Origin: Niebla homalea
Lineage: Eukaryota; Ascomycota; Lecanoromycetes; Lecanorales; Ramalinaceae
Direction of reading: 5' to 3'
Assembly: GCA_019925105.1 (NCBI GenBank)
Contig: JAHGAU010000029.1
Coordinates: forward strand, 372,001 to 436,000
DNA length: 64,000 nucleotides
The notes below the pieces were generated by a model. The model was not told the DNA's origin and did not search any database. It saw only the letters and a list, made by a program, of their open reading frames with translations. Within the stretch, counting starts at the first letter, position 1. Each line of letters starts with the position of its first letter. Of the stretch, positions 1 through 64,000 are shown piece after piece. The position numbers and the translations under genes were made by a program.

Positions 1-960
1 CCATCGATTGGTTGCGCTCGTCTGTACAACCATGCTACCGGTGGCTGCGAGTGTCATTACCCTCACTGGTGGAGTCGTTGAGGTCATCAAATATGCCAAA
101 ATACCTAACTCTCCTCGAAGCCCACGCTATTTCATTCCCGAAGCGTACACTATGGACGCAGAGGTTCCAGTATCGTGTCTCGTAGTGGTTGGCTGTCGCG
201 AGCTATCGGCACAAGTTGACTCTAAGACAGAGATATACAGGCTGCCATATTTGAGTTCGTTCAGGCACTGGCAATGGATCAGCCTATCGATACAGATACG
301 TCGCTCTTCCAAAGACTGGGCTGTTACAAGAGTTACAGGCGAAGGCAATAGTAGGGCTTAGCGAGCCTTTCCTGTCTCCTTAGCTGCTCTTCTGCCTCAT
401 TCGCTACTCCGGACGATCCCCACGTCGCCGTACGAAGGCGAGGGGCTCGGCGATAGTCCAAAATTGTGTCTATCATTGTCAGATGAAGACCAGCGATTCC
501 CAAGCCTTCAAAGCGAAGCACCCTCAGGTTCCTGTCCCCCACATCGTCAGCCTTGGATTTTCTGCACGACTTGGAGGGTGAGCAGTATGATGAGAGTCAA
601 GTCGTTCAGGTTGAGGTGACTGATCCTCGGAATCGTTTCTGCTCCTCGCTGGACGGGTTACTGGACTCAGATCCGACGATTGATCTGCTCTACACCATTC
701 GCGTCCCTCATTGCATGCACGGGGCCTCTGGCTTTGTCAAGCTTATTGGCCTTGTGACTGATGACTGCGATTGAAGTTGTGATGCGAGCCCCTTCCACAA
801 ACATGGGAAGGGGGATGAGTATCCCAATCTAGCAAGGGGATCGGCGTCATCTGGAACCTATTGCCAGAGTAGCGACGGGTTTGGACCAATATCCAAAAGC
901 CAAGTGAGCAACAGCTGGCTCACCCGGCGATCTTTACCCCATCAAATTCGCAATGACAAG
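1..960. other. No supportable gene
   Basis: Only short open frames of up to 117 codons on both strands, none with a recognisable domain or convincing splice structure. The stretch may be the end of an intergenic region or of a gene outside the window. Confidence 0.4.
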
Positions 961-1280
961 ACCGTCTCTGCTCAAAGCTGGAAGAGGTGATGGAACAAGG
1001 GATGACTATGGTGAGAAGGACGTGACGGACCTTTCCAAAAAAAAAAAAAAAAAGAGAAAAACAGAAAGAAAAAAAGAAAAACAAACGGTTTGTCTGACTT
1101 AAGAGAGAAACTCTCCCAGCATGAATCTGCGATTACGAGACGATCTCTGCTCAAAACAGGAAGCGATGGTGGAACGAGGGATGACCATGGTGAGAAGGGA
1201 CGTGACGGACCTTTTCCCACCCAAAGAAAAGAAAGAAAGAAAAAAAGAAAAACAAACGGTTTGTGTGACACAACAGAGAA
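961..1280. repeat. Two-copy tandem duplication, unit about 175 bp
   Basis: A block starting near 961 (tctctgctcaaa, then gtgagaaggacgtgacggac, an A/G-rich tract and acaaacggtttgt) recurs from about 1140 with the same order of elements. The end motif acaaacggtttgt is at 1081 and again at 1251. The copies differ by scattered substitutions and by the length of the purine tract (a run of 17 A in the first). The purine tract creates Phe- and Lys-rich spurious frames. Confidence 0.75.
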
Positions 1281-1769
1281 AATCTCCTGAAAAAGTTGTG
1301 AAAAAGTTACATACAAAGGCTGCAATGTAGGTGGTGAAGTGACCCTTCCCTTCAACGGCACGGCCAAGAAGGTTTGTGAGCCACGCGGTCGAGATAGAAG
1401 GAATGCCTCCTCGGCGAGGCTGGATCACTAAGATTTTTTATTTTTTTTGGGGGGGGGCTCGTCAAAATGATGGTCAATGATTAAGGATGCTAGGGGAAAG
1501 CTGAGGAGCTTCGTGAGAAGACCATGGTTGTATACTTAGGTCGAATTTTGGAATGATGTTGTGCAAATGCTTGAGTGATGGAGGAATTTGAGCAATTAGA
1601 GCAATAATATCCAATCCACTCCATTTAGCTGAGATTGAAAAATTATACACAGCGAAAACTTGAGGTACAATGTTCCCGCCAAGTAGTGAATACCTTTCGC
1701 TTTGCAGATAGACCTACCGACCTTCACAGTACCGAGGGCGTGTCCTTTTGGACTGCGGTTTCGAGATGC

Positions 1770-3766
1770 CTAATCAACCCCCTCGACCCTCCATCCTTTC
1801 ACTGTACCGTCTCCGCCCACACTAACTACCCTCTCCTCCTTTGCTGTATCGCCTGCACCACCACCGACCCAGCACACCCCACCCACCCCTTCCTTGTGCG
1901 CTCCGTGCGTGCTAACTCTGGCCCCCGGCTTCTTGACCGACCATACAAAAACGTCCGTGTCCAACCCGCCACTGACCGCTCTCTCTGCCCGGCTGTCCCA
2001 GGAGATGGACGTGACGCGCGCGGTGTGGGCGGACCACCTTTCTATCACGGGGGAAGAATATTTGTTGGTGGGGGAGAAGACGAGGATACGGCCGGAGGAG
2101 AAACCGATTGCCAGGTACGGGCAGTTATGGTTGCTGGCCGCAGGGGTGGAGAAGGAGAGACAGGAGATGGATGAGGGGAACCCGGGGAGTGTTTGTGTGA
2201 GCTCCAACCCCTGCGGCGAGTATATGCGGAGAGTGTTATCGTCACCTGCGACCGCGATGTACCCCTCCGTCGCGCTGACAGCGACAGATGAGAACGGTGT
2301 TGAGAGAGTTTTGATAACGCTGTTGTCGGATGAGGAAAGGAGGGTGATCCCCTTATGCGTCACAACCACGATCCCCCCGGAGCATGTGGCGCACCCGCGG
2401 GGTTGTCCGTCGGTATTGTAGTGCGAGCTTGGGAACGTAGGGATGCCCGTGGAGGAGTGGGAGATGGTGCGGAGGGAGTCATCCCATGCCACGGAGTAGA
2501 TCTTCCCTTCGTTGTTATTGTTGTCAGAGGCAAGGCCGGAGACATAATTCGTGTGACCCGCGCCGTCGACGGTGGTTGCTTCACCGGTATCAGTAGACCA
2601 GGCGCAGACTCGACCGTCGGAGGAGCCGGTGAAAAGGGTGGGTGGTTGGGAGGGTGTGGGAATTATGGCGGTGGTGTTTCTTTGATGACCTTGCACGACG
2701 CGGATGGGCTTGGTGGACAACGGGGAGAGGTAGCTTAGATCGCCGGACAAGGCGAGGGAGATGATCATGTCGTCGGAGCGCGCGGTGGGCCATGTCACGC
2801 CGACTTGGTGGTCAGGGATGCTGACCACCCCCTCATCCGAGCCCATACGCCAGGTACGAATCGCTTTACCGGCTTCAGCGTCCCAGATCTTGACAGTCTG
2901 GTCGGCACTGCAGGTTGTGAAGCGTTTCGAGTCGGTTGACCAGGAGACGCCGAAGATGCTGCCCTTGTGCTCCCCATGCCCGATTTCGACTTTGGCTTCC
3001 CCAGTCTTGCCATCGTAGAGGAAGATCTTGCGGTCTGCGCCCACGCTGACTAGTGTATTGCCGTCGGGGCTGAAACCCAAGCCGTAAACATACCGCTGAT
3101 GCCTCTTCAGACTCGTATTGAATTTGAAGGGCACCCCGTGGTAGAACACGGTACTGGCATCATCCCCTGCAGTCGCCGCCCGGAGCGGCCGTTGCTGCCG
3201 TATGCTCACGCAATTGATCTGCGCAGTGTGCCCGCTTATTGTGCCCACGCTGTTACCCGAATCGGCTGTTATGCAATGCCCGAATTTCTCTTTGCCGTCT
3301 CCCACCGCGATGATGCGCTGGCTATCGCCATCCCAGGCTAGGTCGTTGATCTTGCCGCTGATGATAGGGTATTCGCCCTTGGTAGTACCGGATCCGGTGC
3401 AGTCCCAGACGCGGACGGTGCCAGCGATATCGCCAGATGCGACATAGTACCCTGAGGGGGAGAAGCGGGCGACTGTTGTTGTGGTGGTGTGGGCGGTGTA
3501 TTGGGTGCTGAGGGCTGGGGAGTCAATCGAGCGGAGGAAAATGGATTTGTTGGACTATCGTAGGGAAGCGCTTAGCTGGGGTTGCTGACTGAATTGGAAG
3601 AGGGTTCGATACCGCATAAGCTATTCGTTCGCCTTTGGGATCACTGGCTATTGGGGTGGGCTGGCCCCTGGTTGTTGACGGCTGAGCTGCCCAGGTGCTT
3701 TCTATTTGATGTTTAGATTATTACCAAGGTGAGCATGAGTGATGAATTACCAGCTTTGATAGACAT
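1770..3766 (-). CDS. aip1: Actin-interacting protein 1 (WD40 repeat)
   Basis: Predicted 629-aa WD40 protein of the AIP1/WDR1 family, which works with cofilin to disassemble actin filaments at cortical patches. Three exons join cleanly: 3751-3766, 3613-3701 and 1770-3554, with introns of 49 and 58 nt and GT..AG ends. The N-terminus reads MSIKAESTWAAQPSTTRGQP, matching the family, and is followed by FLRSID and a long series of WD40 blades ending in GH/WD-type motifs. These include GADRKIFLYD, SADQTVKIWD and GGLDTDVFVWS. Length is close to the usual 600-615 aa. The 16-nt first exon is typical of this gene in filamentous fungi. The N-terminal match and the continuous WD40 array make the family call strong; cellular role is known from yeast and is inferred here. 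Confidence 0.93.
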
Positions 3767-4109
3767 GTTTCGAAGGAGGCCTGTGTAATCCACAATTTAA
3801 CATGGTCACTACAACAAAGTAAACAATGGGGCAGAGAACGAGATTTCGAAGCCTGCCCACCACCCTTATGACGTCGTCGTTACCCGGATCTCAAGTCACA
3901 TTCAGGGGCTGAGGGCCGACTGCCCTTGAAGAGTGAAGAGAGTGTTGAACGGCATTATCTAATTCAATGACACTAGTCATCTAGCTATCAGAGAAACACT
4001 TTCGCAATCTGGTAAAGACCATACCGCTGGAGTAGATGAACATTGAGGTCTCTCGGTTGAGTCGCTATCGTGCTTCAAATTATCGCGCCAGATAAACAAG
4101 CTATGCTGC
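3767..4109. other. AIP1 upstream region
   Basis: About 340 bp between the AIP1 start and the 3' end of the next gene on the same strand. It should hold the AIP1 promoter and 5' leader. No coding signal or recognisable site seen. Confidence 0.4.
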
Positions 4110-5532
4110 TTATGCCCCAGTATGGATACTCACGTGCATGCCATATCCTGCAATCTGTATCCGAAAATCCCTCCCAAGCCTCCTTTCTAACGAGTGTGAA
4201 GGTTCATCCACATCGAAAGACACATCAAAAAGATACATCACCCTCTGCTTCCGTTGATGCCCAATCGCTATCTTTTGCCTCCACTGCCTCCCTTGCTCCT
4301 GATGCTCATCGTGCATGTTCGCATCTACCGCCTCAAGAAAGGTCTAGACGATTGTCGACGCATCCGTTTCACGGTATAATGACCGTGGACTTGATTACGA
4401 TATGGCACTCAAATGACTTTGAATCTCCACCTTTGAGATAGTGCTCCTCGAAACATGCCCTTATCTTGCTGAGAAATTGGTCAAAGGTCTCCTCCAACAG
4501 GTAGCTGATCGAGATCGTTTGGACACATGGCTCCTCGTTGTCACCCTGTGATGGAGGCTGGTGGAAGGCCGCTTGAATGAGGTCCGGTTGGCTGATTGGG
4601 TTGACAATCCTTGTCACCAGATCAAAGAAGGATGCGTGAGTAACACGCTTCTCTGGATCATCCTTTGGTACCGCAGCGCTGCTAAGCTTCATCTTGATAG
4701 GTGCCACATTATCCTCCAGACGCTCAACGTGGAGTATTGTTGCCTGCTCCTGGCCGGGCGATAAGACTTTAGTCGATCGCTCAGGCAGAGGCTGTCGCTT
4801 CTGCGGGATGGTCGTTGAAGCGCTTTTCCTCGTTGATACTATTTTCATCCTGGACTTCGACACCCTTGCTTGATGAGGCAGATCCTCAGGGTGCACTCTT
4901 GGCTTTGGTCGATTAAGACCAGGCGATACCCTGCTTGATGAAGATGCACCGTGGAAGGTCTCTCCCGTGGAAGGGGGAAACGCAGGCTCACCCGTCAGAG
5001 CCCCGCCATCATCAGGGTCCTCATTGGTGGAGTCACGGCGGGCGTCCTGATATGGTTGGCCGCGAGGGTCCTCGTCATCCAAAGGTGCTCCTCGTGTTGG
5101 ATTATTAGCGACATATCGTGCCATGGACACCGCAACTGGCCCAATGAATTGTTTGCCAGCATTAGGCCCTTGCCATCGATACCAATAGCAAGAGCCTCCA
5201 GTATTGTCGATTGGATCACCCGTTTCCCAGGTCCGCTTCATTGCCTTGACGATATACCTCTGGCGATTCATCCTGAGGCATGCAAAGGTCCTGTCGCCCC
5301 CTTCAAGCTTATACAAGAGATAGACGACTGTAGCTTTTCTTGGCTTATCGACATATGGAGGCAGGATCATGACATCCCTCTTGTGGCTTACATTACCGCG
5401 CTGGGTAAAGGGCGGGACCTCTTGCTTATAGAATTGACGGCTCTCGCGGAGGAACTCGATACGCTCATTAGAATGGGCCATCGTGCTGTCTGGATGGAGA
5501 AAGCTTGTGGAGGATGAAGGGGTTGGGATCAA
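4110..5532 (-). CDS. Hypothetical protein, two or more exons
   Basis: No family recognised. Exon 1 (4399-5532) encodes a polar protein with an ordered N-terminal part of about 140 residues (LYKLEGGDRTFACLRMNRQ, WYRWQGPNAGKQFIGP) followed by a low-complexity Ser/Pro/Asp-rich middle. A donor at 4398 and an acceptor at 4332 (67-nt intron) join FECHI to AVDANMHDEHQEQGRQW, giving a better C-terminus than reading through to the stop at 4369. A consensus donor (GTGAGT) near 4128 leaves room for one further exon, so the 3' end is uncertain. Start could be Met1 or Met18 (MAHSNERIEF). The gene lies between AIP1 and Vac7 on the same strand. Confidence 0.6.
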
Positions 5533-6549
5533 GAGTGAGTATTGGCTAATCCGAGTGAAGCTCTGAGTAATCCCCTTGAGAAGGAAAGAGGAAGGTAGTT
5601 GGAGAGACTGTTATTCGAAGAGTCTCGATTGGATGAAAAGACAAGATGCTTGAGGTGTGCGTGAATGTTCGTGATTGCGCCTCGACACTGACTGTGTATG
5701 GAATCAGGTGCAAAATGAAAAGTGGTAGTTATCAAGCGATTGAGACTGTCTGGGTCCGTGGTGTGGTTGCTTTATTAACGAAATTCGATCAATGAGCACA
5801 GACTCATGGATGGAGAAAAGGGTGTAATTATTACAAGGAAGTGTGAGTTGACAACAGCAAGTGGAGAGGTTGTTTAGATTAGTGATCCTATGATTGTACG
5901 AAGCCCAGACCCAGATTTGTGATGTCCGTGGACAGTGGTATGCTGATCTTGTGTGTGTTCTAGACGCAATGAGAGAGAGAGAGCAGACAGCGGTTTGAAG
6001 AGGGTGGTGCTGTCATAAAGTAAGCAGCTTGGCCCCAGTAGCCAGACAAGGTGAATGGCAAAATGTTTGCTCGATAGTGACAGAGGCCTGTCACAGCAGC
6101 CTGTCACAGCAGCCTGTCACAGCGGCCTGTGATTCATCACATGAATACAATCAAGCCAGACGATAGTAAAGTGGTGCATCTAAGGTGGAGAAATAGGAGC
6201 AGGATAAAAAGGTGGGAGGTAATGTTGGAGTGTGCTGGATGGGGAGACTTTCTTGGCATTCACGATCATTGCAAGGCCACTCATGTTTGCAATCTTGCAG
6301 CACGGATGAGCTGGTCCGTGCAATTGCAAAACACCTCCGTTGAATTTGAAGCCAATGTATGCGACTGGCTTTTGAGGTAATGCTATTGAAAGTGCCCGGC
6401 CGATTGACCACGTCAGCTGGCATTGACACAACCCTTATGACCCCAATCTTCACTGGGCCTTCGTCCTGACAGCAACACCAGACAATGCTCATACACCTCG
6501 CTCGCTAATGATTTTCTGACTGAAGAAGACAGAGAACGGCCGTAATTCA
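5533..6549. other. Intergenic, with a short tandem repeat
   Basis: No gene supported. It holds the promoter side of the preceding hypothetical gene and the 3' side of Vac7. Short frames on both strands lack domains. Confidence 0.4.
6086..6132. repeat. 13-bp tandem repeat, about 3.7 copies
   Basis: The unit gcctgtcacagca occurs three times in direct succession (last base varies), followed by gcctgtga. Confidence 0.85.
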
Positions 6550-9500
6550 TTACCTGCTCACCCACCTAAGCCCCCCCTGATCCATTCGTCCCCCAGCCCT
6601 CGTTCCTCTCTCAATCCCCCGCATAGGAACGTTGTGCGGAGGAATGAGGATCACGTTACTCCCCGGGTCTCGGTGATGACTAGGCTCACTGAGTCTCATA
6701 TTACCTTCTCCGTCGTCCTCACTGGGGTGGACAATCACCGAGGCCCCAATGCTGGCACTTCGTATCCGCGAACTGATGGGCAAGCTGTATTTGACTACGC
6801 CCCTGACAATGAGCTCGAAGTCGTATTGAAGAACACGCTCCCACCGCGCCGAGCCGCCTTCCTCCGTGTGGTTGCCAGGACGGGACAGTCGGACTTCTCC
6901 GACGGAGCCGAGTGAGCGATGATGGAGAGGAGAGGGATCAAAGATTAGAGGAGAGTCGAAAGCGAGGATGCGTCCGAGGAGCATCGTTTGTGAATCTGTG
7001 GCAGGGTCATCGTCCTCCGGATCGGTCCCTTCGTCAATGCCGTCTAATTGGTCCATCAGGTCTTCCGGAGTCTGAAGTGGTGACGGGTTTTGGTGTGATT
7101 TCTTGTGAGAGGATGTTGCAAAGCTTGAGTCAGGTTTCGCCACCGTATCAGGTGGTAGCAGGTGTTTGGACCGATGCTGATGACCACTGGCGAAAGGGGG
7201 TGCTATGTGACGAGACTTGGCGAAAAGGTTGATGTCAAGATCGGAGACCTGAATGGCGATGATGTTTGGGTTGATGGCACGCACTCTCAGATCCAGCATA
7301 AGTTCGGATTCCGAGGCTAAAACGTTCCGTATGTCTTTCACGTAGACATCAAATAGCGGCTTGGTGCATAATACTAAGATGATGACTATGGCGGCGATGA
7401 GAAGGGCAAGAACACTGGCGAGCGAGCTCAGAGCCGTGACCCGTCCACACAGACGGTGATCCCTTTCTCCATTCGAGTACATTTGCCGAACGCTACCTGG
7501 CAGTGGACGGCGTCGATTACGCCCGCTTCGCATTGATCCAATTAGCGGGGCTCTTTCGTCATCCGCCCCCTCGCCTTCCATGTCGTAGGAGGAGAGCTCG
7601 TCCGCTTTCCGAGAGCTTCCAGACATGCGTAATGAGTACGGGCTCTTTGGATTGTGTTTGGGAGAGCCTTGTTGAAAATGAGATGTTGCTGAACGTGGTG
7701 ACTTGACGACGCGGGGAAATGGGGATTCACTGTCGAATAACGAAGTATGTCCTCCACGGCCAAACTTGCCTATGTGATGTTGGTGAGCAGAGCCACCGCC
7801 TCGGGCGGTTTGGTGAGGCCCGCGGACGGTGCCATCAGCATCATCGGCATAAGTGATAGAGTTGTAGTTGTTAGCGAACTTCATGCTCTTCTTTCCAATA
7901 ATGCTATGATCTCTGTCAAGCCGGCCCTTTAGGCCATGGGGGTCAATCTGGCTCAGTGTGGAGGCTGTACTCGGTGTTCGTGAATGGAAGCGATGAGGGC
8001 GAGCTGATAACGGTTCCGGCGGATTCGATTCGTACACGAAAGTCTCTGCCGAGTCAGAAGAGTCTGCCTCGTCAACAGCACTGGCGACCTTGGCTTCGAA
8101 GATGTCTGCTTTTGAGGAGGCTAACCTCCCTCGAAAGGGCATTAGTCCTGAACTGAAGCGCCTTGGGGAGGCTGAAGAGTTTGTAGGAAATGAACGACGC
8201 GCAGGACTTCGCATGATGCTGCATGCATCCTTGGCTCTGCTTATGCTTAACGGACTCATGAAAGCGTCCTCTACAAGGCCCGGCCCCTGGATAGAATCAG
8301 GAGATCCCATCGGAGAAGAGTCCTCGGGTTCAGTAGAGGACATTCGAGAATGCGAGCGATAGTAATGAAATATTCGAGATAAGGACCTACCTGCTCCTGC
8401 GTTCGCAGAAGGCGCTTTCCGCACGACCTTCTTCTTCTCTTTCTTGGGTCGGATCGTCTCGGTGCTGGGCTTCCCTCGAAGGCTTCCTCCTGTGTCTGCA
8501 CGAGTTGGGCCTCCCGTTCCTCCACCAACAGCAACCTGTGGGATGGAGCTGACCGTCTCCGTCTCGACGGTCATGTTCTTGATCGAGGCTTCGCTTGCTG
8601 ATTTGCCTTTAATGGGTAGTTGTGTATAGGACTTCTTCGACTGGATCGTTGGCGGCTTGGAAGAAGACGGTACGGCTACCGTCTTGCTTGCCTCCTTGGG
8701 AGCATCCGCATTTCTTTGCGCGATACCCTTGCTGCCCGCGCTCTCGTTGCCGCTTTCGATTCTGGTCTTGCCTTCATTCGATAAAGCCTCCTCGATTGGA
8801 TTTTCTTCAATGCGCTCGGGTCGTTCATGCCCCGCACTCTTACTGCGATCTACTTGTCTGGACGCTCCAAGCGCAGGTGACGAAGGAGACCCGCTCTCTT
8901 GTACCGTTTCCAACATGGACCCGGAGCCACTCGTTCCACGAACAGGAGTCCGCATTCCGGCGCGTGCCACAGATTCTTCTTCTATAGAGTCAGGCTCGGC
9001 GGTCATGACAGAGGTGCGGGACGGACGATCAATTACTATAGCAGGAGTTGAAGGCGTTGATTGCGACTGCTCAGCCTTCCGGGCGGGCCCTATTACCGTT
9101 TTGGCTGTGGAGGTTAGGGCATTGGCTGGAGGAGGCGGCGAGCCGAGACGTGGAGTTCGAGGCGCTGATTTGGAGGCAGCGGTATTCGCTTTGTTTGATC
9201 TGTGCGACCTCGGTGTGTCGGCTGAGGCATCTTGTTGTGACGGGGCAGGGAGGGCAGCTGCGCCGGCGGCGGAGAGTGCTCTCTGAATGGCTGCAGCAGA
9301 GGGCACTGTCGGAAGACTGGCGCCAGAAGCGCTATGGGCACGCACCGGACTTAAGTCGTGGCTATTTTTTCTTGATCTTGCAGCCGAGCGGGTGCCCATG
9401 GACACAGTCGATTTGAAAGATGGTCGGATTGGGGACCCTTCTCGCGAGGCTTTGGGCGAAGTATTGGCTGAGGTAATGGCGGAGCGGAGTGGAGTAGTCA

Positions 9501-9699
9501 AGGCCCGTCTGTGATTCTTGGGCGAGGAGGTAGTACCAGTAGGGTGGGTGGAAGTCGTGGTACCTGAATCCGGCCCATTCTGGCTACCTTGACTATGTTG
9601 TACATGTGGCGCCTTTTGATGGGAGAGTTCTGCCCCAACATTTTCTTGTCCCCGGCCTTCCCCTGCTCTCGGCTCCTTTCCAGTGTCAAGCTCGGCCAT
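6550..9699 (-). CDS. vac7: Vacuolar segregation protein Vac7
   Basis: A 1049-aa frame matching fungal Vac7, the vacuolar membrane activator of the Fab1 PI3P 5-kinase complex that makes PI(3,5)P2. A long Ser/Pro-rich cytosolic N-terminus precedes the family-specific blocks ETIRPKKEKKKVVRKAPSA and ASSKADIFEAKVASAVDEAD. One membrane segment follows at about residues 755-778 (LASVLALLIAAIVIILVLC), then a conserved luminal domain (RVRAINPNIIAIQVSDLDI). Between the two N-terminal blocks lie 90 extra codons (8121-8390) that begin GTAGGT and end TTAG with an ACTAAT branch-like site. Removing them fuses the blocks exactly as in other Vac7 proteins as I recall them (NAGAASSKADIF), giving 959 aa. Because the segment is in frame and stop-free, both forms could exist. 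Confidence 0.88.
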   Translation of the reverse strand: MAELDTGKEPRAGEGRGQENVGAELSHQKAPHVQHSQGSQNGPDSGTTTSTHPTGTTSSPKNHRRALTTPLRSAITSANTSPKASREGSPIRPSFKSTVSMGTRSAARSRKNSHDLSPVRAHSASGASLPTVPSAAAIQRALSAAGAAALPAPSQQDASADTPRSHRSNKANTAASKSAPRTPRLGSPPPPANALTSTAKTVIGPARKAEQSQSTPSTPAIVIDRPSRTSVMTAEPDSIEEESVARAGMRTPVRGTSGSGSMLETVQESGSPSSPALGASRQVDRSKSAGHERPERIEENPIEEALSNEGKTRIESGNESAGSKGIAQRNADAPKEASKTVAVPSSSKPPTIQSKKSYTQLPIKGKSASEASIKNMTVETETVSSIPQVAVGGGTGGPTRADTGGSLRGKPSTETIRPKKEKKKVVRKAPSANAGAGRSLSRIFHYYRSHSRMSSTEPEDSSPMGSPDSIQGPGLVEDAFMSPLSISRAKDACSIMRSPARRSFPTNSSASPRRFSSGLMPFRGRLASSKADIFEAKVASAVDEADSSDSAETFVYESNPPEPLSARPHRFHSRTPSTASTLSQIDPHGLKGRLDRDHSIIGKKSMKFANNYNSITYADDADGTVRGPHQTARGGGSAHQHHIGKFGRGGHTSLFDSESPFPRVVKSPRSATSHFQQGSPKHNPKSPYSLRMSGSSRKADELSSYDMEGEGADDERAPLIGSMRSGRNRRRPLPGSVRQMYSNGERDHRLCGRVTALSSLASVLALLIAAIVIILVLCTKPLFDVYVKDIRNVLASESELMLDLRVRAINPNIIAIQVSDLDINLFAKSRHIAPPFASGHQHRSKHLLPPDTVAKPDSSFATSSHKKSHQNPSPLQTPEDLMDQLDGIDEGTDPEDDDPATDSQTMLLGRILAFDSPLIFDPSPLHHRSLGSVGEVRLSRPGNHTEEGGSARWERVLQYDFELIVRGVVKYSLPISSRIRSASIGASVIVHPSEDDGEGNMRLSEPSHHRDPGSNVILIPPHNVPMRGIERGTRAGGRMDQGGLRWVSR

Positions 9700-11081
9700 C
9701 TTAGGTGGATTCCCAGCGAGGCAACGTCATTATTTCGAACCTGGGCCAATCCTGGTTTTGGGTAAGCCGGGAATGGTGATCAAGCTGTTGACAACGAAGT
9801 GGAGGCCGGAAGGTGACTGCTGACTGTGTGCGGGCATTATGAAGAAAACGGGGCGGACCAATGAAGAATAGGATTCACGACACTAGGGGAGAGTGTGAGA
9901 GGAGAGTGAGATGTCGGAAGATGTCTGAGGTCCCCGAGGTCCCTTGTTCAGGTCGATTCAGGTACTGGGCCAAGAACGTGTGGCGCCCCAATTGGTCTTT
10001 TCTAAGCTCCTAATCTTGTCTGGTCTAGCGCCCTTGTGGCGTTCTACACTCTTCACCTTTTGACGTTTTCCCGGGCAAAGCCTAAAAGCATACGGAGGTA
10101 CATTGCCGATGGCCGTTGGAGTGTTGATTTCGATTGCGATGTAACTTATGCAAAGGCTGCCAATTGATTCTCAGGATTGTCTCCCGAATTGGTCTAAGGC
10201 TATCTTACAAGTGCATGGACGAGGCATCCTCGCCTTCCGCTGCCTTGTGTCTGACACTCCTAAGCGTGGAAAGAAACGGTCGTGGAGGTCCGGATTGTGG
10301 ATACAGAAATCCTCACGTGCAAGCCTTGCATGCTCCTTCAGAGCCATTCGCAGCACATGATTAGGCAGTATATGCCTGTGCATTTCTGTTGCCAAATGCT
10401 GCGACGAATCGACTACTCCTCTGCTATCAGATGACCGTATGGGAGATGCTCGGGCTGCTCGAGCACTCCTATGGCTCCTCACACCTCGTATTCGATCGGC
10501 GAGCATGTGGTCACAGACTTTCTATGATGCACGCCTGCAGCTCTGGATCTTTAAAATCTGTTTGCGGATTCCCCTGCATTCACACATATTGGCAAGGGAG
10601 AGATGAACATCCATGTCGGGAATAAACAGCCTCAGCAGGCACCTGCAATAAGACCCTATTGACTCTCAATGACAATGTTTCAAGTCAGGACGAAATGAAT
10701 CCTTCCAGTGAAAGGGAGCTTCTAATGGGGCGAGGCGATCACGCTCTGGCCCAGGTCTTCTCGCGATGGTCAATCACTTCTCGAATATAATATTTGTGCT
10801 ACCAGGGGCCAGAGTTTGAGAGATTTTATTTGCGATTCAAGGGCATTGAGGCCTAGGAATGTTCAATTTTATCATGTTCTCCATATCGCAGATTGTGCGC
10901 CGAAACAATGGCGGAACGCAATTCCAATGCGCGCGCGGTAGGTCGAGGTCATACAAAGAACATGTAGTGTACGACCTTGGGATACTTTACTTTTGTGTCA
11001 CAGCAACACTACTGATTGCCCACGAACTTCTTGCAACCCTCTTCGATTATCCTTCGCTATTGCACAATCTCACTCACTAAC
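9700..11081. other. Intergenic, about 1.4 kb
   Basis: Vac7 upstream region and the approach to the next plus-strand gene. Short frames of up to 111 codons have no recognisable domain. Nothing else seen. Confidence 0.4.
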
Positions 11082-12059
11082 ATGGAGCCCATCGACGATA
11101 CCACAAGTCCTCCAGGTAAGCGAGCTCCCATTAAGAGTCAGAGAGATAATCTACTGTAAGAATATGTAGACTGGTAATATCAGGAAACCATCTGCCACAG
11201 CGTTTTGCCGAGACGAATTTGGCAAAGGTGCCTCTCGAGGTCGGATTGTCAGTTTACAAGCATGCAGTCCACCCAGGAGATACATCGCAACTAAACAGCA
11301 CGCTGCGGATAGCGCTCGAGGGAACGTCACTGGAGACTCTGTGCGCAAAAGTGAAAACGACAATGACTATCCCGAGCCACCACCGCCATCCTGCTTGCAG
11401 CTGCTATGCGTTTGTCGCCAGATGTACGGAGAAGCGTTGGACATTGTCTGCTCCCAGTTCTACTCACGACACACCCTCTGGCTCGGAGATGCTGCTGCAC
11501 TTCACGACTTTCTCACCAAACTCAGTGCACCACGCCTGCAACACATCACCACCCTACGCCTGGGATTTGGACTGTTTGATCGCGTTCCTACTCACCCTCT
11601 GGCCCAAATCCAAGAAGAGTTGGACAACAGCGCCTGGGAGATGTGCCGCACGCTGGGTAGAAGCAGGCAGGCCCGCTTTGGCAATTTGCATCAGGAGTCT
11701 TGATATGTCCTGGCCAAATGTACTGGACTCCGCACGCTATACTTTGACCTCTACGCAGAAGACCAGACCTCCTTCATAATGTGGCTCTCTCCGATGGTCC
11801 CGGAATGTCCGACACATTGCATCAATTTCCGTGACCATTTGCATTGGACCTTGTGTGTTCGCCTCAGGAGATGGAGCGAGCGGCACGGTCTCCTGCATTC
11901 TGGGGGTCAATTATCGAAGGTATCGAATATTGGGCTAGGGAGCGAGGACCTCAGATATACGTTCTACAGGTGGACTTTGAGGTCGCACCTGCAGAAGTCT
12001 TTGGGAAGCTATCTGCAGAGATATCCGGAGAGAAGAACAGGTCTGGGGGAAGCTAAAAA
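11082..12059 (+). pseudogene. 2EXR-like gene, probably damaged
   Basis: Resembles the fungal 2EXR/F-box-like family of unknown role. ATG at 11082, exon 1 to 11115, intron 11116-11183, exon 2 (VPLEVGLSVYKHAVHP, the usual L-P-x-E-V-R-x-x-I-Y start), intron 11351-11400, then LLCVCRQMYGEALDIV and HITTLRLGFGLFD. A TGA at 11701 interrupts the frame, which stays open and family-like afterwards (GLRTLYFDLYAED). The apparent C-terminus (FWGSIIEGIEYWARERGPQI, ending at 12056) is in a third frame, so one frameshift or a further intron near 11830 is needed. A poor alternative is an intron 11655-11757 that skips the TGA. As read, the product stops at 167 aa. Gene or pseudogene is not settled. Confidence 0.45.
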
Positions 12060-13588
12060 GGAAACGAATGACGCGGCCGGATCCTCGGGAGAGCTCCGTT
12101 CGAGCTAGCGTGCTTCCTCCACGAAGCACGAAGCACAAGTCACGAACAGTCTGATATGGGGTAGCATAAGTATCTAGACCAAATAAGCAAGCCTTAAGTC
12201 TTAGATCTGTTGAAATGGTTGAGAAATGTTCAATACCTTTTCTTTCGTCTTGCAGAATTTTATGAACCTGAAATCGCCCAGGTCTGTCCAAGTGAGTGAG
12301 GGCCATTCCTGCCGCGTTTTCAAGGGAAGGAAAGCGAGTGTGGTGTCCATGTGGCTGGCTCGCCAAATGCGTGCATTTGCCATGGAAGCTTGGGGATCCG
12401 GAAAGGATGACGAAGGGGTGGAAAACTACACAAAACCCGGCAAAGAGGGCGGCGGGTTTAGGAGGAAAATAGTCGTAGAGAACGAAAGATAGGGAGAGGG
12501 GGCCGGCGTGGGAGTAGCGAGGTGTATTGATCTGGAACAACAAATGCGGTTATATGAACAGGTCGGTCAGGATGGACGAGTTGAGTTTAAGGCTTAAGAT
12601 CACACTGCTGATACACACACACACACATCATCATCATCATCGGAGTAATATGCCACGATCGCGTGGAGCTCGCTTTTGCATGCACGGGAGAACGTCTCTG
12701 TGTTTATAGATTCCTCTGGTTCGGCACTCATTTCTTCACGTCGTTAATATCAAGATCCATCTGGGGTCGATTTCAAATGTACCGTGGGGTGACATATGAG
12801 GCTGAGATATCATACGTACTGCTGCAATCGGATAGCACATGCAGTAGTGGCAGTCTCGGGCCTGGAGTAAGATCTTGTCCGAAGAGACACTGTTCGCTTT
12901 TCCTTCTGGAGAGTTCGCTTGCTAGTGGTCGCGGGGGTCCGCAATGATGAGTGCCACTGACTATCACCGAAGACATTCATAGAGGTGGCAATTATGAGTG
13001 GTGTGAATAGGTCTGAACCGTATCGTATATACGATGGGACTTTCGTGCCATCTCGACTGATAATTCTGCCCGTCCGATAGCAACGGAAGCCTTTTTCGTG
13101 ATGGACGCGTCCGAAATTCTGGGGTACAGATACGTGCAGGCCGATCCGAATTTGACGCAGTGGGGACAGCAATGCACATGCACATGCAGATGGTCCCTCT
13201 TTGCAGGAAAACACCAAGGTCACGATTCCAGATTTAGGTCATTTCTACGAGCTTGGAAAGCGCCGAGATAGCCGTACTGCTCCAACTTGGCCGACACATA
13301 TAAGACCTAATATCCACGATCACCTTGGCGGGGAACTTCCGAGTCAAAGTCGCAAGCGCAAGTCATTCCTCAATTGAGCGAGGTCGTCTGAGTACAGCTG
13401 TAGGATTGAAGCTAATGCAGGCTGACCAAAGCGGATGTTACGAGTCTCTATGCGCGAGAGAACGTGATAAGCTCACCTATCCCCCCAGGACAGGTTGAAA
13501 AAACTGCAATCTAATTGAATACTCGTTGATTCCACGACCGTTCGACATACTGAACTCAAGATCGCCATCTTTTCCGGGTATTGACGCT
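12060..13588. other. Intergenic, about 1.5 kb
   Basis: No gene recognised; open frames of up to 202 codons lie in reverse frames of coding sequence or lack domains. Contains the microsatellite at 12612-12641. Confidence 0.4.
12612..12641. repeat. (AC)n(ATC)n microsatellite
   Basis: A run of AC dinucleotides passes directly into about five ATC/TCA trinucleotides. Confidence 0.9.
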
Positions 13589-15106
13589 ATGAGCACGATG
13601 AATGTTGCTCCGAGCCTGCTTCAGCAGCTCAAAGCGGCGGCCAATATACCAGTGGATGAGCTACCCCAGGATACTGAGAGTCGATCGGCACTGCTCACTG
13701 AGCTCCGTAAATTGACCGCCAAGATCCAAAGTCCCACAGACTCCATCATGCAGATAATCTTTCAGGTTGGCTTCCTGATTATAAAGGTCGTCAATCGACG
13801 TCGGGAATGATACTGACATATTCCAGCCTCATCAAAATGCCACTATACGCACGGCAATAGATCTGAATCTCTTTGAGCTCGTGGGAGATGACAAAGATGG
13901 AGTTAGGGCCGAAGAGCTCGAAAGCATGACCGGTGCAGAGTCGACCTTGATAGGTGCGAAACTATACCTTTCCTCGTCCTGGGTACTAGTCAGTAGGCTT
14001 GACGTCGTCACTGATACAAAAAAATCAGTTCGCATGATGCGCGTTCTAGTCGCAATGGGCGTGATCGCAGAGGTTGACAATCAAAAATATGTCGCGACTC
14101 CCATCTCGACCGCGTGGAGGGCGCCAACGCTGACGGCTTACGCCAAACATATGTAAGGCTCGCGGACTCGGCCTCCATCAAGCCTGCGCCAGGGCTCACG
14201 CGATTTTTGCAGATTTGATGAAGGGGGTCACCCCCTAGCATCATTGCCGGATTTCTTGAGAGAGACAGGGTATCGAAACCCGGAAGATCATGCCCGGGGT
14301 CCTTTCCAATTTGGTCATGACACGGATAAAGACTGTTGGGACTATCTGAATGAGCGACCTCAGCGTTTGGCTACCTTCAACACGCTCATGGAAGGGGTGC
14401 GGCTTGACAAGATGAGCTGGTTCCACTATTTCCCTGTCAACCAGAATTTGCTCCAAGGTCTGAAGAGCGGTGATGGTGAAGTGACCCTTGTAGATGTGGG
14501 TGGCGGCCATGGTCATGAAGTGGAGGCATTCAAGAAGGCGTTCCCCAAACAAAGCAACAGATGTGTGATACAGGATCAGCCAGGGACAATTGATGAAATC
14601 AAGGAGTTGATGCCCGGCGCTGAAGCCATGAAGCACGACTTCTTCACTCCGCAACCAATCAAAGGTTCGGTGAGCTGCTGCGTGAGCACCTGGACCCAAT
14701 GAGCTGACATTAGTCTTTGGTAGGCGCAAGAGCGTACTACTTCCGTAATATCTTTCACGACTGTAAGTCCGACGTGGTACATCCGCTAGAAATTGGAATC
14801 GGTGTTTGCTGACCATAATGTTGCTTTCTAGGGCCAGATAGGGACTGCAGGACGATTCTCCAACGGACTGCTGAAGCGATGGAAAAGGGCTACTCGAAAC
14901 TGTTGATCAATGACTGGGTCCTCTTAGATCGAGCTAGTCCTTTGTTCCCGGCCAACGTGGACATGAACATGATGATAATGCTCGCCGGCATGGAAAGGTC
15001 CGCCACGCAGTGGACCGATTTACTGGAGAGCGCGGGATTGCGAATTGTGCAGATCCATGGATTAGGACCCGAGTCGGAGAGCGTGATTGAGGCGATTCTG
15101 GCTTGA
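13589..15106 (+). CDS. Plant-type O-methyltransferase 1
   Basis: Predicted 397-aa SAM-dependent O-methyltransferase (Methyltransf_2 family), usually acting on phenolic or polyketide hydroxyls. Six exons: 13589-13765, 13827-13953, 14029-14152, 14213-14664, 14724-14762 and 14832-15106. All junctions have GT..AG ends and keep frame. The N-terminal dimerisation/winged-helix part reads RMMRVLVAMGVIAEV. SAM motif I is VDVGGGHGHEVEAF near residue 235. The catalytic-His region is YYFRNIFHDWPDRDC, formed across the last intron; the C-terminus contains LLESAGLRIVQIHGLG. The second intron (75 nt) is in frame without stops, so retention would be translatable. First in-frame ATG chosen. No polyketide synthase is adjacent, so the substrate cannot be named. 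A decayed relative with the same intron position lies at 50975-51729. Confidence 0.9.
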
Positions 15107-15671
15107 CTAACATGATTGGCTCTCGAAGACGGTCCAGGCTCCTCACTCGTGTTAATCACCGTATTAGCGGGGGGCTGCTGGCTTCGATTGCTCCTCATCA
15201 GTGGCTTGGATTGACAGCGGATCATGGAAACCTCCAAAGGACTTGCTGGCTGTCGAAAAGCCAGCTTACTCAAAACGGCGGCCGTGCCACTGTTCATCTG
15301 AAGCAAGTATCAGACAAGTACGCGGTAGCGATGACTCAATCGAAAACGCATTTCTCCTGTTCATTTCCAATGGAAAGCCGAGGCTAACCAATATTTATTG
15401 CTTCTTCCTACCCTTCCGAATCGGGTTGGCCGAGGTAAAGTGTCACCGCTGCATGATGAAGAAACATGTTTTGTGTGCCCAGCGTCTCAACGAGTCAACG
15501 ACGCGGATTGGATAATTTTGACGTTCAATATTGCCCTTTACGATTGGCATCCGGTGTATTGCCCACAAGCTAGTCAGCCACAGACATTGGTCGATGGTGT
15601 ATCACCACCATGGTGTCAAGATCGTGACGTCTGCCGCGTGCTGTGCCCAGAGAGCTTTCCCCAGCCCACCC
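15107..15671. other. Convergent intergenic region
   Basis: About 560 bp between the 3' ends of O-methyltransferase 1 and Imp3. No gene supported. Confidence 0.5.
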
Positions 15672-16280
15672 TCACAGCAAATCGAAATCATCCAGCTTCT
15701 CCCGATACTTCAGGATGTTCCTCTTCACCTTACTCGAATCCACCCACGTGACGAAGTCTTCCAGGTTTCTATTCACACAGAAGGCCGGATCCGTCACCAC
15801 CTCCGTCCCCACCCTCACGTGCCCCTGTTCAATGAATTTCACCGCCCCTTGCACCGTCTCCGCCATCCTCAACCTCGTCATCACCACCCCCAATCTTCGT
15901 CTGGCGAATTTACTGACACCAATCTGTTTTTCGACTTCGGACAGCTTAGTGCCTTGGGATAGGACACCCATATCATAGAGTTTTTCGAGGAGGAGCTTTT
16001 CATGTTTAATGCGGAAGGGGTCTTGGGGATCAAGGTTGGAAAGCTGGTGTGCTAATTGTCGAAGTGAGCCACTTATTCTGTTGTATTTGGAGTAGTCTGA
16101 GGGGTTCTGAATGCAATAGCGGCGGACAATGGCGGCTTCGCGGTGATTGTTGTCGGATTTGTAGGTTGTGAAATCGACTTTGCGGAGAAGCCTGCAAGTT
16201 TACCTAGATTAATATCTCTGTATAGAAAAGCCATTGTGTATGACTCACTTCTGCTCATGATGCTTCAGTTTGCGAACCAT
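15672..16280 (-). CDS. imp3: U3 snoRNP protein Imp3
   Basis: A 183-aa protein (the same length as yeast Imp3) in two exons, 16249-16280 and 15672-16191, with a 57-nt intron. Start reads MVRKLKHHEQK, then LLRKVDF, RRYCIQNPSDYSKYNRI and LLLEKLYDMGVLSQGTKLS. The S4-type RNA-binding domain follows (RRRLGVVMTRLRMAETVQGA, KFIEQGHVRVGTEVV), ending YREKLDDFDLL. Imp3 works with Mpp10 and Imp4 in the nucleolar SSU processome, helping U3 snoRNA pair with pre-rRNA at sites A0-A2. Identity is very secure; motif order and length match throughout. It is divergent from the mitochondrial S18 gene with 205 bp between the starts. Confidence 0.97.
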
Positions 16281-16485
16281 TGTGGACCCAGAAGCCGCCA
16301 AAAGGTGTGACAAGAAGTGTGTGTGTGCGGCCAAAATCAAAAAACGCAGCTTCTACACAATTGTCACGCTAGCCAGATTTGGCAGCCTCTCCATTTCTTC
16401 TTCCAATCCTCACTTACTCCACCCCCCATTGCCACAATATCTGTTGTCGCATTGATTACCCATTGCCCAGTCGATACCTTCAACC
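16281..16485. promoter_or_regulatory. Shared promoter of imp3 and mitochondrial S18
   Basis: The two start codons face away from each other across 205 bp, so both promoters must lie here unless they extend into the genes. The plus-strand side is pyrimidine-rich just before the S18 ATG. No element was identified with certainty. Confidence 0.6.
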
Positions 16486-17289
16486 ATGGCATCACACTCC
16501 CTCTACCGCCCAACACATCGCCCAACACATCGCACACTCCTCTTCCACTCACAACTTCTCCTCACCTCTTCCCGCTCTATAGCCACTCGACCTTCTCAAC
16601 GCGTTCAAGAAGGTGCCTTTCCCCCTGCCTGGTCCCGCACCTCCCTTTTCTCCCCCCTCCCCCCACCCAACCCAACCCATCACTAACAAGCCCTCTCCCC
16701 CCCAAAAGACACCGGCTACGTAAACCCTCTCCCCACCTACGCCCGCAGCCCGCCGTCCTCCCAATCCCCGCACGAAGGCCTCGCCAGGATAACGAACCGC
16801 CTGGCGCGCTCCACCCCCACGATCCGCGCGCGGGCGCTCCGGGACCTGGAGAAGGGTTCGCAGCGAAACGCGCTGGAGCGGCAGCAGCCGCGGCGGTGGA
16901 CGCAGGGCGACGTGTACGCGCCGCACGACCTGTCGGCCGTGGAGGCGATGAAGCGGAAGCGCGGGATGGGGCGGGCGGTGCCCGAGCGGGACGTGTTCGA
17001 CCTGCTGGGCATCAACCCGCTGGACGAGTACAAGAATGTGGCCATGATGGCCGAGTTCTGCGGGCCGACGGGGCGGATCAAACATCGCCGCGAGACCGGG
17101 TTGAGGAGTGTGAATCAGAGGCGGGTGGCCAGGGCGATTCGGAGGGCGGTGGGGATGGGGCTGTTGCCGAGTGTGCATGCGCATCCGGAGATTGTGGAGA
17201 GGGAACGGCGGCAGGTGAATAGGCGGTGGTTCGGGGAGAAGGGGGTCGGGGGGTTGTTGACCAGGGGGTGGGGAATGGAGAGGGGGTAG
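16486..17289 (+). CDS. rsm18: Mitochondrial small-subunit ribosomal protein bS18m
   Basis: Predicted 235-aa protein in two exons, 16486-16612 and 16709-17289. The 96-nt intron has a consensus CACTAAC branch site at 16681 and joins RVQE to DTGYVNP. The N-terminus (MASHSLYRPTHRPTHR, many Ser/Arg/His, no acids) suits a mitochondrial presequence. The C-terminal half is the S18 fold: DVFDLLGINPLDEYKN, MAEFCGPTGRIKHRRETGL, RVARAIRRAVGMGLLPSVH. It binds 12S-type rRNA in the mitoribosome small subunit. The coding sequence is very GC-rich from 16740 to 17100 compared with its flanks. The final 30 residues (GVGGLLTRGWGMERG) are a Gly-rich tail. Confidence 0.93.
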
Positions 17290-17398
17290 GAGTTTTCCGA
17301 TGGAGAAAGAGGTTGTGGTGGAGCATCGGCGACGATGGGGGAAAGGTTCTGTATATCCAAAGGCATTTATATGCTTTACATCTACAAAATGCGTCCAT

Positions 17399-19982
17399 TC
17401 ATGCTGGAATCTCCTCCGTCATTGGTTTCATCTCTTGACCTTCCTTTGGCGTCGGCGTGAAATCTCGTCCCAAATGCCCAATATTGAATACAACTTGCCT
17501 GCTAACGATGTGCTCCTCGCCATCGTCGAACACTCTGCGCGTAAGCAGGGACACCCCGCATTTGCGCAAATCTTGGTTTATTTGGGGATAGAACTCCTTC
17601 ATCCAATTCATCATTCGCTCCTGTTCCGATGGGGCGCCAAGAGCGTTGTAGAAGGTGCCCAGCCTATCCATACGTCAGCCAAAGAGTGAGCTCCAGGGAA
17701 AGGAGGAATAAATGTGAATGAACATACAGCAAAACATCGACGGCTAAACCCTCACCCTCAGCTTTTTGGCATAACTCAACACACTCGTCAAACTGACTAT
17801 GCCCAGCTAGTGATCCCAGATACGCCGCGTAAATATCTTGTGTGACTTCAATGTCCATAAGTCTCAACTTGCTCCAAATCTCTCGAGCCCTCTCCTCTCC
17901 CCGCGGCGCCTTCTCACACGCACGCAATGCAATCTGAATGCTGCGGTAATTGGGACCCTCTGTAGAGTTAGCGATGTCCTCCCAGAACTCCAAGGCCACT
18001 CTGGATTCGTCACAAGCAATATAAGCCCTGATGAAGGCGTTATATAGCACTGTCGTAGGCTCCACTTGGCTGTCGAGCTTGAAAAGATTTCGTACTGAGT
18101 CTGCGTAGTGGACGGCCCCATGCTTTGCCACACCCTCCAGACAGGCGAGATAGTGATCGACTGTCGGGCGTTGGTCTTTGAAATGCGATTTCCGCATGTC
18201 CCTAAAAACCTGGATCGCAAGGGGCGGACTGCCCCGTAACCAGAAGGCTTGCATAACGTGTCCTTGAGTGGTGGCAGAAATTTCAGGGAAGTTCTCGTGT
18301 AGAATTTGGTAGCTCTCCCAGAGACGGAGTCTCGGTGTATTTGGATCCTTAATGTAATCCACAAATACTTGACTCACAGAACCTCTAGCTGGCATGCCAA
18401 ACGAATGGACGTGTGTGCTGAGTAGATCTTTGAGATCATCCACCTCTTCCCGTTGGAGATGGAGCTTGGTGAGGGCTGCCACCGTTTCGGGACTGAATTG
18501 CGCTTTACGCTCAGTGAGGTCTTCAGTGAGTGACATGATGGTCTCATAATCCTCGCTCCGATACTGGCAGTAGGCGACAATGAGATCATTGATGGACGGG
18601 ATATCATCTAGATCCTGAAGGTCAAACATACGTAGCGAAGACAACGCAACCATTGCTCCTGAGAGATCCTTGACCTTGACACGGTATTTCAGCTGTAGAA
18701 GATACGTAAAGGCATCGGGCTCGAATCCCCATTTCTTCCCCAGAGCAATGTATCGCTCCGCGGTATATGGATCGTTGTTGGAGTTGGCATGTTGGACAAG
18801 CTTATTAATTGTTGAGGTGTTTGGGTGCAGTTCAAGCCGCTCGTGGGTTCTCTGTATTGTAACCTCCATCATGCGCTCGATTTCGTCTGCGCCTCGACCT
18901 TTAGCTGCTGCCCACAGGAGTGCAAGATCCCAAGTGAGCTTTTGATCTGATCTCGTCCTCAAGAGTTCCTTGAGAACTGCGTCACCCCATGCAGATTCTT
19001 TCTTCACCATACAGAGATTGAGAACGCTCTCGGCCGCTTCGGCGCTGGGTGGCTCTCCATCAGATATTGAATATGCGTACCATTTTTTGGTACCGGCCAC
19101 ATCTTGCCTCTTTATAGCAAAGCAGTTGACAATTGTTTCGTGTACCAAAGGGGTGAATGGTATGCTTCGATTCGGCATTGACCGGATCAATTCTTCCAGT
19201 GCTTCATCCTGTCCCTCGCGTGCCAGCCCTTCAACGAGCGACGACCAATAGACGGGCGTGAGACTTGGGCCTTTGTGAGCCCGAAGGTGCTGGTCCCAAT
19301 GCTCTTCCATAATCGTCTTCGCCGCAAGAGCATCTCCTTGGTTGGCCATTACCAGGATATGTGCCTCGATAATTTCTCGCTTGCGCTGTGATGGTGGCTG
19401 CTCATCGTCTGCACTTCGCTGAAAGCTGGCAAGGCTGTAATCAAACAGCGCTTTAGACAGCTCCAGATGGGATTTGACGCTCTGTGACTGACGCCGCCCC
19501 AGTATACTTAGAGTCTTCATGATATCTTCGAACGCCAATTCTCCATCCCACAATCGCGCATCTTGCTGTCCCTTGAGGAAAAGAAAGGCAGTTTTCAGAT
19601 GGGCAACCTGGATCTCCTCCAGCCCAGTCTCCTTCCTGGCCATATGACTGACATAAGTCTTGAAAGCGTGTGCCACCTCCTCCACAGGCGGTCCCCGCAC
19701 CTCGGCCTTCAGCCTCTGGTCCAGCTCTAGCAGTGTCTTGTATCCAGGATCATATTTTGCATTTTTCGCTTTTCGCTTGGGTCTGAAGCTGAAGCCGAAG
19801 ATTGATCTCTGCTGACGTTGATGAAGCTTTGCACCTCGGCCAACGCAGGGGGTTAAGGGCGACCTCTGAGAGCGTAGACAGCGTTGAGAGATGGCTGGAG
19901 GAGGACATCGAAGAGCGGGCTGGATCTGTAACGCGCTTGAGGCCAATCGGCGAAAAATTCGTGGAGTTAGATGGGATCGCAT
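17399..19982 (-). CDS. Mitochondrial PPR-type protein, CIA84-like
   Basis: Predicted 839-aa protein in two exons, 17728-19982 and 17399-17663 (64-nt intron, phase 2, joining VDVLL to GTFYNALGAP). The N-terminus (MRSHLTPRIFRRLASSALQI) is a basic amphipathic mitochondrial presequence. It is followed by RSIFGFSFRPKRKAKNAKYD and an all-helical repeat protein with pentatricopeptide-like units, for example LYNAFIRAYIACDESRVALE and DAFTYLLQLKYRVKVKDL. The layout resembles complex I intermediate-associated protein 84 of filamentous fungi, an assembly factor for the NADH dehydrogenase membrane arm. That identification is from memory of the family and is moderate; a different organellar PPR factor is the alternative. 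It converges with the S18 gene, leaving 109 bp between. Confidence 0.8.
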
Positions 19983-20925
19983 TGCGAAATAATGATCAGA
20001 TCATTCGGGGCCGTGGGGGATGTTGTGTATAGGATGGACGATGGGTCTTCGAGGGCACAGCGCCTTAGCCACTATTAAGACTTCAAGACTCGCCAGAATA
20101 ATAATGCGAGACGTATATAGAAGAAAGGCGTCTGAAATTTTCAAAACACAAAGTTCTTATTCCTTGCCCCCGTGCAGACTAAAATATCTACACAAATAAT
20201 GTGATACAATAGAGAGAACAAGCGCTTGGCGGCTCTTCCACAAACGCGCTGGGAATGACGACGACGGTCTACGTATGGCGAATGTGCGGGGTCACCACCA
20301 ATGATATGACCAAAGATCGAAGATTTTAATGAAAGGTCTGGAGATTGTTGGTTTTTTCAATCTATATAACAAGGAAGCAAGTATCTAAGCCGTTCAGCCA
20401 AACATTCTGGATTCTCCACATCCACCAAAAGCAATCATAATCGTGTCGCTTTAGCTAATCAGCATCAGAGCACCAGCCAGAACAAGTCTCGTCAAGATCC
20501 ATATCTCAATCAAGCGATGCAAGCAAAGTCACCTTCCTCGCGAACGTGATGTAAACTACATGAGAGCCTTTGGATGGTCAATTACTGCTATAGTGTCGTG
20601 GTCAGCTGTAGGGATGGAAGGAAGTTGTAGAAGCGGAAAGTCGGCATGGTAAAGCCATGGAGCTGATTAAAACATGTTCCCGAACAAGGTCGTAGTATAG
20701 TTGGAGGTCGTAGTATCGTTGCATCTCGTCATCTCCCGCACATGCTGAAATTGTCGCTGCTGATCACTAGTATTGCTGCTCACCTTTTGACTCCAGACTC
20801 CGCCGAATCAATTGACGCCTCTATCCTTCCGTACAAAAGGCATGCTCGTCAACAATTCTCCTGTCATCCTAGGGTGAGGTCATTGCAAATCAATGCCACC
20901 AAGGCACACAATCCAAGCCTGAAGG
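19983..20925. other. Intergenic, about 0.9 kb
   Basis: Promoter side of the CIA84-like gene and the 3' side of the Wee1-type kinase. No coding signal recognised. Confidence 0.4.
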
Positions 20926-23900
20926 TCAAACATCGAGCATCTCTGTATCGTCGGACAAGACGTAGTCAGATGGTCCCCAGTTCCCTTCGTAAGTCACTGC
21001 CCCTGCACGTCTCCTATTTCGCGTCCACTGTACGGCACCAATCGCCAGCAACTGGTCTACCACCGGCCGCTCGCTCGGTGGTGGAGAGAGCATCCACCGC
21101 ATAATCTTGTCCAGAGCTTCAGGATGATGAGGATCCCTCATGAAGCTGGGAGGCTCGGCAAGTTCGCCGTCCCGAGACGCCCGCGCTAAAGCTTCTCTGA
21201 TCCTGTTGTCGGGTTTTGGTGACTGGGTACGGCGAAGCCTTGGGGCGTCGTCCTCCTCATCAGAATCGTAAAAGTCCTCCAGTGAATTTGCCGGAGAAAG
21301 AGGGTTTCCGTTATTGTCTCGTAGTATATGGTGACTACTTTCAGAACTCCATGTAAGACTTGGAACGTCACTGAAATCACCGGATCTCAATCGTTGCCAC
21401 GATACCCCATTGTCAGGAAGTACCACATTGCCCGCAATCTCCAGAATGATCAAGCCTAGCGCAAATATGTCCGCGGGCTTATCGACTTCTCCTTGGAGAA
21501 TTTCCGGTCCGATGTATTCGCGGTCACCTTCAGCCTCGATCCCTGATTGAGCAGGCCAGCTCGTTGCCATGCCAAAATCGGCGATCTTCAGGTCCCCTTC
21601 AAAGGCAATCAGGATATTAGCCGGTTTCAGGTCAAGATGAATGAATCCAGAATCGTGGATATGTTTCAGCCCCTACGCTTTGTGTCAGCAATGACAGCAA
21701 TGATTGTGCTTTGCATGCCTCTACATACAAGGGTTAGATCCTCTAGGATTTTCCAAATGCGAAAATCGTCAAGCCTTGCATTGCGTCCCTTGATATCCAG
21801 AAACATGTCGAGGCTGCCTTCTTCACAGAACTCCGTCTGGATGAAGAGATGACCTTTGTGCTCCCAGCTATCAATGAATTTCACCGTGTGATCAGACTTG
21901 CCAAGCGCCTTCAGGATCTCAACCTCCTTGAGTTTACGTTGTCGATCTCTTGGACCCATAAAAGCCTTGCGACTTTTCTTGACGGCCCACTTCTGATTCG
22001 GCAGAGACTTGCGCGTTTCAGCGCCTCTAGGAATCACTCCGACCTGACCCATAGTACTCTTGCCGCTTACTCGGAATACTTGTGAGAATTCTCCAGTGCC
22101 GAGGACCTGAACGTCGTGGAATCTGGAAGTCAACGTAGAATCGATTTCAATTGGCGCGGGCTTATGTGACGGAGTCGCACCCAAACGCGACTTATTCGAC
22201 AGAGCAAAGTACTCCTTTGATGCTGTTGGTGTTGCTGGAGGGAGGATGGAGGCACTACTGGTAAGGCTGTCCAGACCCTTTATGTGCTCATCACCATGCT
22301 GTGAGATCGAAAGGCCGCTGGGATCAGGTGGGAGTATATGATCTCTTGGAGTGCGTGGTGAAAGACGATATGTCCGACTATCTGGAGGACTCGCTGGTGA
22401 CAAAGGACTCGGTTTAGCTTGTTTCTTTCTCGCAAGGTAGGCAGGGGCAGTGTAAGCCGCCCGGTTGAGCGGCGTTGGGGACTTTGAATTGCGCAGCAGA
22501 CGCGCATAGGTAAAGGAACGAGGCACCGAAGAAAGGCTTTCGAACCCCAGACCGATCGGCGGCGAATCTTCCACATGATCGTCACTGTCTCCGTCCGCAT
22601 TCTCTCGTGGCCTTGAAATTGAAATTGACTTACAGAATTGTAATGGCGTGGCCTTTGGGGCGCCTGAAGCAAATGCCAGCTCCAACGTGAGTGAGCCGCG
22701 TCCCTCTTTCCATTTGCCTGGCAAAAACGGACTTGGTGGTTCGTTTAACTGGCTAGGCAGTTGCCTTGAAGGGGTCGGTGGAATGTCATACTCTGTGCTG
22801 GACTGGCTTTCAATCTTTCCCGATGGGGACTGCGAGTCGTCCTCAACATCTGAGAAGCCGAAGAAGCTGTCTTTTCGCTGAAGACGATTGTTGCTAGCTC
22901 CACTTCCGAAAATAGTAACCCCCTTGCCGAAACTCGCAGGTGTCGTGTGGTACTTCTTTGGGTTGAAGGGAGTGGAAGGTTCGCCAAAGGAGACACCTTT
23001 GTGATGACCTCTATGAAAGATCTCATTATGAGCTGCGGCACTTGGGGATGGAATGTCGGCAATGCTGTGTCGCTTGCAAGGAGTGTCGGGCATCGTACTT
23101 GTGCTGGCACCGAAATCAGGCTTGGAACCTTCAGTATTGCGCGTGCGTTTGGATATCAAGCCTGTGGACCCGAAAGCAGCAGCGTGTGGCTTAACCAGCT
23201 TGTAGTTCTCAGGTGTTGCAAAGGACGCTCCCGAGGAACCTTGGCTATCAAAGGTACCATCGCGCGAGATTGGACGGGATGTGCCACTAGGCATAGTCTT
23301 GGAAAAGTTGATGACTGGGCGTCTCTGCTCAGGTTGCCTGATGGGTATGTGCGTGGGCGAATCTTCGGCCATACTGGAAGTTGAAGTAGATTGGCTGATC
23401 GTACGGGACAGAGGATGGCGAGCTGGAAGACGAGGATTCAGGGCGCCGTGAGAGCTCCCTGTCGATTGAGAAATAGGATGCGCCGAAGCATTTGGAAGAC
23501 TGCCGTGGGACGAAAAGGGACTGTCTCGCTGCATGGGTAGAAGCGCATTATCAAGGGACTGTCGCACTCGATTCCTCGACTGTGCATAGCCTGGGGTTGC
23601 CATCTCCGCTGCGATATCAGGATTTGCTCTAGATCGCACAAGGGAGGGTTTTTCACTTCGCTGCTGAACCGTGGTGGGCCGTAGCGAAGACGAGCGGCTG
23701 ATCATTGGAGAAGGTTGCTCTCTTAGCACAACACGGTCAGAATCGAAGATGACATCTGACATTTGCGTGTCGGTTTGATTATCAAGCCTGCCAGCCTGCT
23801 CGAAGATGTCGAAGTCCGAGTTCAAGATGCCTCCATGTAAGCTTCGTCTCTTGGCGGACGGGCTTCCCATTTGCGCACTGTCGATATTCATCAAACCATC

Positions 23901-24560
23901 GCTCCTCTCACTTCTTTTCAACGGACTCGATTTGGCGCCCCAACTACTTCCCCGACCTCTCTCGAATCGAGTAGTGGCTCGAGGTGGCACATGAGCCATG
24001 AGATGTGATGGGACAACGGCTTGCTTCAATGCTCCATCGGGTAATGCGTCCCTCTCGGGGCTCCCGCTCCCTGCTATTTGATTTTCCTGGTCTTCACTTG
24101 AAGATCTGGATGAAGGGGCCACCGAGTTACCATGATCAGAAGACTCCTGCAAAGTCCTCTTTCGAGGACTCTTTGGTGTGATGGCGGGACGTGGGTTCCG
24201 TAAGGGACTCTGTCTGCGACTCGAGGTTCTCGTCTTTCTCGCGCCGGATTGATGCGGCGTCGAAAGTGGTGGGGGAAATTGGAGCTCCGAAGGCGCAGAT
24301 ATGCTTGTGGATAGAGTCTTGATCCGCATGTCGCTCCGCGATGGCGACAAAGGAGAGCGTGGCGATGGTGAGGAGGAAGCCGATGTCGCAAAATGCATTG
24401 GCGACTTCGAGGGTGAGCGCGAGAGTGAACGCTGGAGCTCGAGGAGCCTAGGGTCTCGCTCAAGCTCCTTGTGAAGGTGGAACCCACGACGGTGAAATGA
24501 TGTCGGTGAGGGACAGTGAAGGGTGCCGCCAGCATCGTTGCGCGGGGAGAGTGCCGTCAT
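20926..24560 (-). CDS. wee1: Wee1-type mitotic inhibitor kinase
   Basis: Predicted 1192-aa protein in two exons, 21729-24560 and 20926-21672 (56-nt intron joining LEDLTL to GLKHIHDSGF). The first 800 residues are a Ser/Pro-rich regulatory region with many SP/TP sites. The kinase domain (about 812-1180) has the Gly loop LGTGEFSQVF, the lysine in WAVKKSRKAF, the catalytic loop FIHLDLKPANIL, IADFGMA and YIGPEIL. The HLDLKPANI form of the catalytic loop and the insert after the DFG segment are hallmarks of Wee1 (ankA/swe1 in other ascomycetes). Wee1 phosphorylates Cdk1 on the conserved tyrosine to delay mitosis. The kinase insert (NSLEDFYDSDEEDDAPRL) is acidic. All catalytic residues seen are present. 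Confidence 0.94.
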
Positions 24561-25659
24561 TACGACGTCAATCGTTGAGTCAGCCTGACAGTTTCAGATG
24601 GATAGCGAGTTATGTAAGCGTTCTTGAAGTAGAGACGTAGGTGGTCAATGGCTTGCGCCTGAGTTTGGTGAATGTTTGTGGATCCTGAGCAAGCCACGAC
24701 TGAGGGGAAATAGATAAGAGACCCCGCTTTGCGCACACGTAAGCCGATACTGTCGAGGGTATGGTAAACAAGCGAATGTTGTCGTTATTTCGAAACGCTA
24801 TGACCAAGCACAATTCGATGCTGGAATGTTTCCTTCACCACGGTCCTGCTCCCCCAGAAGTCGTGACGTCCTTCCACCTACCCCATCCGCCCAGTATCTT
24901 TTTCGGAAGATCGATTGAGCACAGCGGTGTAAGAATGTGTTTGGAGGGAAAGATTTGACCAGTACTCGATGACGTCCGCTCTGTGAGTCGGTGACCCTGG
25001 TATACGATGCGGCCAGCTCCTTCTTAAGCTCTAAATCAATAGGTGTAGCATTCGAGTCGCTCAAAGCAATATGAGTGTGAATGAAAGTAGTTAAAGAGGA
25101 AGGATGAGGCTGGTGACCAAAAGATGGTGGGTGCCTGGTGGGTGCCTGGTGGGTGCCTGGCGGAGTGGTTGTTGCGACTGAGGATACGTAGTCAGTATTG
25201 AGTATGAGTATTGACCACTACTACCCAGATCACGCGTCAGGTGCAAAAAGTCAACAAAGTGGCAAACTTAGCCTTTTTCGGTGGTCGCGATCCTTCTAGC
25301 GTGACGCTACCTACGATTAGCGTGCGCTCCTTCCGTCATCTCCACGCAAAACTTTACTTTGACAGCTGAAGATCTCTGGACCCTTGTTCATTTGGAAGGG
25401 AGAAAATCCCCGATAAAATCAACAAACCGGCGATCCCAACGGTTCCTATATCAACAAGAAGATTTCTGCAATTGGCAGATGTTAAACTACAATGCATTCA
25501 AACTTGGACTTTGATGCATATGGTAAACACAATATCAGGAACATTGTGATCATGACATTGTCCCTGCGCCGGGATACGCGCGTTGACCTGTATTCGGAGT
25601 TCAATGTCCTCAGATTGCTCGTCTATTCTGTTTCACCATGTCCTCTTGTGTGCCCCAGT
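24561..25659. other. Wee1 upstream region
   Basis: About 1.1 kb between the kinase start and the 3' end of the next minus-strand gene. A minus frame at 24798-25064 (88 codons) has no recognisable domain. It contains an 11-bp tandem repeat. Confidence 0.4.
25126..25160. repeat. 11-bp tandem repeat, three copies
   Basis: The unit ggtgggtgcct is repeated three times without change and followed by a degenerate start of a fourth. Confidence 0.9.
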
Positions 25660-26745
25660 TTACTCGTATTTGTCAAACTTGACCCGCTCATCTATACAAG
25701 TGCCGTACCGCGTGCGAAATAAGATGATAAAGACGTACAGCCAGAAATTGAGGATGATGCGTCCCATCAGTGACTTTACCGTCCAGCCGTATTTCCTTTC
25801 CTCGCCAAATGTTGCACATAATTTCAATGCTTTCGGAACGTCATCCGTGATGATACCATCAATGCCCCGCCGGATGCACCAATCTATATTCATGTCATCG
25901 TTACTAGTCCAGGAAAAGACCTGGAGCTTGCGGGCTTGCACATCCCGGATGAATTTCCGACCTCTTGAAGACACGAGTGCTGCCTGAAGCATGCTGAAGC
26001 TAGTGTCTGAGACAGCAAGAAAGTGGCGGGAGTAGAAATCTGAAAAGCCAATGTTTTGAATGGAAAATCCTGGAAAGTAATGGTTGTAGAGGGGGATGTA
26101 TTCGGCCTACGGAGCGTAAGTGGCGGCTACTATGAGACAGGTTCCATCTTACGGTCCAATATCCCAATACTACCTTGGACTCCCAAGCCATACTATTTCC
26201 AGGATCAACCTGCCGGAAGGTTTCCCGAATTTGATGTACCAGCATCCTGGGGTCATCGTCAAACTAATCAACGTGAGACATGGCTTATCTCATCAAGGCA
26301 CAGCGAAACCAAGAACCTTCACATCCAAAATGAGCCAAATCCTTTGCCATTCTGGTCTCTTAAAGCGCTGGAGAAGATCTCGAAGACAAGCAAGGGGTTC
26401 GTGAGGCATTAGAGTTGTGCGCAAGGTCTGGAGAAAGTCCCAGTCGCAGTCCTTGATCTGTCTGTCTACCCCAAAGCACCGCTTCAAATCGCGATCCTGG
26501 GTAGCGTGTCAGCAATCGAGAACATCGCCAAACCTGTGTCAAGAAGGAGGCTCACGTGAGAAAGAACCACCACGCCGTCTCTGGTGAGATGCAGGTCTGT
26601 CTCCAATGCATGAGCGCCAGCATCAAGGGCGTCTTCGAAAGCACGGATGGAGTTTTCAGGATATTTGGCTTTGAACCCTCGGTGTGCAATGACTTGGGGC
26701 AGGCTTTTACCGTGAGCGTTGAGGTGTTTGGAAGCGAATGCAGCT
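25660..26745 (-). CDS. Pgc1-like phosphatidylglycerol phospholipase C (GDPD family)
   Basis: Glycerophosphodiester phosphodiesterase-fold enzyme resembling yeast Pgc1, which hydrolyses phosphatidylglycerol to diacylglycerol. Introns at 26497-26555, 26264-26316 and 26107-26152 keep frame. Motifs in order: [15 protein letters not shown] (catalytic His-Arg and metal Glu), [18 protein letters not shown] (Glu/Asp and second His), WLILDVKFDDDP, then [21 protein letters not shown]-terminal hydrophobic segment ([14 protein letters not shown]) matches the Pgc1 tail that tethers it to lipid droplets or membrane. The 5' end is unsettled: the frame opens after a TTTGTAG acceptor-like site near 26745 with no Met before HRGF. 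A further exon may lie in the 95-codon frame at 26744-27031, but I found no junction that keeps frame. Confidence 0.85.
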
Positions 26746-27516
26746 ACAAAGATTGATCAACAACCGAATGCAACGTCTGCTTTCTTTGATCAAGTGTATA
26801 TCGAAGGAACGCATAGCATTGGTACAGCGTCGCGTATACAAGGCCGGCCATTGACCTCATTGTATTGCGCAAGACCTCGCAATGGTCGCAACTGATTGGT
26901 AGCTCCATCCACCTACATTGTGGGAATGTAGTTTGCGGTAGAACCACCTTGACGCCGAACTTGTCCAAAATTTCCTCCTTGAAAATTGGGGGTGCGGATG
27001 GGAGCTTTTGAACGAGCTTCAGGAGATCCATTCTGACCCTAATGCCGGTGCTGGTTTACTCGGTTCCTGATGCCTCAATCCACATATGGTTTCAACCCTT
27101 CAAGACATCAAGGAAGATGACCTCTTCAGCGCACTATATAAACATGGTGGCCGAGCCGAGTTGATGGTACGTCATCCCCAGAAAAGCCGCGCAGCGGCCC
27201 AATCGAGATCTGATGCGCAATCCCGTGGGGAATCTCGTTAAGTCACTTTACGCTAATGCCGTTCCCGGACAATCCTCTCCTGCCGATGCAACTCCGCCAA
27301 CAACGTGGTGACTGGTGAGAGAGCGACTTTGAAAGGGTGCATATCTATAAATCGGAATGTCACCCTGGTGGGGAGGAACGACAGGCTTCCCTTTAGTAGG
27401 GTAACGAGGAATGTCATGCACTCGTCTACAGCCATGATCAGTTCCATAGCAATACATATTACAAACACGTATCCACATCATATGTCCTAATCATACGTTC
27501 CCATCATACACCCATA
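26746..27516. other. Intergenic or 5' exon region
   Basis: Contains a 95-codon minus frame (26744-27031) that could be a 5' exon of the Pgc1-like gene. The rest (27032-27516) is the presumed divergent promoter region of that gene and the PEBP gene. No other signal seen. Confidence 0.4.
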
Positions 27517-28107
27517 ATGCCAGCAAACAAGATCTTTGAGACTGTAAAGCCTCTGCTCAAGGACGAGTCCACCATCCTAAAGTTTGCGGGCAAAGGGTAC
27601 GACGGGATCTCGCCAGGACAGGAGATTTCTAGAAAAGGTAGGTGAGATGTGATCTGCAGTAGATTACATTGCTCATTGATTGGCGCAGAGGCAAAATTCG
27701 AACCGGATTTGGATTTCGATCCTGGATCTCCAGCCGACTTTTATCTCGTCATTGCTCTCGACGTTGACGCTCGCATCACTCCCGTTGGCGCTCAGACCCC
27801 GATCCTACACTGGATTCAACCTGATTTTCACGTCGAGCGAGACGTCGATGGATATGCTTATCTATCATATGCCTGGTCCGGGGAGATAGCCCACTACATT
27901 GGCCCAAGGCCGCCTCCAATGAGCAAACCGCATCGATACCTATTCTTACTCTACGAGCAGCCAGCGACGTTTGACACAGAAAGATTTGCGCCAAAAGACG
28001 ACGCGGGTGCTTCAATCTCATTTAGGAAACAGTTCAACTTGGAGGCTTGGGCGGAGGAGGCGCAATTGGGACCGGTTGTTGCTGCCAACTACTTCTGCTG
28101 CAAGTAA
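27517..28107 (+). CDS. Phosphatidylethanolamine-binding protein (PEBP) family
   Basis: Predicted 179-aa protein in two exons, 27517-27637 and 27689-28107 (51-nt intron, phase 1). The family core is visible: DFYLVIALDVDARITPVGAQ corresponds to the D-P-D-A-P ligand-site strand (altered here), LHWIQPDF to the LHW motif, and YIGPRPPPMSKPHRYLFLLY to the G-P-P-x(n)-H-R-Y/F motif. It ends NLEAWAEEAQLGPVVAANYF. PEBPs are small cytosolic or secreted proteins; yeast Tfs1 inhibits carboxypeptidase Y and a Ras-GAP. No signal peptide is obvious at MPANKIFETVKPLL. The DPDAP box reads DVDAR, so ligand binding may differ. Substrate or partner is unknown. Confidence 0.88.
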
Positions 28108-28511
28108 TATCTTGAGACACAAAGGGACTGGTCAATGCCATCGAATGTGACAAGATCCTCAGTAAGTGCATACTGATGCGTGGAGGAACAGGCGATTACC
28201 ATGGAATATCACATGAGGGTTTGAGGCTGGTCCAAGGACAGGAATGACTACTATGTTCTCCGTCATTGCCACTCTGAATTGAACTTCAGTCGTACTGGCT
28301 GGTGCCCTTCATGTTGACGATGATGTTCCTACTCGTCGCCTTCGTACTTCACCATATCAGCCAGAACATAACAGCATTGTTGCTTTCACGCATCCTCCAA
28401 CATCAAGATCCTCTTTGACGCAATCCAGGATCAATGAAGTAGCAGAAGATCAAATCTTTGATAAGTCTATCGTCGTCGCCGACGCATTCTCTATATTTAC
28501 CCTTTAGAATC
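28108..28511. other. Convergent intergenic region
   Basis: About 400 bp between the PEBP gene and the FSH hydrolase, which converge. Nothing recognised. Confidence 0.5.
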
Positions 28512-29290
28512 TCAAATTTGGGCCAGTGCGCCAGTCTCCCTCGCTACATCAAGCATCTGCTCCACTATCAAAGCAACATCCTTTGGCTTGAATGGTATCC
28601 TGTGATTTCCATCCCACTCAACCAGCCGCGCACTACCTGGCTCACAGTACTGATCCAGCAGCCGCCTATGCAAATGCAGCCCCTGGTCCTGACGCCCATG
28701 TACATGAACAGTCGGCAGCCGCAACATGTGGTCGTGCTTTCCACCAAGACCTTCCTCTGGAAACTCCACACTGATTTCCGCCAGATCTGCGAGTCCAGGA
28801 CTCATAACCAGCTGCCGGTCGAAAGTCACCAAGGGCGCGCGCCCGGCCATGATCACTGCGAACCGAAAATTGGAGCCCGCCATGTTTGCGCCTAAGAGCT
28901 CTGCCCGCTTCTGCTGCATGAACAGCATACTGGCGGCGAGCTTGGCGCCCTGGCTGAACCCCAACAAGCCCACCCACTCGCCCGTCGCACCCTCTGCATC
29001 GTCCGCGTCCATGGCTTGCTTCAGTTGCCTGTCAATCCGCTTGGCTGCGGTCCGAGCGTCGCACTCCGGCTGCTCGGGCAACCAGCGCATCCAGCGGCGA
29101 AAAGGGCCATGTTCTTCATACACGGGCACCATACCGGGACCTGGCTTGCAGAAGAACGGTCCATCGGCGAAGACAAGTCTGAAATGAGATTGAAGCTGCT
29201 TGACCAAGCCACGGGACTGTTGCCTGAAGATTCGAGCGTTAACGCCACCGCCGTGGAGGCAGAGTATGCGGGGAGATTGAGCGTGGTATC
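28512..29290 (-). CDS. FSH-type serine hydrolase (5' end unresolved)
   Basis: Alpha/beta hydrolase of the FSH1 family, related to yeast Fsh1-3 and to stand-alone hydrolases such as LovG. Motifs: RILCLHGGGVNARIF (oxyanion region), LVFADGPF, the nucleophile elbow GLLGFSQGAKLAAS, the aspartate in VHVHGRQDQG, and the histidine in EWDGNHRIPF. The frame is open from about 29290 but has no ATG before the LHGGG motif. An ATG at about 29310 is in a different frame, so a short intron or a frameshift at the extreme 5' end is implied. Body length of about 250 aa fits the family. In metabolite clusters such enzymes release products from synthases, but no synthase is nearby. Confidence 0.85.
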
Positions 29291-30578
29291 TTGCTGCTCT
29301 TCTGGAACCATGATGATGTATGAAAGGAAGGAAAATTTGAAATCTAGGAGACGAGGCTTGCGTTGGTTGATGTTTTTATGCGATACTCCGATATGTCTCC
29401 TTCGAATCACGGAATTTTTCGCTATGGATCAAAGCTTACACACTAGATCCCCGGGGTTGGATCCTGAGGGTTCTTATCGTTCTTCAAGCTGTCAAGAAAG
29501 CCGACGCTGATCGACTTATCTTATATCTGACAACTTCATTACCGGACACCGAAGCTTGCTGAGTGATGCTGATTGACGATCATGCCTAATTACGGTTGGT
29601 CCGTGATAAGCCGGTGAGACCGGTCACGTGAGCGCGGCTCTTGATCAAAATTCTCTACCCGCCATCTCTAAGCGAGCTTTTTCATCACCACGACGTCGTG
29701 ATGAACCTCGATTTCGACTTTATCCGGGTAAACCTTTCAGCGACCGTGTTTAGATGAAATTGATGTTCAGAATTGCCTTTCTGAGTTAGATCAGCACCAG
29801 CTGAGGGTAGATTGCAACGCTAAATGTTCAAACGAGCGGCACCGTTCATCATTGGACATTACCAATAGAATAGCGGTTGCCGCTCGCTTGAAATTCACCT
29901 CGCAAAAGCTTTCACACATTGTTGCGGGAGACAGATGCGTCAAGCCTGATGTCAAGCTCGACGTCCTGCAAAGTGACCTCATGGTAGTAGGACCATGCAC
30001 TGGAATGATAAAGGTCGGATTCAAGTTCTTCACTCCACTTGGTCGCTTCATGGCTTCCCCCAGTAGAAGGTGCGAAGCAAGGCGTCTTTGCGATTCTCGA
30101 AGTGCTCAAGGGTAATAAGGCTGGTGACTCAGAAAATCATGCAGAATTACCGTTGCCACTGAATAAATCACTAAGTAATTGAGCAACTACGTCCCTGTAG
30201 AGGTTTAAATTGTGATTGAAACGCGTGGATTAAGGAGCTTAGACCATTTCACTGAGAACTAATATGAAAGTAGATGTTCCCGTCAGCTCGTTACGTCACA
30301 CTGCAGTGTCACCGAAATTTGTAGCCTTGTCGTTGTGGCTAAGCTTGTTCGAGGTAGAAGGTACCTACGTACCCACCCACGTGAGGAAAGGGATTTCAGG
30401 CAGCCAGTCCGTACTTCAAACGCACACAACCATTAATCGTCGACCCTGAAATGCGACAGCTTATGAGGATGCATCTTTTTGTCCGGAAGACTTAGATCGT
30501 ACAAGCTTGATAACGCTTGGAATCCTTGAACTCGTGGTATCTAAACGGTAGCAGGGCTCGAGGGCTTCCGCCGCTGTC
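29291..30578. other. Intergenic, about 1.3 kb
   Basis: No gene supported on either strand. It holds the promoter region for the HET-domain gene on its right. Confidence 0.4.
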
Positions 30579-32374
30579 ATGCGTCTACTGGACACGTCCA
30601 CGATTGAGCTCTATGAGTTCACCGAGAAAGGAACACCAAGATATGCGACATTGTCGCATAGGTGGGGAGACGAGGAAGTATCGATGCAGGAATTAAAGGC
30701 AATCACTGCTGAACCGCAATCGTCGCCAACCATTTGGGGGAAGACGGCTCACAAGCCGAGAGGTTTTATCAAAATCAAGAATGCATGCACCCAAGCCAAG
30801 CGATACGGTCTCGGATACATTTGGATCGATACTTGTTGTATCGACAAGACGAGTAGTGCCGAGCTTTCAGAGGCAATCAATTCCATGTATCAATGGTACG
30901 CCAGATCAGTGGTATGTCTTACACATCTCGCTGACATAGAGCTTCGAGCCACCGGAGATGCGGTCCCCAAGAAGTTTGTAGAGAGTGAGTGGTTTCGTCG
31001 AGGATGGACGCTACAAGAACTGTTGGCTCCTTGGCATATGATTTTTTACGACGTCGAATGGCGGGAAATTGGCACAAAGAGCTCACTGGCAAGCTACATT
31101 TCAGTCGCAACTGGGATCAAAGCTGTGTACTTACGTCATATGAGAGAGATTCGAGAGGCCATAATCGCAGAAAGGATGTCTTGGGCTTCGCTCAGGAAAA
31201 CAACAAGAACCGAAGATATTGCTTACTGTCTCATGGGTATCTTTGACGTGAACATGCCGCTGATCTATGGAGAAGGCAACAAGGCCTTCTTGCGATTACA
31301 ACAAGAACTAATCAGTAAGGTTAGTGACGTATCGATTTTTGCTTGGAGCTCATTTGGCCTATCGGGACTCGGCTATGATGTTGGCATGCTTGCACCCGAG
31401 CCTGCTCACTTTGCCGGTTCAGAGGACATCGTGTCTATACTGTGCGTCAAGCACCCTTCTCAATTACGAACCGTGGCTTGGCAATGACAGTGCTTTGCAG
31501 GAGGCTAAGACGAGATCCAGGCGGGTATGAGCTACCCTTTGCATGTGCCAGTGCGAAGAACAGGCAAGCGCCTCTCAAAATAAATCTTTCAGAAAGCATT
31601 CTTGGAAAGTTCACTCGAGTGAACCACCAGGATCGTCTCATGTTCTTCACCAACATAGACGTTGACGAATTTGCCACGAAAGATTTTCACGTTCCGCTAT
31701 CAGCAGATCCCCTATCAGATCTTAGTCTTTACTCGAGCAACATCGCCTATGGCCCGTATTTTATATTCCGCTTAAGTCTAGCAGCCCAGAAGAGTCTTCA
31801 CCTCCTTCAACTTGATGTAATGGGTTTTGAGCTAAAGTCTAAAATTGAATATCCCTCATTGTGGCAGCACGTATTTGGGCCTGGCGCTGACTTCCGGATG
31901 CACACACGTGGCTTTAACAGCATCGTGCTTCACTTTGGCTACGACAAAAGACATGAGATTTCTTTGACATGTATTGTCATTGACCCTGATTGCTTCAAGG
32001 TCATGCTACAAATCGGTACAATGCGCCCAGCCGACAATAATCAAGGGCATCGAAATGATGCGAGCTCCGTGAGGCATACTTCAACAGACATCAAATCAAA
32101 TACAGCCTTTACGCGGGGGAAGTCACAGGTCGGGGAGTATACTCCAGAGGATGTTGCGGTAGTTCAAACTCACCCGCACAGCAACATTGAACATTCTGCC
32201 TTTGGCAATTGCCAGTGGGGTCCACTTGGTGATGGAATGCGGCTGTGGGTCTCATGGGTCTCAAAAAGGATAACTTGGGAACCGAAAGAGAAGATCGGGC
32301 ACGATGACGATCCGGAGCAACACAACGTGGTCGATATAGATGTGACAGAGATTGATAGGCATGGGATATTCTGA
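30579..32374 (+). pseudogene. HET-domain gene with an internal frameshift
   Basis: Heterokaryon-incompatibility (HET) domain protein. The start MRLLDTSTIELYEF is the classical form. Domain motifs in order: YATLSHRWGDEEVS, GLGYIWIDTCCIDK, SEAINSMYQWYARS, RRGWTLQELLAPW, SWASLRKTTRTEDIAYCLMG and MPLIYGEG (about residues 20-240). The frame then reads GMLAPEPAHFAGSEDIVS. The expected next block, PFSITNRGL, is present at about 31455 but in another reading frame, which stays open for about 300 codons to 32374. No GT..AG pair joins the frames without deleting that block, so a one-base shift near 31430-31442 is the simplest reading. If real, it truncates the protein to 302 aa with the HET domain intact. 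Assembly error is the alternative. Confidence 0.8.
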
Positions 32375-33350
32375 ACGACCTCTTCTATTATTTTGAACAC
32401 CGAGTTCATCATCCGATGCAGGGTCATACTAAAGCTAAAACTTCGGGAGGCCTTCAACCTATGAGCCCACCTTCAAGCGAAGGACATTCTGGCACGAGTG
32501 ACGACGCGGGCGAACCATAGCCGCTCGAATCTTCGAGTGACCATGTCGCTAGCTCGGAGCCTTTGCGCACGAGCAATAGCGTTGCCCATATATTGCTGTC
32601 AGAGTACGGGGTTACTGGCCTAGTCCTGTCTACCCAGCCCCATCCCGCCCTTTGAAAGACCATCTCTCACGAGCTGATGCTGGATGGGACTCTGTAGTAC
32701 TGACCACTACAACAGCAGACTAGAAGCTGGACTCGCTGTTCCAGACGCTGCATATGTTGAATGCAATAAAATACATCTTCTTGCGTCAAGGATGTACTAC
32801 AGATATGGGAATGCCCGGAAATAGACAAAGGTGTTACATTTCCATTGAGGATCTGAGAATGTCTTTCAGATAGCCCGAACCGTTGATTTCAGAAGAATGT
32901 TCAGATAGCTTATGAATAATGATAGATATTTGATATTACGATGGGTTGCTCCGTACGGTCAGTGTGATATAATAAATAAATTGATTAACGTCTTATTGGA
33001 GATTGGACAATGAGCAACCGAGATTGCATACAGGACGTGAGTGACCAACTCTCAGGGAAGAACCCAGAGCTGTAACTGTGGCCAATGACTGTCGTCAGCG
33101 GTGACTAGCCCATTGAAAATCAGAGGTCCCCGTCGTGTCACCATTTAGGTCGTGTAAAAGGGCTTATCTAGTGGAGCGTTCTGCATGCCGATCATCAGAA
33201 TACGCTTCAACTGCGGGGTGCAAGCGTTTCGTTCAGAGACTATTTTTACGTGTGCATAGGCAGCTCGTGCTCCTACTATTATATTATACCTGACCTCGAT
33301 CCATCCTTAAGTCCTCTAACGTCCTAACAGGATTCGCTGTGTCCCCCTCA
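32375..33350. other. Intergenic, about 1 kb
   Basis: No gene supported. An AT-rich TATA-like run (tattatattata) lies about 70 bp before the O-methyltransferase 2 ATG. Confidence 0.45.
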
Positions 33351-34850
33351 ATGGCTTTGTCCCAGATCGCCCGCCTGGCTGGTCTGATAGCCACAAGCGC
33401 TGGAATGATCGATAATCACCTGCACGTCCATAACTTGCCTCAGCCATCCTTCAACGTGGACGGGCCAGTCGAGTTCGGGCTGTTGGCAGATCATCCTGAG
33501 ATCGAAAGAGCTCGAGCGACGGCCATCGAAGCCTGTATGGAGCTTTCCGACCTCCTACAAGGACCACTGGCACTATTGCGGCCAACGGTAGGCTTAGCTA
33601 CGTGATGATTGCACGTTTCTCGGAACAACCAAGGGTACTGATGATGTCTAAAGCTCAACGGGACAAGTCTGCAAGCCATTTACACGTACAACATTGCCTC
33701 CAAAGTACCCATACACGGGAAAATCTCTTTTCCCGAGCTAGCTTCCCAGTGTGAAGTCTACGAGCCCGACCTACGTCGCATTCTTCGCTTTGCCATGGTA
33801 CACCACCGCGTCTTCGTAGAGCCTGAAAAGGGTTTCGTGGCTCATACAGCTGCTTCAAGAATGCTGGTTGAACATGTTGGGGTGTATGATGGGCTTGGCC
33901 TCATGTTCGATGAAACCTGGCAATCAATGGCGCAGGTGCAAGCCTCGTCAACCCAAACCATATGGCAATGCTACTGACTCAGCAGAAGACAGTCAATGCG
34001 ATGCAAAGATTCAAGAGTCAAGAGCCGACTGAAACGGTATCACCGCTTTTTCTCAATCTCAATTTTTGACGCTTTTGAAGGGGGTGTGGCCTAATCATCA
34101 ACATCAGGGGTTCTCGCTCGCTCACGGGACAAACGACACAGTGTTCGGATACCTGGATAAACACCCCGATAAGGCGAAACGCTTTGCAAGCGCCATGAGG
34201 TCCTTCACCGTCTCCCTCGGTCATCAACCATTCGCCGTTATTAAGGCATATTCCTGGGAGTCACTTGGTCAGGGGTTAGTCGTCGATATCGGTGGCTCCC
34301 AAGGCCACGTCAGCATCGCGCTCGCCCAGTCTTATCCCTCGCTCAGCTTCATCGTACAGGACAGGCCCGAAGTCATCAAGGGCGCAGCTGTAGCATTGCC
34401 GGATGATCTGTGCCATCGCATCACCTTCATGGCCCACGACTTCTTCGCGGATCAACCTGTGAAGGCCGATGTCTACCTATTCCGCTACGTCCTGCACGAT
34501 TGGTCAGATTCCTACTGCGTCAAAATTCTGCGGGGGCTTGTGCCTTCGCTCAGAGAGGGGGCGCGTGTCATTGTGAATGATGGGATCATGCCAGAGCCCG
34601 GGACGCTGTCATACCTTGCTGAAAAGCAGGCGCGGTAAGCACCTTTACCTATGATATTGGCCAAGCCTTTACTCTGACTCACTTCAGTGCAATGGATCTA
34701 ACGATGCTGTCTCTCTTTAATGCCAGAGAGCGCGATGTAGACGCATGGGAAAGCCTCTTCCGGCAAGCCGACGATAGATTCATCATAGTTGGTGTTCAGA
34801 TACCCAAGGGTTCGGGTTCCGGAATCATCGAAGCTAAGTGGCTGGGATGA
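33351..34850 (+). CDS. Plant-type O-methyltransferase 2
   Basis: Predicted 428-aa SAM-dependent O-methyltransferase in five exons: 33351-33587, 33654-33935, 33986-34036, 34081-34634 and 34688-34850. All junctions keep frame; introns are 44-66 nt. N-terminal region YNIASKVPIHGKISFPELA and LRRILRFAMVHHRVF form the dimerisation/winged-helix part. SAM motif I is VVDIGGSQGHVSIAL near residue 256. DRPEVIKGA follows, then the catalytic-His block YLFRYVLHDWSDSYCV near 328 and RVIVNDGIMPEPG. It resembles fungal sterigmatocystin-type 8-O-methyltransferase relatives. It is a distinct paralogue of the gene at 13589, with different intron positions. Substrate unknown; the UstYa-family gene is 2.3 kb downstream. 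Confidence 0.9.
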
Positions 34851-37129
34851 GATGTGTCAGGTCGTCATGGGGTTCTATTTCCTTACTACCTCGGTGTAGA
34901 TATTTGGGAGACATTTCTTCCATTCTGATCAACGCTTGGGGCCTTCTCTATCGTATGAAATATTGCTGACTTCGCGTTTCATCTGAATGCGTCAATGTCT
35001 TGAAGAGTATATAATGTGCAACCCATTAACGACTCCGCGTTTCATACATTGTTCATACCTAGGGAGTTCCGTATCTGAAGACCCAATACTGAGTCACTGA
35101 CTCCTCGTTCTGCCTAGTTACACTTCCATAGGACAATAAGAAATTTTTCCCACAAAATCCGCATTGCATCTCGCCCACCCCCCGCCCTTCCGACTCTCTA
35201 GGAGAAACAGTCTTAGAAAATTGACGTTGAGTCGCTCTCGATCCCCACACGACTTTCAATAGCCGTCCCCAGATTCGGTGCCATCCACACCGTCGACTGA
35301 CTCTGGCTGATCTGGGCTCACTCCCATCTCCTCTATCATAGGTTTAGCAAGGACCAGAACGCAACTGTGCAAACAGTGTACACACCGTAGACTGGGACAG
35401 CAGTCGCCCAGGAAGTGAAGCCAATAACAATAGCTACGAGGAATTTCAGATTCATTTTTTCAAGCGCACTAATGGTCGTTCGCTCGGAGAGGCACTGTTA
35501 TCTGTTGATGCGGGGCTGCAATGGGTGCGTTTTCGGAGTGTGTGTCTCGACGTTGTGCTGAATATGTGCGGGGCATGTGTACGTATTTGTACTGGCGGGT
35601 GGACGGTCTACACGCCGTTCTAAAGACTATGAGCCGAAAGTGCATACGAATCTAGAGAGTCACACTTGCATCACAGCACTGGTCCTGGGAGCATCGCGAA
35701 AGGTTTCACCCCATACACGACAAAGAGGAAATGCAAAGCTAGGATGAAGTCAGAAAAGAGATGATTGGGAGGCAAAATCAGGGAGCAGGGACAAGGGCAC
35801 GAGCGTCCATCTTTTGCGAGCTCGAGGCTAGGTGGCATGAGCGACTGCATTCCTGCCCTGCAGAATAGGGCACGAAGTCCAGCAAGACACTGAGTGGACA
35901 TCTGGAGCGGCGAAGTTTCCGATTTGGTCAAGCTCAATGGAGTGACCTTCTGGATCAACGGAGTTGTACCCGAGATCCGTCATCTCTGCAGAAGATCTGC
36001 GGGATGCGAGACATTCGGTCGATCTTTTCAGCAGTTGTCTGGCGCCTGACCTTATCATGTACGTTGGGGGCTGCGGGATTTAGGAAACGAGCCAGGCCGA
36101 CCCTTGCGCCGTTTCAATTGCATATGGATGGCACTAGAAGTCTTGTAGAACGCTAAAATCTGCAGCAGTCGTTATTTATCCTCGGCTGTAAATTTGGCAT
36201 ATCAATAAATTACAAAAAGCTCCGGCCGCCCCTTCCTTGCGGACAAGCCTCGAAGCGCCGTTTAGGCCGCGGTCCCCCCGCGGCTGCAGGGACGCTCATA
36301 GGGGGTTATCCCCTGAGGGGCTGAAGAGATGTCGTAGATATGGTTCAGTTACCACGAGGCGGAAATTGATACAGAGGATTCAAATTTTGTTCTCCAGGAC
36401 TCGGCATCCGTAGGTGGGAATGGTACTGCGACCCTACCACTGCAGGTAGGGGGCCTTGCGTCCATTAGCTCGTCTTCACCGGTGCGACTCCGTGACGCGG
36501 ACGGTGATCAGATAGATAAGGCTCTTCACCGAAGATTGATTGGATGCAAAGATAGGCGGACGGACATGAAGAGCACGCAAAGGACGGACATGAGGATGCA
36601 CGCAAGTCAATAGCGGTGTGCTGTCCGAGGCACAGATCTTTTGCGAGGTCCGCATTAGCGGAGCTGCGGCAATTGTTCCACGACTGATAGCACTTGATAT
36701 ATGTCGATATGATATGTTGGCTGCTTTACTTTCATGCGCATTCGAGGCTTGGGTACCTATTTGATTAGCAAAGGTCTCATTTGCAGCTTTGCTTCGGAAG
36801 CGCCCCTGCAGCATTTGCTTTTCGCATGAGATCGTCGATTGATACCCCATTCATAATACCTACAGTTACGGGGAATGGAAATGCTGCCATTTCAGCCAAA
36901 GCGATAGGCCCTTTCAATGCATGAAAAAGCTCCTGAGTACATTCGTACACCTTCAAGTCCCACTGGAAGCTCTGTAGTTGCTCGCCAATAAGGACAAAGG
37001 GGCGTTGGGAGGGGGACGTTCGCGAAGCAAGTTGCTTGGGTTTGGCGCATCACCTCCGATGTCATGATCATGGCTAATAGACGACTACTCGGCTGTAATA
37101 CACCGCGCTATGTATATTCTCCTAATTAT
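34851..37129. other. Long intergenic stretch, about 2.3 kb
   Basis: No gene recognised. Minus frames at 35671-35958 and 36476-36850 have no domain. A GC-rich patch lies at about 36220-36310 and a short direct repeat at 36558-36606. Confidence 0.4.
36558..36606. repeat. Two-copy direct repeat of about 24 bp
   Basis: ggacggacatga followed by a short GA/CA-rich spacer and cacgcaa occurs twice in succession. Confidence 0.75.
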
Positions 37130-38082
37130 TCACTCGCCTACTCTCTTCGCATCTATCAACCCGTCCTGACCATCGTCACAATAACCGAAATGATCGTTCA
37201 GTGGGATCTGCTCCACGCTGTCTCTGTAGCAAGCAGTATGCTCGGTGGCCCAGTCGCGCAGACGGTCCCAGTCACGACACTGTCTCAGCTGTCTGTCGCC
37301 GGCCGTGTTCTTCCCAAGAGTGTAGAGTAAGGTGTTGTCTGCATGACATTGTATGGACTGCAGACTGTCAGAAGAGCGCATGTACCTTGCAAAACGACAG
37401 ACTGACTTGTCTCAGAATGTCAAAACAGTGGCCAGAATGGGGCGGATGATACGTCAGGTTCTCGCCTCTCTCCAACTGCCAGAACGTTGTGCGGATGATC
37501 TTCTACGCACTTGCCGTGAGCTTCTGGGAGAAGGGGTTGAACGACAAGGAAGAATGTGGTGCTGAGCAGAGAGACTGAAGTCATACCAAGCAGTGGAGGA
37601 GATGATATGCCTCAACGAGATAGACTCTCTTCTGACCGTCGTTGGGAAGTCGCATAGACTCAGGCCAGTCATTTTGCTTTGCATACTGCCCTTCGATGGC
37701 GACCATACCGTGGGCTGGATTGATGGCATCCCAGAGCCGATCAGTCTCCGTGTCGTTCTTGGAGCTGTAATCGGTCCACCAGTCGAAGCGGACCAACTTG
37801 GTCGGCAATGGCTCGGTCATTGCTACATCTGCATCAGTATCATCCGTCTATTGGGTCTGATGTCCATTTACCAAGTCCAGGCATCCGCTGAACTTTCTTC
37901 GACATCAGCAACAAAGTTGCTAGATTTAGTAGGAGTAGTGATAGGATGAGAATGTTCTTCCAGGAAGTCTGTGGGCCACAAGACCCTCTCGTGGTATCAA
38001 GCTGTCGGCCATTGTCTCGATTGTCGCCATCAAGACTCGACCGCCACCGCAGGGGCAAGTAAGTGGGATTTTGACCCTCCAT
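37130..38082 (-). CDS. UstYa-family (DUF3328) oxidase
   Basis: Predicted 256-aa protein in four exons: 37872-38082, 37587-37822, 37407-37502 and 37130-37357. The introns are 49, 84 and 49 nt and all keep frame. Layout fits UstYa: short cytosolic N-terminus, one membrane segment (residues about 43-60, ILILSLLLLNLATLLL), then a domain with two HxxHC motifs. The first is HLLHC at 144-148 (in VYLVEAYHLLHC) and the second HSGHC at 171-175 (PPHSGHCFDILRQ). They are followed by SIQCHADNTLLYT and CRDWDRLRDWATEH, also typical. UstYa-type proteins catalyse oxidative cyclisation or halogenation in fungal RiPP and other metabolite pathways. Both motifs are complete, so the gene looks functional. A Kex2-repeat precursor lies at 54741. 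Confidence 0.9.
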
Positions 38083-38607
38083 ACCCAATCAGATCTGAAG
38101 GAGCGAGGACATGGTGACGGTTTGAGATCGTGGCCAACGGTAGCATGAGATCAAGGCAAGAACAAAGTTGGAATTTCACTGCCACCAGATACGAAAGCAC
38201 AAGCTGCAATTCTGGTGCTCACAACAAAGCTGCATTGCCCATGCAGGGTCTCAGGCGTTTTCTTCTTCGAAGGCTCACGGCAGTGAGCCGATCAGGCTAT
38301 GCATGTCATACCTCAGATAGGGAGCTTGAATCCGATAGGTCCATGCATCCCTCACGCTTGCATGCAGCTCGTACCACAAAGGGCGCCGAGACGTCATCCT
38401 GCTTTTGGAGAACTTGTGCTGGTGTGACCTTACGAACCGGAGTGTGTTAGTAGGTCATGGGAGCCCCGCACATCTGTTACTTACCGCAATATTTTTGGAG
38501 AGTGAAATGTACTTGTTCACCTGGAGCCTTAGAAGGTTCCACTGTTGTCCTCCCGGTCCGTAGATACATCTTGAGCATATCCCATCAACCTCTCCACATG
38601 TTTAACA
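38083..38607. other. Divergent intergenic region
   Basis: 525 bp between the start of the UstYa-family gene and the start of the rhodopsin-domain gene, read in opposite directions. It presumably contains both promoters. No specific site identified. Confidence 0.5.
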
Positions 38608-40067
38608 ATGACATACGTTAATGGAGGAAGCGTGATTGCGATCGGTGTCTTATTCCCCATCCTTGGTATTGCAGGTGTAATTTCACGCTTCCATGTGCGA
38701 GTGACTAGAAAACAGTCACTGGGCGTAGACGACTGGCTATGTCTGGCAGCTTTGGTGAGTAACCGTACTCGACGCCCATCAGTAACACACTGCTGAGATG
38801 CTACGCAAAGCTGCTGGAAATCGGATGTGGCATCACCATGGTTATTGGTACGACGTGCTAAGGAAAAGCCGTCGTCACACACCACTGACCAACCTTTATT
38901 TCAGGCGCGTCCGGGCACGCCATCGGGCACCACTCTGCCCCACAAGATGACACTGCTTTCTTTCAAAGCCAAATTAAAACTCAGATCTTCTTAGAAAAGG
39001 TGTGGACAGGAGCCCCTTCTCTCAACCCTCCTGCGAAGTCCTGTCCTCAAAGGCTGACTCTTGAGAGCTAGTGCGAGTACGCGTTCGACATCCTGCAGGT
39101 CGCAGCTTTGGGTTTCGTCAAGCTTTCGATACTCTTCTTCTATCGAAGAATCTTTCGTGGGCGCATCTTCGACATTGTGTCCTGGGCACTGATCGCTGTC
39201 GTCAGCGCCTGGACAGTGGCGTTCTTCCTGGACAGAGTGTTCAACTGCCGAAACTTGTTCTCTGCCAATTGGGGCACAATCGGGGAACTGCTGACAGAGT
39301 GCTCCAAACCATTTGAACAGCTGCTGGCTCTTTCCATCTCGGACGTTGTGGTGGATGTTTTCATCCTCACACTCCCGGTCCCCTTCGTAAGTACCCCAGT
39401 GCCGCTGTAGCTTCGACTGCTGCTAAGGGATCTGCTTGAAAGGTGTGGAGATTGCAAATGCCTCTTCGTCGGAAAGTGGCTGTGTGTGGGATTTTCATGC
39501 TGGGAGCCTTGTAGGCGCCCTTGTACTCACCTATGCAAGATCAGCCTGACAGAGTCCGGACAGCGCGGTCACCGCTAGCATCGTACGAATGGTGATCTTC
39601 ATCGAAATATTCGCACCATCTCAACGTAAGTCACCCAATGCGATCGAGCACAGATCTGGACTTAAAAATCTAATGACCAAAACAGACTCGGTGAAAGATC
39701 CGACTGTCCTCGGGGTGCCCAGCACTGACGACATTGGTGCGTGGCTTTTGCTTAATCTAGACTTTATTTTAACAACAAAATTGCAGGTGTCGTGAGCATC
39801 TTCCTCTTCTGGGCAATGGTCGAAGTCGGCGTAGCTGTGATCGCGGCATCCTTGCCGACACTTCGTCCATTGTTTCAAGGGTTCTCACCCGAGAGCGTCA
39901 TTAATAGTCTTAAGAGTGTGGTCTCGCTTCGCTCCTTGCGCAGTGAATCTGACGGTCACAACGAGCATGAGCGCCGCAGCTCAACTTCCTCTGCCCGAAG
40001 ATTGAAGGGTTCGAATGGAGTTGAGGGCATGGAGTTGAGGCACAAGGAGATTGGGCCTGAAGTTTAG
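38608..40067 (+). CDS. Rhodopsin-domain (PTH11-like) integral membrane protein
   Basis: Predicted 351-aa seven-helix protein of the fungal rhodopsin-domain family. Eight exons: 38608-38754, 38811-38847, 38905-38999, 39072-39386, 39443-39510, 39564-39625, 39686-39736 and 39787-40067. All introns are 50-72 nt and keep frame. Family signatures: SLGVDDWLCLAAL, LQVAALGFVKLSILFFYRRI, FDIVSWALIAVVSAWTVAFF, SDVVVDVFILTLPVPFVWRL, KVAVCGIFMLGAFAVTASIV and WAMVEVGVAVIAASLPTLRP. The tail after the last helix is Ser-rich and cytosolic. Members include PTH11-like receptors, but most have no known ligand. No CFEM domain precedes it. It is divergent from the UstYa-family gene. Confidence 0.88.
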
Positions 40068-40940
40068 GTCGCAATGAGGTCAGAGGAGGCACAAATAGAA
40101 AATGCAAAGGCACGTACCATGACAAGCGAATATCCATGGATGCGTCTTGCTTTAAAGCGGCTGTGAGATCACTGCACAATTGTAATCCTACAAGGCCAAC
40201 AAAGGGGGAAAAGCATGGATAATTTCTAAGCAAGATCAAAGAACAAGGGGTCGCTGTGCCCACCATGTACTGCAGAACGGACGCTTAACAATATATTGCT
40301 CGTTCCAGGACGAATAATTTTTGGGGAATGATGTTCTCCTTAGTGCCAATATAAGGGGTCTTCATAGATACCTTATAGGTGCGTGTAAATCCTTTTGAGT
40401 CCTTTCAGGAGCCGTCTTTTCCCCTACTCGAACAGTGTGTTTTCGTAAGATGGCTGTGGGTATCGCTGGTAAGAGCCGCCCCTTGTCGTGAAGGGGATGG
40501 CTATCGTTCAGGTCCCCTGGCCTGAAGCTAGGTGTCCGTTGAGGGGGAAAAGTAGATAGATATCTGTAGCTCGAAGCGTTACTTTCAGTGTTTGTGAGCA
40601 CTCAGTCTCAGATTGCAACTTTTCTTTTGTAATAGTTGTATCAGCTGCGCATCTATTTCTCTTACTGACTTGGGCCGGTCTTGCCTCACGGCTAAGGACG
40701 CTTGCGAGTATGAGGCTTGATTACTCCTGGGAGAGAGTCGCACTATCGGCAATGTTATTGATCCTGCTGAGCTGGCTTCATGTCGATAGTACCACCCTCT
40801 CTCGAGTGTTTGCCGTCCCGTACGGCTACTCGCTTTTTTTGTCGCCATGCGTTTCAGATGGGGCATGGTAAGCCCTATGTTGTAAGGCTGGATTTCGTGG
40901 TCAGGCTTATGAAAGGCATTCCAAGCTCCACTATTAGCCT
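40068..40940. other. Convergent intergenic region
   Basis: About 870 bp between the 3' ends of the rhodopsin-domain and patatin-like genes. No gene recognised. Confidence 0.45.
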
Positions 40941-42960
40941 TTAGTGGACCGTGACCCTGAAGTCCCTCACCATCCTGTCCAATTTTTCGGTGTTGATCTC
41001 ATTGGCGAAGATCTCCGCATGCTTATCACGCAGGTGTTGCTTCATTGCATTCTCGTCCGGGTACTCGTACTCGCCTCTTTGGCAATCCTCCACCTGACAC
41101 TGATACCAAGTACCAAAACATGCCCTCTGCCATCGCTCCGGGTCCGCTCTGACTCTAGCGCGCCGATTCGCGACGAGATAGGCTGCGAATTTTCCCAACT
41201 CTTCCTGGACCTTGGAACGAAGGAGGTAGGCCTCGGTCTGCGTACGGAGTGTCTCGAGAGACTTGTTGCGGGGTTGGAAGAACGGAGGGATGCAGTTCTC
41301 GAAATTTCTCTCGGCCGAAATCTGAGCCGCAGGGCGCTTAAGCTGACTCGAGGCTGACTCATTTGACTGACGCGCGTGATCTCCGGCCAGTGCATGCTTC
41401 TTCTCACCGTCATCATAGTTTGACGAGTTTGAAGAACTGCCTCGAGAAATCCTGGACTTTGTGCGTCCGATGCATCGACCAAAAGCTATCCTTGTAGGAC
41501 CACGGCATTTCCATTCGTCGAGCTTCATACGATCAAGCCCGTTCTCGACATTCAGACGTTGATACATATATGACTCCTTGTCTCTTCTCCAATGGCGCTT
41601 CATATCTTCATGAGGGCCCTCTGGACTACTCGCCCATTTTTGTGCAAAAACCAGGTAGTGCAGGAATTTTCCAAGGCCGGCCCTGGAGATCTTTCTCACT
41701 CCAGTCTCAGAGTGAAAACGCTGGTCGATGCTCTTTCCAGTGCCAATGCTTAACACGCAGCCTAGACAGTCCCTGTTTTGATTGTTCATATTGAGAACCT
41801 CGAGGAAGATTTCAAGGCAAGGGTTATTGGCGCCGAAACCTCCATCCAGATACTTTAAGCCATCAATCGTCACTTCTTTGAAATACCCTGGAGCAGCAGA
41901 GGTCGCGCGAGCAACCTCCAAAATTGGAATGTCATGTGCTGGGCCTGGATTACTACCGAGAGGGGTGCCACCAAGAGAATGTTGTCTCCTTTTAAAATTC
42001 TTGTAAGTCCTGAAGAGATACGGCCTTTCTGTTCCGGATCCAGTGTTTTCCTGGTATGCCACCACAACGCTAGATCCCAGTCAGTTTCGTATAGCATATA
42101 TGTATTGGTACAACATACACTCTGCATCTGTTCTCATCGAAAGCGAACGTCTTGCCACCGGGAAAGGTGCCGATCTTCGGGACACGCCGATCGATCAAAC
42201 TTTGAATGACTGCTTCGAGCGTTCTATGATTGTACTTCTCTCTTGGGAACCAAAATGGTGATTTCAGGTGGAAAAGACGACTCTTGCCGAAAACCTTTCC
42301 GCCAAGCGTCTCGTACTCCTCTATGCAGTCATCAATATTCATTCGAAGTCGTCCGAGCATGATGCTTATGAGTCCTCCGGTACTCGTTCCAGCCATGTAA
42401 TCAAAATAATGGCACGGGAGGAATTGAGATGACTCCGTCGTTGTTGAGGAAAGCTCTGAGACTCCACTCACTGACCTTGAGTCCGTCGACGTTGCTTGAA
42501 CGGGATCTCTCGGATAATAGCTAGAGTCTGCCGGACCTTCCCACTCCTTATCACCAGGGGGCTGGTTCTTTTCAATATCCTTGATCTTCATCATAAGAGC
42601 TCGGATGATCAGTAAGGCTGAATAGCCTCTGATACCACCGCCATCTATAAGCCATGTCAGCCAAAGACCTCTCACATGACCGCTAATTGGCGCGAATTGA
42701 TGCTGACCTAGCGACAAGATGGCTTTTTGATCCCACGGTCTCGTCTGCTCAAAGGACATAGAATGTTCTGTTTTATTAGTTGACTGCCGACTAGGGCCTT
42801 GTAATGACTCGGAAGGATCTGCCTTGGCAAGTCTGCTTTTGAAAATGCGGCGCAAGAGCTTTGGTTGTTGAGACTTGGAAGCTCGACCAAAGGGTTTCTT
42901 GGGCGATCTTGCCGTTGGCGGAACGGTATCAGAAGTGGGAGACGTAGTAAAGTTCGACAT
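40941..42960 (-). CDS. Patatin-like phospholipase with C-terminal C2H2 finger
   Basis: Predicted 635-aa protein in three exons: 42708-42960, 42119-42644 and 40941-42069. The first intron (42645-42707, 63 nt) is in frame and stop-free; removing it turns WLIDGGGIRG into the canonical ILSLDGGGIRGYSALL. The second is 49 nt with a GTATGT donor. The patatin catalytic parts are complete: oxyanion GGGIRG (about residue 86), nucleophile elbow MAGTSTGGLISIML (about 169) and the aspartate in KYLDGGFGANNPCLEIF (about 333). A C2H2-like finger (YQCQVEDCQ, MKQHLRDKHAE) follows near 580-605. The N-terminus is basic and Ser/Pro-rich. Patatins hydrolyse acyl chains; in fungi many are linked to NLR-type immunity or signalling. 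The finger pairing is less usual. Confidence 0.88.
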
Positions 42961-43895
42961 GTTAACCGTAAACTTGAAACCAGTGGTCTCGCAACGCTGA
43001 TTGGGTGTTCGTGAAACTTTTCAAAATTCCAAGTGCGGCTGTCTCAGTCAAAAATTGGATGTAGGCTACGAATAGGGAGGGAACTGGAGCGAAGGATTGT
43101 TAATATGTTTGGGGCGTTCTCTCAGCCTTGCTGCTCTCTAGAGCCTTCGACGCGCCGTGGTGTGTGACTGAACGGGAGCGGTCTGCAGCCTTGAGATACA
43201 GCACCCAAGCATCTCGCTGAGCCTCCTCGAGTCAATTAGTATTCCAAGGACGAAAGCGCGACATGATTGGACGATGGTAAAGGTGTGGATTGCAATAGCG
43301 AAGATTTGCAACCACATGAAACGTGACTCGATATTTGCGATACTCCCTTTGAGGTTGTCCTCGTGCCTTGCGCCTTCACCTCCGAATCATTTTACCGTAG
43401 TGCGTGCAGCGTGCGTGGGGCACAGATCGGTCGTACAAGGCTGGCCAATACGAAGTTCTTCCTAAGCGCTCAGCCCCCCCACTGAGCAACATCTGGGAGC
43501 GTTCCAGGCTGTGAGGTCGCAATGCACGAAAATGGGGTTACATGCACAATCCAGTAGGTTCGCATGATCACTGTTCTCGGTGAGTGCCTTTAGGCAGCAC
43601 AGTGGGCTGATGGGCGCCAGGCCCTTACACAGCCCCTTCCCTACCACCGAATAAGCAGGAGATGCTATTTGCGTCCCTGTCCCTGTGCCATTTCACCTAG
43701 GCATTGATCCCTCGATTTCATCATTCTTGCAGGGTGAGCCTGCTGGCCGTGAAAGTATTTGAAGGCTGCTTTCGCAGCTATGTTGCTAATCACAATCAAT
43801 AGTTCCAATTTTTCACCTGAGAGCAAGTTTATCGCGATCAGTGAGTTCCTGCCTATAGAGTCTTCAAGTCCTGTTGCACACTTATTCTTTCCTCC
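42961..43895. other. Intergenic, about 0.9 kb
   Basis: Upstream of the patatin-like gene. No gene supported. Confidence 0.4.
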
Positions 43896-44298
43896 ATGTC
43901 GTCTGAGAATTTTGAGCCACAGCCTCCTCGGAGAACAAACAGCGGAAACGGCATTGTTTATAACCCAGAAACCCAGGAACTCAAGAAAGTAAAGATCGAG
44001 GATCCAAAAGGTGAGCCTTCCCTGTAGTTGTAGAAGGATACTGTCGTATACTTACTGGCTGTCTAGCACAGGGTCTTACTTACCGATGCCGAGCCCCGAA
44101 CGTGGGGAGCCGAACAAGTATTTATGCAGACCAGAAAGAAAACTCAAGTCTTCTGCTTGCATCGATCAAGCTCAGCAACCTTGGCTGGCAAACTTCGCTA
44201 CAGCGCTTATGCGGGAAATGCAACGATGTATATACTACCAATTCAGTGGCAGCGAGAGCAGCGTGACCCAAATGCTGCATGTGAGCGCTCTGGTATGA
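43896..44298 (+). CDS. Small hypothetical protein, two exons
   Basis: A possible 113-aa protein. Exon 1 (43896-44010) starts MSSENFEPQPPRRTNSGNG and ends KVKIEDPK at a GTGAGC donor. Exon 2 (44072-44298) continues GSYLPMPSPERGEPN in frame, with a 61-nt intron. No family recognised. The N-terminus is polar and Pro/Arg-rich and no signal peptide is evident. A second frame (44124-44495) overlaps the 3' part and could instead supply the C-terminus. Support is only the splice signals and the coding look of the first 38 residues. Confidence 0.35.
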
Positions 44299-45251
44299 AT
44301 GCAGTGGAGGGCCATGGTCGAGCAGAGCGGGACGGGAGGCCTTTGTCAAAGCGAAAGCTGCTGAGCAGAGGCTATTGGCGATCAGATAGCGGGTTGTTAC
44401 ACACAGGTATTGATAAAACGAATGTAAATATCTTCAATCAGCCCGAGTTGAGAACAAGAAGAGATCAGGAGGGTGGGCACATTCTAGAGGCTTGATGCTG
44501 CGGGCGCAGCCAGGCGGCTACACTCTGAGCCTCATCTGGCATGTGAGCATTTCGACCGAAGGCAGAGAGTATCTTCTTGCGCTAATCATTACCATTGTGA
44601 CATGTATGATCTTCACCATGCAAAGCGCGTCCTTCTCTTCATACAATTAAGACAACAGCTGGCATCTGATTCGCCTCATCGGTGATGCTGAATCTGTTCG
44701 ACTGATATCGTTCAAGCTCCGCATTACCTTCCGAATAAGTGCACATGAAAACCCAGTGTGCAAGTCATGAAATCAGATATAGCCTTAAGTGGCTGTAATT
44801 CCCCATCCTCGCATAGCTGATGGTATTAAAACCACGAGCATTGCTTCATGAGAAGACTGGACGCTGGTTAGTCAGCCGAAGGCGCTATAAGCATTGACCA
44901 ATCATACGTCACCATTGCCTCTGCCTATGGTGACTTCAGACAGCATTCAACAAATCTCAAAGCCGGTCTCCAGCATCCTCTGTAACGCTGTGTACACTGC
45001 TCTGCGATTCAGTGCTATCATGAGGGGCTCAAAACACCTTGCAAATGCTTCCACGAACTTCATGACGTGCTTAAGGGCAGGTGCTTGTTGCTGACATTTA
45101 GGGATTTCCACTTTGCCCGCACTTCAAGGTGACCCAAGCTGATCCTCTGTCCTTGTCCACCAGAATAGACACAGAACCTCGCTTGGATCAGACTCGATTG
45201 CTGATTCGCTAAGCCATCACGTTGCTGCCGTCACACCCAACCCTCTCCATC
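44299..45251. other. Intergenic, about 0.95 kb
   Basis: No gene recognised. It includes the presumed promoter of the HAD hydrolase. Confidence 0.4.
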
Positions 45252-46028
45252 ATGAAAGTCCGCCCCTCACCCCCGCAATCCCTCAAAGACTTTTCCCTCC
45301 TCTCCTTTGACTGCTTCGGCACGCTCGTCGACTGGCGCTCCGGCATCTACGCGCATCTCACTGCCATCCACCCTCGTCTCCCCGCCTCTTCCCCCTTGAA
45401 AGACAATCGCGAAGCCCTCATCGACGCCTTCAACTACGAGGAAATCGTCCTCTGCAACTCCCGCCCTGGTCTTCCATACCCGACCCTCCTCGCAGATGCC
45501 TACAAGAATCTCTGCACCAAGCTCTCCCTCCCCGCGCCCTCGGAAACCGAGGTGAAGGCTCTGAGCAACAGCGTGGGAGACTGGCCCGCGTTTCCCGACA
45601 CGGTGCAGGCGCTGAATCGGTTGAAGGGGCACTACAAGCTCGTCATCTTGTCGAATGTGGATAATGCTTCGTTCGACAGGGTCCTGGCTGGGCCGCTGAA
45701 GGAGGTGGCGTTTGATGCCGTGTACACGGCCCAGGACATCGGGTCGTACAAGCCCGACCACAAGAACTTCGACTACCTGTTTGGACATGTGAAGGAGAGC
45801 TTCGGGGTGGAGAAGCAGCAGGTGTTGCATACGGGGCACGGGTTGCTGGCAGATCATGTGCCTGCCAGGGAGATGGGGTTCACAAGTGCGTGGATCGCGA
45901 GGGGCGATGCGGCTGGTGGGCCTGGGACGGAGGTGGAGGCAACGAAGGGGAAGGTGGCGTATACGTGGCAGTTTGACACGATGGGGGACATGGCTGATGC
46001 TGCGGATGAGAGCTTTGAAGCGACATGA
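45252..46028 (+). CDS. HAD-superfamily hydrolase, haloacid dehalogenase type II-like
   Basis: Predicted 258-aa single-exon protein. HAD motif I is LLSFDCFGTLVDWRSG, with the nucleophile aspartate followed by CFGTLVDW as in type II haloacid dehalogenases. Motif II is KLVILSNVDNASFDRVL. The motif III lysine is in DIGSYKPDHKNFDYLF, and the C-terminal acid motif region reads LHTGHGLLADHVPAREMG. A helical cap lies between motifs I and II, as in subtype I HADs. The first in-frame ATG is at 45252; the frame is open further 5' only through non-ATG codons. Likely a small cytosolic hydrolase; substrate unknown and dehalogenase activity is not implied by the fold alone. The coding region is GC-rich and C/T-biased at third positions. 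Confidence 0.9.
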   Translation: MKVRPSPPQSLKDFSLLSFDCFGTLVDWRSGIYAHLTAIHPRLPASSPLKDNREALIDAFNYEEIVLCNSRPGLPYPTLLADAYKNLCTKLSLPAPSETEVKALSNSVGDWPAFPDTVQALNRLKGHYKLVILSNVDNASFDRVLAGPLKEVAFDAVYTAQDIGSYKPDHKNFDYLFGHVKESFGVEKQQVLHTGHGLLADHVPAREMGFTSAWIARGDAAGGPGTEVEATKGKVAYTWQFDTMGDMADAADESFEAT

Positions 46029-46900
46029 GTCTTGAGGGATTGCTGAATTATAGCAAATAGTGCATGCCAGGTTACATGGATAAGGATGTAGCCAGATTTC
46101 AATAAATCGATGTACTTGAAATTATTCGTGTCCTTGTTATATGTTGCGCTTACGCTGTTGTGAAAGTGCAACAATATCATGTGCTTAGGAACATGAAATA
46201 GCCTAGTACGACCATCAATCCGCAGAACCGGAAGGCGTCGCGTATCAGCTGAGAAGTGGCACTGTATAAATGGGTAGGTGGGAAGTTTGGAGATCGCATT
46301 AACTGCTCTACATTGCGCTGCTGTGCATCGTGATCATCTCAAGCATCCAGCCTCGTATCCTGAGGTGCACATTCGTGACTCGATCAATTCATAGTAATCC
46401 TGAAGATCCCAGAAAGGGGATAGATATAGTATGAAAGCAGGTTCGTAGTTGCACTAAGAGATCTGGGCACATTGTATACTGCACTCATGCCGCCCATTCC
46501 CGGCTTGAGCAGAGCAATGGAGGTTTGATATGGGGTACCACGAAAGATCAATATACTCCAACCCATGAGTGAAGACACGGCTGAAGTTTGTTTCTCTTTC
46601 AATTTTTGGTGGAACAGCGCATTGTTGTCTCCCGTACCAATCCTAAGCATCAAGAATGGATTTTCGATCATATGGACTCAATGGCGTGGAGACATGGTAC
46701 TACCAAACAAACATGAGAACCAAACATTCGACCGCATAAAAGAAATGTGGCTGGCAGGCAGGCAAATACCACACATAGACCAAGGATCAAAATTTTGACA
46801 TTTATATATTAAAATAAAACCTTTAATCTCAGCACATGTGGTAGCCCAATTCCTCTGACCCATGACCGGCCCCTCCCCTTCCTGGTAGGTTTCCCCGCAT
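46029..46900. other. Intergenic, about 0.9 kb
   Basis: A 95-codon minus frame (46384-46671) has no recognisable domain. Nothing else supported. Confidence 0.4.
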
Positions 46901-46901
46901 C

Positions 46902-47134
46902 GGGGGCATGGTCAAGTGGTTAAGAGTTGGGAGTCATCACTTCGAGTTGCCAAAAAGGCGGCACGGGGTAACCCCATCCGACAAGGGCGGGACCAAGTCG
47001 AGGTCGCTGAGTTCGATTCTCCCTCGAGCAATCCACCTGGGGCCACATACGAACGGGTTAACCATCCCCTAAGGTAACCTTCTCTCCCCACCGGAGGAGA
47101 GGGGTTTACCTTTTGACCCATTTGATGATTTTTT
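46902..47134 (+). ncRNA. tRNA-like Pol III element (SINE or tRNA relic)
   Basis: An A-box-like tggtcaagtggtta at 46909-46922 and a B-box-like gagttcgattc at 47009-47019 lie in the right order about 100 bp apart. A T6 run (47129-47134) follows, as expected for Pol III termination. No complete cloverleaf folds: the bases before the A box do not pair with those after the B box, and the T-arm stem pairs only partly. A tRNA-derived SINE or decayed tRNA is the best reading; chance matches cannot be excluded. Confidence 0.4.
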
Positions 47135-47545
47135 ATACATGTTTTGTTGGGGTATTGAGAGAGCTGGAGGGGGTTCGATTTGTTCGTATGTTGTCTTGTT
47201 GATAATTGGGTGAGGAAGTCACGTGGTCAGAGCGAAATCATACTTTGCTTTGGGATGGTGTGGATTAAGTTGGCCAGCCCAACTTATCAAGCAGCGTTCA
47301 GCAGCAGTCATTAAGCAGTGCTCACAGCACGTACGCATGCTTTTTACGCCGAAATTTGACGTCGTAAGTTCGCAAAGATCCTCAATAATAACGCAATTCG
47401 TCTTTGTGATCTTGCATCTATAACGCATTTGCACAACTTTGCTTCTTGTTCATATGAAATTCTAACATTTCTGCACCAAAGGAGAAGACGACACCGAAAC
47501 AGAATAGATTTCGAGACGCCTTTACATAGAGATCAACCATCACAC
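47135..47545. other. Intergenic
   Basis: About 400 bp before the 3' end of the ammonia-lyase gene. Nothing recognised. Confidence 0.4.
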
Positions 47546-49026
47546 TCACCTTGGCCCCTCTGTCCCCAACAACACAACCACACTATCGTCACCCAGTCCA
47601 AGCCTTCCTGCATCTTCTCTCGACTTCATCAACTTCAGCAAAGCCGCCAACGTTCCCGAGCTACACGGCCCCGTCCGCACCTCCATTCTTCCTAACAACT
47701 TCAACGCTTCCCGAGCCTCCCCATCGGTGACCGTGACACTGGCATCTACACCATCGCGCAAATGCGGCCAGGCAAGGTAACTCACCGTCCCACAATTCAT
47801 CCCGCACATATCGGTATCACCAGTCTCGACAGTGAGGCGTTTACCTGCCTTCAAGCTGTTTCGGAGACACGCTGCGGTGTCTGGCTCGATGGCTATGATC
47901 TTAGGCGGTGCATGCGAAGGCAATACGGATGTGGAGGATTTGTAATGCGTCACCACTGCGTGAGCGAGTGAGCCCACCCCAACAGGGACGATGATGTGGG
48001 TGGGTTGTGGGTGGGTTCCGTGGGTGGCAGAAGCGACCTGTGAGTCGATTTCGACGAGCATGGTGGAATAGCCGTCGACGACCCACTACACACAGTCCCG
48101 CTCAGGTCATATCACAACATGGTGGAAGCGGGGAAGTTCCAAGGATGAGAGTACATCATCATATCAGAAGAGGAACACGGTGACGAGGGCAGTCTCCACA
48201 TTTCAACAGAGCAGAATCACACGCACTCAAAATCAAGAAGACAGGCGCGAATCGAGCAGATAATCGTGGGCATGAGCCTCCAGAACCGGAAAAGACTCAC
48301 CTGCGGCACCTCCTCATACCCCTCCCACGCATCATCCTGGATCAACAGCCCCTTTTCTCTGGGTGGGCGGGTCTCTCCTGCTACTTCCTCCTCGGCCTTT
48401 GCACCCCTTGCAGCCGCGCTCACAGCACCATTATAATCCCCTCCTTCCACCACAAGAACCTCGGCTCCCTCCCCTCCGATCAACTCCTTGGTCGCCTCCA
48501 CCATGATCGCGGGCACATACACCGTCGCTTCCGCTCCCAGCAGGTTAGCCATGCGGGCTACGGCGCGTCCGAAATTACCGTCTGTGGCGGCGTGGAACCG
48601 GACTTTTCGCCCTGACGAAGCAAATCTGGCTTGGAGCGTGGAGAGCGAGGTCACATCGCCATCACAAGAGAGGTGGGAGGCAAGGGCGCGGAAGCATGCA
48701 TAGCTCGCCCCCAAGATCTTGAATGCCGGAAGGCCGAAGCGGGAGGATTCATCTTTCATGAAGAGGTAAGCGGGGAGGGGAGGGTGTGTTGCTGGTAGGG
48801 GCAGGTGAGTCACGGACGTCGTAGAATCCCGATTGGCGGGGCCACAAACTCTGGACAGAGGGGCGGTAGTGGGTAGAATTTCTAACGAGGAGGGTGCATA
48901 GGAGGGTAGGGAACGGTGGAGCGCGAGGATCGAGGGGGATGGGTTGTAAGGCTTTGGAGAGAGGTATATGCCGGCGGTGGGGTTGTGGTACGTCGTGCTG
49001 GCCATCTTCGGGTCGGTCTTGGTCAT
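47546..49026 (-). CDS. Diaminopropionate ammonia-lyase-like PLP enzyme
   Basis: Predicted 421-aa fold-type II PLP enzyme in two exons, 48301-49026 and 47546-48085. The 215-nt intron is long for this window; its donor GTGAGT and acceptor TGTAG join YEEVPQ to WVVDGYSTML. Family features: YLFMKDESSRFGLPAFKILG (the PLP lysine in LPAFK), RKVRFHAATDGNFGRAVARM, LIQDDAWEGYEEVPQW, then THIIVPVGVGSLAHAVVTHY (phosphate loop) and METRTGP-like MEVRTGPCSSGTLAAL. Diaminopropionate ammonia-lyase turns 2,3-diaminopropionate into pyruvate and ammonia. Fungal members are known by sequence. A related threonine/serine dehydratase-like activity is the alternative. Met8 could also be the start. Confidence 0.82.
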
Positions 49027-49857
49027 CCTTCCAAGGGAAGAGAAAGATCTCTGGAGCCCCTCAACGGCTGATGAGACGGTTTCAATCGCAATATCCAGGC
49101 TTTCGGGTCGGATACAAGGCCATTGAGAGAGAGAGAGAGGAGAGGTCGTTCACGCATGCCCTCAGCAATTGCCTGAGGTAGCTTTGAAGTCGCGCAACGG
49201 CTCATCGGGTCGGCGCATCCTTTGCCGAAAGTCTCACGCGAAGGAGTGACGGACTACCTAACCTAGTATGGCTTCATATTCCAGCTTTGTACTACCTATC
49301 ACATGCGCACGTTGACATGAAGTCAAGGTGAATGCTGTCGATTCTAGGTAGAAGATACCCATTATTTTCGGCAAAACACCACAGCGCTCCCATCTTAGGT
49401 CCTGCGCTCGAGTTGTGAAAACGCCCCCCAACCAAGGGAAGAGATACACGTACAACCTTTTTGTCTGCCTGTACATCGTCAATTTGTCTACATATACACC
49501 GTCGAATCGTCTGCATACCGTAAATAAGCATAAGTGACTCATGAATGAACTATGCCGCATTCATGAATCCGATATCTTTGACGTGACAGAATCTCTCCTA
49601 AGAGACTACCAATTCTCGATCCATTGGCTTGAGACTTTTTGTACTCTTACTGCGCGTCCTGCACTGGTCTCATTGATTCCATGGACTTTTACTACTATAG
49701 TGGCAATAAGAAAGTGGACTGGAAATACGTTGACGGTGGTGCAGCCCTGGTAGCTAATGAGATGAGGAAACTTCGGAAACTCCTGACGAAGGATAACTTG
49801 AAGTATTGGAATGAAAATGTCATCATGTGCATGTTCTGAACTGCCGAGAATCAATTA
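49027..49857. other. Upstream of the ammonia-lyase gene
   Basis: No gene supported. Contains the left copy of a dispersed direct repeat (49220-49440). Confidence 0.45.
49220..49440 (+). repeat. Dispersed direct repeat, left copy
   Basis: Starts tttgccgaaagtctcacgcg and shares with 59385-59612, in the same order and orientation, agtatggcttca, a nearby ctacct, a gtcaaggt/atcaaggt site, tgtcgat.ctaggtag and cctgcgctcga. The copies differ by substitutions and small indels. Confidence 0.8.
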
Positions 49858-50971
49858 TCAGTGACATTGAAAATCTGGAGCCCACGTGTGTGCTTTTCGG
49901 TACTGCAGGTCTATGCCCAGTTCAAGACTCGCTATCTGAATCATCTCAGCCCCCGAGCGACCTCGACTGTTTCCCGCAATCTCGAGAATACTGTCGAGTT
50001 CAGCCTGAGATGCTTGTCCCAGCCCGCACTCAGTCGCAATTCCGAAGGATGGGACATGTTCAGCTGCGGTTTTGATACGCTGCATTGTCCCCTCCTGGTC
50101 GTCTTGATGCAGAAGCCCAAGATATCATTCTGTGTTTCCAATATTCAGCTGCCTCAAGGGGGAAAAATATGCAGGATGAACGCGGGCTTTCGGAACCGGT
50201 AAGTGAAGCCAACTCACAGGTCTTGAGATGTTAGCAAGAATTGCATTCCCAAGCTCAACGATCAGGCTTGTGTCTGAAGGCTCCTTGAAGTGCTTATGTC
50301 CAAAGTCCCCATAGCAAAGATGGAACGCCAGATCCACTTCCTCAGCAAATCTTAGAACATGCTCCGTAATTGCCTCTTTGACCCGGCCGCCAAACCATGG
50401 AGGTGACGAAGTTGCGCCTTCCATAAAGGCAACTTCTTGGGCGGAATGCCATTGAATGGCAAGATCCTTCGGTGGGATGCTCTCCTGGTTACGTCTCAGA
50501 GCCGGAAACCAAAGCGCTCTCGTACACAGGCTCAACTGTAGCCCTCCATTCTGGCTCGATCAAGTTGCCAATCACGTTCAATGATGTAGGCAGCGGAACC
50601 TGAGACCTTACACCTCGGCAATTATTCCTTCACTGCGAAGCTTGCAAAACTCCTCGTACCGAAGGATTTGCAAACTCATCATACTGGACAGGCAATAGCT
50701 TGACCTGTGGAGCATCAGCGCCAGGTGAGATGTTTGGGCGATCTGATCGGATTCTCGGTGGAATCGGTGCCTGCACGAATGGGGAATTGTTGAAGATCTC
50801 GTATTGAAAGACCACGAAGTTCCGTCGCTTGCCAGTCTCACCCTCTGAAACTCGCCGTAGCCGTCGAGGCAATGATTGGTGAAGACGCTGCACTGTAACA
50901 CGCTGGTCTGGGAGACACACACTACCGACAAAATGTACGGTGTCAGCAACACTGACTGGTATTCCTTCCAT
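49858..50971 (-). pseudogene. MetE/UROD-superfamily protein, decayed
   Basis: Remnant of a fungal protein of the cobalamin-independent methionine synthase (MetE-like) superfamily. Recognisable blocks in order on the minus strand: ADTVHFVGSVCLPD; RRLRRVSEGETGKRRNFVVF; QYDEFAN; then, in another frame, EEFCKLRSEGIIAEV; VPLPTSLNVIGNLIEPEWR; LRRNQESIPPKDLAIQWHSA; LAFHLCYGDFGHKHFKEPSD; RPVSWLHLPVPKARVH; and SFGIATECGLGQASQAELDS. At least three frame changes and stops at block boundaries break it, and no GT..AG pairs repair them all. The family shape (N-terminal VHxVGS, RxxxGETG, central CYGDxGH, C-terminal ATECGLG) is otherwise complete, so this was once a full-length gene. Some breaks could be unrecognised introns. 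Confidence 0.65.
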
Positions 50972-50974
50972 CGA

Positions 50975-51729
50975 GAAGGTCAGCTAATATGATGAAGTAG
51001 ACTCCCTGCTGAAAACGCATCTCCAAGCATAACAAACTCATTGCAAATGTTGCAAATGTTGAATCTGTGAGTTTCTGCGAAAAAGTATTTGATGCCCATC
51101 GCCATTCGCTCTGTGCGCCAAAGATTCCCACACACGCGAGCGCCCTCATGATTCGAATTGGAAGATCATGTTACAATGAGAGAAGGCTTCACCTATCAGA
51201 AGCTCCTGTACGCTTGTATAGGTGCCTAACTCCTGCGAGGTAAGGACCTGCTTACCCGTGCTGAAAGCTTCGAATATTCTCATGCCAAACAGCTTTAAGT
51301 GCAGCATGAGCTTGCGGCTGGTGACCTGACATAGATGTAGCTCTGAGTTGCATGCTGGATTCGAAGCCTCGGGACCCGATTTTAGGCAGGACTGACAGCG
51401 GAAATCACCCTCCAACGAATAATGTCTGGAGGCTCAAGAGCTACCACCAATTCTCGAGCAGCTAATAGAAGATCCGAGTGCTCTCTTGACAGGGCAGTGG
51501 CTTTCCCATGATCTCGAAGTATTGATTTGACATTGCCACGAATACCGGCGATCAAATTCTGATGCTCCCCTCCTTCCTCGTTGCTGCAGTCTGACATACC
51601 CACAGCTGTGCGGCTTTGGTCGGGCAGAGTATGTTCGCTCACGGTTGATGCCAGCAAGTGTTGCATCACAAGATAGGGGAACCAATAGGCGTAAAAGCAC
51701 ATTAGCTGTATATAGTAATATATTTGCAT
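50975..51729 (-). pseudogene. O-methyltransferase N-terminal relic
   Basis: The N-terminal third of a plant-type O-methyltransferase on the minus strand: LLLAARELVVALEPPDIIRW, then after a stop and a frame change LFGMRIFEAFSTGKQVLT and SQELGTYTSVQELLI, then MRALACVGIFGAQSEWRW. The block order matches the gene at 13589. The intron after ELLI sits at the same place as its second intron, but the acceptor before the arginine codon reads CAA instead of CAG, so splicing there should fail. No SAM-binding motif follows; the copy ends near the MetE-like relic. Probably a truncated, inactivated paralogue. Confidence 0.6.
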
Positions 51730-53550
51730 TCCCTTACCACAATACGGTCATCAAGCTCAAACGTATTCGAGCAACGATTGCCCCCGGGACCTCGAGTCAC
51801 CTTAGTTCAGACTTCCGTAATTCAAGGATCCCTACTTAACACATCGATTCAATATGTGCATACGTCTCAGCGTTCTGGGCGCTTGCAAAGTCCTTATCAA
51901 TGCAGTGCGAAGGCCGGGTCGTGCGTGAAATTTGACCTGCATTTCCCCCACAGTCTTCGAAGGACAAATAAAAGCCTCGGACAGACACCGGGATCCGTTT
52001 TGGTGCGGAAACTTGCAGCCTGATTGTCAGCCGGCATCAAGTATCCTGCTAAGGCCAGACACCATATGAGAATCTCTGAAAAGAATTTACACGCTGTCAA
52101 TTGAACCTCAATTCCGCTTGGCAAGGGGGGAGGCTTTTATGGAGAAATGGCTGGTTTGAACGAGCTACACTGTCTTGTAGATACTTGCAATGTCGCTCGC
52201 CAATACTCAAGACTGAACTTTGACGGCAGAAATTTATTCGGCAAGCATTTCACATGAACTACTACGCCGATCAATTTGGTCAGCGGGAGAAAGAGACAAT
52301 ACAAGTGCATACTGGTGAGTTGAACAATGTAAAGCCCACAACAGTCATGATAGCTCACACCAGAACACTGTATTGAGATTCATCGACAGAGTGTAATGTG
52401 TCGAGCCGATTCCACTCTCATCACATTCCACTGGGGTCAGGCTGTCAAATTACCTTAGCCTGATTTTACCTTGAAGCACACGTGCAGAGACTAGGAAAGA
52501 TTGATACAGTGGGCCAGTCAACATTCGATTGATGTTTTCGAAGAGGACATACTAGTACATCCTACACCAGGTATGTGGGTTGACACCCTGTTAAGAAGGA
52601 CTTCTACTAAACTCACCAGGGGCTTCATATCCTCGGGGCTTTCTGGAGGATCGGCCCCATCCATCCGACCTTCCCAGATAAACATTAGGTGCTTAGACAT
52701 GAAGTGACGACCGCGAAATCAAAGTATTGATCTTGGCTGTTTAGTCATAGACTGAATAGTATGAAGGAGAGTCAAAATCGTTGTCTCAAGGTAGGTCGGT
52801 GGCGTTGCAATAACTGGTGTCAAAATGTTGAAAAAATCTTTGTGTGAACGAGGGCGCATCGTGCAAGCGGCGATGGTGGGATCCTGTAGAACTACGTACT
52901 TGTGGAATCGATGAGGGCCATCATATGTACGAATCCCCATACACACCGACATATGGTGCGGACCTGCAGCAAGCTAATGCCGAAATATTTTCCGAATCAT
53001 CCTTGCAGCAGGTTCAGCAGGGATTGCAGGCGATGACGTCATGAGGACACAACTTGACTCAGTCCCGGGCCTCCCGTTCCGGCTTACTGTACCTCGGTAG
53101 CTCTGCTCATTATGACTCGCTTCATGCATGTGCAAATGACACACCTGCGACCTACATAACCATCTCCTTCCTTGATGCTCGGTTCGATTAGCAATTGGGC
53201 CAAAAGAAGCAGAAGGGGAGAGATCGGCGTCTTCAATGTGCTGATCAAATGCATTTGAATGTTGGCAACAATGGTGCATGTTTGCGTGCCCCAGAGGTGC
53301 AGCTTATTTGTGGGCCTTATCAGACTCAAATGGGCTCTCAGAGCTGAGATGCATCAGTGGGACATTTGAGGAAATGATCTATGCAAAATGACTGTGACAT
53401 ACCAGGCCAAGCTTGAGACAAGGTGGAGCGTCAGGAGAAAGAAAGAAATTCAGCCGAAGCCTGATTTTGGATTTAATTCCCCGCTGAGACGCTGACTGAT
53501 AATGGAGGCATCCCGAGGAAGCTCCATCGCAAGGTATTTGAGTTGATAAA
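51730..53550. other. No intact gene, about 1.8 kb
   Basis: Short frames only (up to 101 codons) on both strands, with no assignable domain. The surrounding relics suggest this is also decayed sequence. Confidence 0.4.
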
Positions 53551-54010
53551 AGTTTACACAGCAATGTTGGGAGCCGACTTTTCGAACAGAGACACATACT
53601 CCCATGATTTCATGAAGGCGTTGGACCAAAGAAATAAGAGCTCTGCTGCAGAGTAAATCTGGAGGATGTTAGCATCAAGGATTTGGATGGCTTCTCCCAG
53701 CCGCTATTGCCGGAATTCTGACAAAGTGACGGGGCTGACTTCTAAGTCCAGTGATTTGAGGTGTTTGAAAATAAGTTTACCATGTTGTTCAACGTGTTCA
53801 GGGATAACGTCGGCTCTGTACGATTCTTATTTTCCCGAGACACGGGCTGCAAAACAGTGGACAAAAGGCTTCCATAGCTCCTTTTCGTTGCATGTGACCC
53901 ATGCTCAAGCCGTCATCGTGTCATTGATACAGTCGGCGGATGGCTCAATCCGGAGATCATCAACATGTACCGAGAGTAGAGAGGTGCGAGCCATTGACCT
54001 TGCCGTAGAG
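53551..54010 (-). pseudogene. Unidentified coding relic with three in-frame stops
   Basis: One minus-strand frame reads as protein-like sequence over about 130 codons (KELWKPFVHCFAARVSGK, SYRADVIPEHVEQHGKLIF, EAIQILDANILQIYSAAELL, FMKSWEYVSLFEKSAPN). It is interrupted by TGA, TAA and TAG. The family is not recognised; a fungal transcription-factor-like helical domain is only a guess. Confidence 0.4.
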
Positions 54011-54740
54011 GATATCTCGCAATTGTGCGTTGCTTGAGAATGGAACTCGATTATGAGGGGAGCAAGGTGAAGACTACTTTGTTAGACTTACCAATGAAAT
54101 GTCAGAGTAACGATATCCGTACAACCTCTTGGTTCGAATGAAAGATCGGAGCAATCATTGGTTGCACCGCTGAGCCGCTTCAATTGCCAATCCTGCTGAT
54201 CTTCGACGGCATCAAATCCTACGGGCTGTCGGTGTTACGCACCCACCGCATCTCAGTCAGCTAGACTTTGAACCCTACTTTGGGAATGATATTTAGCGTA
54301 TGATTTAAGCATACATTTATGCATACATCTTACTGGTGGGGTAGTCGACGCTGTAATTGGCCACTCCATTTCGCTCGGATTCATGAGATGCGCCTGCATT
54401 CTAAGCGTGCAGGTTCCACGCCCAACGGGGAAGCTAGTCCAAGCTCCAGGCAAGTCGAGACTGCTCGTGATCCGTTCTCTCATCGTCCTCTACAACAAGG
54501 TGACGAGAAAAGTTTCGTGAAAATCCTGCGACGTTTAGGTATTGAAATAAGGATTGATAATATACGGCCATTCATTTGGAGACAAAGAGGCTCCCGTCCC
54601 GTACACGTCCTTTAATTCTTGTCGTAATATCTTCACGTCTAGCCCGCTCTCCAGAAGAGACCACGATTTAGAACTAAAGCAGTGCTCAGTCAGCCATTTC
54701 GCACAGTATGAAACTCGCTTGAGACTTTTGCTACTTGATC
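54011..54740. other. Upstream of the repeat precursor
   Basis: No gene supported. An in-frame ATG at 54708 followed four codons later by TGA lies just before the chosen start of the precursor. Confidence 0.45.
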
Positions 54741-55017
54741 ATGGGAGGCGGCTTATTAGCCTTGCCCCTCTCCCTTGCTCCAGGTGAGGAATTGAAGTAT
54801 CCACTGTTTGATCACCCAAAGACTTACATTGCTAGGCGTGGAGAGCCTTCTGTCGCCACATAAACGCCATGACGCCGATGCTGCATATGAAGTGTATGAA
54901 AAGCGCAAGGACGCTGATGCTGCCACTGGGATATCTGAAAAGCGTCACGACGCGGATGCGGCCGACGGTGTTTATGAGAAGCGTCGCAACGCTGACGCTT
55001 CTCATGGGGTTCTCTAG
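54741..55017 (+). CDS. Kex2-processed repeat precursor, RiPP-like
   Basis: Predicted 74-aa protein in two exons, 54741-54783 and 54836-55017. The 52-nt intron has a GTGAGG donor, CTTAC branch-like site and GCTAG acceptor, and keeps frame. The N-terminus (MGGGLLALPLSLAPG) is a short hydrophobic, signal-peptide-like segment. After SPHKR come four tandem units: HDADAAYEVYEKR, KDADAATGISEKR, HDADAADGVYEKR and RNADASHGVL. Each unit has a constant spacer (x-D/N-A-D-A-A/S) and about four variable residues before E-K-R. Lys-Arg pairs are Kex2 sites. This is the architecture of fungal Kex2-processed repeat proteins, including ustiloxin-type (dikaritin) RiPP precursors and pheromone precursors. Two variable segments carry tyrosine, the residue cross-linked in dikaritins. 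Product and function are unknown; a pheromone-like peptide is the alternative. Confidence 0.7.
54868..55014 (+). repeat. 39-bp coding tandem repeat, 3.8 copies
   Basis: Units at 54868-54906, 54907-54945, 54946-54984 and 54985-55014 encode the Kex2-flanked repeats. The spacer codons vary at third positions, whereas the second half of each unit varies in amino acids. Confidence 0.85.
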
Positions 55018-55542
55018 TCACGTCAGTCTGTCAAAGACTTCCGCCGACTATGAAAATCCTTGGGAGTGCGTTCAAGAAGGAGCTGCTCCACATACAACAG
55101 GGGTGAGAAGGCTGTTATTGGGAGCCGGGCGATGCAAATGTGACCTTTAATCATGCACGAGCACAATCATGCATCATGATTGTTTGCTTCCACGTATCAA
55201 GTCAAAGCCTCTTAGTCAGTGGGCTGGCACATCTTCAGACTGCGTCTCTTGCCCACTTCAAAGTTTCAACCAGTATCTTGGGAGGAGAGCTTTCCTCTCA
55301 CACCGGTGTTCATTCCTTGTTGATCAAGCTAGGGATCTGTTTCATGCATGAGGACATCTAGCCAGCTTGGAGCTGCTTTATGGAGTACGATACTCAAGAC
55401 TCGCTCCAAGATCTCGGTACAGACAGGATGAGCACAAGTTGACTTCGTGATACCCAGCAGAGAAGTTAATTTTGCTTCGATGGTGGCTCGATTATTAAAG
55501 ACATTGAAGGAGAGTTGTCCACCCCAAAAAACAGGCCCAGAC
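55018..55542. other. Convergent intergenic region
   Basis: About 525 bp between the repeat precursor and the aminotransferase, which converge. Nothing recognised. Confidence 0.45.
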
Positions 55543-57550
55543 TTATACGTCACACACAGATAGGTCATCCACCTTGACTTCCCTCAATCTACGCTTGGCC
55601 ATCTCCAAAGCTTCATCTGATTTGCAAATACCAAATCTTAGGAAGTCCTCTCCAAGATGGGCGTCTTTATGGCAATAGAAAGCTATGAACCGTCAGTCCA
55701 GAATTTGCCTGTCTCTATGAGATTGCCAGACCTACCACTACCGGGGATCGAGGACACTCCGTGTTGGTGAATAAGGTACCAGCATACCCGATAATCGCGC
55801 GATTTCTCAGCTATCGAGGATGGGAAAGGATAGTTCGGAGCAATGACAATCGCCTTAATGTTGACGAACACAAAGTAAGCCCCTTGTGGTCTCACATACT
55901 AAGTCATGTATGACTCGTTAGGTCATGTTCATTCCTGTAGATGGTGCGCACGTTCAACGGTGATGAGAGCTGCCGAGGAGAAGGCACGCTTACCGGTAAC
56001 CTCAATTGATCAAGGACTTCACAAAAAGACACAACTTTACTCGTGACTGCCTTAAGATTCTGAGCCCAGAATCCACGCGAATCTGCCTCCCGCAAGCCAA
56101 TCGCCGCAGCTTCCTGTACCGGGCCTGCTGTCGTGTAGGAGAGAAGGATGTGTGCGCATATCACCGGCTCCACAAGATACGGGGGACCGATCACGAACCC
56201 GAGACGCCATCCTGTTGCATTGAAAAGCTTACCGATCGAGCTTACCGTCATTGTGTTTGCGGCTATGGCATCACTGATCGAAGCTACGTGCGTAAAGCTT
56301 GGCATGAAATGAATCCGCTCGTAGACCTCATCACTTAGAATAACAAGACAGCTCTCAACGCAAAGGTTTCCGATCGCCAAGAGCTCTTGTTTTGTATAGA
56401 CTTTGCCCAATGGGTTATGCCTTGCGAAGATAATGTGAGCAAAGATGGTCAATCAGTGAGGAAAGTGTGCCTCGTACGGATTGTTTAAGATCTATACGTG
56501 GAGTCAGTTGATGTCAATGAAATTTCTCAAATGCAATGATTACCAGCATCCTGCTTCTCGAAGTAATAGCATTCTTCAGGTCCTGAATATTCAGATACCA
56601 ATCATTGGCACAAGTCGTGCGAGCCTTGTGTTCTTCTGGTGGATGTAATGGGACGTGGCGAGCAACGCCGCCAGCCAATCCAACAAGGTGGGCGTATCTA
56701 TACAAATCTTAAATAACGATAGACGTCGAGACATCAATTTGGGTCTTACAGGTTGGAAACCGGCTCTATAAGGATCACTTCATCACCAGGCTCGATAAAG
56801 GCCATGATTGAGCTGAGAAGACCCTCAGTTGCACCCGTGGTCACGGCAATCTCTGAGTCTGGGTCGATGTGTCTGCCGTATTCAGGAGAGTAAGATTGAG
56901 AGAGACTTTCCTTGAACTGTGGCATCCCCTGCGTGAGTGTCAGTATAGTATATACCCTTGGCCTCTTTTGGTGTCGGAACACACCGAAACGGGTCCATAT
57001 TGGTTGTTCTCGACTTTGTGCAGAGCCGATTGATGCGCCGTAATAAGGAACTGGGGAGGATTGTATTCGCTGTTAACTCCTGTAAGCTATGAGAAGGAGA
57101 TCATTATATGTTGCATGTTACGTACATGAAGCCCGTGCCAAGATTAGATATTGGCTGTATCGGGGACGATGCTGCGGCTTCTGCAGACCACTGCCTGGAG
57201 CATTTTTTTTTATCAATAAGCAAATGACTTCTGGCGACCGATCTTCAAGCCGAGAATGCCTGGAGGCCATTTTGCAGTAAGGCTGAGGTGTCGGGAATGT
57301 GACTGAACAACATGTCTTACCAGACATTGCCGTGAACCACTCTCACCCTCTGAGCACACTGTAGCGGACCGGTTGTAGAGGAAATTGGTGAAAGTCGCTG
57401 CGTATCAGGAGGTGACGTATTGCAAAGCTCTACAAAGTCGTCCCTCTTCGAACCTGACAGCACCTCCACGATGTTGTCGCAGCTCCTTGACCAGGCGGCT
57501 TTGGAGATAAAAAGTCTCCTGATGTACCGTAGCCAGCCCAGGAACCACAT
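55543..57550 (-). CDS. Class I/II aminotransferase, kynurenine aminotransferase-like
   Basis: Predicted 486-aa PLP enzyme in nine exons: 57321-57550, 57126-57194, 56985-57069, 56750-56928, 56544-56697, 56478-56491, 55994-56420, 55736-55898 and 55543-55682. All junctions keep frame; exon 6 is only 14 nt. Motifs: NLGTGFIEYNPPQFL, NNQYGPVSGMPQFKESL, AVTTGATEGLLSSIM, NNPHNPLGKVYTKQEL (spliced), VILSDEVYERIHF, the PLP lysine in SSIGKLFNATGWRLGF (about residue 307), RPQGAYFVFVNIKAI and a C-terminal HLGEDFLRFGICKSDEA. The family covers kynurenine/glutamine transaminases and cysteine-S-conjugate beta-lyases. About 60 N-terminal residues (MWFLGWLRYIRRLFISKAA) precede the usual start and could be a targeting or membrane segment. 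It looks intact amid pseudogenes. Confidence 0.88.
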
Positions 57551-58862
57551 TTTGTCTACGATTAGCGTTGCAGAAGAGATCAGCTGGATTTGACAGGAGA
57601 TAGAGGTAAATGTTGAGCGAGATCTCTAAGAAAGAAAGTCTGGGACCTTGCCTTTGAATTGACGGGAAAAAACCAATGTTTTATTCGGAGATACAATAAG
57701 TGACGTGTCACAAGCCTCCTATACAATCAGTAATGATTTCCACTTTCGGCAGACCCGGGTAGCGAACAGGCTTACGCATACGAAACGATGAAAAATCTCC
57801 GTGCGGTGGCAGGGCGCCTCTTGCATGCAGATGTGGTGTGAAAAATTGAGGATGTATCAGTACGTTGTCTTCTTGCCACATCAGGGCCGATCGTAAGCAT
57901 TCTAGCGCCACGTCAGTCCCCCAACATGTGGTGCGTTAGCGTGATTCGGGGTCGTCGACATACATTTTGACACGCCTAGATAGAATGGTGTCATCCTGCA
58001 GAGTACTGGGAAGGGTACTATTTTGCTTCGCTGTGTAGATTCCTTCTAGCCTAATGATGCCGGTACAAAGTGGTGCTGTTCTGGTCTGCACAGACCTGAT
58101 TTATCAGCCTGGAAGATCACAGTGGCAGACGAGGCTCGGCTTCTTTTCAGAACGAATTTCTCCAAGGATGCATCGCGCGGCCATGCTCGGATACAGTGAT
58201 CGCCAGATCTCAGGCTACACTGAGGCAGGCAGCGTTGAAATCAGGCTCACCTGGTTAGATTCAATTGCAAAAGAAGATCCTGTATCGATCGTTTGTCTGC
58301 AGCAGCATCGAGCAGACTGTTTCAACATCCTGGACGGGCTGTCGGAAGTTGCCACTATCACAGACTGCCGGTGCGTCCCACTATAACTCTGGCCACCGGA
58401 TTATCGAAGTTATGCCGACGAAGACTTACTAGAGCCCCGGCTACGGCAGTCGTTTTCCGAACTACCCAGGCTTTCAATTGCCAGGGGGTAAGAACGCACC
58501 TTGCGCAGAGTACAATGGCTCATGGATCTCTATTAGGAAGCTGTCTAATTCTCCAAATGATGGGGCAGATCAAGAGAACGCGTAAAGCGTCCTCGAACTA
58601 TATGTCTTAGGCACTTGAAATACAAATAGATGCGATCAGATGAGAACGTTTGGGTCTAGTTTGCCAGCCAACTAGATGATCCTTTGGGCGACTATCCAAA
58701 GCGACCCTTCGATGAAAGGAGATAATTACAACAACAGAATCATCGCAGAAGCGTTCACCTTACCATACAACCATCTTAAGAGCCACAAACGGTATTTCGC
58801 TAGCTCTGCATTGGCACAGTCACCGAGAGATAGACGTTCTGCATGGCCTTATCCATGAGATT
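57551..58862. other. No supportable gene, about 1.3 kb
   Basis: Frames at 57708-57911 (minus) and 58054-58386 (plus) were examined. Neither gives a clear family or splice structure. Confidence 0.4.
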
Positions 58863-59037
58863 CTCGTCGAATGCAAATGAAGTGGCCACCACGCTAATAA
58901 GTTATCGATTTGCAGCCTTTTTATCATGCATGAAGTATTATGGTTTTTAATTGAAAAAAGTTAAACGCAAAAATACTCCTACAAAAAAAAGGATGCAGAT
59001 TCCTAGCGCGGTGGCCACTTCATTTGGATTCGACGAT
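58863..59037. mobile_element. MITE-like element with 34-bp inverted ends
   Basis: Terminal inverted repeats at 58863-58896 and 59004-59037 match at 31 of 34 positions. Weaker inverted similarity continues inward (cgatttgcagcctttt against aaaaggatgcagat). The 175-bp element is AT-rich inside and has no coding capacity. No clear target-site duplication was seen. Confidence 0.7.
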
Positions 59038-59133
59038 AGAACTACTTTTAGCGTGGACAGATTGCTTGTCCATCCGATGAGTTTCACTCTTTCTTCTAAC
59101 TTGAACGTCGAAAAACGTCTACTTTCAGCCCAA

Positions 59134-59173
59134 AGGATGAAAGCGGAGTCTGTCCGTTGATAGCTTTCATCCT
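59134..59173. repeat. 11-bp inverted repeat (hairpin)
   Basis: aggatgaaagc at 59134-59144 is perfectly complementary to gctttcatcct at 59163-59173, with an 18-base loop. Confidence 0.8.
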
Positions 59174-59384
59174 CAAGTAAAGCCCCTTTTATACTTAATC
59201 ATCGCGTTTAGATGTATAAGACTTACATAGATCGAATCCTCTCCATATCTATTCATTCCAGCTAGTAGCTTCAAGTTCAACGGGCTCACTCATGGAGTTG
59301 GTACAAGCCACTACGGAACAAAAGGACCTGCGCGCAAAATAGGTATAATGCCAAGGATTCTCAAGCAAGTTGAAACCGCTAAAT

Positions 59385-59612
59385 CTTTGCCGAAAGTCTC
59401 ATGCGAAGGGATGACTTGACTACCTAGCATACGTAGTATGGCTTCAGCTTTCTACTACCTGTCACATACGCACTCAGTAGGGAAGAGAAATCAAGGTAGA
59501 TGTTGTCGATGCTAGGTAGGTAGGAAGATACACCTATGTTTTTGCAAAACAACCATAGCAGTCCCATCATCTTAGATCCTGCGCTCGATTTGTGGAAAAA
59601 GCCTCAAAAAAG
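59385..59612 (+). repeat. Dispersed direct repeat, right copy
   Basis: Same orientation as the copy at 49220-49440, starting tttgccgaaagtctcatgcg. The similarity may resume after a small insertion with ccctaaccaag near 59645. The rest of the 59038-59871 interval shows no gene. Confidence 0.8.
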
Positions 59613-59871
59613 AGCTCGAGCCATGCATGATTGATTGATTGATTCCCCTAACCAAGTAGCTTCGCTCTGCAATAAAAACAGATAATAGATTCATGTAACT
59701 GCCACTGATGCTGCTCATGCTAGATTAAGATGCTTTGCGTCAAGAGAATATGCTCATCCTCCCCGCCCCCTTGATAGGAAGCAGAAACAGGAGAATCATC
59801 TCTGTGTGCTGGATTACTTTGGCCCTCTCTCCCCTTTCCACTTTCCCAACGATATCCATGCTCCTTCTTCT

Positions 59872-62800
59872 TCAAGGGTTGATCACCCATTCCCCTCCCC
59901 GTTTGATGTACTTATCCAACATCAGCCCGATATCCGCAAACACGAATCGGCAGATGTAGAACCCGAAGAAGTCGGCCGCGTGGCGGATGCAGAGTTCGAG
60001 CCCGACGTGCGTGGCAGAGGAATGCTTGAGCCCCGGATCTTCGGCTTGGCGGGCGATTTGATCTGTTGCATCACCCCATGATCAGCATCTGCCTTTAGTA
60101 ATTGTAGTAGAGTAGAGGGAATGTAGAGGATAAAGAGGCATACCCAGTATCTGCGCAGCATCGCACAACCTCGCCAGCGCACCCATGTAGCTCGGGTTGG
60201 GGCCCATGCACTGCACCTGACTCAGATCGCGCTTCGGGAACCGAGGGTTCTGAGATGTGGTCATGGGGAGGGAGGGCATGGTGGGGGCATCCTTGCTGCT
60301 ACTGCTACTGCTACCGTCAAGGCCACCGCCACTGCCACGGGCCACGCTGGCTGGGGTTGCGCCGGCGCCTAGGGATTTCGTGCCACGTAGTTTCCGCCAT
60401 GATTTGAGGTAGGATTTGTTGCTGCTGGTTGCGCTTGTTGGAACAACCTCGGGATTGGACGCACCGTCAGTGTCGAGTGTGGGAGCATGTTTGAAGGTGC
60501 CTGCAGCGCCTTGCACGCCGACTTCATTACCGAGTTTCTTGGATAGGTTAGCTTGCGCTCGTTCCATGATTGTTTCAAGAAATTGCATCTCCTCAAGGAC
60601 GGCATCGGCATTGCGGGTGTCCACTCTGCCGAGCTTGAGGAGGGCAGCAGTGAGGAGATCGCAAGTCGAGACTTTTTCTTCCACGTTCTTGAGCTTGAGA
60701 TTCTTCACCCGCCAGATGTCGCGGGGGACGAAAAGCTTGGCTGTGATGTAGCCGCCTCGCGGGTGAGCTATGGTCTGGTATATTGCTCGAAGGAACCAAA
60801 AGGGCCGGAGGAGCGAGGACTCAGGGCACGGCTCGAGGGGCAGGGGAGCATTTGCAGCCAACGGATTGGGCTGGCCTGGGTGGGCAGGTGAATGGATGTC
60901 ACAGTCGAAGAGGTAGACGCCTGCGCTAGACGGGCCTTTGGGTAGGAAATTCGTCTCCGCAGGAGTTGGCAAGACTGGCACCGCGGGAGATGGGACGTGT
61001 GGTATCCTCGTTGCGGATCCAACACTGCTCAATGAAGTATTCGGGGAGATGTCTTGGTTTTCGCCACTAGCGGTGAAGCTCTTGCTTCTTAAGCTAGATG
61101 AAGAGAAGTTCTTTCGCAATCCAGTGGCCCCTCTTGACTGAAGCCGAGTAGGGGAGCTGGGCGTTGAGGCTGCTAGCGTGTCACTGTCTGCTGAGGTCAC
61201 CTTGGTGATCGCAGAAGCAGTCGCTGACAGTGGCTCGCCGCCATCTGACCCCATTAGAGGAAAAGAGCCATTGCGGCTTGATGCTAGAGTGGCGGAGGCT
61301 GGGAAGGACTCCTTAATGGTGTGACTTTGGAGGGCTGGTGTCGAATCGTCTGTCATGTATGGATCTGTATTGTAGGCTGACAGTGGCGCATCTAGCGACG
61401 CTTGTAGCAAGGGCGCTACGGCCGGGGCTGGCTGGGTCTTAGGAGCTTGGGCAAGAGGCCCATACGGACAGGAATTTGTCTTAATCTTGAGCTGCTTGGC
61501 TTTCATACCAGAAAGTCGACGCTCCCGTACCCCTGGACTTGTACCTCGTGAAGAGAGTCCAGCAGATCTAGGGAGCGGACCATTTGTCGAACTGTCTGAG
61601 CCGGATCCTGACGGCGGAGGGGGTGGCGGGAGAGCGCTTGATGGTGGCGGATGTAACGGAGGTGGTACAGATTTCTCATTCACTTGTGCTGAGATTGAAG
61701 GCAGGTTGGCTACCTCGGCGACAGCCGGTAAAGAGGCTGACATTGGGCTGGATCCGATCGAACCCCAGGTTCGGCCAGAGAAGCTGCTGGAATCAGACTG
61801 CCGAGGGAGCGCGGATTTCGTCTGGGTGCTGTACTCGGTGTCGTCCAGCACGAAGTCGCGTGTCCACTCCTCTAACATCCTTTCTTCTTCGTCTCCTTCA
61901 TCATCTCCGTATTCATCTAAGCTGTTTCTTGGAGCAGCAAGGCGCTGCTGTTCTAGCCTTTCCGTACTCCTTACCCGTGATATCGCTGCTTGCCTTTCCG
62001 CCTCGCGCGCATGGTCTCTCGCCAGCTCGACGTTGCGTCTGATATGTGTCAGAGGATCGGGAGGGTCCACCTGATATTGGGGATCGTTCATTATATCCAC
62101 GTCATCATCTTCTTCATCATCTGGCTCGAAACCATCATCATACGCCGTCTCGATGGCGGCATCGAGAGCTGCGTTAAAATCAGCCTCAGTAGCACCGCTA
62201 GTAGCTCTGATACGTTTTCGCCGCAAGCCAAACGAAGATCTGCGGGAATGGACAGAGGCCGCAGACGATCCACTAGACTCATTGATTGTATTTAGCCAGG
62301 ATGTATGCTGCTCGGTGGTTTCCTTGATCGGTTCGGAGTCCGCCTCTGTTTCAAGTCTTGGTACGGGAGCCGGTGAAAGAGGTCGTCGGGGAGAAAGTGG
62401 AGGCGGCATATCCTCTTCATACAGAGGTGTCTGAAGATGCATTGATGCTTCAACTGTTCGTCCAGGCTCGGCAGAATAGTTGCAGTATGCATTCCCTTCG
62501 GACCTTTGCACTGACGAGTGAAGCGATTGTCGTCTCGGTGGGATAGAAGAGGGTGATTCGACAATTTGCCTGTATCTCATCGACCCATAGCCTGAGTCAT
62601 GGCCAACGGGTCCAGGGCTCATCGTTTGTAGGCCTACTTCGTCGTCCTCGTCCGTGACCACGGTAAGTTCCGACTGGCCGGAGTCTCTCTCTGGCGGCCG
62701 CGGAGGTAACGCTTTATTGTCCGAAGAAGCATATGATTGTTCGCTACTTTGGAGCTCAACAATGCGATTCTTGTATGTATTACGCTGTGACAGTTAGCAA

Positions 62801-63970
62801 GCAGTCCCATCCATTTACCTTGGGAACTTTGGTACTCACAACAGCCTCTAGCTTTCTCCTGTCATCTTCCCCAGAGCTTCGCACCATCACCTGCCTGAGT
62901 AGATGGCAAGCATCCCCATATGCAAGAATCGCCCCCTCCACGTTCTGCTTCCCGTCCAGGACCACGGCATGATTTGCCTTGGACAAAGCCTTGGACAGCA
63001 GCGCCTTTTGTGAAGGTGCTCTTCGCCTTTGATTCCGATGTGGACGGTCTCGATGATCCGAAGCTGAGCTTTCTCCTTCCGTTGTACCCGCGCTCCTGGC
63101 CGAATTTGCACGGTTGCGATGTGGTGCACCCTGACGTCGATCGCCTTGCTTGGCGAACGTAGAGGCTCGGGGGGAGTAGAGGGATTCGGGTACTTTGCTC
63201 AGTGGACGGTCTGGGGGCTGCTCTGAGGCAGGACTTGCTCTGGATGATTGACCGTTGGAGGAAAGTCGTCTGCCCTTGGAAGGCGGCCGGTTGGGGGATG
63301 CGTTTGACCATCGATCTCCGAAGTAGTCTTGTTCGCTCGTGATGTTTGTAGAAGGCGAGAGCAATTCTGCGGTGGCGGGCGTGCGGGCAGAATTGGTGGA
63401 AGGGGAGTCTTCGGCATCCACAGCCTGAGATAGGGAAGAAAGGGTGACTAGGGGAGGCAGGGTGGGAGCTGGATGGGGAGGTAGGGGCGAGATGAGAGGT
63501 GGTTGGAAGGGTCTTTGAGTGGGCGGTGACCTTGGTCGCTTGTTGGACTTTGGGTTTGGAGAGGGAGTTTGCGGGCTGCCGAAGCCAGTGAAGGATCCAA
63601 TAGAGCCAGAAAGGCGTTTGGAAAAGCTGGTCTTTGTGCGATAGTTCTCAGAAGATCTTCGGCTCGAGCCTGTTGATTGCGACCAGCGATTCAAGTTTGT
63701 GTTGGCTTCACTATGACCGTGTCGGCTGTCGGGCCTCAAGTAGAAAGCGCTCGACCTTCGCGTAGATTCTGGTGAGAGTCTCTCGGGATTTGGCGACGGA
63801 TTCCTCTTGGTGAAATTCATTGGGAGGTTGTCGTGAGGACTCTTGGCGCGAAGGCCTGTGACTATGGGACGAGCGCTGGTCGCATTGTTTGAACTTCTCT
63901 GAACGGTCACGACGGAGCCAGAAGAGGCTGAGGCAGGCCTGGGTGGTGGCTTGGCTAAGAATGAAGCCAT
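59872..63970 (-). CDS. MIT-domain protein, large
   Basis: Predicted 1320-aa protein in three exons: 62840-63970, 60144-62784 and 59872-60062 (introns of 55 and 81 nt, both frame-keeping). The N-terminal 310 residues are Ser/Pro/Arg-rich and disordered. A MIT (microtubule-interacting and transport) three-helix domain spans about 320-400: LLSKALSKANHAVVLDGKQN, VEGAILAYGDACHLLRQVM and, across the intron, KLEAVRNTYKNRIVEL. A long low-complexity region follows. The conserved C-terminal part includes SSAGVYLFDCDIHSP, RPFWFLRAIYQTIAHPRGGY, IWRVKNLKLKNVEEKVSTCD and FFGFYICRFVFADIGLMLDK. MIT domains bind ESCRT-III tails; the C-terminal region is a fungal-specific conserved block of unknown role. A role in endosomal or septation traffic is inference. 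Confidence 0.87.
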
Positions 63971-64000
63971 ATCGATAAAAAGCCGAGGCCGTTAGATTTC

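What the first reader, a model, noticed from the sequence alone, without database searches (positions are those of the whole stretch)
54741..55017. Kex2-flanked repeat precursor with four variable tetrapeptide-like cores
A two-exon gene encodes a short secretion-like N-terminus and four 13-residue units, each a constant DADA-type spacer, about four variable residues, then E-K-R. Variation is concentrated in the putative core (YEVY, TGIS, DGVY, HGVL) while the spacer and Kex2 sites are kept. That is the reverse of what drift would give and is typical of precursor peptides. Four different cores in one precursor would give a mixture of products. Ustiloxin precursors also have a tetrapeptide core, but these core sequences match none that I know.
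Basis: partly seen in the sequence, partly recalled or inferred. Interest (0 to 1): 0.92.

Follow-up and report, generated by a model that had tools for sequence, protein, structure and literature searches.

The report
Broken repeat-peptide gene in lichen fungus
A lichen-forming fungus carries the remains of a gene for a repeated secreted peptide beside a broken copy of the enzyme that would have modified it, so this looks like a dead member of a known family of fungal peptide clusters rather than a new working one.

Summary
The repeat is real. Exons 54741-54783 and 54836-55017 read as described: three 13-residue units ending EKR plus a 10-residue last unit, conserved DADA-type spacers, diverged cores; the matching scan found nothing in 9.6 Mb of Markov sequence. 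First, a likelier start, ATG at 54708, lies in the same frame and runs into TGA after four codons (MKLA*), so the secretion signal looks broken. Second, about 2.1 kb upstream lies a UstYa (DUF3328) gene, the cyclising enzyme of ustiloxin-type peptides, with at least three in-frame stops and a lost motif histidine; an open relative exists. The host is a lichen-forming Lecanoromycete. The same genome has four open repeat precursors, with less variable repeats, 0.7-2.0 kb from other UstYa matches. Best reading: a decayed UstYa-associated Kex2-repeat locus of known kind, the four cores probably reflecting relaxed constraint. The main rival is a live gene using the downstream ATG. The four open pairs may matter more: the lichen RiPP survey PMC12048977 reports no repeated precursors in its two conserved clans.

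The parts
54708..54740 (+).
   Evidence: in four sibling precursors ATG to the AAP site is 20-21 residues with a basic residue within the first five; here it is 25 codons (stop included) to LAP from 54708 and 14 from 54741
54741..54783 (+).
54784..54835 (+). Putative intron, 52 bases, GTGAGG...TAG
   Evidence: not tested with RNA
54836..55017 (+). Exon 2: pro-part GVESLLSPHKR and four repeat units between dibasic sites, stop at 55015-55017
52075..52599 (+). UstYa (PF11807, DUF3328) pseudogene: pieces 52075-52176, 52230-52314 and 52364-52599, putative introns 52177-52229 and 52315-52363, in-frame stops at 52102-52104, 52456-52458 and 52492-52494, first histidine of the first HxxHC motif lost, second motif (HTEHC) kept only if intron 2 is spliced; the N-terminal part of the domain (profile 1-98) was not found
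37238..37805 (-). Second UstYa-domain gene with both HxxHC motifs, about 14 kb from the relic and 17 kb from the precursor; not shown to belong to this locus
55907..56982 (-). Aminotransferase class I/II pieces, next recognised gene downstream; role in the locus unknown

Best explanation
This is a decayed locus of the UstYa-associated Kex2-repeat (ustiloxin-like) kind in a lichen-forming Lecanoromycete. Originally a two-exon gene made a precursor with a signal peptide on exon 1 and four Kex2-flanked units on exon 2; the precursor would enter the secretory route, be cut after KR, trimmed, and its Tyr-bearing cores modified by the UstYa oxidase encoded about 2.1 kb upstream. Shown here: the repeat, the dibasic sites, the past constraint on the spacer, the adjacent UstYa remains, the in-frame stops in UstYa, and the stop between the first in-frame ATG and the rest of the signal-like stretch. 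Inferred: that 54708 was the ancestral start, that the two genes worked together, the splice sites, the Kex2, Kex1 and oxidase steps, and that the diverse cores reflect relaxed constraint.
For: UstYa domain at 52075-52524, E 4.4e-18 and 1.6e-18 by hmmscan with X at stops. A 238-residue relative, P0121, matches with E 1.2e-44, 53% identity over 94% of the query; the piece 52105-52179 is 19/25 identical to it and four further pieces align; at the three stops P0121 has residues, and it has both motif histidines where the relic has lost the first. The first intron I assume lies directly behind HxxHCL; 14 HxxHCLV sites occur in the window and the 20 UstYa stretches, 11 of them with GTA or GTG there (the V codon always begins GT, so this is support, not proof). 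Precursor: MKLA*. Controls: L014, L016, L018 and L019 carry open precursors with 4, 4, 8 and 6 repeat units (the scan counted 3 in L016), 0.7-2.0 kb from a UstYa match, each with a signal-like stretch upstream. Their units show pN 0.11, 0.09, 0.03, 0.07 at pS 0.63, 0.43, 0.60, 0.12, against pN 0.25, pS 0.74 for the window gene over all columns (in L014 and L016 a few codons past the stop are counted in). The truncated window start has a lower hydrophobic peak (1.98) than all four siblings (2.08-2.69) and no basic residue. No second copy of the precursor was found in the genome.
Against: The repeat frame itself is intact and its spacers are conserved, so decay would have to be recent. The downstream ATG has a fair context (A at -3, G at +4) and its hydrophobic peak is only slightly below the lowest sibling. 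From 54708 the distance to LAP is 25 codons, not the 20-21 of the siblings. High synonymous divergence between units is also seen in three of four open siblings (pS 0.43-0.63), so it is no mark of decay. A second UstYa with both motifs lies in the window. The second UstYa exon piece was not matched to P0121 (wrong frame). No reads were available to exclude an assembly error, and no relative's DNA at this locus.
Confidence: 0.8

Rival explanations
1. A living precursor that uses the downstream ATG at 54741 with a short signal sequence, its peptides being released linear or modified by the second UstYa of the window or one encoded elsewhere; four cores then give a small mixture, as described for epichloecyclins.
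For: Intact frame from 54741 to 55017, spacer conservation, fair start context, hydrophobic peak of 1.98 against 2.08-2.69 in the siblings, second UstYa with both motifs. PMC9233826 passages describe epichloecyclins A-F from imperfect repeats of one GigA precursor.
Against: The first ATG (54708) also has A at -3 and is followed by a stop after four codons, so scanning ribosomes would mostly be lost; the truncated start has no basic residue near its N-terminus, unlike the four siblings; the nearest UstYa is broken.
Confidence: 0.13
2. An alpha-pheromone-like or other unmodified Kex2/Ste13 peptide gene that merely lies near a dead UstYa.
For: XA dipeptides after Kex2 sites are the STE13 motif of alpha-pheromones (PMC9769878 passages); DADA fits that type.
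Against: In units 1 and 3 the DA dipeptides are one residue out of register after KR; the cores lack the Trp/Cys of filamentous alpha-pheromones (recalled). PMC7329392 states that genes for almost all mating-factor KEPs, with three exceptions, have no DUF3328 neighbour (abstract), and that DUF3328 counts peak at the position next to KEP genes (section).
Confidence: 0.05
3. A chance open frame or an assembly artefact.
For: Single genome, no transcript; no homologue of the precursor in the protein collection (83 candidates, none at E <= 0.1).
Against: 0 hits in 9.6 Mb of Markov sequence, strong synonymous bias in the spacer, UstYa neighbour.
Confidence: 0.02

Closest known systems
Kex2-processed repeat proteins with a DUF3328 neighbour (Umemura 2020, PMC7329392)
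   Same: At least three repeats of eight or more residues between dibasic sites; DUF3328/UstYa gene close by; repeat sequence without a homologue found (2560 of 7878 KEPs there had none; abstract and sections 6 part 1, 7 and 11 read)
   Different: Signal peptide start apparently broken; UstYa neighbour is a pseudogene; units vary more than in the four open siblings
Dikaritins (ustiloxin, phomopsin, asperipin-2a)
   Same: Repeat precursor beside a UstYa gene; two of four cores hold Tyr next to Val
   Different: Cores differ from one another; no tyrosinase match on this contig; adjacent UstYa inactive by sequence
Epichloecyclins (GigA)
   Same: One precursor with non-identical cores giving a mixture (passages of PMC9233826)
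   Different: Nonapeptide cores there; no sequence comparison was made; GigA is expressed in planta, this gene has no evidence of expression
UstYa clusters R1 and R2 of lichen fungi (PMC12048977)
   Same: Lichen-forming host and UstYa signature gene
   Different: That survey found no conserved repeated regions in the clusters of those two clans (sections); here repeats are present beside UstYa genes. Whether any UstYa gene here belongs to R1 or R2 was not tested

Membership tests
KEP (criteria of PMC7329392, Methods) | Signal peptide by SignalP | tested here: inconclusive
   No SignalP on hand; in-frame stop after MKLA, weak remainder from the second ATG
KEP (criteria of PMC7329392, Methods) | Three or more repeats of 8 or more residues between KR/KK/RK/RR, none over 100 residues | tested here: met
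   Three units bounded on both sides and a fourth bounded by the stop; the paper's own repeat-scoring code was not run
Dikaritin | Adjacent UstYa/DUF3328 protein with two HxxHC motifs | tested here: not met
   Adjacent gene has three in-frame stops and a lost motif histidine; the one with both motifs lies about 17 kb from the precursor
Dikaritin | Tyrosine in the repeated core | tested here: inconclusive
   Tyr in cores YEVY and DGVY, none in TGIS and HGVL
Dikaritin (five-gene definition as quoted in PMC12048977) | Tyrosinase in the cluster | tested here: not met
   0 of 11 PF00264 matches in the genome lie on contig C29
Dikaritin (five-gene definition as quoted in PMC12048977) | Methyltransferase in the cluster | tested here: inconclusive
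   O-methyltransferase domain near 34.1-34.6 kb, 20 kb away
Dikaritin | Side-chain cross-linked peptide product | not testable with these tools
   Needs LC-MS
Alpha-pheromone precursor | XA/XP dipeptides in register after the Kex2 site | tested here: inconclusive
   Out of register in units 1 and 3; in register in units 2 and 4 only if cut after RK or RR
Epichloecyclin precursor (GigA) | Homology to GigA | not tested
   No GigA sequence was fetched

The most novel reading that the evidence does not exclude
The gene is alive from the downstream ATG: a lichen symbiont that has kept the processing spacers but let, or driven, the four cores apart, making a small mixed set of peptides from one precursor with the help of the second UstYa.
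Probability: 0.1. Interest if true: 0.6.

Novelty: new member of a known kind. Interest (0 to 1): 0.35.

Why it matters
As a dead locus it is modest: it is an example of a UstYa-type peptide cluster lost in a lichen fungus, and a warning that conserved spacers with variable cores are not by themselves a sign of a working gene. The by-product matters more. Four open repeat precursors beside UstYa genes in one lichen-fungus genome give concrete candidates of the kind of precursor that the lichen RiPP survey PMC12048977 could not find in its two conserved clans.

Tried and rejected
Rfam scan of the window: 0 matches at gathering scores. Repeat finder on DNA 54500-55300: no direct repeat family. 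Homologue search with the spliced open frame from 54741: none; not read as absence from fungi in general, since short two-exon genes are often missed, but the collection does hold many lichen fungi. My first repeat scan missed the window gene because it merged KRK and KRR; corrected. In one search the second UstYa exon was cut in the wrong frame, so its alignment there is not used. I first took all eight stops in the UstYa match as lesions; two putative introns explain part of them, and I count only the three that lie inside conserved pieces. The automatic exon models are tied for L014, wrong for L019 against my reading by eye and absent for L016, so the comparison of signal stretches rests. 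Repeat-induced point mutation as the cause: TpA/ApT of 0.58 and 0.63 around the two genes against 0.60 for the window gives no sign of it.

Full report
Where it is. The window is contig C29:372001-436000 of an unnamed 50.57 Mb, 52-contig assembly. Psora is in Lecanorales, Lecanoromycetes. So the host is most likely a lichen-forming Lecanoromycete; the species was not determined.

The observation. The two exons, the intron and the repeats are in the sequence as described. Three units have 13 residues and end EKR; the fourth has 10 and ends at the stop codon; the last units of the four sibling precursors also lack a closing KR. Synonymous differences between units are near saturation (pS 0.75 in spacer plus EKR, 0.73 in the core), while amino-acid changes are rarer in spacer plus EKR (pN 0.14) than in the core (pN 0.47). 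So the frame was translated and the spacer was held by selection for a long time. The scan that detects this gene gives 0 hits in 9.6 Mb of order-2 Markov sequence. The repeat is no accident.

In the four open precursors of the same genome the signal-like stretch from ATG to AAP is 20-21 residues long with a basic residue within the first five positions and a ten-residue hydrophobic peak of 2.08-2.69; for L018 and, with ties, L014 the best exon model puts an intron a few codons behind it. Counted from 54708 the window's stretch to LAP is 25 codons, one of them the stop, with lysine at position 2; counted from 54741 it is 14 codons, without a basic residue and with a peak of 1.98. The simplest reading is a signal peptide broken by a stop. 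That 54708 was the ancestral start is an inference.

A search for UstYa (PF11807) gives 33 matches in this genome, one of them at window 52075-52524 on the same strand (E 4.4e-18; hmmscan 1.6e-18). Two putative GT-AG introns (52177-52229 and 52315-52363) explain some of the stops in that stretch. The first would lie directly behind HxxHCL, where 14 sites in the window and the 20 fetched UstYa stretches read HCLV, 11 of them with GTA or GTG. Three stops remain inside conserved pieces (52102-52104, 52456-52458, 52492-52494), and the first histidine of the first HxxHC motif is lost. A relative, P0121 (238 residues, precomputed UstYa domain), reads through the same positions. The neighbour is a pseudogene. 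No other Pfam family reached E 0.05 between 49.15 and 54.15 kb. Downstream is an aminotransferase class I/II gene; further upstream are a PLP-dependent enzyme (47.5-49.1 kb), a HAD hydrolase, a patatin, a fungal rhodopsin domain, a second UstYa with both motifs at 37.2-37.8 kb and an O-methyltransferase domain at 34 kb. No tyrosinase match lies on the contig: 0 of 11.

Siblings as controls. The 33 UstYa matches fall in 20 stretches outside the window, all fetched at 9.9 kb each, plus two places inside it; the tool calls such counts lower bounds. In 4 of the 20 stretches the scan finds a Kex2-repeat precursor: L014 (ELYPAPDLGRIKVDD type, 4 units), L016 (FEADGMLAVGNDAESSYATKP type, 4 units of which the scan counted 3), L018 (EVEEGPIAYPDAY type, 8 counted) and L019 (EPQENDLQYKYGKYAEE type, 6); an antisense frame of the L019 repeat also scored and is taken as an artefact. 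In 16 of 20 no precursor was found within the stretch. The four lie 0.7-2.0 kb from the nearest UstYa match, the window gene about 2.1 kb from its relic. In L014 and L018 the middle of the unit is fixed and the ends vary, the reverse of the window gene. Over all columns pN between units is 0.11, 0.09, 0.03 and 0.07 in the siblings and 0.25 in the window gene. The window gene is thus the exception among the five.

How it most likely worked and where it stands. By analogy with ustiloxin-type clusters: entry by signal peptide, Kex2 cut after KR, trimming, and oxidation of Tyr-bearing cores by UstYa. Two of four cores hold Tyr. As it stands the probable start and the oxidase are both broken by sequence, so I think the locus is dead, and that the diverged cores reflect relaxed constraint. 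The main rival, a live gene from the downstream ATG, is not excluded: its hydrophobic peak is only slightly below the lowest sibling and its frame is clean.

Compared with what is known. The architecture meets the repeat criterion of KEPs but the signal peptide is in doubt; the dikaritin criterion of an intact adjacent UstYa was tested and not met. So I do not file it as a working dikaritin but as a decayed locus of that kind. One precursor with several different cores is already described for epichloecyclins (passages of PMC9233826). For lichen fungi, PMC12048977 (abstract and sections 8, 11, 22, 23 read, plus passages) reports widespread UstYa genes but no conserved repeats in the clusters of its two clans. 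Searches with terms for pseudogenised UstYa clusters or lichen repeat precursors (listings, 20 of 40, 5 of 5 and 12 of 15 papers shown; passages of PMC7099791 and PMC6941272) showed me no report of either; subscription papers are not held.

Noticed in passing
L014:7018-7427 (+), L016:3841 downwards (-), L018:2969-3503 (+), L019:7229-7734 (+): Four open Kex2-repeat precursors, each 0.7-2.0 kb from a UstYa match, in the same lichen-fungus genome.
   Followed up: partly
window 37238-37805 (-): Second UstYa-domain gene with both HxxHC motifs; the scan found no repeat precursor in the window other than the one at 54.7-55.0 kb.
   Followed up: partly
window 39072-39392 (+): Fungal rhodopsin domain in a frame read with X at stops.
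   Followed up: no
window 40944-43020 (-): Patatin-like domain split over two overlapping frames; intron or frameshift not decided.
   Followed up: no
window 55907-56982 (-): Aminotransferase class I/II split over several pieces downstream of the precursor; intactness not decided.
   Followed up: partly
window 30552-31484 (+): HET (heterokaryon incompatibility) domain.
   Followed up: no
window 6553-9726 (-): Vac7 frame with an unnamed 89% identical relative in the protein collection, so a close relative of the host has been sequenced.
   Followed up: no
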